Both the position numbers and the translations under genes were made by a program. From Chrysosporum bergii ANA360D (lineage in GTDB: Bacteria; Cyanobacteriota; Cyanobacteriia; Cyanobacteriales; Nostocaceae), in assembly GCF_029891735.1 (NCBI RefSeq), contig NZ_JANQDH010000090.1, forward strand, positions 1-64,000: a stretch of 64,000 nt of DNA, read 5' to 3'. Each line of letters begins with the position of its first letter. Position 1 is the stretch's first letter. The notes under the pieces are model-generated. The model had not been told where the DNA came from. It was given only the letters and a program-made list of their open reading frames with translations, and made no database searches. Below are positions 1 to 64,000 of the stretch, piece by piece.

Positions 1-6
1 GTCGTT

Positions 7-156
7 CTAGGACGGCTTTTCTAGATTCTGGATATATTTCTTCAGCACCTCAAGTGGCGCACCACCAACAGAATACAGAAAGTAACTAGGACTCCATAAA
101 GCTTGCTCCCCATAGGGTTTAGGAAATCCACCTTGACCGTATCTACGGCTAGACAT
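7..156 (-). pseudogene. IS200/IS605 TnpA transposase remnant (internally deleted)
   Basis: A 49-codon open frame begins MSSRRYG, like the start of IS200-type Y1 transposases, and then jumps to the family's C-terminal signature (LWSPSYF, VGGAPLEVLKKYIQN). The family is normally about 130-150 aa, so roughly 90 residues including the HUH metal-binding motif are missing. The tyrosine of KKYIQN corresponds to the position of the catalytic Tyr. It lies divergent from a tnpB remnant, the usual IS605 arrangement. The protein, if made, cannot transpose. Confidence 0.8.
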
Positions 157-215
157 ACCTTTTAAAACATTAACAATGTATAATCTATCTTAACATACTA
201 ATGTTAGCACAAAGC

Positions 216-692
216 ATGAAAGCTAGATATCAGTAGAGATTTTAGCCGACAGACCAACAGCAACAGAGTTTAGCTAGGTTGTATGGTTGTGTAAGGGTTG
301 TCTGGAATGATGCGCTACATTTCTGCCAGCCATCTGAAAAGCCGCCTGGGTACAACAAAGTCTCAGAGGATGTTAACCCAAGCTAAAAAGTTTGTGAGGC
401 TAAATCTGAGAAACTTCAAAGGGATTTCCGAGTAATTGACAGATGGGAACCTACTAGCCAGATTGGCTCTGGCTGTGGGTATCGTTGGAGCAAGATTGAT
501 TTGTGTGTTCGCTCAGTGTTGTGTTGAAATTGCAATACTCTTGCAGACAGAGATGAGAATGCTGCTAAGAATATAAAAATGGTCGGCATGGGGCATCGGC
601 ACGACTTAAAATGGACAGGGAGTGACTGTAAGACTGTTTCGACAGCGAGTTACTGTGAACTGTCAAGAATCACCGACCTTGAAGGTCGGTGA
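216..692 (+). pseudogene. TnpB (IS200/IS605 accessory nuclease) remnant
   Basis: Translation from the ATG gives MKAR, two in-frame stop codons, then a recognisable TnpB N-terminus (LARLYGCVRVVWNDALHF). Further stops follow, and then the C-terminal region with a zinc-finger-like segment (GSGCGYRW...SVLC) and the RuvC-III motif ADRDENAAKN, ending WTGSDCKT...ELSRI. About 158 codons remain of a usual ~400, so the RuvC-I and RuvC-II regions are gone. At least four in-frame stops are present, and one zinc-finger Cys appears as Gly. This is a decayed partner of the tnpA relic. Confidence 0.82.
670..692 (+). repeat. IS605-type right-end hairpin next to pepP stop
   Basis: Perfect palindrome TCACCGACC / GGTCGGTGA with a TTGAA loop, overlapping the last codons of the tnpB relic. 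Subterminal hairpins of this kind are what TnpA recognises at IS200/IS605 ends. The element appears to end between here and the pepP stop codon at 698-700, so the hairpin may now act as a terminator for pepP. Confidence 0.6.
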
Positions 693-697
693 GTATG

Positions 698-2008
698 TCA
701 ACTTTCCACTTCGGCGACTTCCTTGGCTACCCCAGCAGTTAACACTTCATGACCTGTGGGTGTCACCAAAACATCATCTTCAATGCGAATACCAATACCC
801 ACCCACCGGGGATGAGTTTCTGGTTGGTCTTCTGCTAATTTGGTATCCGGGACAATATAAATCCCTGGTTCCACTGTCAGCACTTGACCTGCTTGCAAAA
901 TTTGCGGTTTGTCTTCACCATATTGGTAAACACCCACATCATGAACATCTAAACCTAACCAATGGCTGGTACGGTGCATATAATAGGGTTTATATTTTTC
1001 TTCTTCAATTAACTTGTCAATTTCCCCAGTCAAAATGCCAAGTTCTACTAACCCTTCAGTAATGACACGCACGGCTGTATGGTGAACTGCTTTAAAAGAA
1101 TTACCAGGTTTAACTTGGGCGATCGCTTGTTTTTGTGCTTCTAAAACAATCTCATATAATACCTTTTGCTCTGGTGTAAACTTACCGCCCACTGGAAAAG
1201 TTCTGGTAATATCAGAGTTATAATAACCATAGGCACAGCCGGCATCAATGAGCAACAATTCCTCATCTTGCATTTGCCGACTATTTTCGATGTAATGCAA
1301 TACACAGGCATTCACTCCAGAAGCCACAATAGAAGGATAAGCAGGGCCCATTCCTCCCCGTAACCTAAAGATATGTTCTATTTCCGCCTGCACTTGGTAC
1401 TCATAACGCCCCGGTGCTGTAAATTCTCTAGCCCGTTGATGTGCTTCCACAGCTATGGCGGCGGCTTGGCGCATTAACTGCAATTCCCCTTCACTTTTAA
1501 CTAATCTCATACTGCTGAGGATGGTTCCCGTGTCTTCAATAGCCACCGGTCCCGTACCACGCTTGGGGTAAGTCCGCAGTAAACTTTGGTAATGTTTGAG
1601 AATGGTGTCATTAAAATTGCCATCTCGTCCTAAATGATAGTAAATGCGATCGGCTTTTTCTAAATACTGGGGTAATTTTTCATCTAATTCGGCTATGGGG
1701 TAGGCTTCATCTGCACCATAGATTTCCTTGGCTGCGTCCACCCCACAAACATAACCAGTCCAAACTTCCTTTTCTCGATCCTTCGGTTGCACAAACAACA
1801 CAAACCGATGTTCTGGATGGTGTGGCGCTAACACCGCTACTGCTTGGGGTTCATTAAACCCAGTTAGATAGAAAAAATCACTATCTTGCCGATAAGTGTA
1901 TTCTACATCATTGTGCATCACTGCCATTGGCGCACTGCGAAAAATAGCAGTTCCATTACCAATTTTTGCCATTAACTGTTGGCGACGCTGCTGATATTCT
2001 GCCTGCAT
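698..2008 (-). CDS. pepP: Xaa-Pro aminopeptidase (M24B)
   Basis: Cytosolic metallopeptidase that removes an N-terminal residue preceding proline. The 436-aa length fits the family. An aminopeptidase P N-terminal domain (about 1-150) is followed by a pita-bread catalytic domain. The dinuclear metal ligands are visible: D255 and D266 (LLLIDAGCAYGYYNSDITRT), H349 (RTSHWLGLDVHD), E380 (TVEPGIY) and E410 (GIRIEDD). It starts at ATG (MQAEYQQRRQQL). It is transcribed alone, away from the next gene. The 3' end directly touches the IS605 relic, so the final residues or stop codon could have been altered by the insertion. Confidence 0.95.
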   Translation of the reverse strand: MQAEYQQRRQQLMAKIGNGTAIFRSAPMAVMHNDVEYTYRQDSDFFYLTGFNEPQAVAVLAPHHPEHRFVLFVQPKDREKEVWTGYVCGVDAAKEIYGADEAYPIAELDEKLPQYLEKADRIYYHLGRDGNFNDTILKHYQSLLRTYPKRGTGPVAIEDTGTILSSMRLVKSEGELQLMRQAAAIAVEAHQRAREFTAPGRYEYQVQAEIEHIFRLRGGMGPAYPSIVASGVNACVLHYIENSRQMQDEELLLIDAGCAYGYYNSDITRTFPVGGKFTPEQKVLYEIVLEAQKQAIAQVKPGNSFKAVHHTAVRVITEGLVELGILTGEIDKLIEEEKYKPYYMHRTSHWLGLDVHDVGVYQYGEDKPQILQAGQVLTVEPGIYIVPDTKLAEDQPETHPRWVGIGIRIEDDVLVTPTGHEVLTAGVAKEVAEVES

Positions 2009-2224
2009 AGTTAATCAATTTGTGATTTTTCAGGATTGTAATTTTAGTATTATTATACACTTTTTAACAATGTGAACCAAGGAAAGTTATCTCTTATTCT
2101 AATATTCAAGTTTGATGACGTTTACAAAAATAATTAATCAAGAAAATGTTTTTAAATTACAGAAACACCCCCAACAAACAAGTTAAAAAATGGATAGCAT
2201 CCATTCATAATAAAAAAATCCCCT

Positions 2225-3463
2225 ATGTTTCCACAGCAAAATTACTCTGGGTTTGAGCAGAGAATCAAGAGTTCATTTGATCAATCTTTGGCAAAATCAG
2301 CGTTTTTATTATCCGATTATTCCACCGAACTAAATCCTACCTTAGCCACCAGTTCTAGTTCCTCACCAGTAAACAATATACCAGCAATTCCCAATTTAAT
2401 TGGCGGGGCAAACCCCAACCCGAATCCTTATCTAACCAGCGCAGCCATAGTTCCTGATTTCAACGGTGACGGTAAAACAGATAAACTTTGGGTGAATTCT
2501 GAAACAGGTGAAATTATTGTTCGCCTCATGGATGGAACCAGCATTATTAAAGAAGCTTCCCTGGGTCGATATGACCTATCATCTATGTCTTACGAAATTG
2601 CCGACTTTAATGCTGATGGTAAAACTGATTTCTTGTTACGGAATCAGTTGACTGGGGAGAATCGTATTGTACTTATGGATGGTACGAGAGTTGCCAATAC
2701 AATTGCACTGGAAACAGTAGACCCAAGTTGGAAAGCTAGTATTGGCGATTTCAATGGCGATCGCAAAACCGATATTTTCTGGCACAATGCTCCAACAGGT
2801 CAAAATGCTATTTGGACAATGGATGGCACCACAGTTATTGATGCTACCGTTGTAGAAACTACAGACACATCATGGACTCACACCATTGTAGATTTTGATG
2901 GCAATGGCAAGAGTGATGTATTCTGGCGGAACACCGAAACAGGGGAAAATAAAGTCTGGTTCATGGACGGGACCAGCAAAACTGAATTTGGCCTACAATC
3001 CCAAGACCCGTCTTGGGACTTTACCCTAGGTGATTTCAACGGTGACTTTAAAACTGATATTCTCTGGCGCAAAGCCGAAACAGGTGAAAACAAAATTTGG
3101 ACAATGAATGGTATTTTCGTCACCGAAGGTAGTCTAGCAACACTAGACTCATCGTGGACATCTTCTATTGGTGACTTCAATGGGGACGGTCAAACTGATA
3201 TCTTTTGGCGTAATCAAGTAACTGGTGAAAACACTGCTTGGTTAATGAATGGCACAACAGTAACTACTGAAGCTTTCCTACCCAGCAATGATTTGTTTTT
3301 AATGCCATCATTAGGTGACTTTAATGGTGATGGTAAAACTGACATCTACTGGCGTGATGCACAAACAAGTACAGATAGAATTTGGTCTATGAATGGCACA
3401 ACAGCAACCGAGTCTTTTGTAGCCGAAGAAAACAGGCTGACCCCAGAGTGGTTGACCGCCTAA
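2225..3463 (+). CDS. FG-GAP/VCBS repeat protein
   Basis: 412 aa. After a Ser/Pro/Asn-rich N-terminus (1-75) with no clear signal peptide there are seven blades, each with a calcium-binding motif of the DFNGDGKTD type (for example PDFNGDGKTD, ADFNADGKTD, GDFNGDRKTD, VDFDGNGKSD, GDFNGDFKTD). Each motif is followed by a W/F..N...TGEN....MDGT strand set. This is the integrin-like beta-propeller repeat of cyanobacterial extracellular proteins. The role is unknown; calcium binding and secretion by a non-classical route are inferences. It is monocistronic and ends at a strong terminator hairpin. Confidence 0.85.
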   Translation: MFPQQNYSGFEQRIKSSFDQSLAKSAFLLSDYSTELNPTLATSSSSSPVNNIPAIPNLIGGANPNPNPYLTSAAIVPDFNGDGKTDKLWVNSETGEIIVRLMDGTSIIKEASLGRYDLSSMSYEIADFNADGKTDFLLRNQLTGENRIVLMDGTRVANTIALETVDPSWKASIGDFNGDRKTDIFWHNAPTGQNAIWTMDGTTVIDATVVETTDTSWTHTIVDFDGNGKSDVFWRNTETGENKVWFMDGTSKTEFGLQSQDPSWDFTLGDFNGDFKTDILWRKAETGENKIWTMNGIFVTEGSLATLDSSWTSSIGDFNGDGQTDIFWRNQVTGENTAWLMNGTTVTTEAFLPSNDLFLMPSLGDFNGDGKTDIYWRDAQTSTDRIWSMNGTTATESFVAEENRLTPEWLTA

Positions 3464-3503
3464 AACTCACTTGGCGGCTATTTTCTTGGTTGATAAAATA
3501 ATG

Positions 3504-3532
3504 ACTTTGAACTGAAGTTCAAAGTTTTTTTT
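3504..3532 (+). terminator. Rho-independent terminator of the FG-GAP gene
   Basis: Perfect 10-bp stem ACTTTGAACT / AGTTCAAAGT with a GA loop, followed by a run of T that overlaps the stop codon (3531-3533) of the convergent hydrolase gene. Confidence 0.85.
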
Positions 3533-4301
3533 ATGAAAATTTGTAACTGAAAAGCTGAATTTCTTGATTGTCCGGGAGACTTTTAGAGGTAATAGTGATA
3601 CTATCACTGTTACTACGACGTACTGTTACACCGGACATCAAATTTAAAAATTCATCCACTGGCGAAATATCACATATAGCACCATCAGCAGCTTGTGTAC
3701 GGTAATGGGTGGGAATCACCAATTTAGGATTTAACAGCCTAGCTAACTGTTGAGCCTCTTGGGCATTATAGGCCTTATCACTGCCCCCCACTGGGATTAA
3801 CACCACATCGGGACGACCCATGAGAATTCTTTGCTCACTGTTAATCTGTCCGGCTGCTCCTCCTAAATGTAAAATGTTAATTCCCCCTTGCTGCCAACTC
3901 CAAGCCGTATTCATGCCAAACTGCTTACCACCTTTGCGATCGTGATCTATGGCAATTCCTTGTAACTTAATACCTTTAAACTCGTAAGCCCCTGGTGCAT
4001 ACACTAGCTTAGGATTTCCTGTGAGTCCATCTACTGCACCTTCATCTAGTAATTGACTGCTAATCATGACTAAATCTGCTGCCACTTTTGGCGGACGATA
4101 ACCAGCCGTACAGCCAAGGGTCTGAAATGGATTAACTAGAATCCTCACCCCCCCACTAGTGAATAGAAAGCAAGTATGACCCAACCACTGAACTGATAAA
4201 TTGCTAGATTGCGCCTCAGCCTTTATAGGGGAACCCAAATTAGTAACTACTGCTGTGACTAACCCCGCCCCAACATAGCCGATCAATTCTCGTCGTTTCA
4301 T
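3531..4301 (-). CDS. Metallo-beta-lactamase-fold hydrolase, exported
   Basis: 256 aa with an N-terminal export signal containing paired arginines (MKRRELIGYVGAGLVTAVV...AEAQ), Tat-like. The body resembles UlaG/YtnP-type MBL-fold hydrolases: WLGHTCF, IDHDRKGGKQFG, ILHLGGA, VVLIPVGG, VIPTHYRT. The substrate is unknown. Homologues are conserved in cyanobacteria. It is the last gene of a minus-strand run and begins 11 bp after the trpG/pabA stop, so co-transcription is likely. Confidence 0.8.
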   Translation of the reverse strand: MKRRELIGYVGAGLVTAVVTNLGSPIKAEAQSSNLSVQWLGHTCFLFTSGGVRILVNPFQTLGCTAGYRPPKVAADLVMISSQLLDEGAVDGLTGNPKLVYAPGAYEFKGIKLQGIAIDHDRKGGKQFGMNTAWSWQQGGINILHLGGAAGQINSEQRILMGRPDVVLIPVGGSDKAYNAQEAQQLARLLNPKLVIPTHYRTQAADGAICDISPVDEFLNLMSGVTVRRSNSDSITITSKSLPDNQEIQLFSYKFS

Positions 4302-4312
4302 TAATCACTCTC

Positions 4313-4903
4313 TTAACTGTATTGTTCTAGAAAGTTTCGTAATAACTGCTTCCCTGAAGATGTCAGCACACTTTCTGGGTGAAACTGGACACCCTCAATG
4401 TGAGGATAGTTCCTGTGCCGCACTCCCATAATAGTACCATCTTCAATCCAGGCAGTGATTTCTAATACTTCTGGGCAGGTGTCACGATCAATGACTAAAC
4501 TATGATATCTAGTGGCCACCATAGGATTTTCTAATCCCCGGAAAACACCTACCCCAGTGTGGGAAACCTGAGAAGTTTTACCGTGCATCAAATCCCTAGC
4601 GGAAACGATTTTACCCCCAAAAACTTGACCAATACTTTGATGCCCCAAACAGACACCTAAAATTGGTAGGTTTTTGCCTAGTTGTTTAATCACATCTTGG
4701 GAAACGCCGGCATTTTCTGGACGACCAGGACCGGGAGAAATGACTACCAGATCAGGATTTAAGTCGCGAATTTCTTCTACTGTTATTTTGTCGTTACGAA
4801 AAACCTGAATATCTGATGCCACAGGAAACTCCGCTGCTAGTTCTCCTAAATACTGCACCAAATTGTATGTAAAACTATCATAATTATCAATGACTATGAT
4901 CAA
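4313..4903 (-). CDS. trpG: Anthranilate/aminodeoxychorismate synthase glutamine amidotransferase subunit
   Basis: Class I glutamine amidotransferase that supplies ammonia to anthranilate synthase (tryptophan) and/or aminodeoxychorismate synthase (folate). The nucleophile is C85 in GVCLGHQS, and the other triad members are H175 and E177 in FHPES. The oxyanion region SPGPGRP is present. The 196-aa length is typical. The start is a TTG giving MIIVIDNYDSFTYN, the conserved family N-terminus. No in-frame ATG precedes it, and AGGAG lies about 10 nt upstream. Sequence alone does not decide between trpG and pabA; many cyanobacteria use one amphibolic subunit. Confidence 0.9.
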   Translation of the reverse strand: MIIVIDNYDSFTYNLVQYLGELAAEFPVASDIQVFRNDKITVEEIRDLNPDLVVISPGPGRPENAGVSQDVIKQLGKNLPILGVCLGHQSIGQVFGGKIVSARDLMHGKTSQVSHTGVGVFRGLENPMVATRYHSLVIDRDTCPEVLEITAWIEDGTIMGVRHRNYPHIEGVQFHPESVLTSSGKQLLRNFLEQYS

Positions 4904-5003
4904 AGCCCATGACTCCTGGTTTTTGTTACTCCTACCTATTGCTAATCAAAGCTGATATGAACACCACATATCAAATATTATCAGACTTGGATCATCAGCC
5001 CAC

Positions 5004-5459
5004 CTAGAAATTGGACATAATTAAAATTACCAGAGGCGGCAGCAAGAGGGTAGCCCCAACCACCACAGCCACAAAGGCAGAAACCAGCACAGCACCGGCT
5101 GCGCAATCTTTAGCAATTTTTGCCAACTCATGGTAACTCTGCTTGACTGTTAAGTCTACAAGGGACTCAATAGCAGTATTGAGTAACTCCAATGCCAACA
5201 CTAAACCACAGGTTATGGCAATAACAGCAATTTCTACTCCTTGCAGATGCAAGAAAATACTTAAGCCAATGGCTAAGGCGCAGAAACTTAAATGAATGCG
5301 AAAGTTACGTTGAGTATAAAAACTGTAGGTGATTCCAGCCCAGGCATATTTAAAGCTAATAAATAAATTAGAGGCAACTTTCCAGGACAGTTCCCGTTCC
5401 CTAGTGATCAAGGGTGCTAGAGAGTTTGGTGTGGGTGGAGGAGAGACTTGTTGGGACAT
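5004..5459 (-). CDS. dgkA: Diacylglycerol/undecaprenol kinase
   Basis: Small integral membrane kinase of the DgkA family, which phosphorylates diacylglycerol or undecaprenol to recycle lipid carrier. Three hydrophobic helices and the family signature ALELLNTAIESLVDL are visible, with the acidic residues that bind Mg-ATP. I chose the ATG that gives MSQQVSPPPTPN (151 aa); an in-frame GTG at 5525 would add 22 residues that look unlike homologues. It lies between ybeY and trpG/pabA on the same strand, a recurrent cyanobacterial order. Confidence 0.9.
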   Translation of the reverse strand: MSQQVSPPPTPNSLAPLITRERELSWKVASNLFISFKYAWAGITYSFYTQRNFRIHLSFCALAIGLSIFLHLQGVEIAVIAITCGLVLALELLNTAIESLVDLTVKQSYHELAKIAKDCAAGAVLVSAFVAVVVGATLLLPPLVILIMSNF

Positions 5460-5587
5460 AAGCCTAAAAACAGAATAATAAATTAATTGCGAAAAAATTT
5501 CACTAATGTTAACATTTTTATTCACGTAATCAATTTTGAGGCAATTTTCTACAGAAGTATTTTAAACATTGACTGACATAAACAAGT

Positions 5588-6115
5588 TTAAGTTTCTATG
5601 TCCATGTCAATACTGATTAATTTCAGTAATTGTACTTGCTGTTGTAGCATTGCCCTTAACTGTTCTTCATCTGGATGATCCCAACCCAACAGATGCAGTA
5701 GCCCGTGAGTAGCCAACCAAGCTAACTCCGTTGACAAACTATGCTCCTGCCGTTGAGCTTGACGTTGAGCCGTATTTACGGAAATCACAATATCACCTAG
5801 ATACAGATGATCAGCTTGCATTTCCGGACTTTGAGGAAAATCTACCTCCAATGCTGCAAAAGACAAAACATCTGTGGGTTTGTCTTGATGACGATATTGA
5901 GCATTTAAAGCCTGAATTTCTGCGTCATCTGTCAAACGCAGCGCTATTTCATAACTTACCGCTGGAGGCAGATAGGACTGTAGACTTTCCAACCACCGCT
6001 CAAACCAATCTTGCCAAGTTTCCCCAGTAATTCGAGTATCGTACTCTCCAAAGTCCATGGCTGCTGTTGAAGAGGATTCATCAAACAAATCCTGGACATC
6101 TAGTTCAAGTTGCAC
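5588..6115 (-). CDS. ybeY: Endoribonuclease YbeY (rRNA maturation factor)
   Basis: Single-strand-specific, zinc-dependent endoribonuclease that takes part in 16S rRNA 3'-end maturation and ribosome quality control. The zinc-binding signature is seen as [11 protein letters not shown] near the C-terminus, and the core motif [11 protein letters not shown] is also present. 175 aa. The start is a GTG ([11 protein letters not shown]), which matches the family N-terminus. It is followed 62 nt before the GTG alternative, or 128 nt before the ATG, by dgkA. Confidence 0.93.
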
Positions 6116-6246
6116 CAGCTATAAACTCTCCTCAAAGCTTGCAATTTTGGTGTGTTGTTAGGTATTTGGACAAAATTAAATTCACTCCTTGAGAGAGGGA
6201 ACAGGTAACAGAAAAATCAGTTGTGTAATTCATTTGGTCCCATTAC

Positions 6247-6399
6247 TTAGCGAGTTAGGTAAGCCAGACCCACGAAAACAGCTAAAAGCCCGATAGTTGT
6301 CAGGGCAAAATGTTTCATGGAAGTACCTCCCTTACGCACCATGTTTCGCATGGCCAGTTTTACATAGCTAGGTTTAGGTTCCGTTGGTGAGTTGCTCAT
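6247..6399 (-). CDS. DUF3285 small membrane protein (50 aa)
   Basis: Short gene reading MSNSPTEPKPSYVKLAMRNM, then VRKGGTSMKHF and a C-terminal hydrophobic helix ALTTIGLLAVFVGLAYLTR. This is a cyanobacterial single-pass family I recognise as DUF3285; the function is not known. It lies between prfB and ybeY on the same strand, consistent with a conserved neighbourhood. The AAGGGAGG inside the gene could drive an internal start at the second half, but the full-length ATG version matches the family. Confidence 0.85.
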   Translation of the reverse strand: MSNSPTEPKPSYVKLAMRNMVRKGGTSMKHFALTTIGLLAVFVGLAYLTR

Positions 6400-6458
6400 A
6401 AAAATTTGATGACAAGAGTTATATATAACTGTAACAGTTGACCAACGGAATGGGGTTA

Positions 6459-6526
6459 GAAGCTCCTGCTTCTAGGAGGGCTTTTTTTTGGTTTCTATAG
6501 CTTGCCATTTTTGATTTACCAACATA
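6459..6526 (+). repeat. Dispersed repeat, left copy (inverted partner at 9264)
   Basis: 68 bp downstream of prfB. The 48-bp core 6479-6526 is the reverse complement of 9264-9311 with one mismatch; the outer ~20 bp are diverged but still alignable. The outer part forms a small hairpin (AGAAGC TCCT GCTTCT), and the T8 tract follows. It may be an IS605-type solo end or terminator-like repeat. Confidence 0.75.
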
Positions 6527-6566
6527 TAAAGCTTGCTCGCCTTCCAAGACGAACATTTACATTTGT

Positions 6567-7689
6567 TTAAACAGGAGTGTCTTGTAGTAGCTGGTTTTCC
6601 TGTCGTAGATAGGCTTGAATAAACAAATCCAGGTCGCCATCCATAACATCACTGATGGCAGTTGTTTCCACGTTTGTACGTAAGTCCTTAACCATTTGGT
6701 AAGGGTGAAACACATAGTTACGAATTTGATTCCCCCAAGAAGCTTCCACCATATCGCCTCTAATTTCGGCGATTTCTTGGGCCCGTTGTTCTCTGGCAAT
6801 AACTAACAGTTTAGCTTTCAGACGGGCTAGGGCTTTTTCTTTGTTTTGTAACTGAGAGCGTTCCTCCGTACAACGTACGGCAATACCAGTAGGTAAGTGA
6901 ACAATTCGCACTGCTGTTTCTACTTTGTTCACATTCTGCCCACCTTTACCACCAGCCCTGGATGTAGTAACTTCTAAATCCTTTTCGGGAATGTCTAGTT
7001 GTACTGTGTGATCTAACTGGGGCATAATTTCCACCCCAGCAAAACTGGTTTGTCGCTTGCCGTTAGCATTAAAAGGTGAAATGCGTACTAAGCGATGTGT
7101 GCCTGTTTCTGAGCGCAAATAACCATAGGCGTAGCGACCAGTAATTTCCAGGGTTGCTGATTTAATGCCAGCTTCATCACCTTCTGATTCTTCAGTTAAA
7201 TTAACTTTGTATCCGTGTTGTTCTGCCCAACGGGTGTACATCCGCATTAGCATGAAAGCCCAGTCTTGGGCATCTGTACCACCAGCACCAGCATTAATTG
7301 TTAACACCGCCCCTTGATCATCATATGGTCCAGAAAGTAACTGTTGTAATTCCCACTGGTCTAGTTGACGATTAAGCTGATTAATTGTATGCTCTGCCTC
7401 TTGTAACAGTGCTGCGTCGGTTTCTAACTCCAATAGCTCAACCACTGCTTTGGTATCTTCCAGACTAAAACACCACTGCTCATGTTGCTGCACTTGGGCT
7501 TTGAGTTCATTAAGTTCTTGCAGAGTGTTTTGTGCTTGGGTTTGGTCGTTCCAAAATTCCGGCTGTGCTGCTATTTGTTCTAAATCTTGAATTTTCGCAC
7601 TCAGTGCTGGTATGTCAAAGATAGTCCTGGGCTTTACCCAGACGATCGGACAACATCTCAATTTCCCGTTTGATTTCCAATACTTCCAT
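6567..7689 (-). CDS. prfB: Peptide chain release factor 2, with +1 programmed frameshift
   Basis: RF2 releases peptides at UGA and UAA. The gene begins at ATG 7689 and reads 24 codons ([14 protein letters not shown]...KAQDYL) to an in-frame TGA at 7617-7615. This lies in the classic slippery context CTT-TGA-C. A +1 shift there continues as [15 protein letters not shown] to the stop at 6567, giving about 373 aa. The RF2 tripeptide SPF ([10 protein letters not shown]) and the catalytic GGQ ([12 protein letters not shown]) are present. The frameshift is the known autoregulatory switch: low RF2 favours slippage. Confidence 0.95.
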
Positions 7690-8074
7690 ACTGCTTGCTA
7701 AACAAGGTCAATTACATAGATATAGTATACAACTCTGATTCTTTCTCCTGCCACAGAAAAATTCTGATTACCATGAAACCACGTATAATATTTTTACGTC
7801 AGTTTAATACTAGGCTGGCTTACGTATAAATATCAATACTATCATAAATTACCTAAGCAGAAATAGCTAGTTCTTTAAATAAAATCAATGCTCACCTGTA
7901 ACCACGGAAATTTATGCGTAAAAGTACTTAATACGTAAGTAAGTCTTTTCGTAATTTCAGTAAAATGACTATGGTTTATTCAGCCTCGACTAGGGAAAAT
8001 GATGAGAGATTTGCAGGCAATATACGCAACTCCGTTGTTTGAAAAAACAAGAGTTATAGAAAAGGAAATTTTAT
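7690..8074. other. Intergenic region between prfB and sigF
   Basis: 385 bp between divergent genes. No ORF or RNA gene is seen. It is AT-rich and carries several copies of an ACGTA-containing motif (near 7784, 7797, 7821 and 7932), which could be regulator sites or chance. A good ribosome binding site (AAAGGAAATT) precedes sigF. Confidence 0.5.
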
Positions 8075-8860
8075 ATGGCAAAAAGTCATTCCTCTAGGGG
8101 AACTAACGGTGTGGAGTTATTACACTTGTACCACCAAAATCCTTCTATTCAACTACGTAATCAACTGGTACAGTTACATACTGGCTTAGTCAGAAAGATA
8201 GCTCATAAATTCAGCCATCAATGTCATGAACCTTATGAAGATTTAGAACAAATCGGTTATTTTGGTTTAATTAGGGCAATTGAACGCTTCGACCCCAGCC
8301 ACGGATATGCGTTTAGTTCCTTTGCAGTGCCATACATTCGAGGTGAGATGCTGCACTTTTTACGCGATCGCAGCACTTTATTAAAAATACCCCGTCGTTG
8401 GCAAGAACTCTACAACGAAGGACAAAAAGTCCGTAAACAATTATCGGTTTCTCTGGGTCGCACCCCCAAAGATATAGAAATTGCCGAACATCTGGAAGTC
8501 TCACTGCAAGAATGGCAAGAAACTAAGTTAGCAGCCCAAAACCGTATGCCTTTGAGCTTGGATGCTACCGTAGTCAATTACACTGATTGCCAAATAACCC
8601 TTGGTGAGGCGCTTCCCTGTCCTCGTTCTACTCTCCTTCAACAACAAGATGAAGAACGACAACAACTTCAAGGGGCAATCAATATGTTAGAAGAAAAGCC
8701 GCGGATAGCAGTAGAAATGGTATTTTTAAAAGAAATTTCTCGCAAAGATGCTGCCAAAAATATCGGCACCAGCCCTATGACAGTAACAAGATATTTACAA
8801 AAAGGCATACGGGATTTGATCACTTATTTACAACCACAAGCATTGCCCACAGGGTCTTAA
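8075..8860 (+). CDS. sigF: SigF-like group 3 sigma factor (sigma-28 type)
   Basis: 261 aa. Region 2 is clear (RNQLVQLHTGLVRKIAHKF, EDLEQIGYFGLIRAIERFDP, FSSFAVPYIRGEMLHFLRDR), region 3 covers PRRWQELYNEGQKVRKQL, and a region 4 helix-turn-helix lies at the C-terminus (EISRKDAAKNIGTSPMTVTRY). There is no group 1/2 region 1. It most resembles cyanobacterial SigF, which in other species drives type IV pilus and motility genes. The call is by family resemblance; the target genes here are not known. It is monocistronic, with a hairpin 25 bp downstream. Confidence 0.85.
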   Translation: MAKSHSSRGTNGVELLHLYHQNPSIQLRNQLVQLHTGLVRKIAHKFSHQCHEPYEDLEQIGYFGLIRAIERFDPSHGYAFSSFAVPYIRGEMLHFLRDRSTLLKIPRRWQELYNEGQKVRKQLSVSLGRTPKDIEIAEHLEVSLQEWQETKLAAQNRMPLSLDATVVNYTDCQITLGEALPCPRSTLLQQQDEERQQLQGAINMLEEKPRIAVEMVFLKEISRKDAAKNIGTSPMTVTRYLQKGIRDLITYLQPQALPTGS

Positions 8861-8884
8861 AGAAAATAAGAGTATGTTTGATGG

Positions 8885-8903
8885 GGAGAAACCCGGTTTC
8901 TCC
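8885..8903 (+). repeat. Palindromic hairpin downstream of sigF
   Basis: GGAGAAACC-C-GGTTTCTCC, a near-perfect 9-bp stem 25 bp after the sigF stop, without a T tract. The GAAACCCGGTTTC core is a common dispersed cyanobacterial palindrome. It may protect the 3' end of the mRNA. Confidence 0.55.
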
Positions 8904-8984
8904 AACAACCGAGTTTCTCAGTTGGTACTTATTCCACACATATTTGATTAGTTATGCCAAATTTATCCGGGGTAGTTCTTAATA

Positions 8985-9209
8985 CTAGTCTATTACCTCA
9001 CTCCAGCCTATATATTGGGCTAGCAATGCTTCATCATCTGTTATTTCACCCATACCAGGGGGACTGAGATAAGCAGCGCCCAAGGCTTGTAGATAGTTCT
9101 CTTTGTTAAACTTCTCTTTTTCTTCTTCGCTTTCCTGGCCACCGTTAATGTAAGCAGCAACCTCAGCAGTTAGTTCCCTCAACAATTCATGATTTTCCAT
9201 GTGTATCAT
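8985..9209 (-). CDS. Small acidic peptide with internal GG motif, unknown
   Basis: 74 aa (MIHMENHELLRELTAEVAAY, then INGGQESEEEKEKFNKEN and an acidic tail ending IGWSEVID). AAAGGAG lies 9 nt before the ATG, a convincing ribosome binding site. The first 25 residues (amphipathic ELL.ELTAEVAAYINGG) look like a double-glycine leader of bacteriocin-like peptides. No transporter or maturase is adjacent, and the C-terminal part is charged rather than core-like. The function is unknown; the leader reading is speculative. Confidence 0.55.
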   Translation of the reverse strand: MIHMENHELLRELTAEVAAYINGGQESEEEKEKFNKENYLQALGAAYLSPPGMGEITDDEALLAQYIGWSEVID

Positions 9210-9263
9210 CAATTGCTACTCCTTTAGAACAACTAATTTTTATCTAGCCGACTATTTTTATTT

Positions 9264-9332
9264 TATGTTGGTATATCAAAAATGGCAAGCTATAGAAACC
9301 AAAAAAAAGCCGTGCTAGAAGGACGTAGCTTT
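9264..9332 (-). repeat. Dispersed repeat, right copy (inverted partner at 6459)
   Basis: Reverse complement of 6459-6526; the 48-bp core 9264-9311 has one mismatch. The outer part can fold AAAGC...GCTTT. Between this and cydA (to 9470) I see only AT-rich promoter-like sequence. Confidence 0.75.
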
Positions 9333-9470
9333 AATACCATTTTGTTTATTAGAGAAAAATAAAGTTTTTACTACATTTTGCCAAAATTGCCAAAAAATCA
9401 ATTATAAACGTTTGGGTTATGGGAATTAGCCTTTATCCTAAAAAGTATGGCTAACTAAGGGAGAAAATTC

Positions 9471-10916
9471 ATGGAATTTTTATCCGATTCTGTTGTTTTA
9501 TCACGGATGCAATTTGCACTCACGGCCTTATTTCATATGCTGTGGCCTGTCCTAACTACCGGGATGGGGATTTATTTAGTTATTGTTGAGGGATTATGGC
9601 TCAAAACTCGTAATCCTGATTATTATCTTCATGCTCGTTTTTGGTCAAAGTTTTATGTGCTGAACTTTGGTATTGGTGTAGCAACGGGTATACCCATGGA
9701 ATTTCAATTCGGCACAAATTGGGGACCGTTTTCTGAAGCTGTGGGCAACTTTTTTGGCAGCGTGATCGGTTTTGAGGCTTCTTGGGCATTTATGCTAGAA
9801 GCAGCATTCCTGGGTATTATGTTATTTGGCTGGGAGCGCGTCAATCCGGCTATTCACTATCTTTCCACTATTTTGGTGGCTGTTGGCGCTAACTTATCAA
9901 CTCTGTGGATTTTGACAGCTAATTCCTGGATGCAAACCCCTGCAGGCGGGGAGATGGTAAATGGTAAATTTGTTGTCAGTGATTACTTCCAGGCAATTTT
10001 AAATCCTTTTATGGTCAATAGTGTTCTGCATATGTTTTTTGCCACACTAGAGACTTCTCTGTTTGTCATTGGTGGAATTAGTGCTTGGTACATTTTGCAG
10101 CAACGCCACCAAGCTTTTTTTGCCCGGTCATTGAAAATTGCTTTAGCAGCTGCGATCGCGGTGGCTCCACTACAGATATATATTGGACATTTAAGCGGTG
10201 AGCAAGTTTATCACTATCAACCCACTAAACTAGCAGCCATGGAGGCCCAATGGGAATCCTCCCCAGCTGGACAACCTGCTGATTGGAGTTTGCTGGCCAT
10301 ACCTAATGAAAAAGCCCAAAAAAACGACTGGGAAATCAGTGTCCCCAATGCTCTGGGGTACATTTTGGAATTTAAGAAAAACCTTTCTCAACCAGTACGC
10401 GGTTTAAAAGAGTGGAAACCAGAGGACCGTCCCCACATGGTGGGTTTAATTTATTATGCTTTCCGCACCATGATCGCCATTGGTTTTTTCTTAGCTGGTT
10501 TAATGTTGTTAAGTACAATACAATGGCTACGGGGTAAGCTGGCGGCGGAAAATATCACTCAGCAAGGCTGGTTAATGGGGGCTTGGGTATTTGCTGCACC
10601 CCTGGGATATATAGCAATAGATTCTGGCTGGATAGTGCGCTGTGTAGGTAGACAACCCTGGACGCTGTACGGACAAATCCTCACTGTAGATGCTGCTTCT
10701 CACATCCCTGCTAGTAATGTTTTAGTTTCACTCAGTGGCTTTGTCATAGTTTACACTCTGTTATTTACTGCCGCTTTATACTTTGGTAGTCGGATTATTC
10801 GTCAAGGGCCAAATCTCCAGCTACCCATCCCAGGAGTAGAAATTACTAGACCGGCGGTGGAAACCACCCCTGGAGAGTTTGTTGCTGATGAACGCCCGGT
10901 AGAAGCACAACAGTAA
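9471..10916 (+). CDS. cydA: Cytochrome bd quinol oxidase subunit I (short Q-loop)
   Basis: Membrane quinol oxidase subunit carrying hemes b558, b595 and d; it reduces O2 to water without proton pumping. 481 aa with about nine membrane helices. Heme ligands appear at H22 (ALFHMLW), H187 (SVLHMFF) and M334 (FRTMIAIG). The acidic residues of GFEASWAFMLEAAF and the conserved GRQPW (393-397) are present. The quinol loop is short (KLAAMEAQW onward), the CIO/bd-II-like class that is often cyanide-tolerant. Ribosome site AAGGGAG precedes the ATG. It is followed by cydB across a 70-bp gap holding a stem-loop. Confidence 0.95.
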   Translation: MEFLSDSVVLSRMQFALTALFHMLWPVLTTGMGIYLVIVEGLWLKTRNPDYYLHARFWSKFYVLNFGIGVATGIPMEFQFGTNWGPFSEAVGNFFGSVIGFEASWAFMLEAAFLGIMLFGWERVNPAIHYLSTILVAVGANLSTLWILTANSWMQTPAGGEMVNGKFVVSDYFQAILNPFMVNSVLHMFFATLETSLFVIGGISAWYILQQRHQAFFARSLKIALAAAIAVAPLQIYIGHLSGEQVYHYQPTKLAAMEAQWESSPAGQPADWSLLAIPNEKAQKNDWEISVPNALGYILEFKKNLSQPVRGLKEWKPEDRPHMVGLIYYAFRTMIAIGFFLAGLMLLSTIQWLRGKLAAENITQQGWLMGAWVFAAPLGYIAIDSGWIVRCVGRQPWTLYGQILTVDAASHIPASNVLVSLSGFVIVYTLLFTAALYFGSRIIRQGPNLQLPIPGVEITRPAVETTPGEFVADERPVEAQQ

Positions 10917-10930
10917 GCAAAGTAAATAAA

Positions 10931-10951
10931 AGATACCCCAATTGGGTATCT
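10931..10951 (+). other. Intercistronic stem-loop between cydA and cydB
   Basis: AGATACCC-CAATT-GGGTATCT, a perfect 8-bp stem. No T tract follows, so it is more likely an mRNA-stability or processing element than a full terminator; it could set the cydA:cydB ratio. Confidence 0.6.
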
Positions 10952-10986
10952 CAGCTTCATAAATCAAGCAAAGGTTGGGAAATTAT

Positions 10987-12000
10987 ATGGAAACCCTCAA
11001 GTATTTTCTTCCCCAGGTATGGTTTGTAATTTTGGCTCTTTTCTTGTTCCTCTACGTGATGTTGGACGGGTTTGATTTAGGAGTGGGGATATTGTCTCTC
11101 ACCTCCTCCGACGAGGAACGCCGGGGAATTTTAATGACTAGTTTGAGTAACATTTGGGATGCCAATGAGACATGGTTAGTACTCATGGGTGGGGGGTTAT
11201 TTGGTGCTTTTCCCTTAGCTTATGGTACGATATTTAGCGCTTTATATATTCCCCTGCTGGTGATGGTATTTGGGTTTATTTTTCGGGGTGTAGCCTTTGA
11301 ATTTCGGGATTTATCTAACCGCAAATTTTTCTGGAATTTCGCCTTTGGTGCTGGTAGTTTTACCGCAGCACTAGGTCAAGGATTCGCTTTAGGGGCGGTG
11401 TTGAAGGGTATTAAGGTTGATCAAGCCGGACATTTTATTGGTACTACCTGGGACTGGCTGAGTATTCCTTCTGTGTTGGTGGCTTTAACATTGATTCAAG
11501 GATATGTGTTGATTGGTTCTACTTATCTGATATGGAAAACTACAGGGGAATTACAGCAGACTCATTTTAAAACTGCCAAAATTGCCGCATGGACTACTTT
11601 AATCGGGGCAATTTTCATTACTGTTACCACGCCAATAATTTATGAAAATGCCAGGGCGCGATTATTTCAACAGCCTTTAGTTTATATTTTTGCAGTAATT
11701 CCTGTGGTGGGAGTACTGTTAATTTGGCAACTGCTGAGAAGTCTCAACCGTGGAGAAGAAAGATGGCCGTTTGTATGGACAATTCTGTTATTTGTCCTCA
11801 CTTTTTTGGGTTTAGGATTAATTGTTTTCCCTTATATTATTCCCAATCAAATCACCATTTACGAAGCTGCCGCTGATCCGAGTTCGTTGGTAATTATGAT
11901 TATTTTTATCGGTTTTCTCATTCCGGTGATGTTGTTTTACAACGTTTACCAATATATTGTTTTTCGCGGTAAGGTGACTGGCGGACAGTATGGGGAGTGA
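10987..12000 (+). CDS. cydB: Cytochrome bd quinol oxidase subunit II
   Basis: Partner of CydA. About eight hydrophobic helices and the family N-terminal motif YVMLDGFDLGVGIL are present, followed by NIWDANETWLVLMGGGLFG. I chose the ATG giving METLKYFLPQVWF (337 aa). A TTG 12 nt upstream is in frame but would sit on the AAGG ribosome site. It is co-directional with cydA and probably one operon. It is convergent with the next gene, with no obvious terminator between. Confidence 0.93.
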   Translation: METLKYFLPQVWFVILALFLFLYVMLDGFDLGVGILSLTSSDEERRGILMTSLSNIWDANETWLVLMGGGLFGAFPLAYGTIFSALYIPLLVMVFGFIFRGVAFEFRDLSNRKFFWNFAFGAGSFTAALGQGFALGAVLKGIKVDQAGHFIGTTWDWLSIPSVLVALTLIQGYVLIGSTYLIWKTTGELQQTHFKTAKIAAWTTLIGAIFITVTTPIIYENARARLFQQPLVYIFAVIPVVGVLLIWQLLRSLNRGEERWPFVWTILLFVLTFLGLGLIVFPYIIPNQITIYEAAADPSSLVIMIIFIGFLIPVMLFYNVYQYIVFRGKVTGGQYGE

Positions 12001-12032
12001 TAATTTCTAGACTCAGTGTTGCTCCAAAAATA

Positions 12033-12434
12033 TTAATGTTCTTCTATGTAAGTTTCTCCAAACTCTTGGTCGGCTATGGGAATACTTTGATAGCGCACTC
12101 TGCCCTTAATTACTACTTGTTCCCCTTGTTGGAGATTGGGTTGATTAGTAATCACCCAAATTTTACCTGTGGAGTCATTAATTTGATATGCCCATTGCTT
12201 AACTAAGGGTACTTGCCTTTCTACTGTACCTTGGATGTAAACTGTAGTGGTGGAGTCTTTTTCAAACTTAATATCTCGAATCAGGGTGACATTACTACCA
12301 ATGCTCAACCTCCCGGTTTTCAGGCTTGGTGTTGTCCAATGACTGCAACTACAAAGACTCGTTACAGATAACAAAGCGATTCCCAGATGGTAAGGAATCA
12401 TAGTGCCAAGGTGAAATTTTGTGGTTGGTTGCAT
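12033..12434 (-). CDS. Exported OB-fold-like protein, probable lipoprotein
   Basis: 133 aa. A hydrophobic N-terminal segment ends in SVTSLCSCS, a plausible though imperfect lipobox. The rest is a small beta-rich domain (VTLIRDIKFEKDSTTTVYIQ, GKIWVITNQPNLQQGEQVVI) that looks like an OB-fold of the tRNA-anti/stress-induced BOF type. The function is unknown. It is transcribed alone, between cydB and folD. Confidence 0.65.
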   Translation of the reverse strand: MQPTTKFHLGTMIPYHLGIALLSVTSLCSCSHWTTPSLKTGRLSIGSNVTLIRDIKFEKDSTTTVYIQGTVERQVPLVKQWAYQINDSTGKIWVITNQPNLQQGEQVVIKGRVRYQSIPIADQEFGETYIEEH

Positions 12435-12590
12435 GAAGTCGATATGATTTACTCAAATTCTTACGTATTATATTGATATTATTGGTATTTTGGCAGAGAA
12501 AAGGACGCTACCACATCAAGCTGTCAACCCTGAGTGGTCAGTATGAATAAATGTTAACTCTGCTACGAAAAATGAAAAATTGGACTGGGG

Positions 12591-13475
12591 ATGATAATGA
12601 CAACAAAAACCGCCAAACTTCTCGATGGTAAAGCCCTAGCTGAGAAAATTCATCAAGAACTTTCGGAGATTATTAGAGAAACACAAGCAAAAATGGGGCG
12701 ATCGCCTGGTTTAGCTGTATTAATGGTGGGGGATAACCCAGCATCAGCGGCTTATGTCCGCAACAAAGAACGAGCCTGTACTAAGGTGGGAATTGCTTCT
12801 TTTGGACAGCATTTTCCTACAGCAACTAGCCAAGGGGAAATGGAAGAAGTAATAGCAGCACTCAACCAAGATGAACGGATAGACGGCATTCTTGTACAAT
12901 TACCTCTACCTAGTCACTTGGATGCTGTAGCCTTGCTGAATAAAATTGACCCAGACAAAGACGCTGATGGACTGCACCCGGTTAACTTGGGGCGGTTAGT
13001 GCGAGGAGAACTGGGTTTACGCAGTTGTACGCCTGCTGGTGTAATGCGGCTATTGCAGGAATATGAAATTTCTTTGCAGGGCAAACAAGTTGTGGTGGTG
13101 GGACGCAGTATTTTAGTAGGTAAACCCCTAGCCTTGATGCTATTAGAAGCTGATGCAACCGTGACTATTGCTCACTCGCGATCGCTAGACCTTGGTAGCA
13201 TCACCAAAAATGCTGATATGATTATTGCTGCTGTAGGTCGTCCAGGATTAATTACTGCGGAAATGATCAAACCCGGCTCCATTGTGGTAGATGTGGGGAT
13301 AAATCGTGTCACAGATGCCACTGGTCAAAGTCGCTTAGTGGGGGATGTTGATTGGCAATCAACTCTTAGTGTGGCGGAATACATCACCCCAGTTCCTGGT
13401 GGTGTTGGTCCTATGACCGTTGCTATGTTGTTGCAAAATACAGTCACCAGTTATTTGCAAAAGGTAAAGACATAG
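12591..13475 (+). CDS. folD: Bifunctional methylenetetrahydrofolate dehydrogenase/cyclohydrolase
   Basis: Cytosolic one-carbon enzyme interconverting 5,10-methylene- and 10-formyl-THF, NADP-dependent. 294 aa, typical. Signatures: [14 protein letters not shown] (active-site Tyr/Lys), [26 protein letters not shown], the Rossmann motif [12 protein letters not shown] and the C-terminal [17 protein letters not shown] 12591 is followed two codons later by a second ATG, so the start is uncertain by two residues. It lies upstream of crtE and the DUF212 gene, an order I recall from many cyanobacteria. Confidence 0.96.
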
Positions 13476-13576
13476 AGCGAATTTTCCACTTTTCACTGCT
13501 CATCCATGACTTTTTGAGGAACAGAGCATCTTAAAATTATGACGGATGGCACCAATAGCCAACAGCCTAAAATTAA

Positions 13577-14518
<942 letters not shown>

Positions 14519-14607
14519 GTCAATTCAGGATTGATGATTTTGGATGGCATGGAAATGTTTCCTGAAACAATAATCACTGCTCAAGTTACTAACCAAACCA
14601 AAACACC

Positions 14608-15063
14608 ATGCAGGACATAGGCCATATTTTAGATAACCGCGTGCTGCTGGTTGCTCTGGTAGCTTGTTTGATTGCCCAAGCATTAAAGCTTGTGGTTGAG
14701 CTTGTCAAACATCGTCAACTGAATGTACGTGTTTTAGTCACAACGGGAGGTATGCCCAGCGCCCATTCAGCTTTCGTTACTGCCCTGGCCGCCGGCGTAG
14801 GGCAAAGTCTTGGTTGGTCATCACCTGAGTTTGCCATGGCTGCGGTTTTTGCCATTATAGTTATGTATGATGCTGCGGGGGTCCGCCAAGCTGCGGGTAA
14901 GCAAGCGCGGATTCTCAATCAGATGATTGATGAACTATTCCATGAAAAACCAGACTTTAGTCAAGATCGTCTCAAGGAGTTATTGGGGCATACACCGGTG
15001 CAGGTGATAGTTGGGTCAGCTTTGGGCATCACCATTTATTGGTTAGCTCGGTCTGCTTACTAG
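14608..15063 (+). CDS. Divergent PAP2 family membrane protein (DUF212)
   Basis: 151 aa with about four hydrophobic segments. Family hallmarks: GGMPSAHSAFVTALAAGVG (PAP2-like SxH signature), VMYDAAGVRQAAGKQARILN and LLGHTPVQVIVGSALGI. It is probably a membrane lipid phosphatase-like protein; the substrate is unproven. It sits downstream of crtE in the same orientation, suggesting a role with isoprenoid diphosphates (inference). It ends 1 bp before the stop of the convergent gene. Confidence 0.88.
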   Translation: MQDIGHILDNRVLLVALVACLIAQALKLVVELVKHRQLNVRVLVTTGGMPSAHSAFVTALAAGVGQSLGWSSPEFAMAAVFAIIVMYDAAGVRQAAGKQARILNQMIDELFHEKPDFSQDRLKELLGHTPVQVIVGSALGITIYWLARSAY

Positions 15064-15064
15064 T

Positions 15065-15721
15065 TTATAAACGTACAGATGATCGCAGTAACATTACTTT
15101 CCTGCCATCTACTATCACAGCAAAAAAACCGCCTTCGTTGAGCTTTTGCATAGTGCGATATGCTTCTTGTTGATTGGTAGTGAAAGCTGCGAGTAAGTAA
15201 GGGCGTTGCCCGTAGGAAGCAAAACCTATTTTACCCCCTGTGACTTTTTGTATACTGCTGGCTAGTTCCGGTTTGTTAAAATAATCCACCAATACAGCAT
15301 AACCATTGCCTAATACTTGGGGGTTAAAGCTGATGGTCTCCGGTTGAGTTGGTATTTTTGTAATATTTGCTACATTTGGTTGTGTGGCAATAATGGCAGA
15401 CAACCCAACAATATTATTAATATATCTTGCCCAACGATTAGCATCTTCCATGCTCTTAAACCCGCCTATCCGCGTCACTGTATCCCTCAGATATTGGCAA
15501 GTTGTAGCTGTAATTTGACTTGGTAGGGCATTACGTAGCTGGTTCTGACTGCTTGCTGTGGGACTAACTACCAGCAAAAGATATTCCCCCGGAAGGGGCG
15601 GCTGACAAATAGGAAGGTTTTGTTGGGCGCTAACAGAACTGATGCTACCTATTAAGCCTGCTGCTGCAAGTGCTAATGCACTCAGTAAACTATTAAATTT
15701 CAGCACAAAACTGGGGTGCAT
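15065..15721 (-). CDS. Secreted protein with SPOR-like repeats
   Basis: 218 aa with a Sec signal peptide (hydrophobic run ALALAAAGLIGSIS, cleavage after VSA). Two alpha/beta segments resemble SPOR repeats: YLLLVVSPTASSQNQLRNAL followed by GGFKSMEDANRWARYIN, and YAVLVDYFNKPELASSIQKV followed by PYLLAAFTTNQQEAYRTMQK. SPOR modules bind denuded septal peptidoglycan, but this similarity is weak and the function is inferred only at that level. Conserved in cyanobacteria. Confidence 0.7.
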   Translation of the reverse strand: MHPSFVLKFNSLLSALALAAAGLIGSISSVSAQQNLPICQPPLPGEYLLLVVSPTASSQNQLRNALPSQITATTCQYLRDTVTRIGGFKSMEDANRWARYINNIVGLSAIIATQPNVANITKIPTQPETISFNPQVLGNGYAVLVDYFNKPELASSIQKVTGGKIGFASYGQRPYLLAAFTTNQQEAYRTMQKLNEGGFFAVIVDGRKVMLLRSSVRL

Positions 15722-15814
15722 AAACTAGATTTTTTCCCAAAATTTGTAAAATACCTGGTTGGTTTTTTCATTTTAGGGCATATCAAAAACCTGCCCTAAA
15801 ATTATTTTCCTTAT

Positions 15815-16144
15815 TTAAGATACTGAACTTAGAGATGCCAAGGGATCGGAAATTGTTTCAGAGGGAGCTTGAAATTCTCCTGTAATTACATACTCTAATC
15901 GCAGTTTTAGCCAGGTGATAAATTGGGCATTGGTGGAAATAATAGCAGCTGCGGGTTGAGGACACTTGGCTTTTACCTCTGCCATTTCAGGTGATTCTAA
16001 AAATGCTGGCTGCTTCACCAACCAAAAATCAATTTCTTTTTCTTGTTCATGGTAGTAACGAGTGCGTTCTTTTAGCACTTCTGCCATTGGTTCTTCTTGT
16101 ATCAAGAACTTTTGACTGGCCAAAACGTAATAATATATTTGCAT
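15815..16144 (-). CDS. ycf54: Ycf54, Mg-protoporphyrin monomethyl ester cyclase factor
   Basis: 109 aa, conserved in oxygenic phototrophs. Ycf54 associates with the oxidative cyclase (AcsF/CycI) and is needed for protochlorophyllide formation in chlorophyll synthesis. The sequence is diagnostic: MQIYYYVLASQKFLIQEEP, EIDFWLVKQPAFLESPEM, KCPQPAAAIISTN, FITWLKLRLEYVITGEF. I chose the ATG at 16144, which matches the family start; an 18-codon upstream extension in frame has no family support. A MITE lies 57 bp upstream, so the promoter has been disturbed or replaced. Confidence 0.93.
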   Translation of the reverse strand: MQIYYYVLASQKFLIQEEPMAEVLKERTRYYHEQEKEIDFWLVKQPAFLESPEMAEVKAKCPQPAAAIISTNAQFITWLKLRLEYVITGEFQAPSETISDPLASLSSVS

Positions 16145-16200
16145 TTTTCTACTTTTGCTGATTATGTGAAATACTCCTACAGTCCCCATGATACCCAAAA

Positions 16201-16377
16201 GTTTTTTGGGTTCTTCGGTACTTTTTATGGAAAACCCATTTCAAAATTATTGAAAGCCTTATTGTGTAGGCATTTCATGGAAAATATGGGCATTATGGTT
16301 TATAACCCTTGCCCCGTAAGGGTTTTGTGGCAATCAATCCTCAAACTCCATAAAATCTACGCAATAACCGTTTTTTG
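16201..16377 (+). mobile_element. MITE copy 1 with 8-bp target duplication
   Basis: A 161-bp element (16209-16369) begins GGTTCTTCGGTACTT and ends TACGCAATAACC, imperfect terminal inverted repeats of about 22 bp. It is flanked by perfect direct repeats GTTTTTTG (16201-16208 and 16370-16377). It has no coding capacity. An internal palindrome CCCTTGCCCCGTAAGGG is present. A second copy at 50872-51033 is about 80-85 percent identical by eye and has its own 8-bp duplication. 8-bp duplications and GG ends fit an ISL3-like transposase, which is inference. It lies between the SnoaL-like gene and ycf54. Confidence 0.9.
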
Positions 16378-16457
16378 GAGTATTTAGTGTGATTTATGAG
16401 ATTTGGCTTCAACTGTCACAATTCCCCTATGGGGTAGGTGAGAGGCTTCTTTTTGTG

Positions 16458-17228
16458 TTAGCTAAAAGGACAAGCACTAGTTTTTGCTTGGCCTGTTGTT
16501 GGTTTTTTGTGCCAACGCCACAAGTTTTGCCAAAAACTCCAAAAATTGGGGTGCTTTGGCTCTTGCTTACCAGTTTCTTGTTTTCCGCTTGCTGTCAGCT
16601 TTTCAAAGAACTTGGTATTGTCATAATAGTGTTCTAAGGAGAGGATTTTCAAGTCATCAGTAACACGGGCAATGGTCATACCGATAACTTCTATTGTTTC
16701 TCCTGTGGGTGCATAGTTTTTGTATGCCCCTCTAAAATGTCCCCAATGTCGCCACTTAAATGCTATGGTGGGAGGCGCTGAGAACACCTCTAGGACTTCC
16801 CAGAGAAATCCGTCAGGAAATGCTGTATGAAACAGATTTGTAGATGTTTCAAAGTTTTCTTCAGATGCTTGGTAATGTTGGGTATTGCCGATTAGGAGTT
16901 TGTAAGTTCCTGACTCAACTACATCTGATATTGTGTAGCTAATTCCCCCATTGGTAGTCATGCGGAATTTGTCGTTGACAACTGATATCCACTGCTGGGG
17001 GTTGGTTTTGAAGTTGGCTTCCACATCAAAGGTTCTGACTAAGTTTTGAACTATAGCCTCTAGGGAACCTTGGGGATGATTATGTGTGCTTTCCTTGGCA
17101 AGGTTCTGGTTAGAACGGCTATAGTCGGGAAACTTGCCATAGCGCCATTGGATATCAGTACTCTGTTCTAGTACTTTATCCCTGTGCTGTACCCAAAGAG
17201 GTAAACTGTTAGACTGTGTTGAGGTCAT
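16458..17228 (-). CDS. SnoaL/NTF2-like protein (pathogen-related protein type)
   Basis: 256 aa. The central part (about 55-210) has the look of a SnoaL-like ester-cyclase fold: IVQNLVRTFDVEANFKTNP, WISVVNDKFRMTTNGG, FKWRHWGHFRGAYKNYAPTG, ETIEVIGMTIARVTDDLKI. This pattern resembles plant pathogen-related proteins and SnoaL-like polyketide cyclases. The C-terminal 45 residues are Lys/Trp/Pro-rich and look disordered. Catalytic function is not established. It lies downstream of pdxJ on the same strand, with an 85-bp gap. Confidence 0.6.
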   Translation of the reverse strand: MTSTQSNSLPLWVQHRDKVLEQSTDIQWRYGKFPDYSRSNQNLAKESTHNHPQGSLEAIVQNLVRTFDVEANFKTNPQQWISVVNDKFRMTTNGGISYTISDVVESGTYKLLIGNTQHYQASEENFETSTNLFHTAFPDGFLWEVLEVFSAPPTIAFKWRHWGHFRGAYKNYAPTGETIEVIGMTIARVTDDLKILSLEHYYDNTKFFEKLTASGKQETGKQEPKHPNFWSFWQNLWRWHKKPTTGQAKTSACPFS

Positions 17229-17313
17229 AGAACTTTTTGCTGAAAATTGCTGTAATTCCCAATTTCTGGATTTTGCAGTTACAACCCCTCTACTGTGAAA
17301 GTCTTGCTAATGG

Positions 17314-18033
17314 CTATAGCCCCTGTATGGCTTGTTTCATTTCCCGGACTGCTCTTTCCATCCCTACTAATGCTGCTCGACTGATAATGGTATGACCAAT
17401 GTTCAGTTCTTCCATTCCCGGAAGTGCAGCCACGGGATAAACATTCCAGTATGTTAGTCCATGACCGGCGTTGACCCGCAAACCAGCTTTAATGGCCTGG
17501 TCACATCCCTGGGCTAACATGGCTAATTCTTGCCTGCGTTTTTTTTCGTCTTTAGCCCCGGCGTATTGCCCCGTGTGCAATTCAATAAATTGCGCCTTGA
17601 CCTTGACAGATGCTTCTATTTGTGCTGGTTGTGCATCTATAAATAAACTAACTGGAATATCAACGCTTTGCAATTTATCGACTATCTCACCTATTCTAGC
17701 AATTTGCCCGACAATATCTAATCCGCCTTCTGTGGTGACTTCTTCCCGCTTCTCGGGAACTAAGGTCACGTAATCAGGTTTAATATCCAGGGCGATTTGT
17801 ACCATTTCATCAGTGGCGGCCATTTCTAAGTTGAGATGCGATCGCACTGTCTGCCGTAATAATAGCACGTCTCGGTCTTGGATATGCCGCCGATCTTCCC
17901 GTAGATGCACGGTAATACCATCTGCACCGGCCAATTCTGCTAGTACCGCCGCCGCTACTGGGTCTGGTTCCACTGTCCGTCGCGCTTGGCGGATGGTGGC
18001 GATGTGGTCAATGTTAACGCCAAGTGTAGGCAC
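17314..18033 (-). CDS. pdxJ: Pyridoxine 5'-phosphate synthase
   Basis: Last step of DXP-dependent vitamin B6 synthesis, condensing aminoacetone phosphate with 1-deoxyxylulose 5-phosphate. 239 aa TIM barrel. Signatures: [88 protein letters not shown]. The start codon is GTG; the resulting [10 protein letters not shown] matches the family. One HIP1 site lies in the gene. Confidence 0.96.
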
Positions 18034-18166
18034 CCTTGTATCTCCCTCTTGATATTCCCTAAATCCTGATTTTACCGGAATTAGATGCCATTTGGGGCGA
18101 TTAAAATAATACCTACAGCCACATTACTTGTAGATATGCTTTTACAACTACAACAGATGATTATAA

Positions 18167-18265
18167 ATGATCGTCTTGTAGCGCGAGCATCCCTCGACTA
18201 TACTTCGACTACGCTCAGTGTTGAGCGTTCAGCACAAGTCCTGCTTGCTGATGACGTACCTCACT
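18167..18265 (+). repeat. Palindromic repeat, copy A, interrupted by ~49-bp insert
   Basis: The outer parts (ATCGTCTTGTA...GAGCATC and CTGCTTGCTGATGACGTACC...TCACT) align with the reverse complement of 22563-22650. They are separated here by an extra ~49 bp (about 18192-18240) carrying CTTCGACTACGCTCAGT, itself a widespread cyanobacterial repeat motif. It lies in the 257-bp gap upstream of pdxJ; no gene is seen in this gap. Confidence 0.7.
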
Positions 18266-18290
18266 TGGGGAAAGTTCACTATAATCAATT

Positions 18291-19127
18291 TCAGAAATGT
18301 CCTCGATTGAGCACTTGATCGACTTGTGGGGATGTGTTGTCTAGCAAAGTCTGAATTTTATCAATCATTCTTTGGAAAACATCAGAATAATACTTTGATT
18401 TTTCAATAAATTCAGCATACTCTTGGCGATACTGCATTCTTGATTGTGGAGTTTTATATTCTTGCCGAATATTTGCAGCTATGCGTTTAGATTTTCTAAC
18501 AATTAAGACATCATCAATTTGAGTAGCAGTAATAGAAACAGGAGTCATGTCTAGAAATTCACACACTAAAAAGTAAAGTGAGCTAGGAACAGCTAATTTT
18601 AGATCCCTACTCGTGGACACAGCCTCTTGGAACATTGTTTTATCTAAGTTCGTTTTACATTCAGCACACACATATCCAATATGAGACTCTATCAGCTTAT
18701 AATTTGTAAAATTACTATCAAAGGAAGTTTTTAAGTAAAGCTTTTTACCTAAAACAAAATCTTGGTTTTTTGTTCTTAATGTAGGCTCTCCAGCCATTCC
18801 TGTGTTACCCAATGAAGATAAAAAGGTTAACCCTGCAAAAGTACTTTTAGGTCTAAGTTCAAATGAATTATCTATTTTTTTTAAACTTCTATAAATTACT
18901 TGAGGAAGAAATTCCTCAAGTATAGTGTTGTCAAGTTTAAGTTGTCCTTTTTGTCGATAAAGAAAATTATCAGGACTGTCGAAGATTAAATCAAGTTCAA
19001 TGAACCGTTTATATTGATTTGTTGCTTCAACCAATTTTTGAACAGTATCCGGATGTCCTTGTTCTACCGGTAAGCTACCGCTAATACACTTCCACATTAC
19101 CAAAAGTGAATGGATGTGTTTAAGCAA
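18291..19127 (-). CDS. Bpu10I-like restriction endonuclease, probably 5'-truncated
   Basis: 278 aa from a TTG. It resembles the Bpu10I family of type II endonucleases: MWKCISGSLPVEQGHPDTVQ, FIELDLIFDSPDNFLYRQKG, and the PD-(D/E)xK core with D123 (NQDF) and E156-C-K158 (YVCAECKTNLDKTMFQEA), then FLVCEFLDMTPVSITATQID. The C-terminal part is intact to the end. The N-terminus starts abruptly close to the WKC motif, a stop codon lies 9 codons upstream of the TTG, and no ATG or ribosome site is present, so some N-terminal sequence is probably lost. No methyltransferase is adjacent. It lies 33 bp downstream of the metacaspase gene on the same strand. Confidence 0.7.
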   Translation of the reverse strand: MLKHIHSLLVMWKCISGSLPVEQGHPDTVQKLVEATNQYKRFIELDLIFDSPDNFLYRQKGQLKLDNTILEEFLPQVIYRSLKKIDNSFELRPKSTFAGLTFLSSLGNTGMAGEPTLRTKNQDFVLGKKLYLKTSFDSNFTNYKLIESHIGYVCAECKTNLDKTMFQEAVSTSRDLKLAVPSSLYFLVCEFLDMTPVSITATQIDDVLIVRKSKRIAANIRQEYKTPQSRMQYRQEYAEFIEKSKYYSDVFQRMIDKIQTLLDNTSPQVDQVLNRGHF

Positions 19128-19160
19128 TGCTATATACCAACAAACTAATCAATCAATTTC

Positions 19161-21155
19161 CTATTCAATAGGAATAAAACCCTCCCTTTCTACTGCTGCT
19201 TGTCCTTTAGGAGATAAAGCAAATTCTACAAATTTTTTGACTGCTTGGCTGGTTTTACGTGGAACAACTAAATAAACAGGTCGACTAAGTGGATAAGTAC
19301 CATTTTTGATATTATTTCTATCAATAGGCGATATGCCATCAATGGGAACAACGCGCAAGCTGCTTTGATTTTCAATTTGGGTAACTGAACTGTAGCCAAT
19401 GCCGTTATTACCTAAAGCACGTAAGATTGGTATAGTTTCATCTCTTGTAACCGTATTAAAGTTAGGACCATCAGGGGGGAAAGATTGACCATCAAGTACC
19501 ACCTCTTTAAAAAAGGAATGAGTGCCACTGTCAGGAGAACGGTTAATAACTTTTATGGGTAAATTCGGTCCCCCCACTTGTGACCAATTAGTCATTTTTC
19601 CTAAGAAAATAGAGCGCAGTTGTTCCTTAGTTAATCCTCCCTTATATGGATTGTTGATACCCACAGTCACAGCTACAGCATCAAGAGCTATGGGTACTTC
19701 CACAACATTGAGGCCACGTGAACTAGCTGCCATTAATACTTTTTCAGACAACAAGTTTCCCAGTCCAGCATTAGAACCATTAGGTTTACCATCAGGTAAT
19801 CCGTAAGTTGTGCGTACATTGGGATTGACAATATTGTATCTATCCCGAAGCTCTTTAATTAAAGTGATTATAGTTACAGTACCATCAATGGTTAAAACTG
19901 CCGGGTTTGGCAAACTGTCATCTACCTGATCCAGTGGGTTTGGTTTTGGAGGAGTAACACTTATAACAGTATTTGTGTTCATATGGCGTATCATATAGCC
20001 AATAACTGCTCCAATAATTACCAATAATATATACTTAAAAATATCGCTTTTGGGAAGAAGTATCTTAGTTTCTTTGACAATGTATTTCTGCGAATTTTGA
20101 TTATAAATCTGAGCAGCTGCTTCATCTTTCAATCCTAATGCTTGTTGAAAGCGTTTTAAGTTAGCGATTGATTTATCACTAAGAGGAAATTCAGTTTGCA
20201 TTTTTTCAATTAGCATTAGCTCATATCGGTGCAACTTTTCCTTATAAGTTTTGATAGGTGCTAAGACTTGAGTCTCAATTTCATTAGCTCTCTCATCTGT
20301 GATTTGTAGATTATTTTTTTCCTCTCTTAATGTCTGACGACCCATATCGGAGATTTCACCGTTACCAGCCTCTGCCCAATACTCAACTTCTCGACGATAC
20401 TTTAAATCAGGGTCTTGATTTGGTGCTGCAGCAAGCTTAATTTTATAACCCTCTTTAACAGCATATATTTCTGGTTTCATGGCTGGAGTTACTTCTTGCA
20501 CTTTTCGAGCAGCATATTCATGCAATTCATCAACAGTTATCCAACCATTTTCATCTTTATCAGCAGCACCGGTCTCCAACCCTTCCACTATGTAGGCGGT
20601 ATAAGTTGAGGTATTTCCTCCTGTATCTTGAAAGGAATATTGGGTTGAGGTCGAGGACGTTAGTATCGCCCTTCCTTCTCCACCTAGTTGATTTTTGACA
20701 TCTACAAAATCATCCCCTTTTGCTGACATCCCCTCAGCAAACGCGCCACTAAAGCAACAGTCCAAAATCACTACTTCGCGTTTAGAGCGGCTATTACTTA
20801 TGACTTCATGCACAAAGCTAGCTGGTACTGATGTGGCTTTAACTAGTGCGCCTTGGTCATTTTTGCGGGTGTTAGAAGTAGCAAAATAAAGTTTCCCTCT
20901 TTCGTCTTTGATGCCATGTCCAGAAAAATATAGCAATATTAGGTCATCTTTTTCACGATTATTAAATAAATTTTCTATGGCTTCTGCCATTGTTTGTCCT
21001 GGAGGATTGACCAGTTTTGTGACTTGATCAAAATTGCCAATTGCTCGGTTTTGTAAAACCTCCTCTATGGTATCCACATCTCTGACTGCTGCAGGTAGGG
21101 GTGTTAATCCATGCTCATATTCACTGACCCCAATTAGCAATGCAACTTTCACCAT
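19161..21155 (-). CDS. Membrane-anchored metacaspase fused to PstS-like binding domain
   Basis: 664 aa. Residues 1-240 are a caspase-like peptidase domain (C14): H80 in LLYFSGHG and the catalytic Cys, probably C134, in ILDCCFSGAF. Residues 199-210 (DKDENGWITVDE) form a perfect EF-hand-type calcium loop. Residues 245-360 are a helical linker. A single transmembrane helix spans about 372-389 (YILLVIIGAVIGYMI). Residues 420-664 resemble periplasmic phosphate-binding PstS (VAVTVGINNPYKGGLTKEQL, INRSPDSGTHSFFKE, ALSPKGQAAVEREGF). The likely topology is protease inside and ligand-binding domain outside. The ATG start is clear. The domain calls are solid; the signalling role is inference. Confidence 0.88.
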   Translation of the reverse strand: MVKVALLIGVSEYEHGLTPLPAAVRDVDTIEEVLQNRAIGNFDQVTKLVNPPGQTMAEAIENLFNNREKDDLILLYFSGHGIKDERGKLYFATSNTRKNDQGALVKATSVPASFVHEVISNSRSKREVVILDCCFSGAFAEGMSAKGDDFVDVKNQLGGEGRAILTSSTSTQYSFQDTGGNTSTYTAYIVEGLETGAADKDENGWITVDELHEYAARKVQEVTPAMKPEIYAVKEGYKIKLAAAPNQDPDLKYRREVEYWAEAGNGEISDMGRQTLREEKNNLQITDERANEIETQVLAPIKTYKEKLHRYELMLIEKMQTEFPLSDKSIANLKRFQQALGLKDEAAAQIYNQNSQKYIVKETKILLPKSDIFKYILLVIIGAVIGYMIRHMNTNTVISVTPPKPNPLDQVDDSLPNPAVLTIDGTVTIITLIKELRDRYNIVNPNVRTTYGLPDGKPNGSNAGLGNLLSEKVLMAASSRGLNVVEVPIALDAVAVTVGINNPYKGGLTKEQLRSIFLGKMTNWSQVGGPNLPIKVINRSPDSGTHSFFKEVVLDGQSFPPDGPNFNTVTRDETIPILRALGNNGIGYSSVTQIENQSSLRVVPIDGISPIDRNNIKNGTYPLSRPVYLVVPRKTSQAVKKFVEFALSPKGQAAVEREGFIPIE

Positions 21156-21347
21156 ATGACGATTTTTCCTATGTAATTTACCTTCTGAGGGATTGCTGTA
21201 TTACGCTCCCTTCCAATGGTTATGAGTAATTTACTGTACATGACCAAAAGTATATTTTATGAGCGTAATTTTATTACAGCATAATCACCCCAATTAGGCA
21301 ACATTTTCCCAAAAATCCAGTAAAAACCCATAGAAAGAGCCATGCGC

Positions 21348-22130
21348 TTAACTCGAAGCACTAGTATAAAAGCGCAGAGCAAACCGCCAAAATCCACTGG
21401 AAAACAAAAAAAGCACCACAGCTAACACACCAGCGCCTATCAACCAGCTAACTTGACCGCGACCCAGCATAGCTTCCGCTGGTATTGTTGTTAAAAATGC
21501 AACTGGTACTACAAAAGTAAAGAAAAAACGGTAAGCACTGGGATAAGCTACCATGGGGTATCTGCCAGCTTCCAATAAACCCCGTAGAACTTCAGTGGCA
21601 TTGTATATTTTTACAAACCAAATAGTAGTGGCTCCCAGTATAAACCATAAACTATACAGAATTACTAAGCTGAATAACAACGGCACGGCACTGATTATGT
21701 AGTTATTGATTCCCAAACCCAAGCGGTTACCTGCATAGCCTATGATGACACCGCCAAAAACTAAATCTGGTAGTCCCCAAGGTGATAAAGTGTGGGTAGA
21801 AAGCCAAAACTGACTGGAAATAGGTTTGAGTAGGATAAAATCTAATGTACCTTCTTGCACATAGCGGACTATGCGATTTAAATTAGGAGCTAGAAAGGTG
21901 GCTGCAAAACCTTGGAGTAAAGTAAAAATTCCTAAAACCAGTAAGGCGGCTGACCATGACCAACCGCTAAAGGTGTAACCGGTGCGATAAAATAAAAACA
22001 ATCCAAACAAGCTGCCGGCGAGATTACCTAAACTGCTCAGGGCTGCTATGAGAAAATTAAGGCGATACTCCATCTCAGCCGCGATCGCTGTACTCCAAAA
22101 TATTCTTACTAATTGCCAATATCTTCTCAT
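21348..22130 (-). CDS. ABC-2 type transporter permease (COG3694-like)
   Basis: 260 aa with six hydrophobic helices, matching the uncharacterised ABC-2 permease family (ABC2_membrane_6): FWSTAIAAEMEYRLNFLIAA, RIVRYVQEGTLDFILLKPIS, then VYNATEVLRGLLEAGRYP-like text (here KIYNATEVLRGLLEAGRYP) and SSGFWRFALRFYTSASS at the end. In other genomes the partners are a second permease and an ATPase; neither is beside it here, so they may be elsewhere. The substrate is unknown. Confidence 0.88.
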   Translation of the reverse strand: MRRYWQLVRIFWSTAIAAEMEYRLNFLIAALSSLGNLAGSLFGLFLFYRTGYTFSGWSWSAALLVLGIFTLLQGFAATFLAPNLNRIVRYVQEGTLDFILLKPISSQFWLSTHTLSPWGLPDLVFGGVIIGYAGNRLGLGINNYIISAVPLLFSLVILYSLWFILGATTIWFVKIYNATEVLRGLLEAGRYPMVAYPSAYRFFFTFVVPVAFLTTIPAEAMLGRGQVSWLIGAGVLAVVLFLFSSGFWRFALRFYTSASS

Positions 22131-22229
22131 CTTACACCCTTACCACTAATATATAATTATTCTGAGTATAGCTAGTCACTAGCCATCTTGGGCAAAGCAT
22201 GAAATATTGAATGGATAGAAGCAAAAATT

Positions 22230-22412
22230 ATGATTAAACTAGACCAGTTCTTAAAACTAATGGGTGTAGCCCCCACCGGCGGGCAAGCCAAGTTAATTAT
22301 TATTGATGGTGGTGTAAAAGTCAACGGCATAGTGGAAACGCGCCGGGGACGAAAATTATTCCTAGGGGATAAAGTGACAGTGGAAGGGAAAACTTTTGAA
22401 GTGCAGATATAA
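22230..22412 (+). CDS. S4-domain RNA-binding protein
   Basis: 60 aa, essentially one S4 RNA-binding motif: MIKLDQFLKLMGVAPTGGQA, KLIIIDGGVKVNGIVETRRG, RKLFLGDKVTVEGKTFEVQI. Similar small S4 proteins (YaaA/RqcP-like) bind rRNA or tRNA, and some act in ribosome quality control. A specific role here is not shown. It is divergent from the ABC-2 permease and monocistronic. Confidence 0.88.
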   Translation: MIKLDQFLKLMGVAPTGGQAKLIIIDGGVKVNGIVETRRGRKLFLGDKVTVEGKTFEVQI

Positions 22413-23005
22413 TTTGGGGTCTAGTTTTCCTGGTTGAATCGTTACATGAAAAACTTTAGCATGACCAGATAAAGTGCAAAATTAACAAATTTAAAATCAC
22501 TCAATGTTAGTCATTGTACAGCTAATTATTTTTATATATGCAATATAGCGGTTTTCGCGCTTAGTGAGGTACATCATTAACAAGCAGGATGCTTGTGTTA
22601 CAAGACGATAATTTACATTTGTATCTCACCTATTTAAGAAATGCAATATATAAAAAATAGACAGATGGGTTACATAACTAAAATGTTTATTAGCATTATA
22701 TAAACATTTTTTATAATTTATTTAATTTTTTGACAATTCGTAAAAAAATCTTTAAGCTAGAGAATAGGTTATACAAATCCAACAAAAGATAGCAACTTGG
22801 TTAGATAACTTAAAAATTGCTGTTGTAGATTATCGACATGAACAAATGAATTGAACCGAATCATTGATGATCAAAAGTGGAGAGGTAGCAGTGCAAAATC
22901 TTCACATTGACCGGTTTTTACTGTGGGGATATCAATAAAAGCCGGTGAGGTAAAAACTATTAGTATTAACAACTGAGGTGCAATGGATATGTCTAGGAGA
23001 ACACA
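22413..23005. other. Intergenic region upstream of the oxidase cluster
   Basis: 593 bp. It holds palindromic repeat copy B (22563-22650), an AT-rich stretch around 22660-22760 and, just before the first DUF2231 gene, the ribosome site AGGAGAAC. I found no ORF and no exact NtcA site (GTA-N8-TAC); GTA-N8-TAG at about 22950 is only a near match. Confidence 0.5.
22563..22650 (-). repeat. Palindromic repeat, copy B (uninterrupted)
   Basis: Read on the minus strand it runs TATATTGCATTTCTTAAATA, GGTGAGATACAAATGTAAAT, TATCGTCTTGTAACACAAGC, ATCCTGCTTGTTAATGATGT, ACCTCACT. The centre ACAAGCA-TCC-TGCTTGT forms a hairpin. The same sequence, diverged, occurs at 18167-18265 and 50828-51086. Confidence 0.75.
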
Positions 23006-23506
23006 ATGCTTAAGTATCTGACATCTTTAAATGACCATAATTTGCCGTATCCAGATACAATGCACCCCATCGTTGTCCACTTCGTAATTGCGATGGTTTT
23101 ATTTGCATTCTTCTGCGATGTACTGGGCTATTTTACTGCGAGAACTCATTTATTTGAGGTGAGTTGGTGGAATATGTGTGTGGCGACTATTGCCATTTTC
23201 GTCGCCATTATTTTTGGGCAATTTGAAGCAGGTCTAGCACAACCTTACGATTTAGCTAAATCAGTGTTAAATGTACATACACTGATGGGTTGGTCTTTAT
23301 CTGGCATTATTGCTGCAATTACGGCTTGGCGTTATGTAATTCGTAGTCGCAACCCTTATAAATTACCTGTTCACTATATGCTGGCTGGGTTGTTTTTAAG
23401 TGTTATTGTCGGCGTGCAAGTATATCTAGGAGATCAACTGGTTTGGGTATATGGACTGCACACAGTGCCAGTTGTTGAAGCAGTCAAGGAGGGTATCTTG
23501 CCATGA
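23006..23506 (+). CDS. DUF2231 membrane protein
   Basis: 166 aa with four hydrophobic helices. DUF2231 signature: TMHPIVVHFVIAMVLFAFFC, then VHTLMGWSLSGIIAAITAWR. The conserved histidines (HPIVVHF, VHTLMGW) are in the positions that look like heme or metal ligands in related quinol/cytochrome membrane proteins. It precedes a second DUF2231 gene with a 4-bp ATGA overlap, so the two are translationally coupled. Together they precede coxBAC, suggesting a partner or assembly role for the oxidase (inference). Confidence 0.85.
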   Translation: MLKYLTSLNDHNLPYPDTMHPIVVHFVIAMVLFAFFCDVLGYFTARTHLFEVSWWNMCVATIAIFVAIIFGQFEAGLAQPYDLAKSVLNVHTLMGWSLSGIIAAITAWRYVIRSRNPYKLPVHYMLAGLFLSVIVGVQVYLGDQLVWVYGLHTVPVVEAVKEGILP

Positions 23507-24108
23507 ATTCTGAACTGATTGATCAATTAAGCACACAGTTGGGGGCAAATGGACTACCCTACTCAATTCCCATTCATCCTAACTTAGTTCATCTAACCTT
23601 GGGTTTGTTCATTATTGGCATTACCTTTGATATTGTGGGTATGCTGTTCCCCTGGGAAAAATTGGTGTTTAAGTTTTTAGCCATTCCTGTAGAACCTGCC
23701 AACTTTTTTGATGTGGGCTGGTACAATATGGTAGGCTCTACTGTGGTGACTATTTTCACCGTGGGCGCGGGTTTTTATGAAATGCTGCTGGCAACACCAC
23801 CGGCTGATGTCAAAAGTGCCTGGGGAATGCAGGCAATGGAAACTATGCTTTGGCATGGTGTTGGCGGTGTATTCTTGCTGGGGCTAATTTTTGCCATGAC
23901 TATTTGGAGAGGATGGCAGCGTTTTATTTGGAGTCAGGACCCTGGTAGAGAAGTGCAGTGGAGTTATTTAGCTACAGGAATAGCGGTGATGTTGATCATG
24001 TATTTCCACGGCACATTAGGGGCGCAAATGGCTGCTGAGTTTGGCATACATAACACTGCGGATAATTTGCTGAGAATGGGTGCAGACCTGAATACCATGC
24101 TCAAGTAA
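23503..24108 (+). CDS. DUF2231 membrane protein, second copy
   Basis: 201 aa with four helices, paralogous to the preceding gene: IPIHPNLVHLTLGLFIIGIT, and LWHGVGGVFLLGLIFAMTIW. Histidines equivalent to those in the first copy are kept (HPNLVHL, LWHG, YFHGTLGAQ). The two subunits may form a heterodimer. It is followed by coxB after 56 bp, in the same direction. Confidence 0.85.
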   Translation: MNSELIDQLSTQLGANGLPYSIPIHPNLVHLTLGLFIIGITFDIVGMLFPWEKLVFKFLAIPVEPANFFDVGWYNMVGSTVVTIFTVGAGFYEMLLATPPADVKSAWGMQAMETMLWHGVGGVFLLGLIFAMTIWRGWQRFIWSQDPGREVQWSYLATGIAVMLIMYFHGTLGAQMAAEFGIHNTADNLLRMGADLNTMLK

Positions 24109-24164
24109 CCAATGTTGGTCATTGTGACTAATGACTGATGACTGACAATTAATGACTAACAATT

Positions 24165-25079
24165 ATGGAAATGCGGAAGATTTTCAATATTTTCACTGTG
24201 TTTGTGGTTGCTGCCATTGTCACTGTGAGCAGTCTTTGGATAGGACAGCAGGCTTATAGGTGGCTTCCCCCGCAAGCAGCAGCAGAATCTCAGCTAATTG
24301 ATGATTTAATTAGCTTTTTGGTTACCCTGGGGGCGTTCATTTTCTTGGGCGTTACCAGTACTCTGATGTATTCTATCTTGTTTCATCGGGCGGTAAAGGG
24401 TGATTTGAGCGATGGTCCCCACATTGAGGGTAATGTCACCTTAGAGGTGGTGTGGACAGCTATCCCCATTATGTTGGTGCTGTGGATTGCTGGTTATAGC
24501 TACCAAGTATACCAAGAAATGGGAATCCAAGGACCTACGGGACTTGTACATTTACATAATCCTGTGGGGATGGAATCAGCCTATGCAGCAACAAAAGCTC
24601 CCAAGGTTGAACCTGTGGAAAAAATTGATGTTGTGGCTAAACAATGGGCTTGGGTGTTCCACTACCCTGAGAAAAATGTTACTAGTACTGAACTGCATTT
24701 ACCAAGCGATCGCCGGGTACGATTAGCACTACAATCAGAAGACGTGCTGCATGGCTTTTATATTCCTGCATTCCGTCTGAAGCAGGATATTGTACCCAAC
24801 CACACCATCGACTTTGAGTTTACCCCCGTCCGTGCTGGGCAGTATCGGTTAACTGATTCCCAATATAGCGGTACATACTTTGCCACCATGCAGGCCAATG
24901 TAGTAGTTGAATCACCCGAAGACTACCATCAATGGCTATCCCAAGCTGCAACCCAAAAACCAACTCTAGCAAAAAATCAAGCAGCTTCAGAGTATGCCCA
25001 GGCTTCCAGTCAGTCTGTAAAAACTGGTTGGACTACCGTAGTACCTGCGGCATCTCCATTAGTTAATTATCCAGGGTGA
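24165..25079 (+). CDS. coxB: Heme-copper oxidase subunit II lacking CuA ligands
   Basis: 304 aa: N-terminal helix, second helix (LISFLVTLGAFIFLGVTSTL), then the cupredoxin domain (VVAKQWAWVFHYP...VLHGFYIPAFRLKQDIVP). In cytochrome c oxidases the CuA site reads CAExCGxxHxxM; here the matching segment is LTDSQYSGTYFATMQ, with both cysteines and the His replaced. The subunit therefore cannot carry CuA and the enzyme should oxidise quinol. This is the ARTO/cox3 type, heterocyst-associated in Anabaena (established for that organism, inferred here). Confidence 0.92.
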   Translation: MEMRKIFNIFTVFVVAAIVTVSSLWIGQQAYRWLPPQAAAESQLIDDLISFLVTLGAFIFLGVTSTLMYSILFHRAVKGDLSDGPHIEGNVTLEVVWTAIPIMLVLWIAGYSYQVYQEMGIQGPTGLVHLHNPVGMESAYAATKAPKVEPVEKIDVVAKQWAWVFHYPEKNVTSTELHLPSDRRVRLALQSEDVLHGFYIPAFRLKQDIVPNHTIDFEFTPVRAGQYRLTDSQYSGTYFATMQANVVVESPEDYHQWLSQAATQKPTLAKNQAASEYAQASSQSVKTGWTTVVPAASPLVNYPG

Positions 25080-25130
25080 TTTTCTTCATCACCAATGACC
25101 AAAGAGTAATGACGAAAAGGAAATTTACCG

Positions 25131-26792
25131 ATGACAAATATTCCTATTGCAGGTATCAGTCACCCTGGTGAGGAGACAGGTAGCTGGAAACAATATTTCA
25201 GCTTTAGCACCGACCATAAAGTCATAGGTATACAGTACCTTGTCACTTCATTTATCTTTTTTCTAGTTGGCGGTGTCTTTGCCATGGTGATTCGGGGAGA
25301 ACTGATTACACCCGAATCTGACTTAATTGACCGCACCGTGTATAACGGGATGTTCACCATGCACGGAACAGTAATGCTGTTTTTGTGGACATTTCCCTCT
25401 CTAGTGGGTTTTGCTAACTATTTAGTCCCTCTGATGATTGGGGCGCGAGACATGGCATTTCCTCGACTTAATGCCGTTGCTTTTTGGATGGTTCCCATAG
25501 TCGGGATTATCTTAATGGCCAGTTTCTTAGTTCCTGGTGGCCCAGCCCAAGCGGGTTGGTGGGCTTACCCACCAGTGAGTCTGCAAAACCCCACAGGTAA
25601 CTTAATTAATGGTCAAGTGCTGTGGTTGCTGGCAGTAGCCATATCCGGTGTATCTTCAATTATGGGGGCGGTAAATTTTGTCACCACTATTGTCAAGATG
25701 CGTGCCCCTGGTATGGACTTCTTTCGGATGCCTTTGTTTGTCTGGGCAGTATTTAGCGCCCAAATTATCCAATTGTTTGGATTACCAGCCCTGACAGCTG
25801 GTGCGGTAATGCTGCTACTAGACCTAACAGCTGGTACTGCTTTTTTCAACCCCAGCCACGGAGGTAATCCGGTGCTGTTTCAGCATTACTTCTGGTTTTA
25901 CTCCCACCCTGCGGTTTATGTGATTATTCTGCCCATCTTTGGCATTTTCTCAGAAATCTTCCCTGTCTATGCCCGCAAACCTTTATTTGGCTACAAGGTA
26001 GTTGCCATTTCCTCAATGTTAATTGCTGTGGTCAGTGGTATTGTCTGGGTACACCATATGTATGTTAGTGGTACACCCGGTTGGATGCGGTTGATTTTCA
26101 TGCTCACTACTATGTTTGTATCTGTACCTACTGGCATTAAGGTATTTGCTTGGGTGGCTACTATTTGGGGGGGTAAGTTGCGGTTAGATACACCCATGCT
26201 CTTTTCCCTGGGTGCTTTAATCATGTTCGTCTTTGCAGGTATTACGGGCATTATGCTTTCTTCAGTACCTGTGGATGTACACGTAAACAACACCTACTTT
26301 GTAGTTGGTCATTTTCACTATGTTTTGTTTGGAACAGTGACTATGGGTTTATATTCTGCCATTTATCACTGGTTTCCTAAAATGACTGGCAGAATGTATT
26401 ACGAAGGCTGGGGTAAATTACATTTTTGGCTAACATTCATTGGCACTAACCTCAACTTTTTGCCCATGCACCCATTAGGGTTGCAGGGAATGTTACGCCG
26501 AGTTTCTTCCTACGCCCCAGAGTACGAATTTTGGAACATTATCGCTAGCTTAGGCGGTTTCATATTGGGAATGTCAACTTTACCGTTCATTTTCAACATG
26601 GTGATTTCTTGGATGCAGGGAGAAAAAGCACCATGTAATCCTTGGCGTGCTATTGGGCTAGAGTGGATGGTTTCTTCACCCCCCCCTGTGGAAAACTTTG
26701 CGGAAATTCCCATAATCATTTCTGACCCCTACGGCTACGGCAAATCAGAACCCTTAACGGCCAATAACCCAGCTTTAAAAAACCCAGGTTAG
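25131..26792 (+). CDS. coxA: Heme-copper oxidase subunit I
   Basis: 553 aa with 12 helices. Low-spin heme and CuB ligands: MHGTVMLFLW, WFYSHPAVYVIILP (His-Tyr cross-link pair), VHHMYVSGTPGW, NNTYFVVGHFHYVLFG. The D-channel glutamate of HPEVY is replaced (YSHPAVY), the YS-type signature of A2 heme-copper oxidases. Good ribosome site AAGGAAATTTACCG. It works with CoxB and CoxC in the cytoplasmic or thylakoid membrane and lowers O2 in heterocysts when it is the cox3 enzyme. Confidence 0.95.
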   Translation: MTNIPIAGISHPGEETGSWKQYFSFSTDHKVIGIQYLVTSFIFFLVGGVFAMVIRGELITPESDLIDRTVYNGMFTMHGTVMLFLWTFPSLVGFANYLVPLMIGARDMAFPRLNAVAFWMVPIVGIILMASFLVPGGPAQAGWWAYPPVSLQNPTGNLINGQVLWLLAVAISGVSSIMGAVNFVTTIVKMRAPGMDFFRMPLFVWAVFSAQIIQLFGLPALTAGAVMLLLDLTAGTAFFNPSHGGNPVLFQHYFWFYSHPAVYVIILPIFGIFSEIFPVYARKPLFGYKVVAISSMLIAVVSGIVWVHHMYVSGTPGWMRLIFMLTTMFVSVPTGIKVFAWVATIWGGKLRLDTPMLFSLGALIMFVFAGITGIMLSSVPVDVHVNNTYFVVGHFHYVLFGTVTMGLYSAIYHWFPKMTGRMYYEGWGKLHFWLTFIGTNLNFLPMHPLGLQGMLRRVSSYAPEYEFWNIIASLGGFILGMSTLPFIFNMVISWMQGEKAPCNPWRAIGLEWMVSSPPPVENFAEIPIIISDPYGYGKSEPLTANNPALKNPG

Positions 26793-26848
26793 CTAAATTT
26801 TTGCTCCTTTCCCTACCTGGTGCGTTAAAAATAGGAGAATTCTCACCA

Positions 26849-27463
26849 ATGGATAGTTCCATTAACTCACAAGAGTTGCAGTTACCTGACCATCACACAG
26901 GCGTTGAGCATGAACACGATGAAGAAGGTAACAAAATGTTTGGCTTCATCGTCTTCCTTCTTTCTGAAAGCGTTATCTTTCTCAGTTTCTTTGCTGGCTA
27001 TATTGTCTACAAAACCACAACTCCTAATTGGCTACCACCAGGAGTTTCTGGATTAGAAATCAAAGATCCGGCCATCAACACAGTAATTCTTGTTTCCAGC
27101 AGCTTTGTGATTTACTTAGCAGAACGGGCTTTGCAAAATCACAATTTAACAGGTTTTCGCATCTATCTAGGGGCTACAATGGCAATGGGTAGCTACTTTT
27201 TATTAGGACAAGCTATTGAGTGGAGTAATCTAGAGTTTGGTTTCACCTCTGGGGTATTCGGTGGGATGTTCTACTTGCTCACTGGTTTTCATGGTTTGCA
27301 CGTTCTCACCGGTATTGTGTTGCAGTTAATGATCTTTGTCCGTTCTTTTTTTCCTGGTAACTATGATTCCGGTCATTTTGGCGTAAATGCCACTTCTTTA
27401 TTTTGGCACTTCGTAGATGTGATTTGGATTGTTTTGTTTATCCTCATTTATCTGTGGCAATAA
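26849..27463 (+). CDS. coxC: Heme-copper oxidase subunit III
   Basis: 204 aa. Five helices with family motifs FGFIVFLLSESVIFLSFFAG, LTGFHGLHVLTGIVLQL, and HFVDVIWIVLFILIYLWQ at the C-terminus. I chose the ATG giving MDSSINSQELQLPDHHTG, preceded by AGGAG; a TTG 48 nt upstream is in frame but abuts coxA. It is the last gene of the operon, followed by a hairpin at 27501. Confidence 0.93.
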   Translation: MDSSINSQELQLPDHHTGVEHEHDEEGNKMFGFIVFLLSESVIFLSFFAGYIVYKTTTPNWLPPGVSGLEIKDPAINTVILVSSSFVIYLAERALQNHNLTGFRIYLGATMAMGSYFLLGQAIEWSNLEFGFTSGVFGGMFYLLTGFHGLHVLTGIVLQLMIFVRSFFPGNYDSGHFGVNATSLFWHFVDVIWIVLFILIYLWQ

Positions 27464-27500
27464 GCCCTGGGGGATGCTGTAAATTTTGCTAAGTCATTAT

Positions 27501-27529
27501 GTAGAGATGTTCCCACAGAACGTCTCTAC
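27501..27529 (+). terminator. Hairpin downstream of coxC
   Basis: GTAGAGATGTTC-CCACA-GAACGTCTCTAC, a 12-bp stem with one G-T pair. It is one of the GTAGAGACGTT-type palindromes scattered through cyanobacterial genomes, here 37 bp after the coxC stop. No strong T tract. Confidence 0.55.
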
Positions 27530-27672
27530 AAAAGTTCTCTACAAACACTAAGGCTGTAAATTCATGTCTGAAGAAAGAGGACAGAGAATATTATTGAAGA
27601 GCAAAATAAAAAATAAGTGATGCTTGCTTCATACTTCATAAGTCACAGAAAAACAAGCTAACAGGTGTAATT

Positions 27673-28371
27673 ATGACTCTAGCCACAGACGAAGAACTCC
27701 AAGCTCAAGTGATAGATAAACTCCACTGGGATGACCGTGTAAATGCAGCACATATTGGTGTAACTGTTGATGATGGTAAAGTTACGTTGCGGGGAACAGT
27801 AAGCAGCTATCGATCCAAAACCATAGCAGAAGAGGATACCAAAGAAATAGAGGGAATTGCTGAAGTAATTAATCATTTACAGGTACAGTATCCTTGTACA
27901 GCAACTATCCCCATAGATGAAGAAATTGCTTCAAATGTGGCCAATGCGCTGACTTGGGACCCGGATATTGATGCTAACAAAATTGATGTTAGCGTTATCG
28001 GTGGGTTGCTAACTTTGCGAGGTACTGTTGACGCTTATTGGAAAAAATTTCAGGTACAAGATATAGGTTATGGTATTACTGGTGTGATTGATATTATCAA
28101 TGAATTAGCAGTAGTCCCCACCAAAATACCAGAAGATGAAGAAATTGCCAGAAGCATTGAAAATGCTTTAGAGCTTAACACATTGGTAGAAGCTGAAGAT
28201 GTTAACGTTGTGGTGGAGAATGGTAGAGTTACTCTCACTGGCTTTGTTCCTAATTGGTCAGCTTGGAGAGCGGCACATAATACAGCTATTTATACCAAAG
28301 GAGTGATTAGGGTAGTTGATGGGTTAGCTATTCGTTATCTGGAAGAACCAGAATTTTTAACTGAAGATTGA
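27673..28371 (+). CDS. Triple BON-domain protein
   Basis: 232 aa with three BON domains of about 70 residues: each begins with a helix (DEELQAQVIDKLHWDDRVNA, DEEIASNVANALTWDPDIDA, DEEIARSIENALELNTLVEA) and carries the V.V..G.VTLRGTV strand pair. There is no signal peptide, so it is probably cytosolic, unlike OsmY-type periplasmic BON proteins. BON modules bind lipid or other ligands; the target here is unknown. Monocistronic. Confidence 0.88.
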   Translation: MTLATDEELQAQVIDKLHWDDRVNAAHIGVTVDDGKVTLRGTVSSYRSKTIAEEDTKEIEGIAEVINHLQVQYPCTATIPIDEEIASNVANALTWDPDIDANKIDVSVIGGLLTLRGTVDAYWKKFQVQDIGYGITGVIDIINELAVVPTKIPEDEEIARSIENALELNTLVEAEDVNVVVENGRVTLTGFVPNWSAWRAAHNTAIYTKGVIRVVDGLAIRYLEEPEFLTED

Positions 28372-28429
28372 AGGTACATTTTTAGGGTGACTGTAATCAA
28401 TCAGTGCTGTTGCGTCAAGAATTGTTCCG

Positions 28430-29533
28430 TTAAGCGACTGCATAAACCTCATTCTCTTGACGACGCACTCGCAGTTTTTCTACAGTCAAATTGAGTAGTT
28501 CCGCTGCTTTCATTTCGGAAATCTTGCCCATTTTCAAGGACTGCCAAATAAGACATTCATAACGTTCATTTTCTGGGTATTCCTCAGATGCAAGGGCTGG
28601 TGGTAATTCCATTGAGTTTTGCAAAGATTCACCATTATGTTGCTTTTTATAAATTCCACAAATTTTGGCTTTCTCTTGAGCAAAATCAATGATTCCCATA
28701 GATGCTAAACGATTCAATATGACTAAGTAACTCACGCGAAAATGCCGTTTAAGTTTAATAATATTTTGGGTAAGTGCGTACATCCGCTCAAATTCAGCTT
28801 GGGGAACCAGTAGGTGACTAGCGAAGTAATTAGCTACCTGTTCGCGTGCTTTTTCTTCTTCTTTAGTTCCTTTCTCAACTAAGTTGTCTTGGTACTCTAC
28901 ACGGTGAAAGATGAGGTGTCCAATTTCATGGGCGAGGGTAAACAATTGACGTTCAATGGTGATGTTGTGGGTGTTGACTAAGACAAATGCACCTTCAATA
29001 TCACTGCAAGCGCTCAGACCAAAGAAACCTTGAATGGGAATGGGTTGACGTAAAACTTTTAAACCGATTTCTTCTACAGATTGAAATAAGTTGGCAATGG
29101 GAGCATCTCCCAATCCTAGGCGATGACGAAATAAAGCTGCTATTGCTTGAATGCGTTTTTCTTTCCCTTCTACTTGGTGACAAGGTGTACTTTCTGGGGT
29201 GTAGGTTGGTAAGCCAACGGCTTGTTCTAGGGCGTTATAAGTTTGCAGCATTCGTAATACTTGGGCTGTAAACTGGGGGTTTTTGTAAAAGGAGGTATGG
29301 GCGCGAAACCGGAAGTTAGGTAGTCCTTGACTTTGCGATCGCAGCAAGTCATCGAGTATAACGCCCAAAGCACTGGCCAGAGCCAAGAGGATTTTACTGT
29401 CTGGTAAAGTTTTGGCGTTCTCGTAGTTATTGATGCTCTGGCGAGTTACCCCGGCTTGTTCTGCCAGTTGTTCCTGAGACAAGCCTAGACTTTTACGGTA
29501 GCGGATCAGGTTCGCAGCAATGTTCTCTTTCAT
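28430..29533 (-). CDS. XRE regulator fused to ImmA/IrrE metallopeptidase
   Basis: 367 aa. An N-terminal XRE helix-turn-helix (10-65: LSQEQLAEQAGVTRQSINNY) is followed by an ImmA/IrrE-type zinc peptidase with H202-E-x-x-H206 (FTLAHEIGHLIFHR). The C-terminal ~100 residues (LVPQAEFERMYALTQNIIKL, YLVILNRLASMGIIDFAQ, KMGKISEMKAAELLNLTVEK) are typical of this class. Relatives cleave repressors of mobile elements or stress regulons (ImmA, PprI/IrrE). With both parts in one chain it may control its own gene; two palindromes lie upstream. Confidence 0.9.
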   Translation of the reverse strand: MKENIAANLIRYRKSLGLSQEQLAEQAGVTRQSINNYENAKTLPDSKILLALASALGVILDDLLRSQSQGLPNFRFRAHTSFYKNPQFTAQVLRMLQTYNALEQAVGLPTYTPESTPCHQVEGKEKRIQAIAALFRHRLGLGDAPIANLFQSVEEIGLKVLRQPIPIQGFFGLSACSDIEGAFVLVNTHNITIERQLFTLAHEIGHLIFHRVEYQDNLVEKGTKEEEKAREQVANYFASHLLVPQAEFERMYALTQNIIKLKRHFRVSYLVILNRLASMGIIDFAQEKAKICGIYKKQHNGESLQNSMELPPALASEEYPENERYECLIWQSLKMGKISEMKAAELLNLTVEKLRVRRQENEVYAVA

Positions 29534-29601
29534 GGCTGATTCTTTTCTGCGTTAGCATAGCGGCTCCTAACGGAGCATAGCTAGAGGTGTCCAACAAAAA
29601 T

Positions 29602-29658
29602 GTCAAACTTTTTGACTTTTTTCTAATTATACTAGAAAATGTAAAATACTTTTTACAT
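29602..29658 (-). promoter_or_regulatory. Candidate operator palindromes upstream of XRE-ImmA gene
   Basis: Two palindromes 69-125 bp upstream of the start: GTCAAA-CTT-TTTGAC (29602-29616) and TGTAAAA-TACT-TTTTACA (29640-29657). Their position fits autoregulation by the XRE domain. The rest of the 323-bp gap to the Rieske gene holds a small GCTCC-TAAC-GGAGC hairpin (about 29564) and otherwise nothing recognised. Confidence 0.4.
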
Positions 29659-29856
29659 CTACCTGAAGGATGTGATGAAGATATGGCAAAAAACAGCCGA
29701 CTTACTGATAATTGTTAATTTATTTATTATTCCCAGGCTGGTAATGAGTTAGGCCGGATGTGGGAAATATCTTGCTCAGTGATTAAAGTAACGGTTTTTT
29801 GGAGATGCTCATGTTATTTCTAGATTAACCGCTTCACTTAACGTGAAATTCTGAAA

Positions 29857-30942
29857 ATGAATGTTAATTCACAGAATCTTAGCTCAACTAGTAAACCGAG
29901 AATTTTTAATAATCCTGAACGATTTATTGAAGGATGGTATTGGGTCATAGCATCAAAAAATCTCCGGGTGGGAGAGGTCAAGGCTGTTAAAGTTTTGGGG
30001 AGGGAATTAGCAATTTACCGTGGTAAAAATAAAATGGCGGTTATCTTTGATGCCTACTGTCCTCACATGGGCGCTCACTTAGCTAAAGGTAAGGTTCAAG
30101 GTAATGAACTGCGTTGTTTTTTCCATCATTGGCAATTTGATGAGCAGGGATTCTGTGTTGATATTCCATGCTTAAATCACCCTGTTAGCATTAAGTTAAA
30201 AACTTGGCCCACAGCAGAAAAGTATGGCATGATTTGGGTCTGGACTGGGGAAGTACCTAAACAGCCGCCTCCTTTTATTCTGGAATTAGAAAATAAAGAA
30301 TGTGATGTTGTCTTTGGTGATTATTTTTTGATCAACTGTCACCCTAATGTGGTGATGATTAATCCTATCGACGCTCAACACTTTAACACAGTTCACCAGG
30401 TGGCATCAGCAATCCATTTTGAAAAACAGGAAATTAATCAAAATGCTATTGTTTTTAACAATACGACACCTAACACTGTTAATTCTTTTTTATTCCGGCT
30501 AATTCGTCCCTTGGGGAAAAATTTGACTCACAATATTTGCTATTGGTACGGTAGCACTAATATAGTAACAGTTGGTACTGATTTTTTCCAAGTTCACATT
30601 ATGTTTGCTCTGCGCCTGCTGGAGGGAGGAAAGTCTGAAGGTCGGGTCATGCTGATAACTAAGAAACGTCAGGGTATTTTGGGCTGGTTATTTAATCGAG
30701 TGCTGCTGTGGCTGACTAAAGTTGTGGGTAGACATTTTATTGAAGATGATATTCAGATTTTTCAAACAATTCAGTTTGATTTGAAAACCCCCATCAAGGC
30801 TGATCAATCAGTTATGCAGTTTGTCAACCATTTGGAAAGACAAAAACCCCTGATGTTAAAAACTTGGCTGTTGGCGCGATCGCAAAATGTGGAGATAAAA
30901 GAATTACGCGAAAAGTGGAAGGATAGCAAATCTAATGATTAA
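29857..30942 (+). CDS. Rieske non-heme iron oxygenase, alpha subunit type
   Basis: 361 aa. Rieske [2Fe-2S] ligands C68-P-H70 and C87-F-F-H90 lie in the N-terminal third, and the mononuclear iron site D172..H175....H180 (PIDAQHFNTVHQV) in the catalytic domain. It therefore has the complete electron path of a ring-hydroxylating or demethylating monooxygenase. The substrate is unknown; relatives act on sterols, chlorophyll catabolites and aromatics. No ferredoxin or reductase gene is adjacent, so it must use general electron carriers. It starts at ATG (MNVNSQNLSSTSK). It ends at a strong hairpin. Confidence 0.88.
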   Translation: MNVNSQNLSSTSKPRIFNNPERFIEGWYWVIASKNLRVGEVKAVKVLGRELAIYRGKNKMAVIFDAYCPHMGAHLAKGKVQGNELRCFFHHWQFDEQGFCVDIPCLNHPVSIKLKTWPTAEKYGMIWVWTGEVPKQPPPFILELENKECDVVFGDYFLINCHPNVVMINPIDAQHFNTVHQVASAIHFEKQEINQNAIVFNNTTPNTVNSFLFRLIRPLGKNLTHNICYWYGSTNIVTVGTDFFQVHIMFALRLLEGGKSEGRVMLITKKRQGILGWLFNRVLLWLTKVVGRHFIEDDIQIFQTIQFDLKTPIKADQSVMQFVNHLERQKPLMLKTWLLARSQNVEIKELREKWKDSKSND

Positions 30943-30972
30943 CCTAGAGTGTATATGTAAATTTCAATAAAA

Positions 30973-30995
30973 ATGAAGTGGCTAGGCCACTTCAT
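30973..30995 (+). terminator. Hairpin after the Rieske oxygenase gene
   Basis: ATGAAGTGGC-TAG-GCCACTTCAT, a perfect 10-bp stem 30 bp after the stop codon; only short A/T runs follow, so termination is likely but not certain. Confidence 0.65.
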
Positions 30996-31148
30996 AAATT
31001 CCCAGGTAGAACCTGAAAATGAGTATAACCACTCTCTAAAATATAAATAGTATAAGTTAATACTAATTAATGAGAGTTTTCCTTTTAATGCCAATTTTTC
31101 ACATGGACGGACTGTAAAGCAGTTTTGGCATACTTTATTTTCTGGGGA

Positions 31149-32957
31149 TTACTCCTGCATTAAAAATAATTTCATCACATCTAAACGGACATACCAAGGG
31201 AAGGGTTTATCTTTGATATTGTCCCATTTTTCCTTAAACACTTCCGCCTGTAAATGGTAATCATCACCGTGACTTAAACAATTGTGCAATCTTAAATACA
31301 ATGTCATACGGTGGGGTGTTTCCCTGGTTTTTACCAACCAACAGGGAAAAGTATTGTCTAGGTTGGGGTCATCTGTAAACCTGAGATGATGGGCGCGAAT
31401 ACCCACATAAGCCGGCGACTGGGGTAAAGGCTGCATGACTTTTAAAGTACAATCCCAATCTACAGCTATAATTTGATTTTCAGATACCACCTTGACCGGG
31501 GAAAAGTTTTTACAACCTGTTAATTGAGCAACAGTATAATTCTGGGGACGCTGAAAAATATTTTGTTTATCATCATTAGCAATAAGTTGTCCTTGGGACA
31601 TAACCAACAACTGCTGACAGATCCCATAGGCTTCTTCTAAGTTATGGGTAACAAATAGGGTCACCCCGGAATAGTTGATGAGGGTTTGATTTAATTCCTC
31701 TTGTAATTGCTGGCGTAGATAAGTATCCAGGGCGGAAAATGGTTCATCTAAAAGTAATGCTTCTGGTTTAATGGCTAAAGCCCTAGCTAAAGCTACCCGT
31801 TGTTGTTGTCCTCCAGAAAGTTGATGGGGATAGCGATCTTCTAAGCCTTGTAGGTGTAATGCTAATAGTTGAGCTTCAATTTCCTGTTTAATGGCTAAAG
31901 TCGATGAGCCTTGAGGTAGACCAAAAGCAATATTTTCCCTGACAGTCATGTGAGGGAATAAAGCATAATTCTGCATTAAAAACCCAATACGACGATGGCG
32001 CGCTGGTATATTAATTTCTTTTTCAGAATCAAATAACACCCGCCCATTTAAAATAATGCGTCCTGTGGTTGGTGTTTCTATGCCTGCAACACAACGCAAA
32101 ATCATACTTTTACCGGCACCAGACCCCCCCAAACATCCGAGGGTGTTACTGTCACCAGTAAAACACACTTTCAATCTAAAGCCGGGAAGTTTTTTTTCAA
32201 TATCTACAAATAATCCTGATACATGAGTTTTGGTTGGTATAGGAAATATACGGTTTTCCTGATTTATTTGTGTTTGGGGAAATGGGGAACTGGGTTTTTT
32301 CCTTTTCCCCCGGTTTTCTTGCCACAGGTTAACTGCTATTATCCCAGATAAGGAAATACTCATAATCGCGATCGCCCAAAACCAAGCCTCATCCATCGCG
32401 CCTGCTTCCACTGCAAAATAAATGGCCATGGGTATGGTTTGAGTTTCTCCGGGAATATTACCAGCTAACATTAATGTAGCTCCGAACTCACCTAAAGCCC
32501 TGGCAAAAGCCAAACTGGTAGCTGCTACAATTCCGGGAAAAGCTAAAGGTAAACTGATGCGCCAAAAAATTGTTGATTCAGAAGCGCCCAAAGTTCTCGC
32601 TACCCGTAACAAATTACTATCAACCTGCTCAAAGGCTCCTAGTGATGTCTTATACATAATCGGAAATGCCACCACTGTGGCAGCAATAGCTGCACCGTAC
32701 CAAGTAAAAACAATGGTAAAATCCCCATACTGCATCAGATGACCCACGGGACCATTTTTACCAAAAAACACCAGTAACAAAAAACCAACAATGGTAGGGG
32801 GTAAAATCAGGGGTGCGACAAAAATTCCCTCAATGATTGATTTACCCTTGCCTTTATATCCCAACATCCAGTAAGCAGAGTAAATACCTAAAAAAAAGGT
32901 AATGAATGTGGCAAGTAAAGAAGTTTTCAGCGAAATCCACAATGGCGATAAGTCCAT
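31149..32957 (-). CDS. modBC: Molybdate ABC transporter, fused permease and ATPase (ModBC)
   Basis: 602 aa. Residues 1-215 form the ModB permease with the EAA loop (LRVARTLGASESTIFWRISL), and residues about 245-460 are the ModC ATPase: Walker A GGSGAGKS, signature LSGGQQQRVALARALA, Walker B ALLLDEPFSALD. The C-terminal part looks like a TOBE-type regulatory domain. The fusion makes one two-subunit protein that would act as a homodimer. With ModA it imports molybdate for nitrogenase and nitrate reductase. It lies downstream of modA. Confidence 0.95.
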   Translation of the reverse strand: MDLSPLWISLKTSLLATFITFFLGIYSAYWMLGYKGKGKSIIEGIFVAPLILPPTIVGFLLLVFFGKNGPVGHLMQYGDFTIVFTWYGAAIAATVVAFPIMYKTSLGAFEQVDSNLLRVARTLGASESTIFWRISLPLAFPGIVAATSLAFARALGEFGATLMLAGNIPGETQTIPMAIYFAVEAGAMDEAWFWAIAIMSISLSGIIAVNLWQENRGKRKKPSSPFPQTQINQENRIFPIPTKTHVSGLFVDIEKKLPGFRLKVCFTGDSNTLGCLGGSGAGKSMILRCVAGIETPTTGRIILNGRVLFDSEKEINIPARHRRIGFLMQNYALFPHMTVRENIAFGLPQGSSTLAIKQEIEAQLLALHLQGLEDRYPHQLSGGQQQRVALARALAIKPEALLLDEPFSALDTYLRQQLQEELNQTLINYSGVTLFVTHNLEEAYGICQQLLVMSQGQLIANDDKQNIFQRPQNYTVAQLTGCKNFSPVKVVSENQIIAVDWDCTLKVMQPLPQSPAYVGIRAHHLRFTDDPNLDNTFPCWLVKTRETPHRMTLYLRLHNCLSHGDDYHLQAEVFKEKWDNIKDKPFPWYVRLDVMKLFLMQE

Positions 32958-33078
32958 ATTAACCCTAAATTACAGCATATTTTTAGTAAATCAACTACAA
33001 ATATAAGTGATCAAACTCTTTGACGCTTGCCTAAAGTCGGGGGGGTGTCAATAAAAGTCAGGGGGCAGAATTGTGATG

Positions 33079-33873
33079 TTAGTTAACAATAAAACCGTAT
33101 TTTTTTAATACAGCTTTAGCTTGACTACTAGATAAAAATTTGGCAAATTCCTGAGCAACAGGGATGTTTTTACTTCTTTTCAGCACTGCCATGGGATAAA
33201 TAATTGCTGAATGATATCTTTCATCAGCTGCAACTACAACTTTAACTTGATTAGAAATTTTGGCATCTGTAGCATAAACTAGACCAGCATCAGCATTACC
33301 ACTTTCTACAGCTGCTAAAACTTGACGCACATTGTTAGCCAAGACTAATTTGGACTTGACTTGATCAAAAATACCCAACTTTTTTAGTACTTGGTCGGCG
33401 TATTGCCCCGCAGGTACACTTCTGGGTTCTCCTACAGCAATTCTCTTAATTTTGCCATCTGTTAAATCAAAAAAGCTATTAAGGTTAGTAGTATTTTTAG
33501 GTACAATCAACACTAAGCGGTTACTTGCTATATTGGTAAGACTACCAGGAAGTAACAGATTTTTTTGCTCTAGTGCATCCATTTGTTTTTTGGCTGCGGA
33601 AACAAAAATATCTGATGGCGCACCTTGCTCAATTTGTTGCTGTAATGCTCCAGAAGCACCAAAATTATATCTGATATTCACATTTGATTTACTTTGTTCA
33701 TATATGGGTTTAATTTCTGTGAGTGCATCTTTCATACTTGCAGCGGCAGACACAAGTAAGCTGACATTTGACTGTGCTACTGAGGGAGTGGGAGTTATCA
33801 GGGAGATGGTTATGGGTAGTAAACAGCTAGTAACTGCCATCCCAACCCAACGGAGAATCTGTTTTTTATTCAT
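33079..33873 (-). CDS. modA: Molybdate-binding periplasmic protein
   Basis: 264 aa with an N-terminal signal peptide ending near PSVAQS. ModA features: LLVSAAASMKDALTEIKPIY, YNFGASGALQQQIEQGAPSD, IFVSAAKKQMDALE, and AGLVYATDAKI near the C-terminus. It delivers molybdate/tungstate to the ModBC transporter encoded 121 bp downstream, so the two genes likely form an operon. Confidence 0.94.
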   Translation of the reverse strand: MNKKQILRWVGMAVTSCLLPITISLITPTPSVAQSNVSLLVSAAASMKDALTEIKPIYEQSKSNVNIRYNFGASGALQQQIEQGAPSDIFVSAAKKQMDALEQKNLLLPGSLTNIASNRLVLIVPKNTTNLNSFFDLTDGKIKRIAVGEPRSVPAGQYADQVLKKLGIFDQVKSKLVLANNVRQVLAAVESGNADAGLVYATDAKISNQVKVVVAADERYHSAIIYPMAVLKRSKNIPVAQEFAKFLSSSQAKAVLKKYGFIVN

Positions 33874-34306
33874 ACTATTATTTGGTCTTGTGTAACTAAA
33901 GTTTCAAGCTTGTTGTTTACATTCACACATTAAGTTGATTTCATTTCTGTAGCGAGCATAACTAACATTGTGGAAAAATAACTGCGTTTTGAGTTTTTTA
34001 GTCCGCCCTGGGGGTGTTAGAGAGTGTTGGAATTATTTTTTTTATACATTCTCTCAAACACATTTACTTTTGTCATTTTATATTGAATATAATTTTGGTA
34101 TTATATATATAAAAAATAAGGTATTATCGAGACTTAAATATTAGTAAAAGCAGACAATAATCATGATTAAAAGTCTTTTTAAAACTGTTTTTGTCCTTGA
34201 CTTTAGCTAATTGTTCGCATAAAAATAGGATTAACAGTTAAGGAAACCAAGCTTAATTGTTAATCGGTTCTCAACCCAGTCAAGGAATACTTGAGGAGCA
34301 AATAAC
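33874..34306. other. Intergenic region upstream of the tandem peptides
   Basis: 433 bp. AT-rich with a TATATATATAAAAAA stretch near 34100; no ORF beyond a 15-codon one at about 34163. It probably holds the promoters of modA (minus) and the peptide genes (plus). AGGAGCAAATAAC precedes the first peptide. Confidence 0.45.
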
Positions 34307-34567
34307 ATGGCTAATATCACTCTTTCTGAACTGAACAACGCAGGTGCAGAATTATTCCAAGATTCAGAAAGTTTTCTTAACGAACTAAGAGATGTAGATG
34401 CTATCTATGGTGGTAGCAGCAGCGTTAGTGACAGCGCCAGCGAAAGCGGTACATATGGATATGTCAGCGATATCTCTTCACTGACTAAGTTGGCTGAGTC
34501 CTTTGTCATCACTTATTCCATTGGTCACATTACCTACTTGGCTAAATCATTTAGTCATGGATACTAA
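34307..34567 (+). CDS. GG-leader peptide 1 (putative RiPP/bacteriocin precursor)
   Basis: 86 aa. The first ~36 residues (MANITLSELNNAGAELFQDS, ESFLNELRDVDAIYGG) look like a double-glycine leader with a cleavage site after IYGG. The following ~50 residues are rich in Ser, Thr, Tyr and Gly (SSSVSDSASESGTYGY, FVITYSIGHITYLAKSFSHG). No Cys is present, so it is not a lanthipeptide by Cys cross-links. The next gene is a near copy. No maturase or C39 transporter is adjacent, so the RiPP call is inference. Strong ribosome site TTGAGGAG. Confidence 0.7.
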   Translation: MANITLSELNNAGAELFQDSESFLNELRDVDAIYGGSSSVSDSASESGTYGYVSDISSLTKLAESFVITYSIGHITYLAKSFSHGY

Positions 34568-34596
34568 TTAATCTGATCACTTGATTTAATTAGTAT
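34561..34596 (+). other. Stem-loop after peptide 1
   Basis: ATACTAATTAA (34561-34571) pairs with TTAATTAGTAT (34586-34596), a perfect 11-bp stem with a 14-nt loop that includes the stop codon of peptide 1. No T tract. It may act on mRNA stability. Confidence 0.5.
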
Positions 34597-34643
34597 TCCA
34601 AGATTGGAAAATCATCGCCACAAATACTTGAGGAGCAAATATC

Positions 34644-34907
34644 ATGGCTAATATCACTCTTTCTGAACTGAACAACGCAGGCGCAGAATTATTCCAAGAC
34701 TCAGAAAGTTTTCTTAACGAATTAAGAGATGTAGATGCTATCTATGGTGGTAGCAGCAGTATCAGTGATAGTGGGAGCGAAAGCGGTACATATGGATACC
34801 ATGTCAGCGATATTTCTTCCCTGACTAAGTTAGCTGAAGCCTTTGTCTTCACTTATTCCATTGGTCATGTTACTTACTTGGCTAAGTCATTTAGTCATGG
34901 ATACTAA
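34644..34907 (+). CDS. GG-leader peptide 2, tandem duplicate
   Basis: 87 aa. The leader is identical to peptide 1 through DAIYGG; the core differs at about ten positions (SSSISDSGSESGTYGYHV, FVFTYSIGHVTYLAKSFSHG). The 5' region (TACTTGAGGAGCAAATA) is duplicated with the gene, so the unit of duplication is about 337 bp. Conservation of both ends with change in the middle suggests the core is diversifying (inference). Confidence 0.7.
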   Translation: MANITLSELNNAGAELFQDSESFLNELRDVDAIYGGSSSISDSGSESGTYGYHVSDISSLTKLAEAFVFTYSIGHVTYLAKSFSHGY

Positions 34908-34928
34908 TCAATCTGATAACTAGTATTT

Positions 34929-34997
34929 CAGCACGGTAGTTATTAATACCGTGCTGTATAAAAGTCCCTCTTCTTGGTTAGGAGGGGGTTTTTTTTG
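34929..34997 (+). terminator. Double hairpin terminator after the peptide genes
   Basis: CAGCACGGTA-GTTATTAA-TACCGTGCTG (34929-34956, 10 bp) followed by a second hairpin CCCTC...GAGGG and a T8 run ending near 34996. A convincing terminator for the peptide operon. Confidence 0.8.
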
Positions 34998-35142
34998 CTG
35001 ATTACGATGCGTCCTACTAAGTAAATTAACTTAATAAAAACTGTTCTCAGAGGATGTCCGAAAAGTTTTGAGGAGGTGATTTTGATTACGCCAGTTGCTT
35101 TAACATTGGAAAAAGCGCACGGGCGCAAAAAACAGGTGGTTT

Positions 35143-36285
35143 TTAAAACTTGAGAATTTCTCGGTCGTAATTGTCGGGGAGGGGTTCTATTTCCCAGACT
35201 ATACCTTCTCCTGGTTCTAAAGCAACTTCTATATACAATTGTTGAACAGCACTTGTGGCTATATCTTCATTATTGGGGAATGGTTGCAAATCTTCGGTGA
35301 GTAGTCTCAGTTTAAACCCACCGGGAATAGCCGCCCCTATGGTGGCGTTACGTAGCTGAAAACGCCAATGTCTCCTGTTTGGTTCCCCTTGGGGTATAAT
35401 CGCCAGTTCATATAATTGACCGGCGATCGCTAGTTGTCGTGATAAACTTACCTTTGCTGGTGTTTGTTCTACACTCCGCGCCCCTGCGGCTCTGAATTGC
35501 AGATTTAATTCCCAGCCGATCCCGGCTGCAATTTGAGAAACGCCGGTTTGTAACCATCGGATAACTGATTTTTGTTCTGGTAGTCCTAAACGCTGTTCAT
35601 ATAAACGTTGTCGCCAACCTCCATGTTCCATCAGTCCCCCCCACACAGTAAAGGGAACAGCTAAACGAGGAGTAATAATTTCTGGATTTCCTAGCCTGGT
35701 GATTAAATTTTCTGCTTGGGCTTGTGGTAGTCTTGGTATGTCCACAATGGCTACTCTGGTGACTTCCTCTAAACAAAATTCTCGCGCCACTTTTAATACA
35801 TTAATATCAGTAATTATATGCTCTTGTGCCAAAGCATAAGTGCGATCGCTCTGCTGATAACTGCCTTTAGTTTTCATTTGTTTATGGGTACAATAACCCC
35901 AAACCCTAACATAGCCATCATCAGCTTCCACTTGCACTGCTAAGTAATAATCTCCCGCCAAACTGGGTAAATCTACCCATTCCTGTGGCACGCGTAACTC
36001 ACTACTATCTATATTTTCATTGGGAACTAAAATCAATCTAGCTGCATCTAATGTAATAGCAGTGCCATTCACCAATTCCCAAAAACTGGATACAGTAGCC
36101 AAATTCGGCCAAACTTTGGCTTGGGGTGTAATATCTTCCTGCAACCAAGGTAAGACAGCGCCCAGACAAAGTTGATTGAGTTGAGTTTGATAACTGGTAT
36201 AATCAGTGATATGTTGTGCCGTAGTGGGAATTTCTAAAATCAAGTCTGTGGAAGTAAAACTCAAGATGGGCGTATTAGCGGTCAT
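35143..36285 (-). CDS. DUF1822 family protein
   Basis: 380 aa. Recognised as DUF1822 by pattern (DLILEIPTTAQHITDYTSYQ near the start, LPSLAGDYYLAVQVEADDGY, WGYCTHKQMKTKGSYQQSDR, VDIPRLPQAQAENLITRL). The function is unknown. I chose the ATG giving MTANTPILSFTSTDLILEI, 23 nt after the sigma factor stop; a longer version from 36363 would overlap that gene and lacks support. DUF1822 genes often follow this type of sigma factor in Nostocales, so they probably act together. Confidence 0.85.
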   Translation of the reverse strand: MTANTPILSFTSTDLILEIPTTAQHITDYTSYQTQLNQLCLGAVLPWLQEDITPQAKVWPNLATVSSFWELVNGTAITLDAARLILVPNENIDSSELRVPQEWVDLPSLAGDYYLAVQVEADDGYVRVWGYCTHKQMKTKGSYQQSDRTYALAQEHIITDINVLKVAREFCLEEVTRVAIVDIPRLPQAQAENLITRLGNPEIITPRLAVPFTVWGGLMEHGGWRQRLYEQRLGLPEQKSVIRWLQTGVSQIAAGIGWELNLQFRAAGARSVEQTPAKVSLSRQLAIAGQLYELAIIPQGEPNRRHWRFQLRNATIGAAIPGGFKLRLLTEDLQPFPNNEDIATSAVQQLYIEVALEPGEGIVWEIEPLPDNYDREILKF

Positions 36286-36307
36286 GGGCTTTCTATGGGA
36301 AAAATTT

Positions 36308-37492
36308 TCAGATGGTGTCAGTAAACACACCATAGTAATTGTGCAACCACTCCTCAATGACAATAGCCATATTAGTTAGTACGTCTGTTGTCAGAGAAAT
36401 ATGCAGATTATCTTGACTCCAACTAGCTAAACAGCGCAATAATATTTCCTTAGCCTTTGTTAATCGCCGTGAAACTGTGTATTGCTTAATTTCTAACTGT
36501 TTAGCAATTGCATTTTGATTGAGGTGTTGACTGTAGTATAATTCTAAAATAGTTTGGCTTTGGGGTTCTAGTGTAGCCATGGCATCTCTTAAAACTGCCT
36601 TAATAGCCTCTTGCTGAGAAGTGCGAGTTTGGGATTCTTCTGTAGCTATCATCTCAGCAATTAACGATTCCTGTTCTGTTCCTGGTACATAATCTAATAA
36701 TTCCCTAGAATCATCACCTTGAGATATATTCAGAGAATCTGGAGTAGGATAAAGATACCTTCTCACAGCCCTGGCAGTATTAACTAACCAACCTGCCAAA
36801 ATATGGGGCTTGACTTGTGCGTGAGTTTGTGTATTATAAGCTTGGGCGATGGCTTGCCACATTTCCTGATCAGGTGGAGAAAGTTGGCGGGACTTACCAG
36901 CCTGGCTAGGGACATACAAAGCTTTAAAACATTGCCAAGTCAAAATATAAGCATTAACAGTTTCTGAAGACAAACCAGCATTTTGCAAAGACTCATGTAA
37001 ACGCTTTTGGGATATTTTTCGCAACAAGCCCCAGTCTGTACAAATATCAACTTCCCGATTTCGGCGCAAAGTTTCTCGGATAGTATTGGCAAAGACAATA
37101 CTAGCATAACTTGTTAAACTACTGCTGTGACTGGGATTAAAACCCTGGAGAACCTTATCAACTTGAGCGATAGCTATCTGAAAACAGTCTGCAAGTTTGT
37201 ACTGGCTACTGACAAAATGGGCGGATGTTTTTTGAGAAGTCCAGTAGCAGCACTCTTGTAAATAAGCTGTCAGATGTTGCTGTGCCAAAAATTTACTGTC
37301 AGAAACCTGCAACACTTGATACCAATACATCACCCAGAAATTTTCTCTGGTCTCCTTTGGTATTTGTTGGAGACAACTTTGCATACTACGGCGCAATTTT
37401 GATTCTGTCCCCCAACCACTGAAACGGTCTGCGTCAAACTGTACGAAAGTGGAAAAAATTTCAATAATGCTTTGGCGAGACTGCATAACCAT
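36308..37492 (-). CDS. Group 3-like sigma-70 family factor with DUF1822 partner
   Basis: 394 aa from ATG (MVMQSRQSIIEIFSTFVQFD). A long N-terminal region (1-240) unlike canonical sigma factors includes SLTSYASIVFANTIRETLRR, which resembles region 2. A clear region 4-type helix-turn-helix follows near the C-terminus (LEPQSQTILELYYSQHLNQN, AIAKQLEIKQYTVSRRLTKA). It belongs with atypical cyanobacterial sigma factors located beside DUF1822. Targets are unknown. Another ATG lies two codons downstream. Confidence 0.82.
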   Translation of the reverse strand: MVMQSRQSIIEIFSTFVQFDADRFSGWGTESKLRRSMQSCLQQIPKETRENFWVMYWYQVLQVSDSKFLAQQHLTAYLQECCYWTSQKTSAHFVSSQYKLADCFQIAIAQVDKVLQGFNPSHSSSLTSYASIVFANTIRETLRRNREVDICTDWGLLRKISQKRLHESLQNAGLSSETVNAYILTWQCFKALYVPSQAGKSRQLSPPDQEMWQAIAQAYNTQTHAQVKPHILAGWLVNTARAVRRYLYPTPDSLNISQGDDSRELLDYVPGTEQESLIAEMIATEESQTRTSQQEAIKAVLRDAMATLEPQSQTILELYYSQHLNQNAIAKQLEIKQYTVSRRLTKAKEILLRCLASWSQDNLHISLTTDVLTNMAIVIEEWLHNYYGVFTDTI

Positions 37493-37728
37493 AGGCAAGC
37501 TAAACAAAAATCATTGCATGACCATTAAAACATTTTTGTGGAATGCTTCATTTTACCCATGAAAGAGACATCTTGCACCAACCGGAAAAAAAATTTCCCA
37601 AAGACCTGCATAAAAATATCAACCCAAACCTATTGATTAAGTGAGGGGTGAAACCGCCAATATACAGACCAACGTATTAACTGGTTTTCACACTCGCAAC
37701 AATTCTTGTCATTCAATAGGAACAGATT

Positions 37729-38091
37729 ATGTCTACCAAGAACAGCGGTAAAATAAAATTTCTCCTCAGCATTCTTGCTGTCACCAGTTTCGCCTCGTTA
37801 AATTCCTCCGCTTATGCAGAAACGAAACCCGGTAGTATTGATAAATTCTTGCATCACGCCAATTTAAATACTATCGACCCTAGCAGCATTAACCCAAAAC
37901 CTGTATCTGTAGAAAAGCTTGCTCCTGGCGCTATCAAAAAACCTGTAGAAAAGCTTGCTCCTGGCGCTATCAAAAAACCTGGTGATGCAGCCTTAAATGT
38001 TGCTTGTAACGGTGCTTGTGCAGATGGTGTGAAAAAACCAGGAATCGACCGGACTAACTTACCACAAATAAATCGTAAACCCGGACAATAA
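37729..38091 (+). CDS. Secreted repeat peptide, candidate radical-SAM substrate
   Basis: 120 aa. A Sec signal peptide (KFLLSILAVTSFASLNSSAYA) leads into a mature part of about 90 residues built from KPG-containing segments: ETKPGSIDKF, two exact copies of VEKLAPGAIKKP, KKPGDAALNV, CNGACADGVKKPG and a terminal RKPGQ. The two 12-residue units are perfect 36-bp DNA duplications (37909-37944 and 37945-37980). A stem-loop and a radical SAM/SPASM gene follow directly. I do not recognise the family; precursor status is inferred from size, repeats and context. Confidence 0.7.
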   Translation: MSTKNSGKIKFLLSILAVTSFASLNSSAYAETKPGSIDKFLHHANLNTIDPSSINPKPVSVEKLAPGAIKKPVEKLAPGAIKKPGDAALNVACNGACADGVKKPGIDRTNLPQINRKPGQ

Positions 38092-38104
38092 ACACATTGT
38101 CTAG

Positions 38105-38138
38105 TGATAGTAGGTTTATAACTAATGACCTACTATCA
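38105..38138 (+). other. Intercistronic stem-loop between peptide and radical SAM gene
   Basis: TGATAGTAGGT (38105-38115) pairs perfectly with ACCTACTATCA (38128-38138), 12-nt loop, no T tract. It is 13 bp after the peptide stop and 40 bp before the radical SAM start: the position and type expected of an attenuator or processing element giving more precursor mRNA than enzyme mRNA. Confidence 0.65.
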
Positions 38139-38178
38139 AACTGAGGATTTGTAGTTCATTGAGAACAGAATTATTAAT

Positions 38179-39537
38179 ATGAAACTTTCTTGTTATCATG
38201 TCATCACCCAGCCATTTTTTGATCAAATAGAAGAACGAGTTAAACGGGTGGTTTTTGCAACTCGCACAGCTAATGTCCGCATTATTGATGACTATACATG
38301 GACAATTTTAGCGGCTGGTCAGTTGGATGAATTGCCCCAAGATGTTCTATTAGATTTGGCAGAAATTGAATTAATTGTCCCCACAGGAGAAAATGAATTA
38401 CAAACAATTTTAAGTGATAATCATGCCGTAGCTACAAATGACGATAATTTATATTTAGTTGTCCAACCTACAGCTTTTTGTCAACTTGGGTGTCATTACT
38501 GCGGTCAAGAACATACTAGCAAAATGATGAGCGCACAAGAACAGCAACAGTTCTTAGAACGTGCGGCGAAAAAACTGCAAAGCCAAAAATTTAACAGTGT
38601 CTCAATTGGTTGGTTTGGTGCTGAACCTTTGGTGGGACTACCAGTAATGAGAAGTTTAACACCAAAACTGCGATCGCTAGCTGCTGAGTTTAATTGTAGC
38701 TATAACGCTAAAATTGTCACTAACGGTTTAGCCCTCACAGAACATATAGCAACTGAACTTGTGCAAGAGTTGGGCGTAAGTTTTATTGAAGTAACTTTGG
38801 ATGGTGTGGGAGAATATCATAATGCCCGACGGATGCAAAAAAATGGACTGCCTACTTTTGATAAAATTTTTGCTAATGTCACCGCTTTAGCACATCGCAC
38901 AGATTTAGATGTACAATTAGTTGTCCGTTGCAATGTTGACCGTCAGAATTATGAATCTGTTTTCTGGTTATTACAACAATTAGCAGCAGATGGGATACAA
39001 GATAAAGTTGGTTTTTATGTAGCGCCTATTCATTCTTGGGGAAATGACGCTCATCATGGTTCCCTAAGCAAGGAAGAATTTGCAGCTTGGGAAATAACTT
39101 GGTTTGGTGAAATGATTGAATTGGGTTTTAAACCAGGACTTTTACCCCAGCGTAAACCTTTAGTTTGTATGGCAGTGATGCCTAATGCTGAATTGGTTGA
39201 TGCTTATGGTAATATTTTTAATTGTACAGAAGTTTCTTATGTACCCACCTACGGCACACCCAATGAGTATGCTATTGACCATTTATCAGGTCAACAAATG
39301 CCAGGTAAACGGGAAAGGTTAAGTAATTTTAATCAGCGAGTTGGTGAAGGGGAATATCCCTGCTCCACTTGTCCCATGTTACCTGTTTGTGGGGGCGGCT
39401 GTCCAAAAAGTTGGTTAGAAGAAATGGCACCTTGTCCCAGTGCTAAATATAATATTCAAGAGCGTTTACTGCTCACTTATGCCCTGTCACGAATTGAGCA
39501 AGCGGCAACTAACACTTTGGTAAGGGGTAGGGAATAG
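38179..39537 (+). CDS. Radical SAM/SPASM peptide-maturase-like enzyme
   Basis: 452 aa. Residues 1-90 form an N-terminal domain that could bind a leader peptide. The radical SAM cluster is C101-x3-C105-x2-C108 (CQLGCHYCGQEH), followed by WFGAEPL (GGEP equivalent). A full SPASM set for auxiliary clusters follows: C330, C349, C395, C398, C404, C408 and C419 (PCSTC, VCGGGCPK, APCP). These features define enzymes that cross-link or modify RiPP peptides. The preceding repeat peptide is the natural candidate substrate. I can assign neither the reaction nor a named subfamily. Confidence 0.88.
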   Translation: MKLSCYHVITQPFFDQIEERVKRVVFATRTANVRIIDDYTWTILAAGQLDELPQDVLLDLAEIELIVPTGENELQTILSDNHAVATNDDNLYLVVQPTAFCQLGCHYCGQEHTSKMMSAQEQQQFLERAAKKLQSQKFNSVSIGWFGAEPLVGLPVMRSLTPKLRSLAAEFNCSYNAKIVTNGLALTEHIATELVQELGVSFIEVTLDGVGEYHNARRMQKNGLPTFDKIFANVTALAHRTDLDVQLVVRCNVDRQNYESVFWLLQQLAADGIQDKVGFYVAPIHSWGNDAHHGSLSKEEFAAWEITWFGEMIELGFKPGLLPQRKPLVCMAVMPNAELVDAYGNIFNCTEVSYVPTYGTPNEYAIDHLSGQQMPGKRERLSNFNQRVGEGEYPCSTCPMLPVCGGGCPKSWLEEMAPCPSAKYNIQERLLLTYALSRIEQAATNTLVRGRE

Positions 39538-39609
39538 GGAAGAGGGTTTTGGGAACTTGGTCTGTAAAATAGGTGTCCTAACAAGCACTGAGAAAATTAT
39601 GTAAGCGCA

Positions 39610-40104
39610 ATGTCCAACATCAGGCTAGACCAAGGGATCAGATTATCGTTGATCGTAGCTATCATGAGCATCACATCGGTTAATTATGCGGTAGCTGATG
39701 CTCAAGAAGCATCACCAATATTTGCAGACATTACTATCAAGCGACAGTTTTCCCCTGATCCTTTGACAGTTAGGGGTATGAGTGGCGGTTTGATACCAGC
39801 TAGATCAATTGGTGGGCGATCTGAAACACCCACCGGACCTTGTACTGGATTTGTAGATCAAATGCCGGGACACACATTAAAATTAGAAAGTGGATTTGAG
39901 TACCTGAAGCTCACCGTGGAAAGTCCTCAAGATACCACAATGATTGTCAAAGGACCTGGGGGAACTTGGTGTAATGATGATTTTGAGAGGAAAAACCCTG
40001 GTATAGTTGGGGAGTGGCTACCGGGGACTTACCAAGTTTGGGTGGGTTCATACCAAAAAGACAAGTATTTTCCTTATACATTAAAAATTACAGAAGTCAA
40101 GTAA
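39610..40104 (+). CDS. Secreted beta-rich protein, third gene of the radical SAM cassette
   Basis: 164 aa. Signal peptide (LSLIVAIMSITSVNYAVADA). The mature part has two Cys (GPCTGFVD and TWCNDDF) that could form a disulfide. Its pattern of FEYLKLTVESPQDTTMIVKG and PGTYQVWVGSYQKDKYFPYT resembles a small PPC-like beta-sandwich. It starts 72 bp after the radical SAM gene in the same direction, so it is probably in the same operon. The function is unknown. Confidence 0.7.
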   Translation: MSNIRLDQGIRLSLIVAIMSITSVNYAVADAQEASPIFADITIKRQFSPDPLTVRGMSGGLIPARSIGGRSETPTGPCTGFVDQMPGHTLKLESGFEYLKLTVESPQDTTMIVKGPGGTWCNDDFERKNPGIVGEWLPGTYQVWVGSYQKDKYFPYTLKITEVK

Positions 40105-40348
40105 ACAGGCCATAGATCCCCTGTGTACAAGGAAAATCAAGGGTAGAAAAAAAACTTCATCTTTCTTCCCCACTCAACAAACAGTAATTTTTTTCAGAGC
40201 TAATAAGTCCTGCAATGACCAAGGGATAGTTGTTGTGGGAATTTTACCTCTGTTTTCATATCCTGGGTTGCTTCACTTTTAGTGCAAAGTTGTATTAAAA
40301 TTAGGTTAACTTTAATTAAGATACCTTTTGACATCGCCTTAAAGCCTT

Positions 40349-40480
40349 ATGGCTCCACAGCGATTTACGATCAAAGATCAAATTAAACAAAATCCCACAC
40401 CTGATCTGGTTGCGGGTGATGACATCATCAGTCACTGGAGACGGTTAATTGTGTTGGCAGCTAGAGGCAAATTAAAATGA
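40349..40480 (+). CDS. Small 43-aa protein overlapping ftsH start
   Basis: Reads [43 protein letters not shown]. Its stop TGA overlaps the ftsH ATG (ATGA at 40477-40480), the arrangement of translationally coupled genes. The composition (basic, with a short amphipathic C-terminal helix) is protein-like. Function unknown; possibly a coupling or regulatory leader for FtsH. Confidence 0.6.
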
Positions 40481-42363
40481 AATTCTCCTGGAGAGTCGCG
40501 GTACTCTGGACATTGCCTGCTTTGGTAATTGGCTTTTTCTTTTGGCAAGGGGCCTTTACAGGCGCTCCTGCTGACATGGGTAGAAATGCAGCTAATACCC
40601 GCATGACCTATGGACGCTTTCTGGAATACATAGATGCTAACCGCGTTAAAAGTGTTGACTTGTATGAAGGCGGAAGGACAGCAATTGTAGAAGCAAGCGA
40701 TCAAGATATCGAAAATAGTGTACAACGGTGGCGAGTGGATCTGCCCATTAGCTCCCCTGAGTTAATTACCAAGCTCAAAGAAAAAAACATTAGTTTTGAT
40801 GCCCACCCCATGCGTAATGATGGGGCCATCTGGGGACTGTTGGGAAATCTTGTTTTTCCAATTTTATTGATTACTGGATTGTTCTTCTTGTTCCGTCGCT
40901 CCAGCAATATGCCCGGTGGTCCTGGTCAAGCCATGAACTTCGGCAAATCTAAAGCACGCTTCCAAATGGAAGCTAAAACTGGAGTCAAATTTGACGACGT
41001 AGCAGGTATTGAAGAAGCTAAAGAAGAACTCCAAGAAGTAGTTACTTTCCTCAAACAGCCAGAAAGGTTCACGGCTGTGGGCGCACGCATTCCTAAAGGA
41101 GTGTTGTTAGTGGGTCCGCCTGGAACAGGTAAAACCCTATTAGCTAAAGCCATTGCTGGGGAAGCTGGTGTACCGTTCTTCAGTATTTCTGGTTCAGAAT
41201 TTGTGGAAATGTTTGTGGGTGTGGGTGCATCCCGCGTCCGGGATTTGTTCAAAAAAGCCAAAGATAACGCTCCCTGTATCATCTTTATAGATGAAATCGA
41301 CGCTGTAGGACGGCAAAGGGGAGCGGGTATTGGTGGTGGTAATGACGAAAGAGAGCAAACCCTCAACCAGTTGCTCACAGAAATGGATGGCTTTGAAGGC
41401 AACACAGGCATTATTATTATTGCTGCTACCAACCGTCCTGACGTACTAGACTCAGCATTACTACGTCCTGGTCGTTTTGACCGTCAAGTCACTGTTGATG
41501 CACCTGATATCAAAGGGCGTTTGGAAATTCTCCAAGTTCACGCCCGCAATAAGAAACTAGATTCTAGTGTATCGTTAGATACTATTGCTCGGCGTACCCC
41601 CGGTTTCACTGGTGCGGATTTAGCCAACTTGCTCAATGAAGCGGCAATTCTCACCGCCAGAAGACGCAAAGAAGCAATCACTCTCCACGAAATAGATGAT
41701 GCTGTAGACCGGGTAGTGGCTGGTATGGAAGGTACTCCTTTGGTAGACAGCAAAAGCAAGCGCTTGATTGCTTACCATGAAGTAGGACACGCTTTAGTGG
41801 GGACTTTGTTAAAGGAACATGACCCGGTGCAGAAAGTAACTTTGATTCCCAGAGGACAAGCACAGGGTTTAACTTGGTTCACTCCTAATGAGGAACAAGG
41901 ATTAGTTTCCCGTTCTCAACTCAAAGCGAGAATTACTGGCGCATTGGGTGGTCGTGCTGCTGAAGAGGTGGTATTTGGCCATGGGGAGGTTACCACTGGG
42001 GCGGGTGGAGATTTGCAGCAGTTATCAGGTATGGCTCGGCAAATGGTCACCCGGTTTGGGATGTCTGACTTAGGACCACTGTCTCTGGAAAGCCAACAGG
42101 GAGAAGTATTTTTGGGTCGTGATTGGACTACCCGATCTGAATATTCTGAATCCATTGCTGCCCGTATTGATAGTCAAGTCCGGGAAATCGTGGAACAGTG
42201 CTACAATAACGCTAAAAAAATTATCCGTGATCACCGCACTGCTTGCGATCGCTTAGTAGATTTGCTCATCGAAAAAGAAACCATTGACGGTGAGGAATTT
42301 CGTCGAATTGTAGCTGAGTATACTGATGTTCCAGAAAAACCTCAGTATGTGCCACAAATATAA
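40477..42363 (+). CDS. ftsH: ATP-dependent zinc metalloprotease FtsH
   Basis: 628 aa membrane AAA+ protease. Two N-terminal helices (about 5-23 and 119-139) flank a lumenal/periplasmic domain. Walker A is GPPGTGKT (213-220), Walker [12 protein letters not shown], second region of homology [16 protein letters not shown], and the protease zinc site H434-E-V-G-H438. It resembles thylakoid FtsH2-type enzymes that degrade damaged photosystem II D1; the paralogue assignment is inference. A good terminator follows. Confidence 0.96.
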
Positions 42364-42418
42364 TAGATGACACCCTAAGCGGTAAAATACAGCAAGGCAA
42401 AATAACGAAGATTCAACT

Positions 42419-42448
42419 GGGGATGGTATACACCATCCTCTTTTTTTT
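42419..42448 (+). terminator. Rho-independent terminator of ftsH
   Basis: GGGGATGGT-ATAC-ACCATCCTC stem (7 perfect pairs plus one G-T and one G-C) followed by T8, 56 bp after the ftsH stop. Confidence 0.88.
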
Positions 42449-42526
42449 ACAGGCGGTGGGACGATGGCTAACTGATGTAGTCGAGTGTATATTATATGAA
42501 AGCATCATTGGGAGGAATCAATCGTC

Positions 42527-43081
42527 ATGAGTGTGATTATGGCTAAGTGGACGATTGACGAATATCACAGCATGATTGACGCTGGTATTTTAAGTGGGCG
42601 TAAAGTTGAACTGCTTCAAGGAGAAATTGTAGAAATGTCCCCGGAAGGAGAACCCCATGCTTATTGTAGTGATGAAGCGGGTGAATATCTAGCAAAGTTA
42701 TTGGGCGATCGCGCTACAATCCGTGAAGCTAAACCCATTACTTTACCCAACAATTCCGAACCAGAACCAGATATTGCTATTGTCCAACGTTTAGGAAGGG
42801 AATATCGAGAGCATCATCCCTATGCGGAAAATATTTTTTGGTTGATTGAGTATGCTAACTCTAGCTTAGAGAAAGATTTAGAAATAAAAAGCAAAATCTA
42901 CGCTGCAGCAGGTATTTTAGAATATTGGGTTGTCAATCTCAAAAACTCGCATTTGGTGGTATTTCGAGATATTTTAGATCAAGAATATGCTAGCAAACAA
43001 ACTTTGAAAGGTGGAATAATTCAACCATTAGCATTTCCAGATATTTCCGTTTCTGTGGAAAATATATGCGATCGCTCCTAG
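42527..43081 (+). CDS. Uma2 family endonuclease-like protein (DUF820)
   Basis: 184 aa. Uma2 proteins have a PD-(D/E)xK-like core and are hugely expanded in cyanobacteria. Motifs: ELLQGEIVEMSPEGEPHAYC, SEPEPDIAIVQRLGREY, FWLIEYANSSLEKDLEIKSK, YAAAGILEYWVVNLKNSHLV. The D (PEPDIAIV) and E/K (IEYANSSLEKDLEIKSKIY) are in place. ATG at 42527 or at 42539 (MAKWTIDEYH). It is followed 64 bp later by the type IIG enzyme; whether they act together is unknown. Confidence 0.88.
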   Translation: MSVIMAKWTIDEYHSMIDAGILSGRKVELLQGEIVEMSPEGEPHAYCSDEAGEYLAKLLGDRATIREAKPITLPNNSEPEPDIAIVQRLGREYREHHPYAENIFWLIEYANSSLEKDLEIKSKIYAAAGILEYWVVNLKNSHLVVFRDILDQEYASKQTLKGGIIQPLAFPDISVSVENICDRS

Positions 43082-43145
43082 GTTTTCATTGTTACCCTGG
43101 TGAGAAAAATTAATTATTAAAAATAATCTATCTCCCCTACTAGCC

Positions 43146-46100
43146 ATGATTGAATTTACCAACTACATCCAAGACATACAAACTAATATTAAACGTGGTG
43201 GAGAACGCAGTCATTACCCTAGTTTAAAACGACTGATTGAAGGTTTAATGATGGGAATTAATGCCACAATTGAAGAAAAAGGTAATCAATATGGTGTTCC
43301 TGATTTCACTATCAGAAAAAGTAGTCGAGTTTTAGGACATATAGAAGCTAAAGATATTAATGTTGATTTAGCAAAAACCGAAAAAACGGAACAACTCAAA
43401 CGTTATTTAGAATCCAACATTGGTTATAATTTGATTTTAACTAATTATCTAGAATTTCGTTGGTATGTAGATGGAGAACGGGAAAAAACCGCCACATTAG
43501 CTAATTTAGAACAAAATGAAATTATCTTAGTTGATGATTTACAACCTATTACCGAATTACTGGAGTTATTTCTGCGTCAAAAAGCCAAAGACATTAATAA
43601 TTATTATGATTTGGCTCAACAAATGGCAGATTATACTAAAACTATTAGAACTGCTGTTATATCATGTTTAGGAGCAGAAACACTCCCGGAAGAATTACAT
43701 CAATTAAAACAAACATTTAAAAAAATCTTGATTCTTGATATAGATAATCAAAGTTTTGCGGATATGTACGCTCAAACCATTGCTTATGGTTTATTTACAG
43801 CAAAAATTGGTCACGCCCAAAACCCAGGAAAATTTATATTTAATCGCATAAATGCCAGTATTTATATTAGTGATAGAATACCTTTTTTAAAAGGACTATT
43901 TAATGTAGTGATCGCTAGGGATACCGTTAGTCAAATTCATAAATCAATTGAGGATTTAGTGGACTTACTAAATACAGTTGATATGACAAATATTTTAGAA
44001 AGTTTTGGTAGAGAAACCCGCACAGAAGATCCGGTTATTCACTTTTATGAAACATTTTTAGCAGCTTATGAAGCCACATTAAGAAAAAGTCGCGGTGTTT
44101 ATTATACTCCTGAACCTGTGGTTAATTTTATAGTTGGTGCTGTGAATGATATTTTAGAGAATGAAGACATTTTTGATTTACAATATGGTTTAGGAAATAG
44201 AAAAGTGACAATTCTTGATCCTGCTACGGGTACTGGCACTTTTTTATATGGGGTTATTAAACAAATTCACGATAATGTAGCTAAATATGGTATTGATAAA
44301 TGGAACTCTTTTTTAAGAGATACCAAACTATTAAACCGTCTCTTTGGTTGTGAATTATTAATGACTCCCTATACTATTGCTCATTTAAAATTAGGTTTAT
44401 TATTAGGAGATTTGGGTTATAAATTTGCCCCAGATGAAAGATTAAAAATTTATTTAACTAATGCTTTAGAACCAGGAATAAACCAGAAAAAGTTAATTCC
44501 AGGAATTACACAAATTATTGCGGAAGAATCAAGTCGGGCTGGAAAAGTAAAAGCCGAAATTCCGGTAATGGTAGTATTAGGAAATCCTCCTTATTCTGTT
44601 AGTTCCCAAAATGCGACTAAACGCAAAAGAATCTTAAATCAAGATGAAAAATATTTAGCTGATGTTGAATATACTGGTTTGGATTGGAATAAGGTTTATA
44701 AATCTGGAAAAGCAGGTAAAACTATTACTGAGTTAACTTATATTGGCGAACTTTTGGAATTGTATAAAGGTCGGGTAAGATTAGAAAAAGAAAAAAATAT
44801 TCAACCTTTGGATGATGATTATATTAAATTTATTCGCTTGGCTCAAGAGCAAATTAAAAAAACCCCCAAAGGTTATGGTATTATTGGTTTTATTACTAAT
44901 CATTCTTATATCAACGGTTTAATTCATCGGGGGATGAGAGAAGAATTATTAAAATCTTTTGATAGGTTATATATCATCGATTTACATGGTAATTCATTAT
45001 TAAAGGAAACTGCACCCGATGGAAGTGTTGATCAAAATGTTTTTGATATTCAGCAAGGAGTGGCGATTTTAATCGCAGTGAGGGAAAAAAGCGAACCTGA
45101 TTATTTTTCTACCGCTTATAAATCCAGAGATGGTATTAAGGAAATGGCTAAGGTATGGTATTATGATCTCTGGGGAAGTCGTGAAGATAAATATCACTTT
45201 TTAGAATCTACTAGTTTAAATAATGTTGCTTGGATTGAGTTACAACCAACAGCGCCTAATTATTTTTTTGCACCGAAAAATTTTGATTTAGCTACAGAAT
45301 ATAATCAGGGCTGGAGTGTTACAGATATTTTTCCTGTCAATTCAACAGGGGTTAAAACCCATAGAGATCATTTTGTTATTGATTTGGATTTAGGGGAACT
45401 GCGTAAAAGAATAGAAGATTTTAGAAATTTAAATATCAGTGATGAACACATATCTAATATCTACAATCTGCGAGATACTCGTGATTGGAAAATTAGTCAA
45501 AAGCGAACATCATTAGCTAATAATAAAGATTGGGTCTCTTATTTTACCACTTGTTTGTATCGTCCTTTTGATCAAAGATTTTATTATCATCATCAAGATG
45601 TTGTAGAACTGACTAGAAATCAAGTGATGCAGAACATGGTAAACTGTGAAAATTTAGCCTTGGTTTTGTGTCGTCAACAGTCACAACCAGGAGAATGGTA
45701 TTTAGTGAGTGTATCCAATCAAATTATAGAATGTTGTGCTATTTCTAATAAAACCAGAGAAATTAACTATTTATTCCCTCTCTACACTTACCCAAATACA
45801 GAAAATCAACAAACTAACCTGTTTATACAAAGAAATCCTAATTTATCGCCCAAGTTTTTAGAAACCATCGGCAATAAACTGGGTAAAACACCAACCCCAG
45901 AACAAATATTTTACTATGCTTATGCTATTTTTCACAGTCCCACCTATCGCAGTAGATATGCAGAGTTTTTAAAAATAGATTTTCCTCGTCTTCCTTTAAC
46001 TAGTAACAATCAATTATTTAACTGCTTAACTACCCAAGGAGAAGAATTAGTCAATTTACATTTAATGAAATCTACCAGACTGAATAATTTAATTACCACA

Positions 46101-46388
46101 TTTGCCAATCAGGGCAATAACCAGGTTAATGAAGTCAGTTATAATTCAGAGTTGCAAAGGGTTTACATCAATAAACAAAGTTATTTTACAGATATTCCTC
46201 AACATATCTGGGAATTTAAAATTGGTGGATATCAGGTATTAGATAAATGGTTAAAAGATAGAAAAAATGCTGGTCGTGTATTGTCAGAAGCAGAAATCAA
46301 CCACTATCAAAAAATGGTTGTTGCTTTAACAGAAACTTGGCGGCTAATGCCAGAAATTGATAGTTTAATTCCTGGGTTTCCGATGTAG
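43146..46388 (+). CDS. Single-chain type IIG restriction-modification enzyme
   Basis: 1080 aa. The N-terminal nuclease module has P52-D53 ... E67-A-K69 (VPDFTIRKSSRVLGHIEAK). A helical linker follows, then an N6-adenine methyltransferase: motif X GVYYTPEPVVNFIV, motif I ILDPATGTGTFLY (about 357-367), motif IV VVLGNPPYSVSS (about 480). The C-terminal ~350 residues are the likely target-recognition part. Cleavage and methylation in one polypeptide is the type IIG pattern. It is AT-rich, has no HIP1 octamer that I can find, and appears acquired by transfer. Confidence 0.9.
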   Translation: MIEFTNYIQDIQTNIKRGGERSHYPSLKRLIEGLMMGINATIEEKGNQYGVPDFTIRKSSRVLGHIEAKDINVDLAKTEKTEQLKRYLESNIGYNLILTNYLEFRWYVDGEREKTATLANLEQNEIILVDDLQPITELLELFLRQKAKDINNYYDLAQQMADYTKTIRTAVISCLGAETLPEELHQLKQTFKKILILDIDNQSFADMYAQTIAYGLFTAKIGHAQNPGKFIFNRINASIYISDRIPFLKGLFNVVIARDTVSQIHKSIEDLVDLLNTVDMTNILESFGRETRTEDPVIHFYETFLAAYEATLRKSRGVYYTPEPVVNFIVGAVNDILENEDIFDLQYGLGNRKVTILDPATGTGTFLYGVIKQIHDNVAKYGIDKWNSFLRDTKLLNRLFGCELLMTPYTIAHLKLGLLLGDLGYKFAPDERLKIYLTNALEPGINQKKLIPGITQIIAEESSRAGKVKAEIPVMVVLGNPPYSVSSQNATKRKRILNQDEKYLADVEYTGLDWNKVYKSGKAGKTITELTYIGELLELYKGRVRLEKEKNIQPLDDDYIKFIRLAQEQIKKTPKGYGIIGFITNHSYINGLIHRGMREELLKSFDRLYIIDLHGNSLLKETAPDGSVDQNVFDIQQGVAILIAVREKSEPDYFSTAYKSRDGIKEMAKVWYYDLWGSREDKYHFLESTSLNNVAWIELQPTAPNYFFAPKNFDLATEYNQGWSVTDIFPVNSTGVKTHRDHFVIDLDLGELRKRIEDFRNLNISDEHISNIYNLRDTRDWKISQKRTSLANNKDWVSYFTTCLYRPFDQRFYYHHQDVVELTRNQVMQNMVNCENLALVLCRQQSQPGEWYLVSVSNQIIECCAISNKTREINYLFPLYTYPNTENQQTNLFIQRNPNLSPKFLETIGNKLGKTPTPEQIFYYAYAIFHSPTYRSRYAEFLKIDFPRLPLTSNNQLFNCLTTQGEELVNLHLMKSTRLNNLITTFANQGNNQVNEVSYNSELQRVYINKQSYFTDIPQHIWEFKIGGYQVLDKWLKDRKNAGRVLSEAEINHYQKMVVALTETWRLMPEIDSLIPGFPM

Positions 46389-46415
46389 CTTATTTGGATA
46401 AGTTACCCCATATTT

Positions 46416-47003
46416 TTACTTTTTAAAAACCAGTTGAAAGGAATTTAAATACCCAGTAATGGTTTTAGCCAAGGTGCGCTGCTGTTTTTTAGTGGTGATG
46501 ACCATTACTTGATATAAACGACCATCGGCAAGATACATTCTGCTTCTGGTGATTTTACCTCCAGCATTGACATACTCAATTTCTTTCCCTGGATGACCAT
46601 TGGAACTAGGCAGGTTACGCTGACTAATTAAATTACTTCCTGTAGTTTTTAACGCCATGTTTGCGGCGTTATTTAGTATGACTTCGGGGGGCGTAATTTT
46701 GCCATAACTATAAGGAAAGTCGTTAGAAACAACTAAATACGCTACTTCTTGCCGGGGAGGTTCAGCTACAAATATTTCTAGGTTGATTTCCCCCATGTGA
46801 GTTTTTTGGGTTTCTCTGTTCCTCTCCGGCTTTCCTGGCATCAAAACAGTAAAGCGCCCATCTGGGGCGGTAAATAACCTCCATTGTGGCTGTACTGGTG
46901 GGGTAACAGTAACTATGGGTTGGGGTTCACTTGCTTTTACCAGGGCAATTCCACCACAGATAACTGTGGCGGTGATGAGTGGTAATAAACCTTTAAAAGT
47001 CAT
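46416..47003 (-). CDS. Secreted PsbP/DUF1795-like protein
   Basis: 195 aa with an N-terminal hydrophobic export segment (LLPLITATVICGGIALVKAS), then a domain beginning WRLFTAPDGRFTVLMPGKPE and with NGHPGKEIEYVNAGGKITRS, RMYLADGRLYQVMVITTKKQ. This pattern of a compact alpha/beta domain at an export signal resembles cyanobacterial PsbP-like/DUF1795 proteins, but the assignment is loose. It lies downstream of glk on the same strand. Confidence 0.65.
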   Translation of the reverse strand: MTFKGLLPLITATVICGGIALVKASEPQPIVTVTPPVQPQWRLFTAPDGRFTVLMPGKPERNRETQKTHMGEINLEIFVAEPPRQEVAYLVVSNDFPYSYGKITPPEVILNNAANMALKTTGSNLISQRNLPSSNGHPGKEIEYVNAGGKITRSRMYLADGRLYQVMVITTKKQQRTLAKTITGYLNSFQLVFKK

Positions 47004-47045
47004 AATTCTAGCTATTACAGATGCAACTATTACTGATATTATTGG

Positions 47046-48071
47046 TTATAACCTAGCGGCACGCAAAGCTGCACCAATTAGCCCCACTTGTTGATTTCGG
47101 ATAATATATATGGGTATGTCTTCGAGTATGGGGCGCATTCTTCCTTTTTGGCTAAAGTTTAACAGAAAATTACCGTTTTGCAGCAGGGGTAATATTTTGG
47201 GGGCAATACCACCAGCAATGTATAAGCCTCCATAGGGTAGTAATTTTAGGGCTAGATTGCCGGCTTCAGCACCGTAAATGTCTACAAATAATTGTAAGGT
47301 TTCCACCGCTAGGCGATCGCTTCTTTGTAGTCCTGCTGTACCAATTACCGCTCCTGGGTCAACACTTTTTTCTTGTTGTCCTGCTTCTTGTTCCCAGGTT
47401 CTGACGATTTGGGCGATTTCTGGTGATTCGTTGGCTAATTTGCGATCGCGTAAGAATTGGTAAATTGCCACAATTCCCTGTCCAGAAACTACCCGTTCCA
47501 CAGAAACACGCTGGATGTCATGTTTATCTAGTAAATATTTTAAAAGTTGAAATTCTAACTCACTGCGGGGGGCAAAGTCAGCGTGTCCACCTTCTGAGGG
47601 AAAAACTTGATAGTAGTTACCTTGTTTAATTAAAAATCCCTGTCCTAAGCCTGTACCAGCGCCAATAATGGCAATGGGTGCTTCTGGTTGGTGTTTACCA
47701 GGTTGCAAGGTGAGTAAATCTTGTTTACTTAACCCAAAAATGCCATAACCTACTGCGCTAAAGTCATTAATTAGGCACATGGAATTGATGCCTAGTTGTT
47801 GTTTTAAGCGTTCGGTTTCCAGAAACCAGGTTAAATTGGTTAGTTTAGCAGTGTTATTTACCACCGGACCGGCGATGGCAAAACAAGCCTTTTGTGGTGC
47901 TGGTATATTAGTTTTGTGGAGAAACTGTTGCACTAACGGTACTAAGTCCGCAAAATCGCCACTACGGTAAGTTTCCTCGTCAATAGTTTGTAGATTTAGT
48001 GAATTGGATACTTCCACTAACCGCAAAATCGTCTTAGTCCCGCCAATGTCTCCTGCTAGTAACAAGGTCAT
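47046..48071 (-). CDS. glk: Glucokinase
   Basis: Phosphorylates glucose to glucose 6-phosphate. 341 aa. ATP-binding phosphate-1 motif LLLAGDIGGTKT at the N-terminus, ACFAIAGPVVNNTAKLTNL, MCLINDFSAVGYGI with the catalytic Asp, and GAGTGLGQGFL. The ATG at 48071 gives MTLLLAGDIG, which matches the family; an upstream in-frame extension to 48137 is unlikely. It lies in a minus-strand run with a histidine phosphatase gene 72 bp upstream. Confidence 0.92.
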   Translation of the reverse strand: MTLLLAGDIGGTKTILRLVEVSNSLNLQTIDEETYRSGDFADLVPLVQQFLHKTNIPAPQKACFAIAGPVVNNTAKLTNLTWFLETERLKQQLGINSMCLINDFSAVGYGIFGLSKQDLLTLQPGKHQPEAPIAIIGAGTGLGQGFLIKQGNYYQVFPSEGGHADFAPRSELEFQLLKYLLDKHDIQRVSVERVVSGQGIVAIYQFLRDRKLANESPEIAQIVRTWEQEAGQQEKSVDPGAVIGTAGLQRSDRLAVETLQLFVDIYGAEAGNLALKLLPYGGLYIAGGIAPKILPLLQNGNFLLNFSQKGRMRPILEDIPIYIIRNQQVGLIGAALRAARL

Positions 48072-48143
48072 AGTTTCTGTAAAATTGTGAATGAGGGAGT
48101 TAATTAGTTTTTCTCTAGAATGATGCCAAATCCCCATTAGGAT

Positions 48144-48791
48144 TTAAGCATAATCAATTACTTCTTGTCTTGCAGTTAAATGAGCGGTATCTCCCTTTAG
48201 TTCTAGCAACCATTCTTGATCTTGGCGCACAATTTTAACTAAGGAACATAAATAAGTTTTAACTTCTGTTTTGGCAATGTCTCCCACTAGCCCTATGGCT
48301 GCACCTAGTACAGATGCACTATGTCCTACCAGTAAAATATTTTGGGGATAGTATTCTTGGGTCAAGCACATAACAGTCTGCCTGGAACGTTGCTGTACTT
48401 TGGCTTCAGTTTCTGGATATTGGGCTGGGATCCGCGGTTGATAGGTAGTATCAATTCTGGGAAATAATTCTGCTAACGCAGGAATAGGGACTGTTTCTGG
48501 TGGTGCTGTCATCCAGTGGGGATTGAGCCACTCGCTTAAACCCGTTTCTAGTTTAATGGTTAAATCTAAAATTTCTGCAACTGCGTTGGCGGTTTGTACA
48601 GTTCGCAAAAATGGAGAGGCGAAAATGTGAGCAATTTTTTCTGTTTGTAAGCGTTTTGCTAGCAAATGTGTTTGTACTACACCATCATCAGAAAGTGGTG
48701 GGTCATAGCGTCTTTGGGCGGTGAGAAACCAGTCAGGGTTGACGAAATCAAGGCGGTTAGCGTGTCTGGCGAGCCAAACTATTTGATTCAT
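48144..48791 (-). CDS. Histidine phosphatase family protein
   Basis: 215 aa. The family's catalytic N-terminal motif appears as LARHANRLDF (R-H-x), and the second histidine is in LLVGHSASVLGAAIG. Also seen: PPLSDDGVVQTHLLAKRLQ, HIFASPFLRTVQTANAVAE. This covers phosphoglycerate-mutase-like phosphatases with many substrates; a specific one cannot be assigned. It lies beside glucokinase, so a sugar-phosphate role is possible but not shown. Confidence 0.85.
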   Translation of the reverse strand: MNQIVWLARHANRLDFVNPDWFLTAQRRYDPPLSDDGVVQTHLLAKRLQTEKIAHIFASPFLRTVQTANAVAEILDLTIKLETGLSEWLNPHWMTAPPETVPIPALAELFPRIDTTYQPRIPAQYPETEAKVQQRSRQTVMCLTQEYYPQNILLVGHSASVLGAAIGLVGDIAKTEVKTYLCSLVKIVRQDQEWLLELKGDTAHLTARQEVIDYA

Positions 48792-48875
48792 GAGATAATT
48801 TCATATACTCAACTTAAGATAAGTTTTTCTGTGTATGTTTGTAAACTATTCTTGGGCAAAGTTCGCTGTAATAAG

Positions 48876-50063
48876 TCACAAACAAAAACTTCGCATAAAT
48901 CGGCGGTCAATGTAATCTTTCCAGCACCACCACAATTGATGAGGTGGTGATGTGAAAACACCTCTAGTGGCGATCGCCCGTTTGTCCCCAGTACCAATTA
49001 AACTTAGATATTGCTGCTGTGGTTTATAGGGGTGAGGTTTTTTGCCTGATAAAATCCTGTGTAAGTTTTCATACAATGGTTTACCTTGGCGCACAGCAAA
49101 CACCCCAGCTTTAGGGCGGGGATGATTTACCATAGTGGCAATGTCACCCGCAGCAAATACTTGTGGGTGAGTTTGAGATTGTAATGTATCTTCTACTAAA
49201 ATAAAACCTTGCTCATCAGTACCCAATCCTGTAGTTTTTAACCATGATGGCGCAGATGCTTGTGTTACCCAAAAAACTTTCTGGCTGTTGATTAATAACC
49301 CAGATTTACATTGAATTTGCCATATTTTTTCTGTTTCTCTGTTGTGCTGGGGTGCGATTTGGCAGACTGTTTCGCCTAGGTGCAAGTTAACACCACGTTT
49401 AATTAAAATTTGCTCAACTCTACGTTGTACTGATTGATGATAAGTATGCAAAATGTGCTGGTGACGGTGGAATAAATGAATTTTTAAATTTTCAATTGGT
49501 TGCTGGTTCTGTGTCCAAATTTGATGTAAATGAGTTTGCATAGACAGTGCTAATTCCACGCCACCCGCACCACCACCCACAACGGCTATACTCAGAGATT
49601 GTGGGGGATTTTTGCCTACACTGTTGAGTATTTCATACCAATGTTCTAATAATTTTGACACTGGTTTAGCGGTAATGGCATATTCTCTAGCACCTGGGAC
49701 AGATATAGTGGCTGGAGTGCTACCAATATCAATAGATAAAATATCAAAGTTGACAGGAGGGCGGTTAGCACAAATGACTTGGTGGTTTTTTAAGTCTAGT
49801 CCCACTGCCCTATCAATATATAACTGTGCTTGGGCAAAGTTAGCCAGTTTTTGTAAATCTATGTGACATTGATCATGTCTATAAAATCCGGCAATATGTC
49901 CCGGTAGCATTCCGGAATAGGGTGTATTTGGGGCTGGAGTAATTAAGGTTAAATGTAGTCCGGGTAAGGGATTTATGCCGAACATTTTTAATACAATAGC
50001 GTGGCTATGTCCACCGCCAACTAATACTAAATTTTTATTGATAGGCTGTATATTTTTTGGCAT
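48876..50063 (-). CDS. FAD-dependent oxidoreductase (NDH-2/SelD N-terminal type)
   Basis: 395 aa pyridine nucleotide-disulfide oxidoreductase-like protein. FAD site LVLVGGGHSHAIVLKMFG, NAD site SIAVVGGGAGGVELALSM, second FAD site FAAGDIATMVNHPRPKAG. In several cyanobacteria this same domain is the N-terminal half of a fused selenide, water dikinase (SelD) protein. Here the chain stops at IDRRFMRSFCL, where fused versions continue into SelD, so either this is a stand-alone form or the kinase half was lost. Acceptors are unknown. Confidence 0.8.
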   Translation of the reverse strand: MPKNIQPINKNLVLVGGGHSHAIVLKMFGINPLPGLHLTLITPAPNTPYSGMLPGHIAGFYRHDQCHIDLQKLANFAQAQLYIDRAVGLDLKNHQVICANRPPVNFDILSIDIGSTPATISVPGAREYAITAKPVSKLLEHWYEILNSVGKNPPQSLSIAVVGGGAGGVELALSMQTHLHQIWTQNQQPIENLKIHLFHRHQHILHTYHQSVQRRVEQILIKRGVNLHLGETVCQIAPQHNRETEKIWQIQCKSGLLINSQKVFWVTQASAPSWLKTTGLGTDEQGFILVEDTLQSQTHPQVFAAGDIATMVNHPRPKAGVFAVRQGKPLYENLHRILSGKKPHPYKPQQQYLSLIGTGDKRAIATRGVFTSPPHQLWWCWKDYIDRRFMRSFCL

Positions 50064-50328
50064 TGATTCAATGTTTGCGGTTTATAGTTATTTTAATCAT
50101 GTTAACAGGTGATGAATCAATGCCACAGTTCAGTAATCTACAGCGCTTTTAGCTTTCGCTGATAGTTGAAAAGAATTTTGCACTAAATATTATGATTTCT
50201 ACCGAAAATATAAACAATAGAAGATCAGAGATAAACCTATGTTTTATCTCTGAAAAACACATATTCTTTTTCTATAATGTTGGCTTAGGTTAACAAAGTC
50301 GTCATCCCTTCAGTCACTAGGATTAACT

Positions 50329-50613
50329 TTATCCCAGTATCCACATTTTACCATTCCAGTAATAAACATCTTTGTCTACGTTTGCATTTGGGTCAGTAAT
50401 CCACGCCATAGGCGGTAGTGGTGCATTGAAACCTGGCGAAACCCTGTTTTCAGGTTTAGGTTGTTGTGGTGGTTGGGCAGTTGGTGGTTTGTTTGAACTC
50501 CCTTTAGTTCCATATAGTTCCTCTAGTTCCGTTGGGCTCATTTCTTCAAATTCTTTCAAGATAGCATCTTGGTGTTCCTTGATTCTAAGGAGAGCATCAC
50601 TTTTTGTGTTCAT
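50329..50613 (-). CDS. Hypothetical 94-aa protein with Pro/Gln-rich linker
   Basis: Starts MNTKSDALLRIKEHQDAILK, a helical acidic stretch EFEEMSPTELEELYGTK, then a disordered KPPTAQPPQQPKPEN linker and a short C-terminal module with two Trp (PPMAWITDPNANVD, VYYWNGKMWILG). The coding look (biased composition, ordered ends) is moderate. No homologue is recognised. The 265 bp on its downstream side hold nothing recognised. Confidence 0.5.
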   Translation of the reverse strand: MNTKSDALLRIKEHQDAILKEFEEMSPTELEELYGTKGSSNKPPTAQPPQQPKPENRVSPGFNAPLPPMAWITDPNANVDKDVYYWNGKMWILG

Positions 50614-50827
50614 GAGAGTTATATTCTCTTATGTATTAACTACTTCTGTTGATTTGAATATCAACCTATTAGCAATTATAAGCTAATAAATTACTTAGTA
50701 CAATACTTGAATGATTAGTATTTATTTATTCTTTTCCCCAATCAATTGAAATTACTTATATGTATATTGAATGACTTGACATACTATTTAAGATATGTAT
50801 TTGATCCTTAAACCCAGCACACAATCA

Positions 50828-51086
50828 TATAGCACTTCTTAAACACGTGAGATACAAATGTAAATAATATAGGTTCTTCGGTACTTCTTATGGAGAGCCC
50901 AGTTCAAAATCATTGAAAGCCTTATTATGTGGGCATTTCATTGAAAATATTGGGCATAATTGTTTATGACCCTTACCCCGTAAGGGTTTTGTTGTTATCA
51001 ATCCTCGATTACCATAAAATATACGCAAGAACCATAATATAAGTCTTGTATTGCCTGTATCTTGCTCGCTAAGGATGTACGTCAGT
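50828..51086 (+). repeat. Palindromic repeat, copy C, interrupted by the MITE
   Basis: The left half (50828-50871) reads TATAGCACTTCTTAAACACG, TGAGATACAAATGTAAATAA, and the right half (from 51042) AGTCTTGTATTGCCTGTATC, TTGCTCGCTAAGGATGTACG, TCAGT. Joined without the MITE and one copy of the target duplication they align along their length with copy B (22563-22650, reverse complement). Confidence 0.75.
50864..51041 (+). mobile_element. MITE copy 2 with 8-bp target duplication
   Basis: 162-bp element 50872-51033, beginning GGTTCTTCGGTACTTCTTAT and ending ATACGCAAGAACC, same orientation as copy 1 (16209-16369). Flanked by perfect direct repeats ATAATATA (50864-50871 and 51034-51041). The inner palindrome CCCTTAC-CCC-GTAAGGG is intact. 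Terminal repeats agree at GGTTCTT, GTA, TT and TATGG, about 22 bp imperfect. No coding capacity. It must have moved by an enzyme supplied from elsewhere. Confidence 0.92.
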
Positions 51087-51297
51087 TGGTTAAAATTCGC
51101 TCTAATACCTATTCTTAATGTATTTTTTTTGAATTAAATCCCGACATGAAGTGACAGTCAATTCTATCTTTTTAGCAAGTCCTAAACTAAATCATATCTT
51201 TATATAGCAACGGACAAAACTCTGGAAAAGTATACTAAAAATAAAGATGACCAATGATTTACCCCAAGCCTAGTCGAAGGTGCAACAACAATAAGCA

Positions 51298-51978
51298 ATG
51301 AATATAAATCAGACAATAAAACAGCAGTTAATTAATGGTCAAATTTCATTAAAAAAAATTATTGACTGGATATCTTTTACAGAAAAAAACAATACAATTG
51401 ATACAGTGCAAAATTATTTACTCAGACTGATACAAGACCTAAATAATGAAAAATTAGAGCATAAAGTGAAAATAATTTATGATTTAGAGCAATTTTATCA
51501 AAAATATTCCCAATACCATTGGCAAGTCATGGTTATTCTCACTCATTTTGTGCAAAATCATACTGGTTACGTGACTGGTGAAATTCCTACGGATATTCAA
51601 GCAGCCCTAACGGTAATTGGTAGAAGAGATAGCAGTCAAGACGAGGAACAACTAGATTTAAGCTATACAGATATAAGAGGGGCTAATTTGGCCGGGGCTA
51701 ATTTCCCATTGACAAATCTTTATCAAGTTAACCTCTCAGGAGCTAATTTGACTGGGGCTAACTTGTCTGGGGTAATTCTCAGTGCGGCTAACCTTTGTGG
51801 TGCTAACTTAGCTGGGGCTAACCTGTGTGAAGCAATTCTGTGTGCTGCTAACTTAGCTGGGGCTAACTTAACTGGTGCTAACTTGCAGCGTGCTAACTTA
51901 TATCTAGCCACTCTACAAGGGGCTAGTCTCAATGATGCCACACTTGACGGGGCAAATCTCCGGGAAGCGAAGTTATGA
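51298..51978 (+). CDS. Pentapeptide-repeat protein 1
   Basis: 226 aa. An N-terminal helical domain (1-90, including YHWQVMVILTHFVQNHTGYV) is followed by DIQAALTVIGRRDS and then a C-terminal run of A(N/D)LxGAN pentapeptides (from IRGANLAGANF to ANLREAKL, about 17 repeats). These form a right-handed quadrilateral beta-helix. The function is unknown. The DIQAALTVIGRR segment is shared with the next gene, so the two are paralogues. Confidence 0.88.
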   Translation: MNINQTIKQQLINGQISLKKIIDWISFTEKNNTIDTVQNYLLRLIQDLNNEKLEHKVKIIYDLEQFYQKYSQYHWQVMVILTHFVQNHTGYVTGEIPTDIQAALTVIGRRDSSQDEEQLDLSYTDIRGANLAGANFPLTNLYQVNLSGANLTGANLSGVILSAANLCGANLAGANLCEAILCAANLAGANLTGANLQRANLYLATLQGASLNDATLDGANLREAKL

Positions 51979-52218
51979 TTATAACCTATATTATGGAATG
52001 TTTCTGGACAAGGTACAAAAACTCTAACAGAGTTTTCAATATCTGATTCTTTTATGTTATATTTAATGCTATGAATTGAAAAAAAATGCTATTAATTCAG
52101 TCTTTGGGTAGATTGTTAAAAAAAATGGTGTAGGGGATATTCAAATTTTCAGCTAAATGATATACTATTATCTCATATATCTAAGTAATAATTCTATGTA
52201 GAGAGGAATATTACTGCT

Positions 52219-53691
52219 ATGTCTGCTTATAAAACAGACAAACTCTGGCGTTGGCTAATAACTATAACAGTGATATTCGTACTGTCACTGACGCTAATTG
52301 TTTTTGTATCATCTTACCGGGAGGAATTGACCGTTGAACAACGCATAGAATATAGAAATCAAGTGTTAACAACCACTGGTATAGTTTTTCTAGGACTGGC
52401 AGTGTTGATTAATGCCTACTATGCAGCCAAGCGTGCAGAGGCTATGCACAAAAACGCGATCGCGGCTGAAAAAAGTAACGAAATTAGCATTCAAAATTCC
52501 CGGGTTAATCAAGACAAGTTGGTTGTGGAACGCCTGATGGCAGCCATTAATCAGCTTGGCCATGAAACAACAGAAAGCAGAACTGCGGCAATTTATGTTT
52601 TAGAAAGAATTGCCCAGAATTTCCCGGAAGAACACTGGACAATTATGGAAATCCTCACTGCTTTTGTCCGGGAAAATGCTCCTATTCAAACCGAGGAAGA
52701 GCGAAAAATCAAAGAACGCTTACAGCCAATCTACCTAGGTAGATACAAAAACGGCGAGCGTCGTCCACAAAAGGAGGAACCGAACAACACGGAAGTATTA
52801 CCCAAAATTCGTCGAGATATTCAAGCAGCCTTGACTGTGATTGGTAGGCGTAATTCTCTGGTAGAAGATCAAAACCAAAAACTGAATTTACGTAATATTG
52901 ATATCCGGCGAGCGGAATTGCTGGAAGCCAACTTAGAAAGAGCGGATTTGCGTGGGTCTAATCTTTCAGGAGCAAACCTGCGAGGCTCTCATCTTGGTGA
53001 AGCCAATTTTGATGGCGCTCAATTGGCTGGCTGTATTCTTTATGCAGCCAAGCTGGAAAAAGCGAGTCTGAATCGAGCCAATATCTGTTGGAGCAATCTC
53101 AACCAAGCCAACCTTTCTGGGGCAAATTTACGAGGAGCGAACCTGTTGGGGGCAAGTCTGCGTGCTGCTAACCTCTGTGGGGCGAACTTGTATAAAGCCA
53201 ATTTGCAACAGACTACATTGAGAGTTGCTAACCTCTCTGGAGCTAAATTGTTTTTAGCTAATTTGCAATGGGCAAAACTGGGTAAAGCTAATCTGCAATT
53301 TGCAGGTTTAATTGGAGCTAATTTGTCTGGTGCTAATCTCAATGGTGCTAACCTGAACGGCGCTAATCTCAATGCTGCTAAACTACAGCAAGCAGAAATC
53401 TTTTTTGCTAACCTCACCGAAGCCAGTTTTGCTGAGGCGGATTTAGAGAGGGCAAATTTGATGGGGTCAGACTTGAATCAGGCTAGTTTTTTTCAAGCGA
53501 ACCTTTCGGGAACTAACCTGATGGGAGCTAACCTATCGGATACTAACTTTTGTGAGGTGAAACTAGAAGGGGCAATTTTGACAGGGGCAAAAAATGTCCA
53601 CTTACAACAAATTACTATGGCGGTGGGCGATGGTACAACACGTTTACCTGATTACTTAGAAACTCCAGCAGATTGGCGGGAATCTGGATAA
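52219..53691 (+). CDS. Membrane-anchored pentapeptide-repeat protein 2
   Basis: 490 aa. Two N-terminal transmembrane helices (about 14-31 and 50-68), then a helical, charged segment (NQDKLVVERLMAAINQLGHE, TTESRTAAIYVLERIAQN), the shared DIQAALTVIGRRNS and a C-terminal run of about 45 pentapeptides (LSGANLRGSHLGEANFDGAQ type). The soluble beta-helix part most likely faces the cytoplasm. Function unknown. Ribosome site GAGAGGAA. Confidence 0.9.
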   Translation: MSAYKTDKLWRWLITITVIFVLSLTLIVFVSSYREELTVEQRIEYRNQVLTTTGIVFLGLAVLINAYYAAKRAEAMHKNAIAAEKSNEISIQNSRVNQDKLVVERLMAAINQLGHETTESRTAAIYVLERIAQNFPEEHWTIMEILTAFVRENAPIQTEEERKIKERLQPIYLGRYKNGERRPQKEEPNNTEVLPKIRRDIQAALTVIGRRNSLVEDQNQKLNLRNIDIRRAELLEANLERADLRGSNLSGANLRGSHLGEANFDGAQLAGCILYAAKLEKASLNRANICWSNLNQANLSGANLRGANLLGASLRAANLCGANLYKANLQQTTLRVANLSGAKLFLANLQWAKLGKANLQFAGLIGANLSGANLNGANLNGANLNAAKLQQAEIFFANLTEASFAEADLERANLMGSDLNQASFFQANLSGTNLMGANLSDTNFCEVKLEGAILTGAKNVHLQQITMAVGDGTTRLPDYLETPADWRESG

Positions 53692-53884
53692 TTAATAGCA
53701 CCATTAATCACTATTATTTGGGTGCATCTTAGCCATTTTAAGACTCTGATATTGAACAGGAAACCAGATACCCGCACTACAAGTTTCAACTATTACTCAT
53801 AGCACTGTATATATAAAAACTGATAGCGAATTTTAGCAAAATTGGCTACGCTAGCCATGGTATGCCGATACTACAGAAGTAATA

Positions 53885-55711
53885 TCAGGTTTGGTCTGGT
53901 ATCCAGACAGTGAAAATTGAACCAGTAGCCACAGTTGATTCTACTTCAATTCGACCGCGATGAAGTTCTACAAGTTGTTTAGTTAAGGCTAAACCGAGTC
54001 CAGTTCCTTCGTAGCGGCGACGTAGTGGTGTATCGAGTTGCTGAAATTTCTCAAAGAGCAGTGGTAATTTATCTTTGGGAATGCCAATTCCTGTGTCTTC
54101 AACTTGAAAAATGGCGGTGTTATTTTCTACCCACACACGTAATGTAACGTTGCCACTTTCTGGGGTAAATTTGATGGCGTTGGTTAATAAGTTCCACAGG
54201 ATTTGTTCTATTCGTTCTGCATCGGCGGTAAAGCGATCGCCCTGGGGAGTAATTTGTAAGTCTAATTGCAGATTAATTTGTTGGTTGGCGGCTTTGTTTG
54301 ACAATGAATGTAAGGCGTTATGTGCAATCTCTGTGAGGGAAAATTCTGTAATGTTGAGTACGGTTTTCCCTGCTTCAATTTGGGACAAATCCAAAATGTC
54401 GTTAATCAGTTCTAATAAATGTTCTCCACTATCATGGATGGTTTGCAGATAATCCCGTTGGCGTTGACTTAACTCTCCTAAAGGCCAACGTAACAAGGTA
54501 GAAGACATCCCAATTACATAAGTTAAGGGAGTGAGCAACTCATGGCTAATAGTCGCTAAAAATTCATTTCTCAGACGGCTTGCGGCTTCGGCTGCAATTA
54601 AGGCTTCTCGTAAAGCCATTGTCCGAGAAATTACTAATTGTTCTAGGCTGCGTTTTTCTTGGGTCAGGGTGCGGGTAGCATCTTGGAGAGAGTCTGTCAA
54701 CTCAGATTGATGAATTGCTATTGCTAGTTGTTCGGCGATGGCCATGAGTAAGGTTTTCTCATTTTCGGTCCAAGTTCTAGGGGTATAATATTGATGAGCA
54801 ATCAGTAGCCCCCACAGTTTTTTTTCAAAGATAATGGGTGTTACTATTTTGGCTGCTATTTGGTTTTGCTGTAAAAATCTTAATAAATGTTCTTCTAGGG
54901 CATAAGTTTTTTCTACATCATCGACTACTAAGGTAAAGCCTTGCTGATATTTTTGCCAATCAGGAGAGTTTCTGTCTAAGCAGCTTTCTTCCTGGTAATA
55001 CAAGGAGCTATCAGGGATGGTATCTTGAGAACAAGCTCCGTAGACAACAGAACCTACTACGGAAGATTCCTGAGTTTTAGGAGTTTCAATTTTATATATT
55101 ACTAATCTATCTATTTGCAAAAATTCCCGCACTAAGTCAATAGCTGTAGCCATGATGACTGGTAAATCTAGGCTCTTGCGGATCTGAGTGGTTACTTGAT
55201 TTAATAAATGCTCGCGCTGGATTCTGTTTTTTAAAACCTTTTCCAGAGTCTGACTGTTATCTGGGGGTTCTTTCTTTCCTTCCCTTGACTGGGGGATAAA
55301 ATGCTCTAATAATAAAACTGTAAATTGTGTTTGGATGTGGGCATCATTGGGTTTGATGGTTTTGGCATAGCGTTCTAGATGTTGATGACTATCAGAATCA
55401 CTGGCAAATAAATCCTGCATTTGGGACACAAACACAGCGATCGCCTCAGAATTAAAAGTCAAACTAGTATCAAGTCCCCCGTAATCCTCTTCGCGACCCA
55501 GCAAAAGTGCGCTAAACTGCTCAGAGATCACTAGGGTAAATTTTTGAGTTTCCCACTCCTGGGGTGTATGAGTTTTTGCTAACACAGCCTCCGTCAGGAC
55601 TAATGCGGCTGTTCCCACAACTTGAGCCATTTGCTGTAATAACTCGCCAAGCTGATTAAAAACAACAAAAGACACATTTCCACAAAAACTCAAATCAGGA
55701 GAACTAAGCAT
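53885..55711 (-). CDS. GAF-domain sensor histidine kinase
   Basis: 608 aa. N-terminal part (1-165) of unknown fold, then a GAF domain (about 180-345: LVIYKIETPKTQESSV, AAKIVTPIIFEKKLWGLLIA), a coiled-coil stretch, HisKA with the H-box FLATISHELLTPLTYVIG, and HATPase (EQILWNLLTNAIKFTPESG, FQVEDTGIGIPKDKLP, YEGTGLGLALTKQLVELHRG). Complete kinase motifs. No response regulator gene is adjacent, and I cannot see whether the GAF binds a bilin. It is divergent from cobN. Confidence 0.92.
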   Translation of the reverse strand: MLSSPDLSFCGNVSFVVFNQLGELLQQMAQVVGTAALVLTEAVLAKTHTPQEWETQKFTLVISEQFSALLLGREEDYGGLDTSLTFNSEAIAVFVSQMQDLFASDSDSHQHLERYAKTIKPNDAHIQTQFTVLLLEHFIPQSREGKKEPPDNSQTLEKVLKNRIQREHLLNQVTTQIRKSLDLPVIMATAIDLVREFLQIDRLVIYKIETPKTQESSVVGSVVYGACSQDTIPDSSLYYQEESCLDRNSPDWQKYQQGFTLVVDDVEKTYALEEHLLRFLQQNQIAAKIVTPIIFEKKLWGLLIAHQYYTPRTWTENEKTLLMAIAEQLAIAIHQSELTDSLQDATRTLTQEKRSLEQLVISRTMALREALIAAEAASRLRNEFLATISHELLTPLTYVIGMSSTLLRWPLGELSQRQRDYLQTIHDSGEHLLELINDILDLSQIEAGKTVLNITEFSLTEIAHNALHSLSNKAANQQINLQLDLQITPQGDRFTADAERIEQILWNLLTNAIKFTPESGNVTLRVWVENNTAIFQVEDTGIGIPKDKLPLLFEKFQQLDTPLRRRYEGTGLGLALTKQLVELHRGRIEVESTVATGSIFTVWIPDQT

Positions 55712-56004
55712 TTTAGGTCTGGTAAAAAAGCACTACAGTTCAGTTAGGGGTTATCAAGATGAAAGCAAACCAAATCAAATTAAACATCCGGATTAATCGG
55801 AGTTCATGGGGGGTTAAGTCTGCTGATCTGAACCTGAATAGGAAAAATCACGATTTGCCAATAAAACAAGCAAATCAACCTGGATGTTGGATATGGCACA
55901 TAGAACAGCAGAAAAAAGGGTACTTTATGAACTTGTAAACAAATCAGTGATTCAAGTTTGATCCCCACTCATCAATCAATAGTTTAAAGCAGTAAGATAA
56001 AATT

Positions 56005-59000
56005 ATGCACCGGATTAGTGCCACACCAGGCGGATGGACATCAGAAAAATTAGTTTTTTTAGAACAGACTCCCGCGCCCATAGTATTTATCACAGCAGCT
56101 GACACAGACATTCAAACCTTAGCAGCAGCCCGTCCCCATTTACCGAAAAACTTTCCCGCCATCAGGGTGGCCAGCTTGTTGCAATTACAGCAACAAATGA
56201 GCATAGATTCCTACGCAGAAGAGGTTTTAGAATTTGCTCAAGTAATTATTTTGCGCTTGTTGGGAGGGCGTTCTTATTGGGCTTATGGTTTGGAGGTGGT
56301 GCAAGAAATAGTTAAACGTCAGGGTACAAGTTTTATTGTAATGCCTGGGGACGATGGTTTTGATGCTGATTTAATTTCTCTGTCTAATGTACCTTTAATT
56401 GCTGTTGAACAAGTAATACATTATTTCCGTGAGGGGGGAGTACAAAATATTGTTAACTCTTTTGAGTTTATCTCAGACACTTGTTTTCATACTTCCTTTC
56501 AACCCCCACTACCCCAACCGGTTCCCAGGGTTGGTTTGTATGGTAAGGAACCCACTGGACCACAGCCCAAGGTAGGCATACTTTTTTACCGCGCTCATTA
56601 TCTTGCAGGGAATACTAAAGTAATTGATGCTTTATGTACAGCGCTGCTACAGCGTAATTTACAACCATTACCAGTGTTTGTTTCTTCCTTGCGAGATGCG
56701 GAAGTACAAAAACAAATAAGAGAAATTTTCCAACCGGCTAATTCTCAGCAAATCGGAGTTTTACTCAATACCACTAGCTTTTCTCTGGCCAGGTTAGAAA
56801 CAGAAGCACCCCAGGTTGAATTGTGGGAAGGGTTAAATGTCCCAGTTCTACAAGTTATTCTCTGTGGCAGTAGTATAGACCAGTGGCAGTTACAATCACA
56901 AGGGCTTACCCCGCGAGATATGGCTATGAATGTAGCACTACCGGAGGTAGACGGGCGGATTATTACTCGCGCCGTTTCCTTTAAGGCTATACAAACTCGC
57001 AATGCTGACTTAGAAACTGATGTGGTGGTTTATGAACCCCAGAGCGATCGCGTTGAATTTGTAGCAGATTTAGCGATAAATTGGGTAAATTTACGCTCCC
57101 AAACTCCCCAACAGCGCCGGGTAGCCTTAATATTAGCCAACTACCCCAATAATAATAGTAGATTAGCCAATGGAGTAGGATTAGACACCCCAGCTAGTTG
57201 TATAGAAATCATCAAAGCACTACATAGAGCAGGGTATAAAATAGACAATCCTCCCCAAAGTGCAGATGAACTAATCCACCGCCTAACAACCAGTATTACC
57301 AATGACCCAGAAAGTAAAGAAAATCGCCCAGTGCTACAAAGCTTGACAAAAGCTGAGTATCAAGAATATTTTGCCACCCTACCCCCAGAAGTACAGCAAC
57401 AAATCACCGCCACATGGGGTACTGAGGCAGAAAATATGGATCATGATTTTCCCATACCTGGTATTCAAATCGGCAATATTTTTGTTGGCATTCAACCACC
57501 ACGGGGTTATGAAACTGACCCAAGCTTAAACTACCATGCGCCAGATTTGGTTCCCACTCATAATTATTTGGCTTTTTATTATTGGGTGAAAAAATGTTTT
57601 CATGCCCATGCTGTTGTTCACGTAGGTAAGCATGGTAATTTAGAATGGCTACCGGGTAAAAGTGTGGCTTTGTCTAATACTTGTTATCCGGAAATAGCTC
57701 TGGGAGCTATTCCCCATTTTTACCCTTTTATAGTGAATGACCCCGGGGAAGGGTCTCAAGCCAAGCGTCGCGCTCAAGCTGTGATTATAGATCATCTCAC
57801 TCCACCCATGACGAGGGCGGAACTTTATGGACCTCTACAACAACTAGAAAACTTAGTTGATGAATATTATGAGGCGGAAAGTTTAGATCCAGGACGTTTA
57901 CCGGCTATTCGTGAGCGCATTCGTGAATTAGTCATCCAAGAAAATCTTTACCAAGATTTGGGAATTGATCAAGAAGCTGATATTTTAAAATTTGAATCGG
58001 TGATTTTAAATTTTATCGGCGGCTATCTTTGTGAGTTAAAAGAAGCACAAATTCGCGACGGGTTACATATTTTTGGTCAGGTTCCCCAAACAACACAATT
58101 ACGAGATTTAATTGTCGCCATCGCTCGCCTTCCTAACCGCTATGGTGCAGGAATTACCCAAACTCTCGCCACACAATGGGGTTTAGACTTCGACCCCTTG
58201 ACAACAGACTTTAAAACTCAACTATCACAAAACCACAAACAGATTTTAGCTACCAAAACTGAAAACATCTGTCGCACTGTGGGGGATGCTGTGGAAATCC
58301 TAGAAATACACGCAGCCCAATTAGTAGAACAACTCCTCACCAGCGACACCCCAGCCCCTCCGTCTCTAGACTGGGTTAAATACAAACTCCTCCCGGCTAT
58401 ACAGCAAACTGAAGCAGAAATTACTAATTTACTCCACGGGCTTGATGGTGATTATATTCCCAGCGCTCCATCAGGCGCACCTACAAGGGGAAGACTGGAA
58501 GTTCTACCCACGGGAAGAAACTTTTATGCTGTTGACATTCGCGCTATCCCCACAGAAACTGCTTGGGATGTGGGAAGGAAAGCAGCAGAAAACCTGATTG
58601 AGTGCTACACCCAAGAACATGGAGAATATCCCCAAACTTTGGGTTTATCTTTGTGGGGGACTGCTACCATGCGGACTGGTGGTGATGATATTGCTGAAGC
58701 TTTAGCCCTGCTGGGGGTTCGTCCGGTGTGGGATGGTGCAGCCCGACGGGTGGTGGATTTTGAAATTTTGCCTTTGAGTTTTTTGGGTCGCCCTAGGGTG
58801 GATGTTACTTTGCGAGTTTCTGGCTTTTTTAGGGATGCTTTTAGCAATTTAATTGATTTATTTCAGCAAGCTGTGGAGGCTGTGGGGTCTTTGGAGGAAT
58901 CTTGTGAGTATAATCCCTTGGCTGCAAGGGTTAAAGAAGATACTATTTTTTGGTTGAACCAGGGTGACAGTGAGGATGTGGCAAAAATGCGATCGCTATA

Positions 59001-59742
59001 CCGGGTTTTTGGTTCTCAACCTGGTGCTTATGGGGCGGGACTGCAAGGACTTATGGCTTCCCAAAACTGGGAGGATGATCAAGACCTAGCCCGTGCTTAC
59101 ATTAATTGGAGTTGCTACGCCTACTCTAGCGCTAATTCTCCCACAGATTCGGGGGATTTAGTGGGTATTTCTGCTCCTGAAGCTTTTAAGCAACGCCTAA
59201 CACAAATGCAGGTAGTTTTACATAACCAAGATAACCGGGAACATGATCTGCTTGACTCTGATGATTATTATCAATTTCAAGGTGGTTTAACAGCTGCTGT
59301 GCGATCGCTCCAAAACAAAAATCCCCAGATTTATTTTGGCGATAATTCCTGTCCTGCTCAACCACTTGTTCGCCCATTAAAACAAGAAATTGCCAGGGTG
59401 TATCGTTCTCGTGTGGTTAATCCTAAATGGATTAAAGGAATGATGCGCCACGGTTATAAAGGAGCTTTTGAGATGGCGGCGACGGTAGATTTTTTGTTTG
59501 CTTATGATGCAACCGCTCAATGTGTGGAAGACCATATGTATGAAGGTGTAATGCGGGCTTATTTATTAGATCCTGTAGTTAGCCAGTTTATACAAGATAA
59601 AAATCCTTGGGCTATGCGTGATATTGCCGAGAAATTACTGGAAGCACACCAGCGTAAATTGTGGCAAGATGTTAAGACACAGACATTAGAAACTCTGCGA
59701 AATCTGGTGCATGAGGCTGAGGCTACTATTGAAGAAAAATAG
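56005..59742 (+). CDS. cobN: Cobaltochelatase subunit CobN
   Basis: 1245 aa, the usual size. Large subunit of the aerobic ATP-dependent cobaltochelatase, inserting cobalt into hydrogenobyrinate diamide; related to ChlH. Sequence features include ILRLLGGRSYWAYGLEVVQE, AHAVVHVGKHGNLEWLPGKS, FYPFIVNDPGEGSQAKRRAQ and GLSLWGTATMRTGGDDIAEA. Cobalamin/Mg-chelatase paralogues look alike, but GGRSYWAYGLE and the overall pattern favour CobN. No cobalamin riboswitch is visible in the 293-bp leader. A 59-codon ORF at 55759-55938 there is not convincing. It is followed 18 bp later by a peptidoglycan-binding gene. Confidence 0.92.
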   Translation: MHRISATPGGWTSEKLVFLEQTPAPIVFITAADTDIQTLAAARPHLPKNFPAIRVASLLQLQQQMSIDSYAEEVLEFAQVIILRLLGGRSYWAYGLEVVQEIVKRQGTSFIVMPGDDGFDADLISLSNVPLIAVEQVIHYFREGGVQNIVNSFEFISDTCFHTSFQPPLPQPVPRVGLYGKEPTGPQPKVGILFYRAHYLAGNTKVIDALCTALLQRNLQPLPVFVSSLRDAEVQKQIREIFQPANSQQIGVLLNTTSFSLARLETEAPQVELWEGLNVPVLQVILCGSSIDQWQLQSQGLTPRDMAMNVALPEVDGRIITRAVSFKAIQTRNADLETDVVVYEPQSDRVEFVADLAINWVNLRSQTPQQRRVALILANYPNNNSRLANGVGLDTPASCIEIIKALHRAGYKIDNPPQSADELIHRLTTSITNDPESKENRPVLQSLTKAEYQEYFATLPPEVQQQITATWGTEAENMDHDFPIPGIQIGNIFVGIQPPRGYETDPSLNYHAPDLVPTHNYLAFYYWVKKCFHAHAVVHVGKHGNLEWLPGKSVALSNTCYPEIALGAIPHFYPFIVNDPGEGSQAKRRAQAVIIDHLTPPMTRAELYGPLQQLENLVDEYYEAESLDPGRLPAIRERIRELVIQENLYQDLGIDQEADILKFESVILNFIGGYLCELKEAQIRDGLHIFGQVPQTTQLRDLIVAIARLPNRYGAGITQTLATQWGLDFDPLTTDFKTQLSQNHKQILATKTENICRTVGDAVEILEIHAAQLVEQLLTSDTPAPPSLDWVKYKLLPAIQQTEAEITNLLHGLDGDYIPSAPSGAPTRGRLEVLPTGRNFYAVDIRAIPTETAWDVGRKAAENLIECYTQEHGEYPQTLGLSLWGTATMRTGGDDIAEALALLGVRPVWDGAARRVVDFEILPLSFLGRPRVDVTLRVSGFFRDAFSNLIDLFQQAVEAVGSLEESCEYNPLAARVKEDTIFWLNQGDSEDVAKMRSLYRVFGSQPGAYGAGLQGLMASQNWEDDQDLARAYINWSCYAYSSANSPTDSGDLVGISAPEAFKQRLTQMQVVLHNQDNREHDLLDSDDYYQFQGGLTAAVRSLQNKNPQIYFGDNSCPAQPLVRPLKQEIARVYRSRVVNPKWIKGMMRHGYKGAFEMAATVDFLFAYDATAQCVEDHMYEGVMRAYLLDPVVSQFIQDKNPWAMRDIAEKLLEAHQRKLWQDVKTQTLETLRNLVHEAEATIEEK

Positions 59743-59760
59743 TTGCTTGGGGAAACAGAT

Positions 59761-60969
59761 ATGGATAATTTGGCTTATTTACACCTAGCTGATGCTTATG
59801 AAAACAGCTTTTCTGGTGAACCGGTTTGTTTTAGTTCTTTATTGAATAAGACTACAGCACCAGACTGGAAAAGCTTTTCTGGTGGAACTTGGCAGTATAT
59901 ATTGCCTGTAGTTCTGGCTTTGTCTATTTTCGGTTCAGTCAGCAGCGTATCAGCCTTAGAACGAGGAGATCAGGGACCTTCTGTGAAGCATCTGCAAGCG
60001 CAACTGCGACAAGTGGGTTTTTTCCCAGCCGACATCACAGGAGTATATGATTTTCATACAGAAAATGCCGTCCGACGTTTCCAAAAAGCTCATGGTTTAA
60101 TGATTGATGGCATTGTGGGGATAAAAACACAGCAAACATTAGAAAACCTCCTCACACAACAAAGTATTAAGCCTCCTTTAGCTGAAAAAACTTTTCCCAC
60201 TGTTAATAGTAGTGGTTTGGAGGTTCCCCAACTCACCAGAGCCAGTACACCTTTTGCCCATGTTAAAGATAACAGTCCACAAGCAATAACTGGCAGTGAG
60301 GGAAAAGTGTCTGCTGTGGTAACTAAAACCATACGTCAAAATCCCCACTCGTTTGTTAAGGGAGATGAGGGGGAACAAGTGAGGGTTTTACAAGAACGGC
60401 TAAGAGTCGCAGGTTTTTACTCTGGTAACGCCACAGGAGTGTTCGGACCTATTACAGAAGAAGCTGTGAAACGGTTCCAAAAAGCTCATCAATTAGAGGT
60501 TGATGGCGTGGTTGGTTTAGCCACACTCAGGAAATTACCTCCCGTGGGTGTGGGTGGGGAAGTCACTTCTGGGACAGAAACTGTTAAGGATGATTATCTA
60601 ACTATTGGCCATCGGGGTGAGGCTGTTAGGTTGCTGCAAAAATATTTGATCCAGGCCGGGTATTTGCATGGAACAGTAAACGGGTATTTTGGGGCATATA
60701 CTGCTAATGCTGTACGTCGGTTTCAAGGGGATCATGATTTGCCTGTTAGTGGTATTGCCACTCCTGCCACTATTGCTCAATTGTATAGTTTAATCAATAC
60801 TGCTCCTTGTGGTGAGTTGGGGGTGATGGAAATTCAAAGGCGATTACAAAATAAGGGTTTTTATCAGGGTAGTGTTAATGGTGTGCTGACTGGTGAAACT
60901 AAGAAAGCTATTCACCAGGCTCAGGAGTTTTATGGCATCAGTATTAGTGATGTTGGGGGGGAGTTTTAG
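59761..60969 (+). CDS. Peptidoglycan-binding domain protein (four PG_binding_1)
   Basis: 402 aa from ATG. A hydrophobic segment (YILPVVLALSIFGSVSSVSA, about 44-63) acts as an internal signal or anchor. Four PG_binding_1-type repeats follow: GPSVKHLQAQLRQVGFFPAD, EQVRVLQERLRVAGFYSGNA, EAVRLLQKYLIQAGYLHGTV and VMEIQRRLQNKGFYQGSVNG. It is probably an exported cell-wall-binding protein. It lies 18 bp after cobN and ends 27 bp from the convergent furA stop with no hairpin between. In Anabaena the equivalent gene (alr1690, as I recall) is co-transcribed with the antisense RNA of furA. Confidence 0.85.
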   Translation: MDNLAYLHLADAYENSFSGEPVCFSSLLNKTTAPDWKSFSGGTWQYILPVVLALSIFGSVSSVSALERGDQGPSVKHLQAQLRQVGFFPADITGVYDFHTENAVRRFQKAHGLMIDGIVGIKTQQTLENLLTQQSIKPPLAEKTFPTVNSSGLEVPQLTRASTPFAHVKDNSPQAITGSEGKVSAVVTKTIRQNPHSFVKGDEGEQVRVLQERLRVAGFYSGNATGVFGPITEEAVKRFQKAHQLEVDGVVGLATLRKLPPVGVGGEVTSGTETVKDDYLTIGHRGEAVRLLQKYLIQAGYLHGTVNGYFGAYTANAVRRFQGDHDLPVSGIATPATIAQLYSLINTAPCGELGVMEIQRRLQNKGFYQGSVNGVLTGETKKAIHQAQEFYGISISDVGGEF

Positions 60970-60996
60970 GTGTTTTTTTTTGGTTTTATCCAGTTG

Positions 60997-61452
60997 CTAC
61001 AAAGGCATTAGTGCCCGTTGGCATCTAGGACATACTGCATGGATTGTCATTTGACAGTCTAGCAGGTGAAACCCCTCTTTTTGAGCAGTTTTTGCGCCTA
61101 TTTTTAAAATAGAATCGTTTTTAAATTCAATGGTAGCGTTACATTTAACGCAAATGAGATGGTGGTGATGATGGGGGTAGGGCTGGTTAATTTCGTAATG
61201 TTTATGACCTTCCCCTAATTCTAACTCCCGTAAAATACCCATACGTGCCATCAGTTTCAAGGTCCGATAGATGGTTGAAAGACTGATCCCTTCCCCTTCA
61301 CTTTCTAAGCGCTGATAAAGATCCTCGGCGCTGAGGTGTTCACCTTGCGGAAGTTCCTGGAAAATGTGTAAAATTGTTTCTCGTTGGGGAGTTAAACGCC
61401 AACCGCGATCGTTTAGTTCTGCCTTGAGTGAAGTAGATGTGTAAACAGCCAT
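60997..61452 (-). CDS. furA: Ferric uptake regulator FurA
   Basis: 151 aa from ATG (MAVYTSTSLKAELNDRGWRL). Iron-responsive repressor with helix-turn-helix region SAEDLYQRLESEGEG...STIYRTLKLMARMG and a metal/dimerisation domain rich in His (YPHHHHHLICVKCN). Cysteines at 101, 104, 133, 141 and 144 match the five I recall for Anabaena FurA, including the CP pair linked to heme binding. Another in-frame ATG 18 nt upstream is possible. It is divergent from nothing; the promoter is in 61453-61592 and probably autoregulated. Confidence 0.9.
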   Translation of the reverse strand: MAVYTSTSLKAELNDRGWRLTPQRETILHIFQELPQGEHLSAEDLYQRLESEGEGISLSTIYRTLKLMARMGILRELELGEGHKHYEINQPYPHHHHHLICVKCNATIEFKNDSILKIGAKTAQKEGFHLLDCQMTIHAVCPRCQRALMPL

Positions 61453-61592
61453 ACTAGTTTTTCTCAACAAAGCTCATTAATTGAGAATATAGCAAATGTT
61501 GGGGACAATTTGCAACAATCATATCTTATTGCGAATATTTATTAAATTCAGGGCTTCTGAGCAATGATCTGACTTAGCCGGAGATCCCCTGG

Positions 61593-62831
61593 TTAAGTTA
61601 AAGATTCTAAATAATCGCGGACCATATTGCGGCGTTTGGGCTGGCGGAGTTTCTGCAATGCTTTAGATTCAATTTGTCGGACTCTTTCTCTCGACAAGTC
61701 AAGAGCGCGACCAATTTCCGCTAATGAGTAAGAATGACCATCGGACAAACCAAAACGCATGAGAATCACATCCCGTTCGCGGCTGGTTAAATCTAACAAC
61801 AAACGATACAAATCTTTTTGTAAGGATTCTCGCATCAACACATCTTCTGGGCTAACGCTGTCAGTTTCTAGCAATTCTCCTAACTCTGTATCTTTATCTT
61901 TGCCAACTTTTGTGTCTAAAGAAACAGAACGGGGTACTTTAAGCAAGACCTCCCGCACCTGAATTGGTGTCATTTCTAACTCAACTGCTAGGTCTTCCAG
62001 GGTGGGAGTGTAGCCTTTTTCTTGAGCAATTTTGCGTTGAGCTTTTTTAATTTTGTTCAGCTTTTCTGTTATGTGAACAGGTAGGCGAATTGTCCGACTG
62101 GAAGTAGCGATCGCCCGGGTAATTCCCTGACGAATCCACCAGTAAGCGTAAGTACTAAAGCGATATCCTTTAGTGGGGTCGAATTTTTCTACTGCTCTTT
62201 CTAAACCCAAAGTCCCTTCTTGAACTAAATCTAATAGTTCTAAACCACGATTTTGATATTTTTTAGCAATGGAGACTACCAAGCGCAAATTGGCTTTAAT
62301 CATATGTGCTTTGGCTTGAAGTCCTTGGCTCTGTACTTGCTCTAGTTCTTCTAGTGTTAACTTGGCAATTTCTGCCCAGCGTCGCTTACCATGAGCTAAG
62401 GTTGGTTTCAGATCCGGTAAATTGACCCCAGCAGTAGTAGCCCACCTTTCTAAAGAAGGGCGGTGTCCTAGTTCTGATGTTAAACGCTCTTGAACTTCAA
62501 TTAATTTTAAAAATGGGGTAACGATTTCATCACCTCGCTTTGCGGCTTGGGCTAGTATATTCCGCATCCGCAAATATCGCTGTACTTTTTGTGCTTCGGC
62601 AACTTCTTCATCTCGTCCTAAAAGTCGAACTCGCCCAATTTCCTGAAGATATAAACGTACTAAATCAGTACTTCTACGGTTACTGTTTGGGCTATCAATG
62701 GCAGCTGTTTCTAACTCCTGAATATCATCTAGGGATAACTCACCATCATCAACCGTTAATTCTGTGTCCCAAGCCTGGCGGTACTTTTTGGCTTTCAAAC
62801 CGCTATCTGTGTGAAAAGATGTTGCTGACAT
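61593..62831 (-). CDS. sigC: Group 2 sigma factor SigC
   Basis: 412 aa. Region 1.2 (STDLVRLYLQEIGRVRLLGR), region 2 (KANLRLVVSIAKKYQNRGLE, LLDLVQEGTLGLERAVEKFD, GYRFSTYAYWWIRQGITRAI), region 3 (RTIRLPVHITEKLNKIKKAQ) and region 4 (LTSRERDVILMRFGLSDGHS, LSRERVRQIESKALQKLR) are all present. Group 2 factors resemble RpoD but are dispensable. The sigC name rests on the adjacent furA, the Anabaena order I recall. A stop 122 bp before furA. The 469-bp upstream gap (62832-63300) holds no gene I can see. Confidence 0.88.
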   Translation of the reverse strand: MSATSFHTDSGLKAKKYRQAWDTELTVDDGELSLDDIQELETAAIDSPNSNRRSTDLVRLYLQEIGRVRLLGRDEEVAEAQKVQRYLRMRNILAQAAKRGDEIVTPFLKLIEVQERLTSELGHRPSLERWATTAGVNLPDLKPTLAHGKRRWAEIAKLTLEELEQVQSQGLQAKAHMIKANLRLVVSIAKKYQNRGLELLDLVQEGTLGLERAVEKFDPTKGYRFSTYAYWWIRQGITRAIATSSRTIRLPVHITEKLNKIKKAQRKIAQEKGYTPTLEDLAVELEMTPIQVREVLLKVPRSVSLDTKVGKDKDTELGELLETDSVSPEDVLMRESLQKDLYRLLLDLTSRERDVILMRFGLSDGHSYSLAEIGRALDLSRERVRQIESKALQKLRQPKRRNMVRDYLESLT

Positions 62832-63300
62832 AAGGTCGTCTCAATGGCTCCAGGTAACAATAGATTACGGTCAGATAATTAACTGTTGCTATTGTTCCCG
62901 TGATTCAATATGAACTAACACGGTAGAGTTTTTCAGTAAAGTTTTCAAAAAAAACATACTGATGTTTTCTAACACTAATACCAGGTTTTGTTGGTTTAAC
63001 GTTAGAATTGAACCAATAGCTATTCAAATCTATATCTAGGGTTTATATGAAAAATTACTAACTCAGCATTTTCATATTATTTAACGAGATTGATCATTAT
63101 TGATGACTACTTTGTAAAAATGATGGTTATCATTGGTATAGTCACATCTACAAGGGCATAAAAGTAATATCCAGAAAATTTCTGATTTTTTTCTCAGGAA
63201 TATTGGCGAATAATCACAAGTTATCATCTGTGGTGATTCATTTACTAATATTTACTTAGAAAAAATGTCAAAATAAATTACTTTCATTGAGATTTAATAC
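62832..63300. other. Intergenic region between sigC and gpsA
   Basis: 469 bp, AT-rich, with no ORF, hairpin or RNA gene recognised. It should contain the sigC promoter. The gpsA stop codon lies at its edge. Confidence 0.5.
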
Positions 63301-64000
63301 TTAGTTATACTCCGGCTTGATATCTCGTAACATTAATTCCTCTAATGCTTGTCGGGGGGTAATTTCTCCTTGCAGTAAGCGATAAACTTGCTCAGTGATG
63401 GGCACGGTAATACTGTGGTGCTGGGCGTGTCTTAATAAGACTCGGCAAGTGTTCACACCTTCGGCTGTTCCTGGTAAGTCAGCAAGAACTTCTGTTAGGG
63501 TTTTACCACTAGCCATTTGATAACCCACCTGGTAGTTACGACTGAGAGGACTGTTGCAAGTTGCTAACAAGTCCCCTAGACCGGATAAACCATAAAATGT
63601 TTCTGTATTTGCCCCCCAACTTCTGCCAATACGAATTATTTCTGTGAGTCCACGGGTAACTAAGGCGGCTTTGGCATTAGTGCCTAGATGTAAGCCGTCA
63701 CAAACACCAGCAGCGATCGCCATAATATTTTTTAATGTCCCCCCTAGTTCTACCCCTATGGGGTCGGGATTTGTGTATACCCGGAAACAAGGAGAAGAAA
63801 ATACCATCTGCACAAGTTCTGCCGCTGCTTGGTTTTGACTGGCCACTACAGTTGCTGCTGGTAATGATTGTTCAATTTCTTTTGATAGATTAGGACCTGA
63901 TAAAACCACTACCGGATGATGGGGGAAAGCTGTTTGCCAAATTTGGGAGGGTGTCAAGGTAGTTTGAGGATCTAAGCCTTTTGTAGCCGTGACAAAAATT
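63301..64000 (-). CDS. gpsA: Glycerol-3-phosphate dehydrogenase [NAD(P)+], C-terminal part
   Basis: The 5' end lies beyond the right edge of the window. The visible ~233 residues begin FVTATKGLDPQ (with the catalytic Lys region) and continue VVVLSGPNLSKEIEQSLPAA, GVELGGTLKNIMAIAAGVCD, NAKAALVTRGLTEIIRIG, FYGLSGLGDLLATCNSPLSR. These are the GpsA motifs. The enzyme makes sn-glycerol 3-phosphate for membrane lipids. C-terminal end complete. Confidence 0.95.
   Translation of the reverse strand, partial: IFVTATKGLDPQTTLTPSQIWQTAFPHHPVVVLSGPNLSKEIEQSLPAATVVASQNQAAAELVQMVFSSPCFRVYTNPDPIGVELGGTLKNIMAIAAGVCDGLHLGTNAKAALVTRGLTEIIRIGRSWGANTETFYGLSGLGDLLATCNSPLSRNYQVGYQMASGKTLTEVLADLPGTAEGVNTCRVLLRHAQHHSITVPITEQVYRLLQGEITPRQALEELMLRDIKPEYN

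Follow-up and report, generated by a model that had tools for sequence, protein, structure and literature searches.

A conserved two-gene cassette of a signal-peptide precursor and a radical SAM/SPASM enzyme in Chrysosporum bergii ANA360D

The window analysed here is the whole 64,000-nucleotide stretch of DNA from the filamentous cyanobacterium Chrysosporum bergii ANA360D, in which a precursor peptide gene is followed on the forward strand by a gene for a radical SAM/SPASM enzyme. The features of this cassette and its surroundings are listed below.

35143..36363, reverse strand: DUF1822 protein adjoining the sigma factor (PF08852, E 1.9e-112)
36308..37486, reverse strand: sigma factor with regions 2 and 4, candidate regulator (TIGR02937, PF04545)
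37606..37633, forward strand: promoter-like element CTGCATAAAA-N11-AACCTAT, lying 123 nt upstream of the precursor ATG
37729..38091, forward strand: precursor peptide gene, 120 aa, with signal peptide, leader motif, linker, two-Cys core and tail
37729..37818, forward strand: Sec signal peptide region, 30 aa, ending SAYA (from the alignment, cleavage site by eye)
37846..37869, forward strand: FLHHANLN, post-signal motif conserved in the precursor alignments, consensus LNRANLN
37909..37980, forward strand: exact 36-bp tandem duplication encoding VEKLAPGAIKKP twice, in the variable linker
38005..38019, forward strand: core C-N-G-A-C (C93, C97), the Cys pair conserved across precursors
38105..38138, forward strand: 11-bp perfect hairpin between the precursor and enzyme genes
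38179..39537, forward strand: radical SAM/SPASM peptide maturase, 452 aa
39610..40104, forward strand: 164-aa secreted protein, 72 bases after the enzyme gene and outside the cassette

The 120-aa, 452-aa and 164-aa ORFs and the hairpin, as put forward by an earlier sequence-only reading of this DNA, are all present. The enzyme belongs to the radical SAM/SPASM proteins, carrying the CxxxCxxC motif and scoring above cut-off with both PF04055 (35.6 against 29.5) and TIGR04085 (40.6 against 27). The three cluster Cys (101/105/108) and the seven SPASM-region Cys (330, 349, 395, 398, 404, 408, 419) that had been claimed are invariant in 12/12 homologues, and these 12 rows stay together (100/99) in a tree with seven other order-level matches, with long branches and open forks. 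In the enzyme model, strands at residues 7–37 are followed by helices at 38–86, an arrangement that is RRE-like by eye (block pLDDT 62–89 over the first 90 residues). The nearest solved structures are those of CteB (5why, Z 22.2; 5wgg, Z 21.5, 343 aligned, rmsd 5.1), the entry title of which refers to thioether formation, and TigE (8vpo) is also among the structure matches. Viral contigs gave only distant enzymes (20–28% identity), and a search of PHROGs gave nothing useful.

The precursor gene behaves as a real gene, since its dN/dS is 0.08–0.42 in all six species pairs (three of these have species in common); pN over the first 46 aa is below that of the remainder in five of the six. The core C-[D/N]-...-C is found in 14/14 core units of 12 precursors, with two copies of the unit in those of G327 and G225, and the D/N after the first Cys shows the same invariance as the Cys itself. 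Spacing within the core is variable (C-x3-C, C-x9-C, C-x10-C), with both Cys staying. Two unlinked paralogues, in G056 and G429, are not among the 14 units. The KPG/VEKLAPGAIKKP repeats emphasised in the sequence-only reading do exist as an exact tandem duplication in a variable linker, but the other 11 aligned precursors have the unit only once. Their standing as the notable feature is not supported, and they were rejected as the functional core because the duplication is private to this precursor. Judged from the alignments, the conserved core is instead the downstream Cys pair, and the FLHHANLN/LNRANLN motif is a candidate recognition site for the enzyme.

A peptide with a signal peptide lies directly upstream of the enzyme in 11/11 intact close homologues, and the pair stays together where the other neighbours mostly differ. 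Two broken enzymes without a credible precursor, a C-terminal piece in G655 and the N-terminal 110 aa in G608, were left out of these 11 loci, and the divergent twelfth locus, G492, was tallied separately; there the upstream peptide is 74 aa long, has no signal peptide and ends NIACDTSCK, with C-D-x-x-C kept. When the precursor profile was compared with 388 genomes, matches at E < 1e-10 were found in only six, all with an intact close enzyme, and these matches include the unlinked second precursor in G056 and the broken one in G429. The joining of peptide and enzyme in the sequence-only reading is borne out, and the peptide and radical SAM/SPASM genes are a conserved two-gene cassette, with the small precursor gene co-conserved with its maturase gene as expected of a RiPP system. 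Weaker precursor matches in G289, G655, G680 and G664 (E 1.7e-4 to 5e-3) fit none of the relevant NCBIfam models; one more such match is in G668.

The cassette represents an unnamed maturase/precursor family. Among the NCBIfam maturase models listed, none reaches its cut-off with the enzyme. The closest over most of its length are TIGR04463 (rSAM_vs_C_rich; 197.1 bits against 525) and CefB (NF038107; 150.1 against 600), both with Cys in the substrate. The annotated CefA beside a TIGR04463 enzyme in L097, however, has 679 aa and a Cys-every-fifth tail, unlike the 120-aa signal-peptide precursor with one Cys pair in the window. SCIFF/ranthipeptide maturases (CteB, PapB) share the SPASM region, Cys in the core and, through CteB, the nearest solved structure, and their models are likewise far from reached (TIGR03974, 46.3 against 425; PapB NF047865, 76.3 against 340). 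The GrrA/GrrM (OscB) cyclophane system is also cyanobacterial and combines a signal-peptide precursor with a SPASM enzyme. The view that the peptide is unlike GrrA and other known precursor families holds, as the precursor has no family match in Pfam or NCBIfam, Gly-rich aromatic repeats are absent by eye from the cassette precursors, and with 43.3 the enzyme falls well short of the GrrM/OscB cut-off of 310 (TIGR04261). A plasmid cluster of Rhizobium etli IE4803 (L095) resembles the cassette in having an enzyme 42% identical over 97% with a small peptide upstream, and in encoding a homologue of the ORF that follows the enzyme gene in N. parmelioides and G492, but its 77-aa peptide has one Cys and no signal peptide by eye, and it has extra JmjC and acetyltransferase genes. 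Among the papers listed by full-text literature searches, none describes this cassette in its title or the opening of its abstract.

The perfect stem-loop that had been noted after the precursor stop is indeed there: the 11-bp inverted repeat (loop 12) begins 14 bases past the stop, the best of 100 shuffles gives 8 bp, and the folding energy of the intergenic gap is -24.7 kcal/mol (z -3.9). As a feature of the cassette it stands in part only, the stem being common to five of the 11 loci (window, G001, LCM1, G639, G618), and in LCM1, G639 and G618 shuffles match or surpass the repeat length, though with folding z values between -3.9 and -5.3. Against a role for the hairpin, covariation amounts to one compensatory pair, which 48/500 shuffles equal, and no notable hairpin is seen in G056, G429 or G327. 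Rfam has no match in 37400–40400 at E up to 1. A dispersed repeat was rejected, as the hairpin occurs at a single place in the genome and, among 60 genomes (own included), only in the G000 and G001 cassettes.

New in this analysis is the promoter-like element before the precursor, which in relatives is found chiefly upstream of secreted-protein genes. Its consensus, CTGCATAAAA-N11-AACCTAY, precedes the precursors of six of the 11 loci (window, G001, LCM1, N. parmelioides, G056, G429) and both unlinked paralogues. There are at least 27 exact sites (count by eye), five of them in cassette genomes; the other 22, from elsewhere in the order, were all read, and among the matches listed 20 precede signal-peptide-like ORFs (one, L136, doubtful) and two precede caspase-like proteins. 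The 22 sites are not independent, because several are orthologous sets. By the same rule, which is crude and of our own making, 19/100 comparison ORFs are signal-peptide-like (28/111 with precursors included), and only 4/24 one-mismatch sites precede such ORFs. Allowing up to one mismatch, the element is found in 96 genomes against 27 for the reversed pattern (by eye, among the matches listed). A homologue of the sigma factor at E up to 1e-40 is present in 34/60 genomes, own included. Against a regulatory link, the exact form is missing before the precursors of five of the 11 loci (G634, G639, G618, G327, G225), and only four of 11 loci have the sigma gene close by in divergent orientation to the precursor gene, with one gene between in G056. 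The element is probably not the SigJ J-Box, as by eye it looks different from GGGaAtacT, the J-Box of the SigJ regulon as given in PMC6495340.

Taken together, the sequences suggest that this is probably a RiPP-type cassette of two genes, likely sigma-controlled, the precursor of which would be Sec-exported after a Cys-directed, probably thioether-forming, modification. The precursor would be transcribed from a probably sigma-dependent promoter, of the kind used by relatives for secreted proteins and presumably paired with the neighbouring sigma factor, and the hairpin behind its gene would probably set a high precursor-to-enzyme ratio. The enzyme may then bind the leader of the precursor, its likely substrate, in the cytosol and modify the C-[DN]-x-x-C core, most likely by cross-linking Cys, before the product is exported through Sec and cut by signal peptidase. 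The pairing in 11/11 loci and in G492, and the restriction of strong precursor matches to enzyme-bearing genomes, support the main reading, whilst the second precursor of G056, which keeps C-D and has lost the second Cys (TICDGSSLQGV), counts against it.

It is possible, though we consider it unlikely, that the enzyme modifies the precursor elsewhere than at Cys, altering linker or D/N-G residues through epimerisation or the formation of a C-C bond, for instance, with the Cys only forming a disulfide after export. The invariant D/N and the structural match to TigE would agree with this, as would the precedent of TvgB, a SPASM enzyme that makes cyclopropylglycine by chemistry not involving Cys, as described in PMC9062424. 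In four genomes, element-linked secreted peptides with a two-Cys tip are accompanied by a different, ATP-grasp-like enzyme, which leaves room for a disulfide between the two Cys. Cys-directed chemistry, on the other hand, is suggested by the two Cys in every core unit, which stay where their spacing varies, by analogy with the two nearest maturase models, both named for Cys-rich peptides (rSAM_vs_C_rich, Cys-every-fifth), and by the resemblance to CteB. It is improbable that the secreted protein is an ordinary member of an element-linked secretome and that the enzyme acts on something else; many element-bearing secreted proteins do occur in genomes without a close enzyme copy, but precursor and enzyme are together in every intact close locus and in 6/6 genomes amid mostly differing neighbours, and the divergent twelfth enzyme keeps a C-D-x-x-C peptide despite loss of the signal peptide. 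A three-gene cassette, in which the sequence-only reading had included the 164-aa protein as a secreted partner, would suit the 72-bp spacing and common strand in the window but is very improbable and was rejected, because 58/60 genomes, own included, match this protein (49 at < 1e-30, by eye) as against only 3/60 with a close enzyme copy, and its gene adjoins ftsH in 6/9 loci read and the enzyme in 0/9, lying in G001 on a different contig from the enzyme.

With the Cys-directed two-gene cassette as the preferred reading, this is a minimal family, with no conserved transporter or protease adjoining and a Sec signal peptide in place of the usual export genes, and the promoter element offers a handle on its regulation. 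The sigma/DUF1822 pair beside it recalls the EACC2-caspase systems with ECF sigma and DUF1822, as described in PMC8195603. Within the window no such gene was seen by eye next to the pair, but in G429 the enzyme is followed by a 1759-aa STAND/WD40 protein that is caspase-like by eye, and relatives of this protein stand behind 2/22 exact elements among the matches listed. More tentatively, Nostocales may have a sigma/DUF1822-controlled secretome, linked to caspase-type stress or immunity, that deploys Sec-exported two-Cys-tip peptides with interchangeable maturases (radical SAM/SPASM or ATP-grasp-like) under one promoter class; if true, this would connect programmed-death signalling in bacteria with a RiPP class not recognised so far. 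The precursor and the other element-linked secreted proteins may form one regulon, in which case exact element matches could be used to mine exported modified peptides in filamentous cyanobacteria. Element matching has already led to a parallel cassette in G375, G680, G033 and G078, in which the element precedes another secreted two-Cys peptide and then an ATP-grasp-like enzyme; this recalls graspetides, with a TIGR04187-like part that scores 69.1 against a cut-off of 350 in the G033 copy, the one scanned, whereas the window cassette has no ATP-grasp gene.

The sequence-only reading of this region described three ORFs, a hairpin and the enzyme cysteines, and all of these were recovered in place. 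The features are as follows:

35143..36363 (-), DUF1822 gene
36308..37486 (-), divergent sigma factor gene
37606..37633 (+), promoter-like element, 123 nt ahead of the precursor ATG
37729..38091 (+), precursor gene (120 aa)
38105..38138, hairpin
38179..39537 (+), radical SAM/SPASM enzyme gene (452 aa)
39610..40104 (+), third gene, encoding a secreted protein (164 aa)

The precursor and enzyme genes represent a small, unnamed RiPP-type family, with high confidence in both the pairing and the core. A same-strand peptide with a signal peptide was found directly upstream of the enzyme, at a spacing of 87–207 nt, in all 11 intact close loci, namely the window, Nodularia sp. LCM1.Bin15 (LCM1), Nostoc parmelioides FACHB-3921 and genomes G001, G056, G429, G634, G639, G618, G327 and G225. 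The remaining neighbor genes are mostly unlike from locus to locus. A profile built from the 11 precursors agrees with the proposed precursor-enzyme co-occurrence, matching at E < 1e-10, among 388 genomes, only the six that carry an intact close enzyme. The 164-aa protein, proposed as a further co-occurring partner, has to be set aside: it is matched in 58 of 60 genomes (E up to 0.001; 49 of 60 at < 1e-30, by our count), adjoins ftsH in six of the nine loci read and the enzyme in none of them, and in G001 lies on contig 67, with the enzyme on contig 29.

The cassette has a rare and patchy distribution: the genome searches found few carriers, and those with names are Nodularia sp. LCM1.Bin15 and N. 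parmelioides FACHB-3921. Among 60 genomes, own included, close enzyme homologues outside the own genome were limited to G001 and G056 (83 and 74% identity). The phylum-level search (386 genomes) gave the enzyme at E up to 1e-30 in four, and the order-level search (388 genomes) gave matches in 15: close intact enzymes (G000, G056, G429, G634, G639, G618), a divergent one (G492), broken pieces (G655, a C-terminal piece at L059; G608, the N-terminal 110 aa at L060), and more distant enzymes (G457, G458, G469, G471, G513, G623), which branch outside the close group in a tree whose inner forks are weak. The peptide upstream of the G492 enzyme has 74 aa, no signal peptide and the C-terminal end NIACDTSCK. 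Directly behind the G056 enzyme gene is a 225-aa ORF (L051 7048-7725, -), by eye of chloramphenicol-acetyltransferase type.

Aligned precursors show a signal peptide, a conserved LNRANLN-like motif, a variable linker, a core and a tail. Every core unit (14 of 14, in 12 precursors) has two Cys with D or N right after the first, spaced C-x3-C in eight units, C-x9-C in two and C-x10-C in four; the G327 and G225 precursors have two units apiece, and those of G639 and G618 one extra Cys within the signal peptide. This suggests, with moderate confidence, Cys-directed chemistry on the core. The VEKLAPGAIKKP repeat, previously singled out as a notable feature, proved to be an exact 36-bp duplication. 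Nothing relevant in NCBIfam or Pfam matched the 12 precursors. Nei-Gojobori dN/dS over six pairs, three of them drawn from the window, G001 and LCM1, was 0.08–0.42 for the precursor and 0.05–0.16 for the enzyme. Unlinked second precursors occur in G056 (L092 1501-1866; second core Cys replaced) and G429 (L093 1304-1672; second core Cys lost, copy broken by a frame shift).

The window enzyme possesses a radical SAM domain (PF04055, 35.6 bits, cut-off 29.5) and a SPASM region (TIGR04085, 40.6, cut-off 27), and no specific NCBIfam maturase model reached its cut-off among the best 25 of 49. Scores, given for the window member only, were 197.1 for TIGR04463 (cut-off 525), 150.1 for CefB (600), 134.8 for Clo7bot (600), 127.7 for the geopeptide model (400), 76.3 for PapB (340) and 43.3 for GrrM (310). 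The TIGR04463, CefB, FlmE/OhkG, Clo7bot and geopeptide models matched all 12 enzymes scanned with E values no higher than 1e-20. The AlphaFold2 model (9 rows; mean pLDDT 67.5, pTM 0.69) is unreliable over residues 349-452. Its top solved structure was CteB (5why: Z 22.2, 290 aligned, rmsd 3.2; 5wgg: Z 21.5, 343 aligned, rmsd 5.1), followed by anSME, ChlB and SkfB, with TigE lower; CteB was again first of five in a sequence search against solved structures (E 4.9e-11). By eye, the modeled N-terminal part, strands then helices, appears to resemble an RRE.

The hairpin between the two genes was only partly borne out as a shared feature. The stem is perfect in the window and common to five loci, as GATAGTAGGT/ACCTACTATC in the window, G001 and LCM1 and as the variant GATAGTAAGT/ACTTACTATC in G639 and G618, which belong to another family; folding and shuffles gave no notable hairpin in the G056, G429 and G327 gaps. 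All 50 of 50 cells of the shared stem pair, including one compensatory pair, and this covariation is by itself weak, being equalled in 48 of 500 shuffles. For the window, G001, LCM1, G639 and G618, respectively, folding z was -3.9, -1.0, -4.1, -3.9 and -5.3, and the longest repeat was 11, 10, 10, 12 and 10 bp, against 8, 9, 11, 12 and 10 bp in 100 shuffles per gap; on repeat length alone, therefore, only the window and G001 beat all shuffles. The N. parmelioides gap has an unrelated 14-bp repeat (shuffles reach 9), that of G225 a 10-bp repeat (shuffles reach 9), and that of G634 a z of -3.1 with perfect pairing of just 7 bp. A DNA operator would fit less well than an RNA hairpin, because the 10-bp arms that the loci share enclose a loop of varying length (12–16 nt) and the flanks align badly. 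Since no T run follows it in the window, the hairpin may act as a 3'-end stabilizer or partial attenuator.

The promoter-like element, CTGCATAAAA-N11-AACCTAY, has its first base 80–132 nt upstream of the precursor start codon in the window, G001, LCM1, N. parmelioides, G056, G429 and the unlinked paralogues of the latter two. If one mismatch is allowed, 96 of the 388 order-level genomes contain it, against 27 for the reversed control by an eye count. Of the 22 exact sites listed outside cassette genomes, orthologous sets among them, 20 lie ahead of signal-peptide-like ORFs, with L136 doubtful, and two ahead of caspase-like proteins; in the later-fetched subset of 16 the division was 14 to two. 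Our crude signal-peptide rule was positive for 28 of 111 neighborhood ORFs, or 19 of 100 once precursors were removed. Counting against this association, one-mismatch sites (24, from 25 fetched loci) preceded a signal-peptide-like ORF in four cases and had no ATG ORF in range in 10; many of these seem to be random hits within coding regions.

In the window the element sits between the precursor and the divergent sigma factor, which the DUF1822 gene adjoins. G001 and G429 show a comparable layout, and so does G056 apart from one 185-aa gene that intervenes. The sigma family as such is common, being present in 34 of 60 genomes. A degenerate element (two to three mismatches) lies at the sigma start in seven of eight cassette-free relatives with a fetched sigma locus, a match weakened by partial antisense overlap with the sigma start codon. 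These seven read away from the sigma start into a secreted-protein gene, of which six pass the signal-peptide rule and the seventh narrowly missed. In G052 (L168, C96:128500-136000), four minus-strand genes are divergent to a sigma/DUF1822 pair of the same kind. Three of their products begin like signal peptides, the remaining one is RTX-like by eye, and the element is present at three of the four genes (one exact, two with one mismatch). The sigma factor may read the element, and its control of the cassette is proposed with moderate confidence. In a paper on TRADD-N/death-like domains (PMC8195603), ECF sigma and DUF1822 genes are placed beside EACC2- and caspase-domain genes. The G429 enzyme is followed by an nSTAND1- and WD40-domain protein of 1759 aa, and the two element targets labeled caspase-like by eye are 61–69% identical to its N-terminal part.

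A candidate parallel RiPP cassette stands behind the same element in G375, G680, G033 and G078 (L164-L167), genomes absent from the order-level radical SAM enzyme matches (388 genomes). There the element precedes a secreted peptide of 138–144 aa whose last third holds exactly two Cys (as CDNPC in two genomes, as CESGNC or CDAC in the other two). Next come a 261–272-aa and then a 557–560-aa protein. In the G033 copies, the former had no family match, and the latter contains a stretch resembling ATP-grasp maturases (TIGR04187, E 3.6e-19) and a weak WelO5-like part, both below cut-off. Farther afield, a Rhizobium etli IE4803 plasmid encodes an enzyme 42% identical to that of the cassette, an upstream 77-aa peptide with one Cys, and a homologue of the ORF that follows the N. 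parmelioides and G492 enzymes. This is likely a related RiPP cluster (L095 5671-10973), and the enzyme clade therefore extends past the signal-peptide precursor and past cyanobacteria. JmjC oxygenase and acetyltransferase genes also lie in the cluster.

Elsewhere in the window, a 1080-aa ORF (43146-46388, +) by eye resembles a fused restriction-modification (adenine methylase) protein. Two near-identical, leader-like 86/87-aa peptides (34307-34567 and 34644-34907, +) begin MANITLSELNNAGAELFQDSESFLNELRDVDAIYGG and have a GG end; no Pfam model (E up to 1) or NCBIfam model matched them. Seven matches lie in their own genome, and 15 of 40 genomes, this one counted, have matches.
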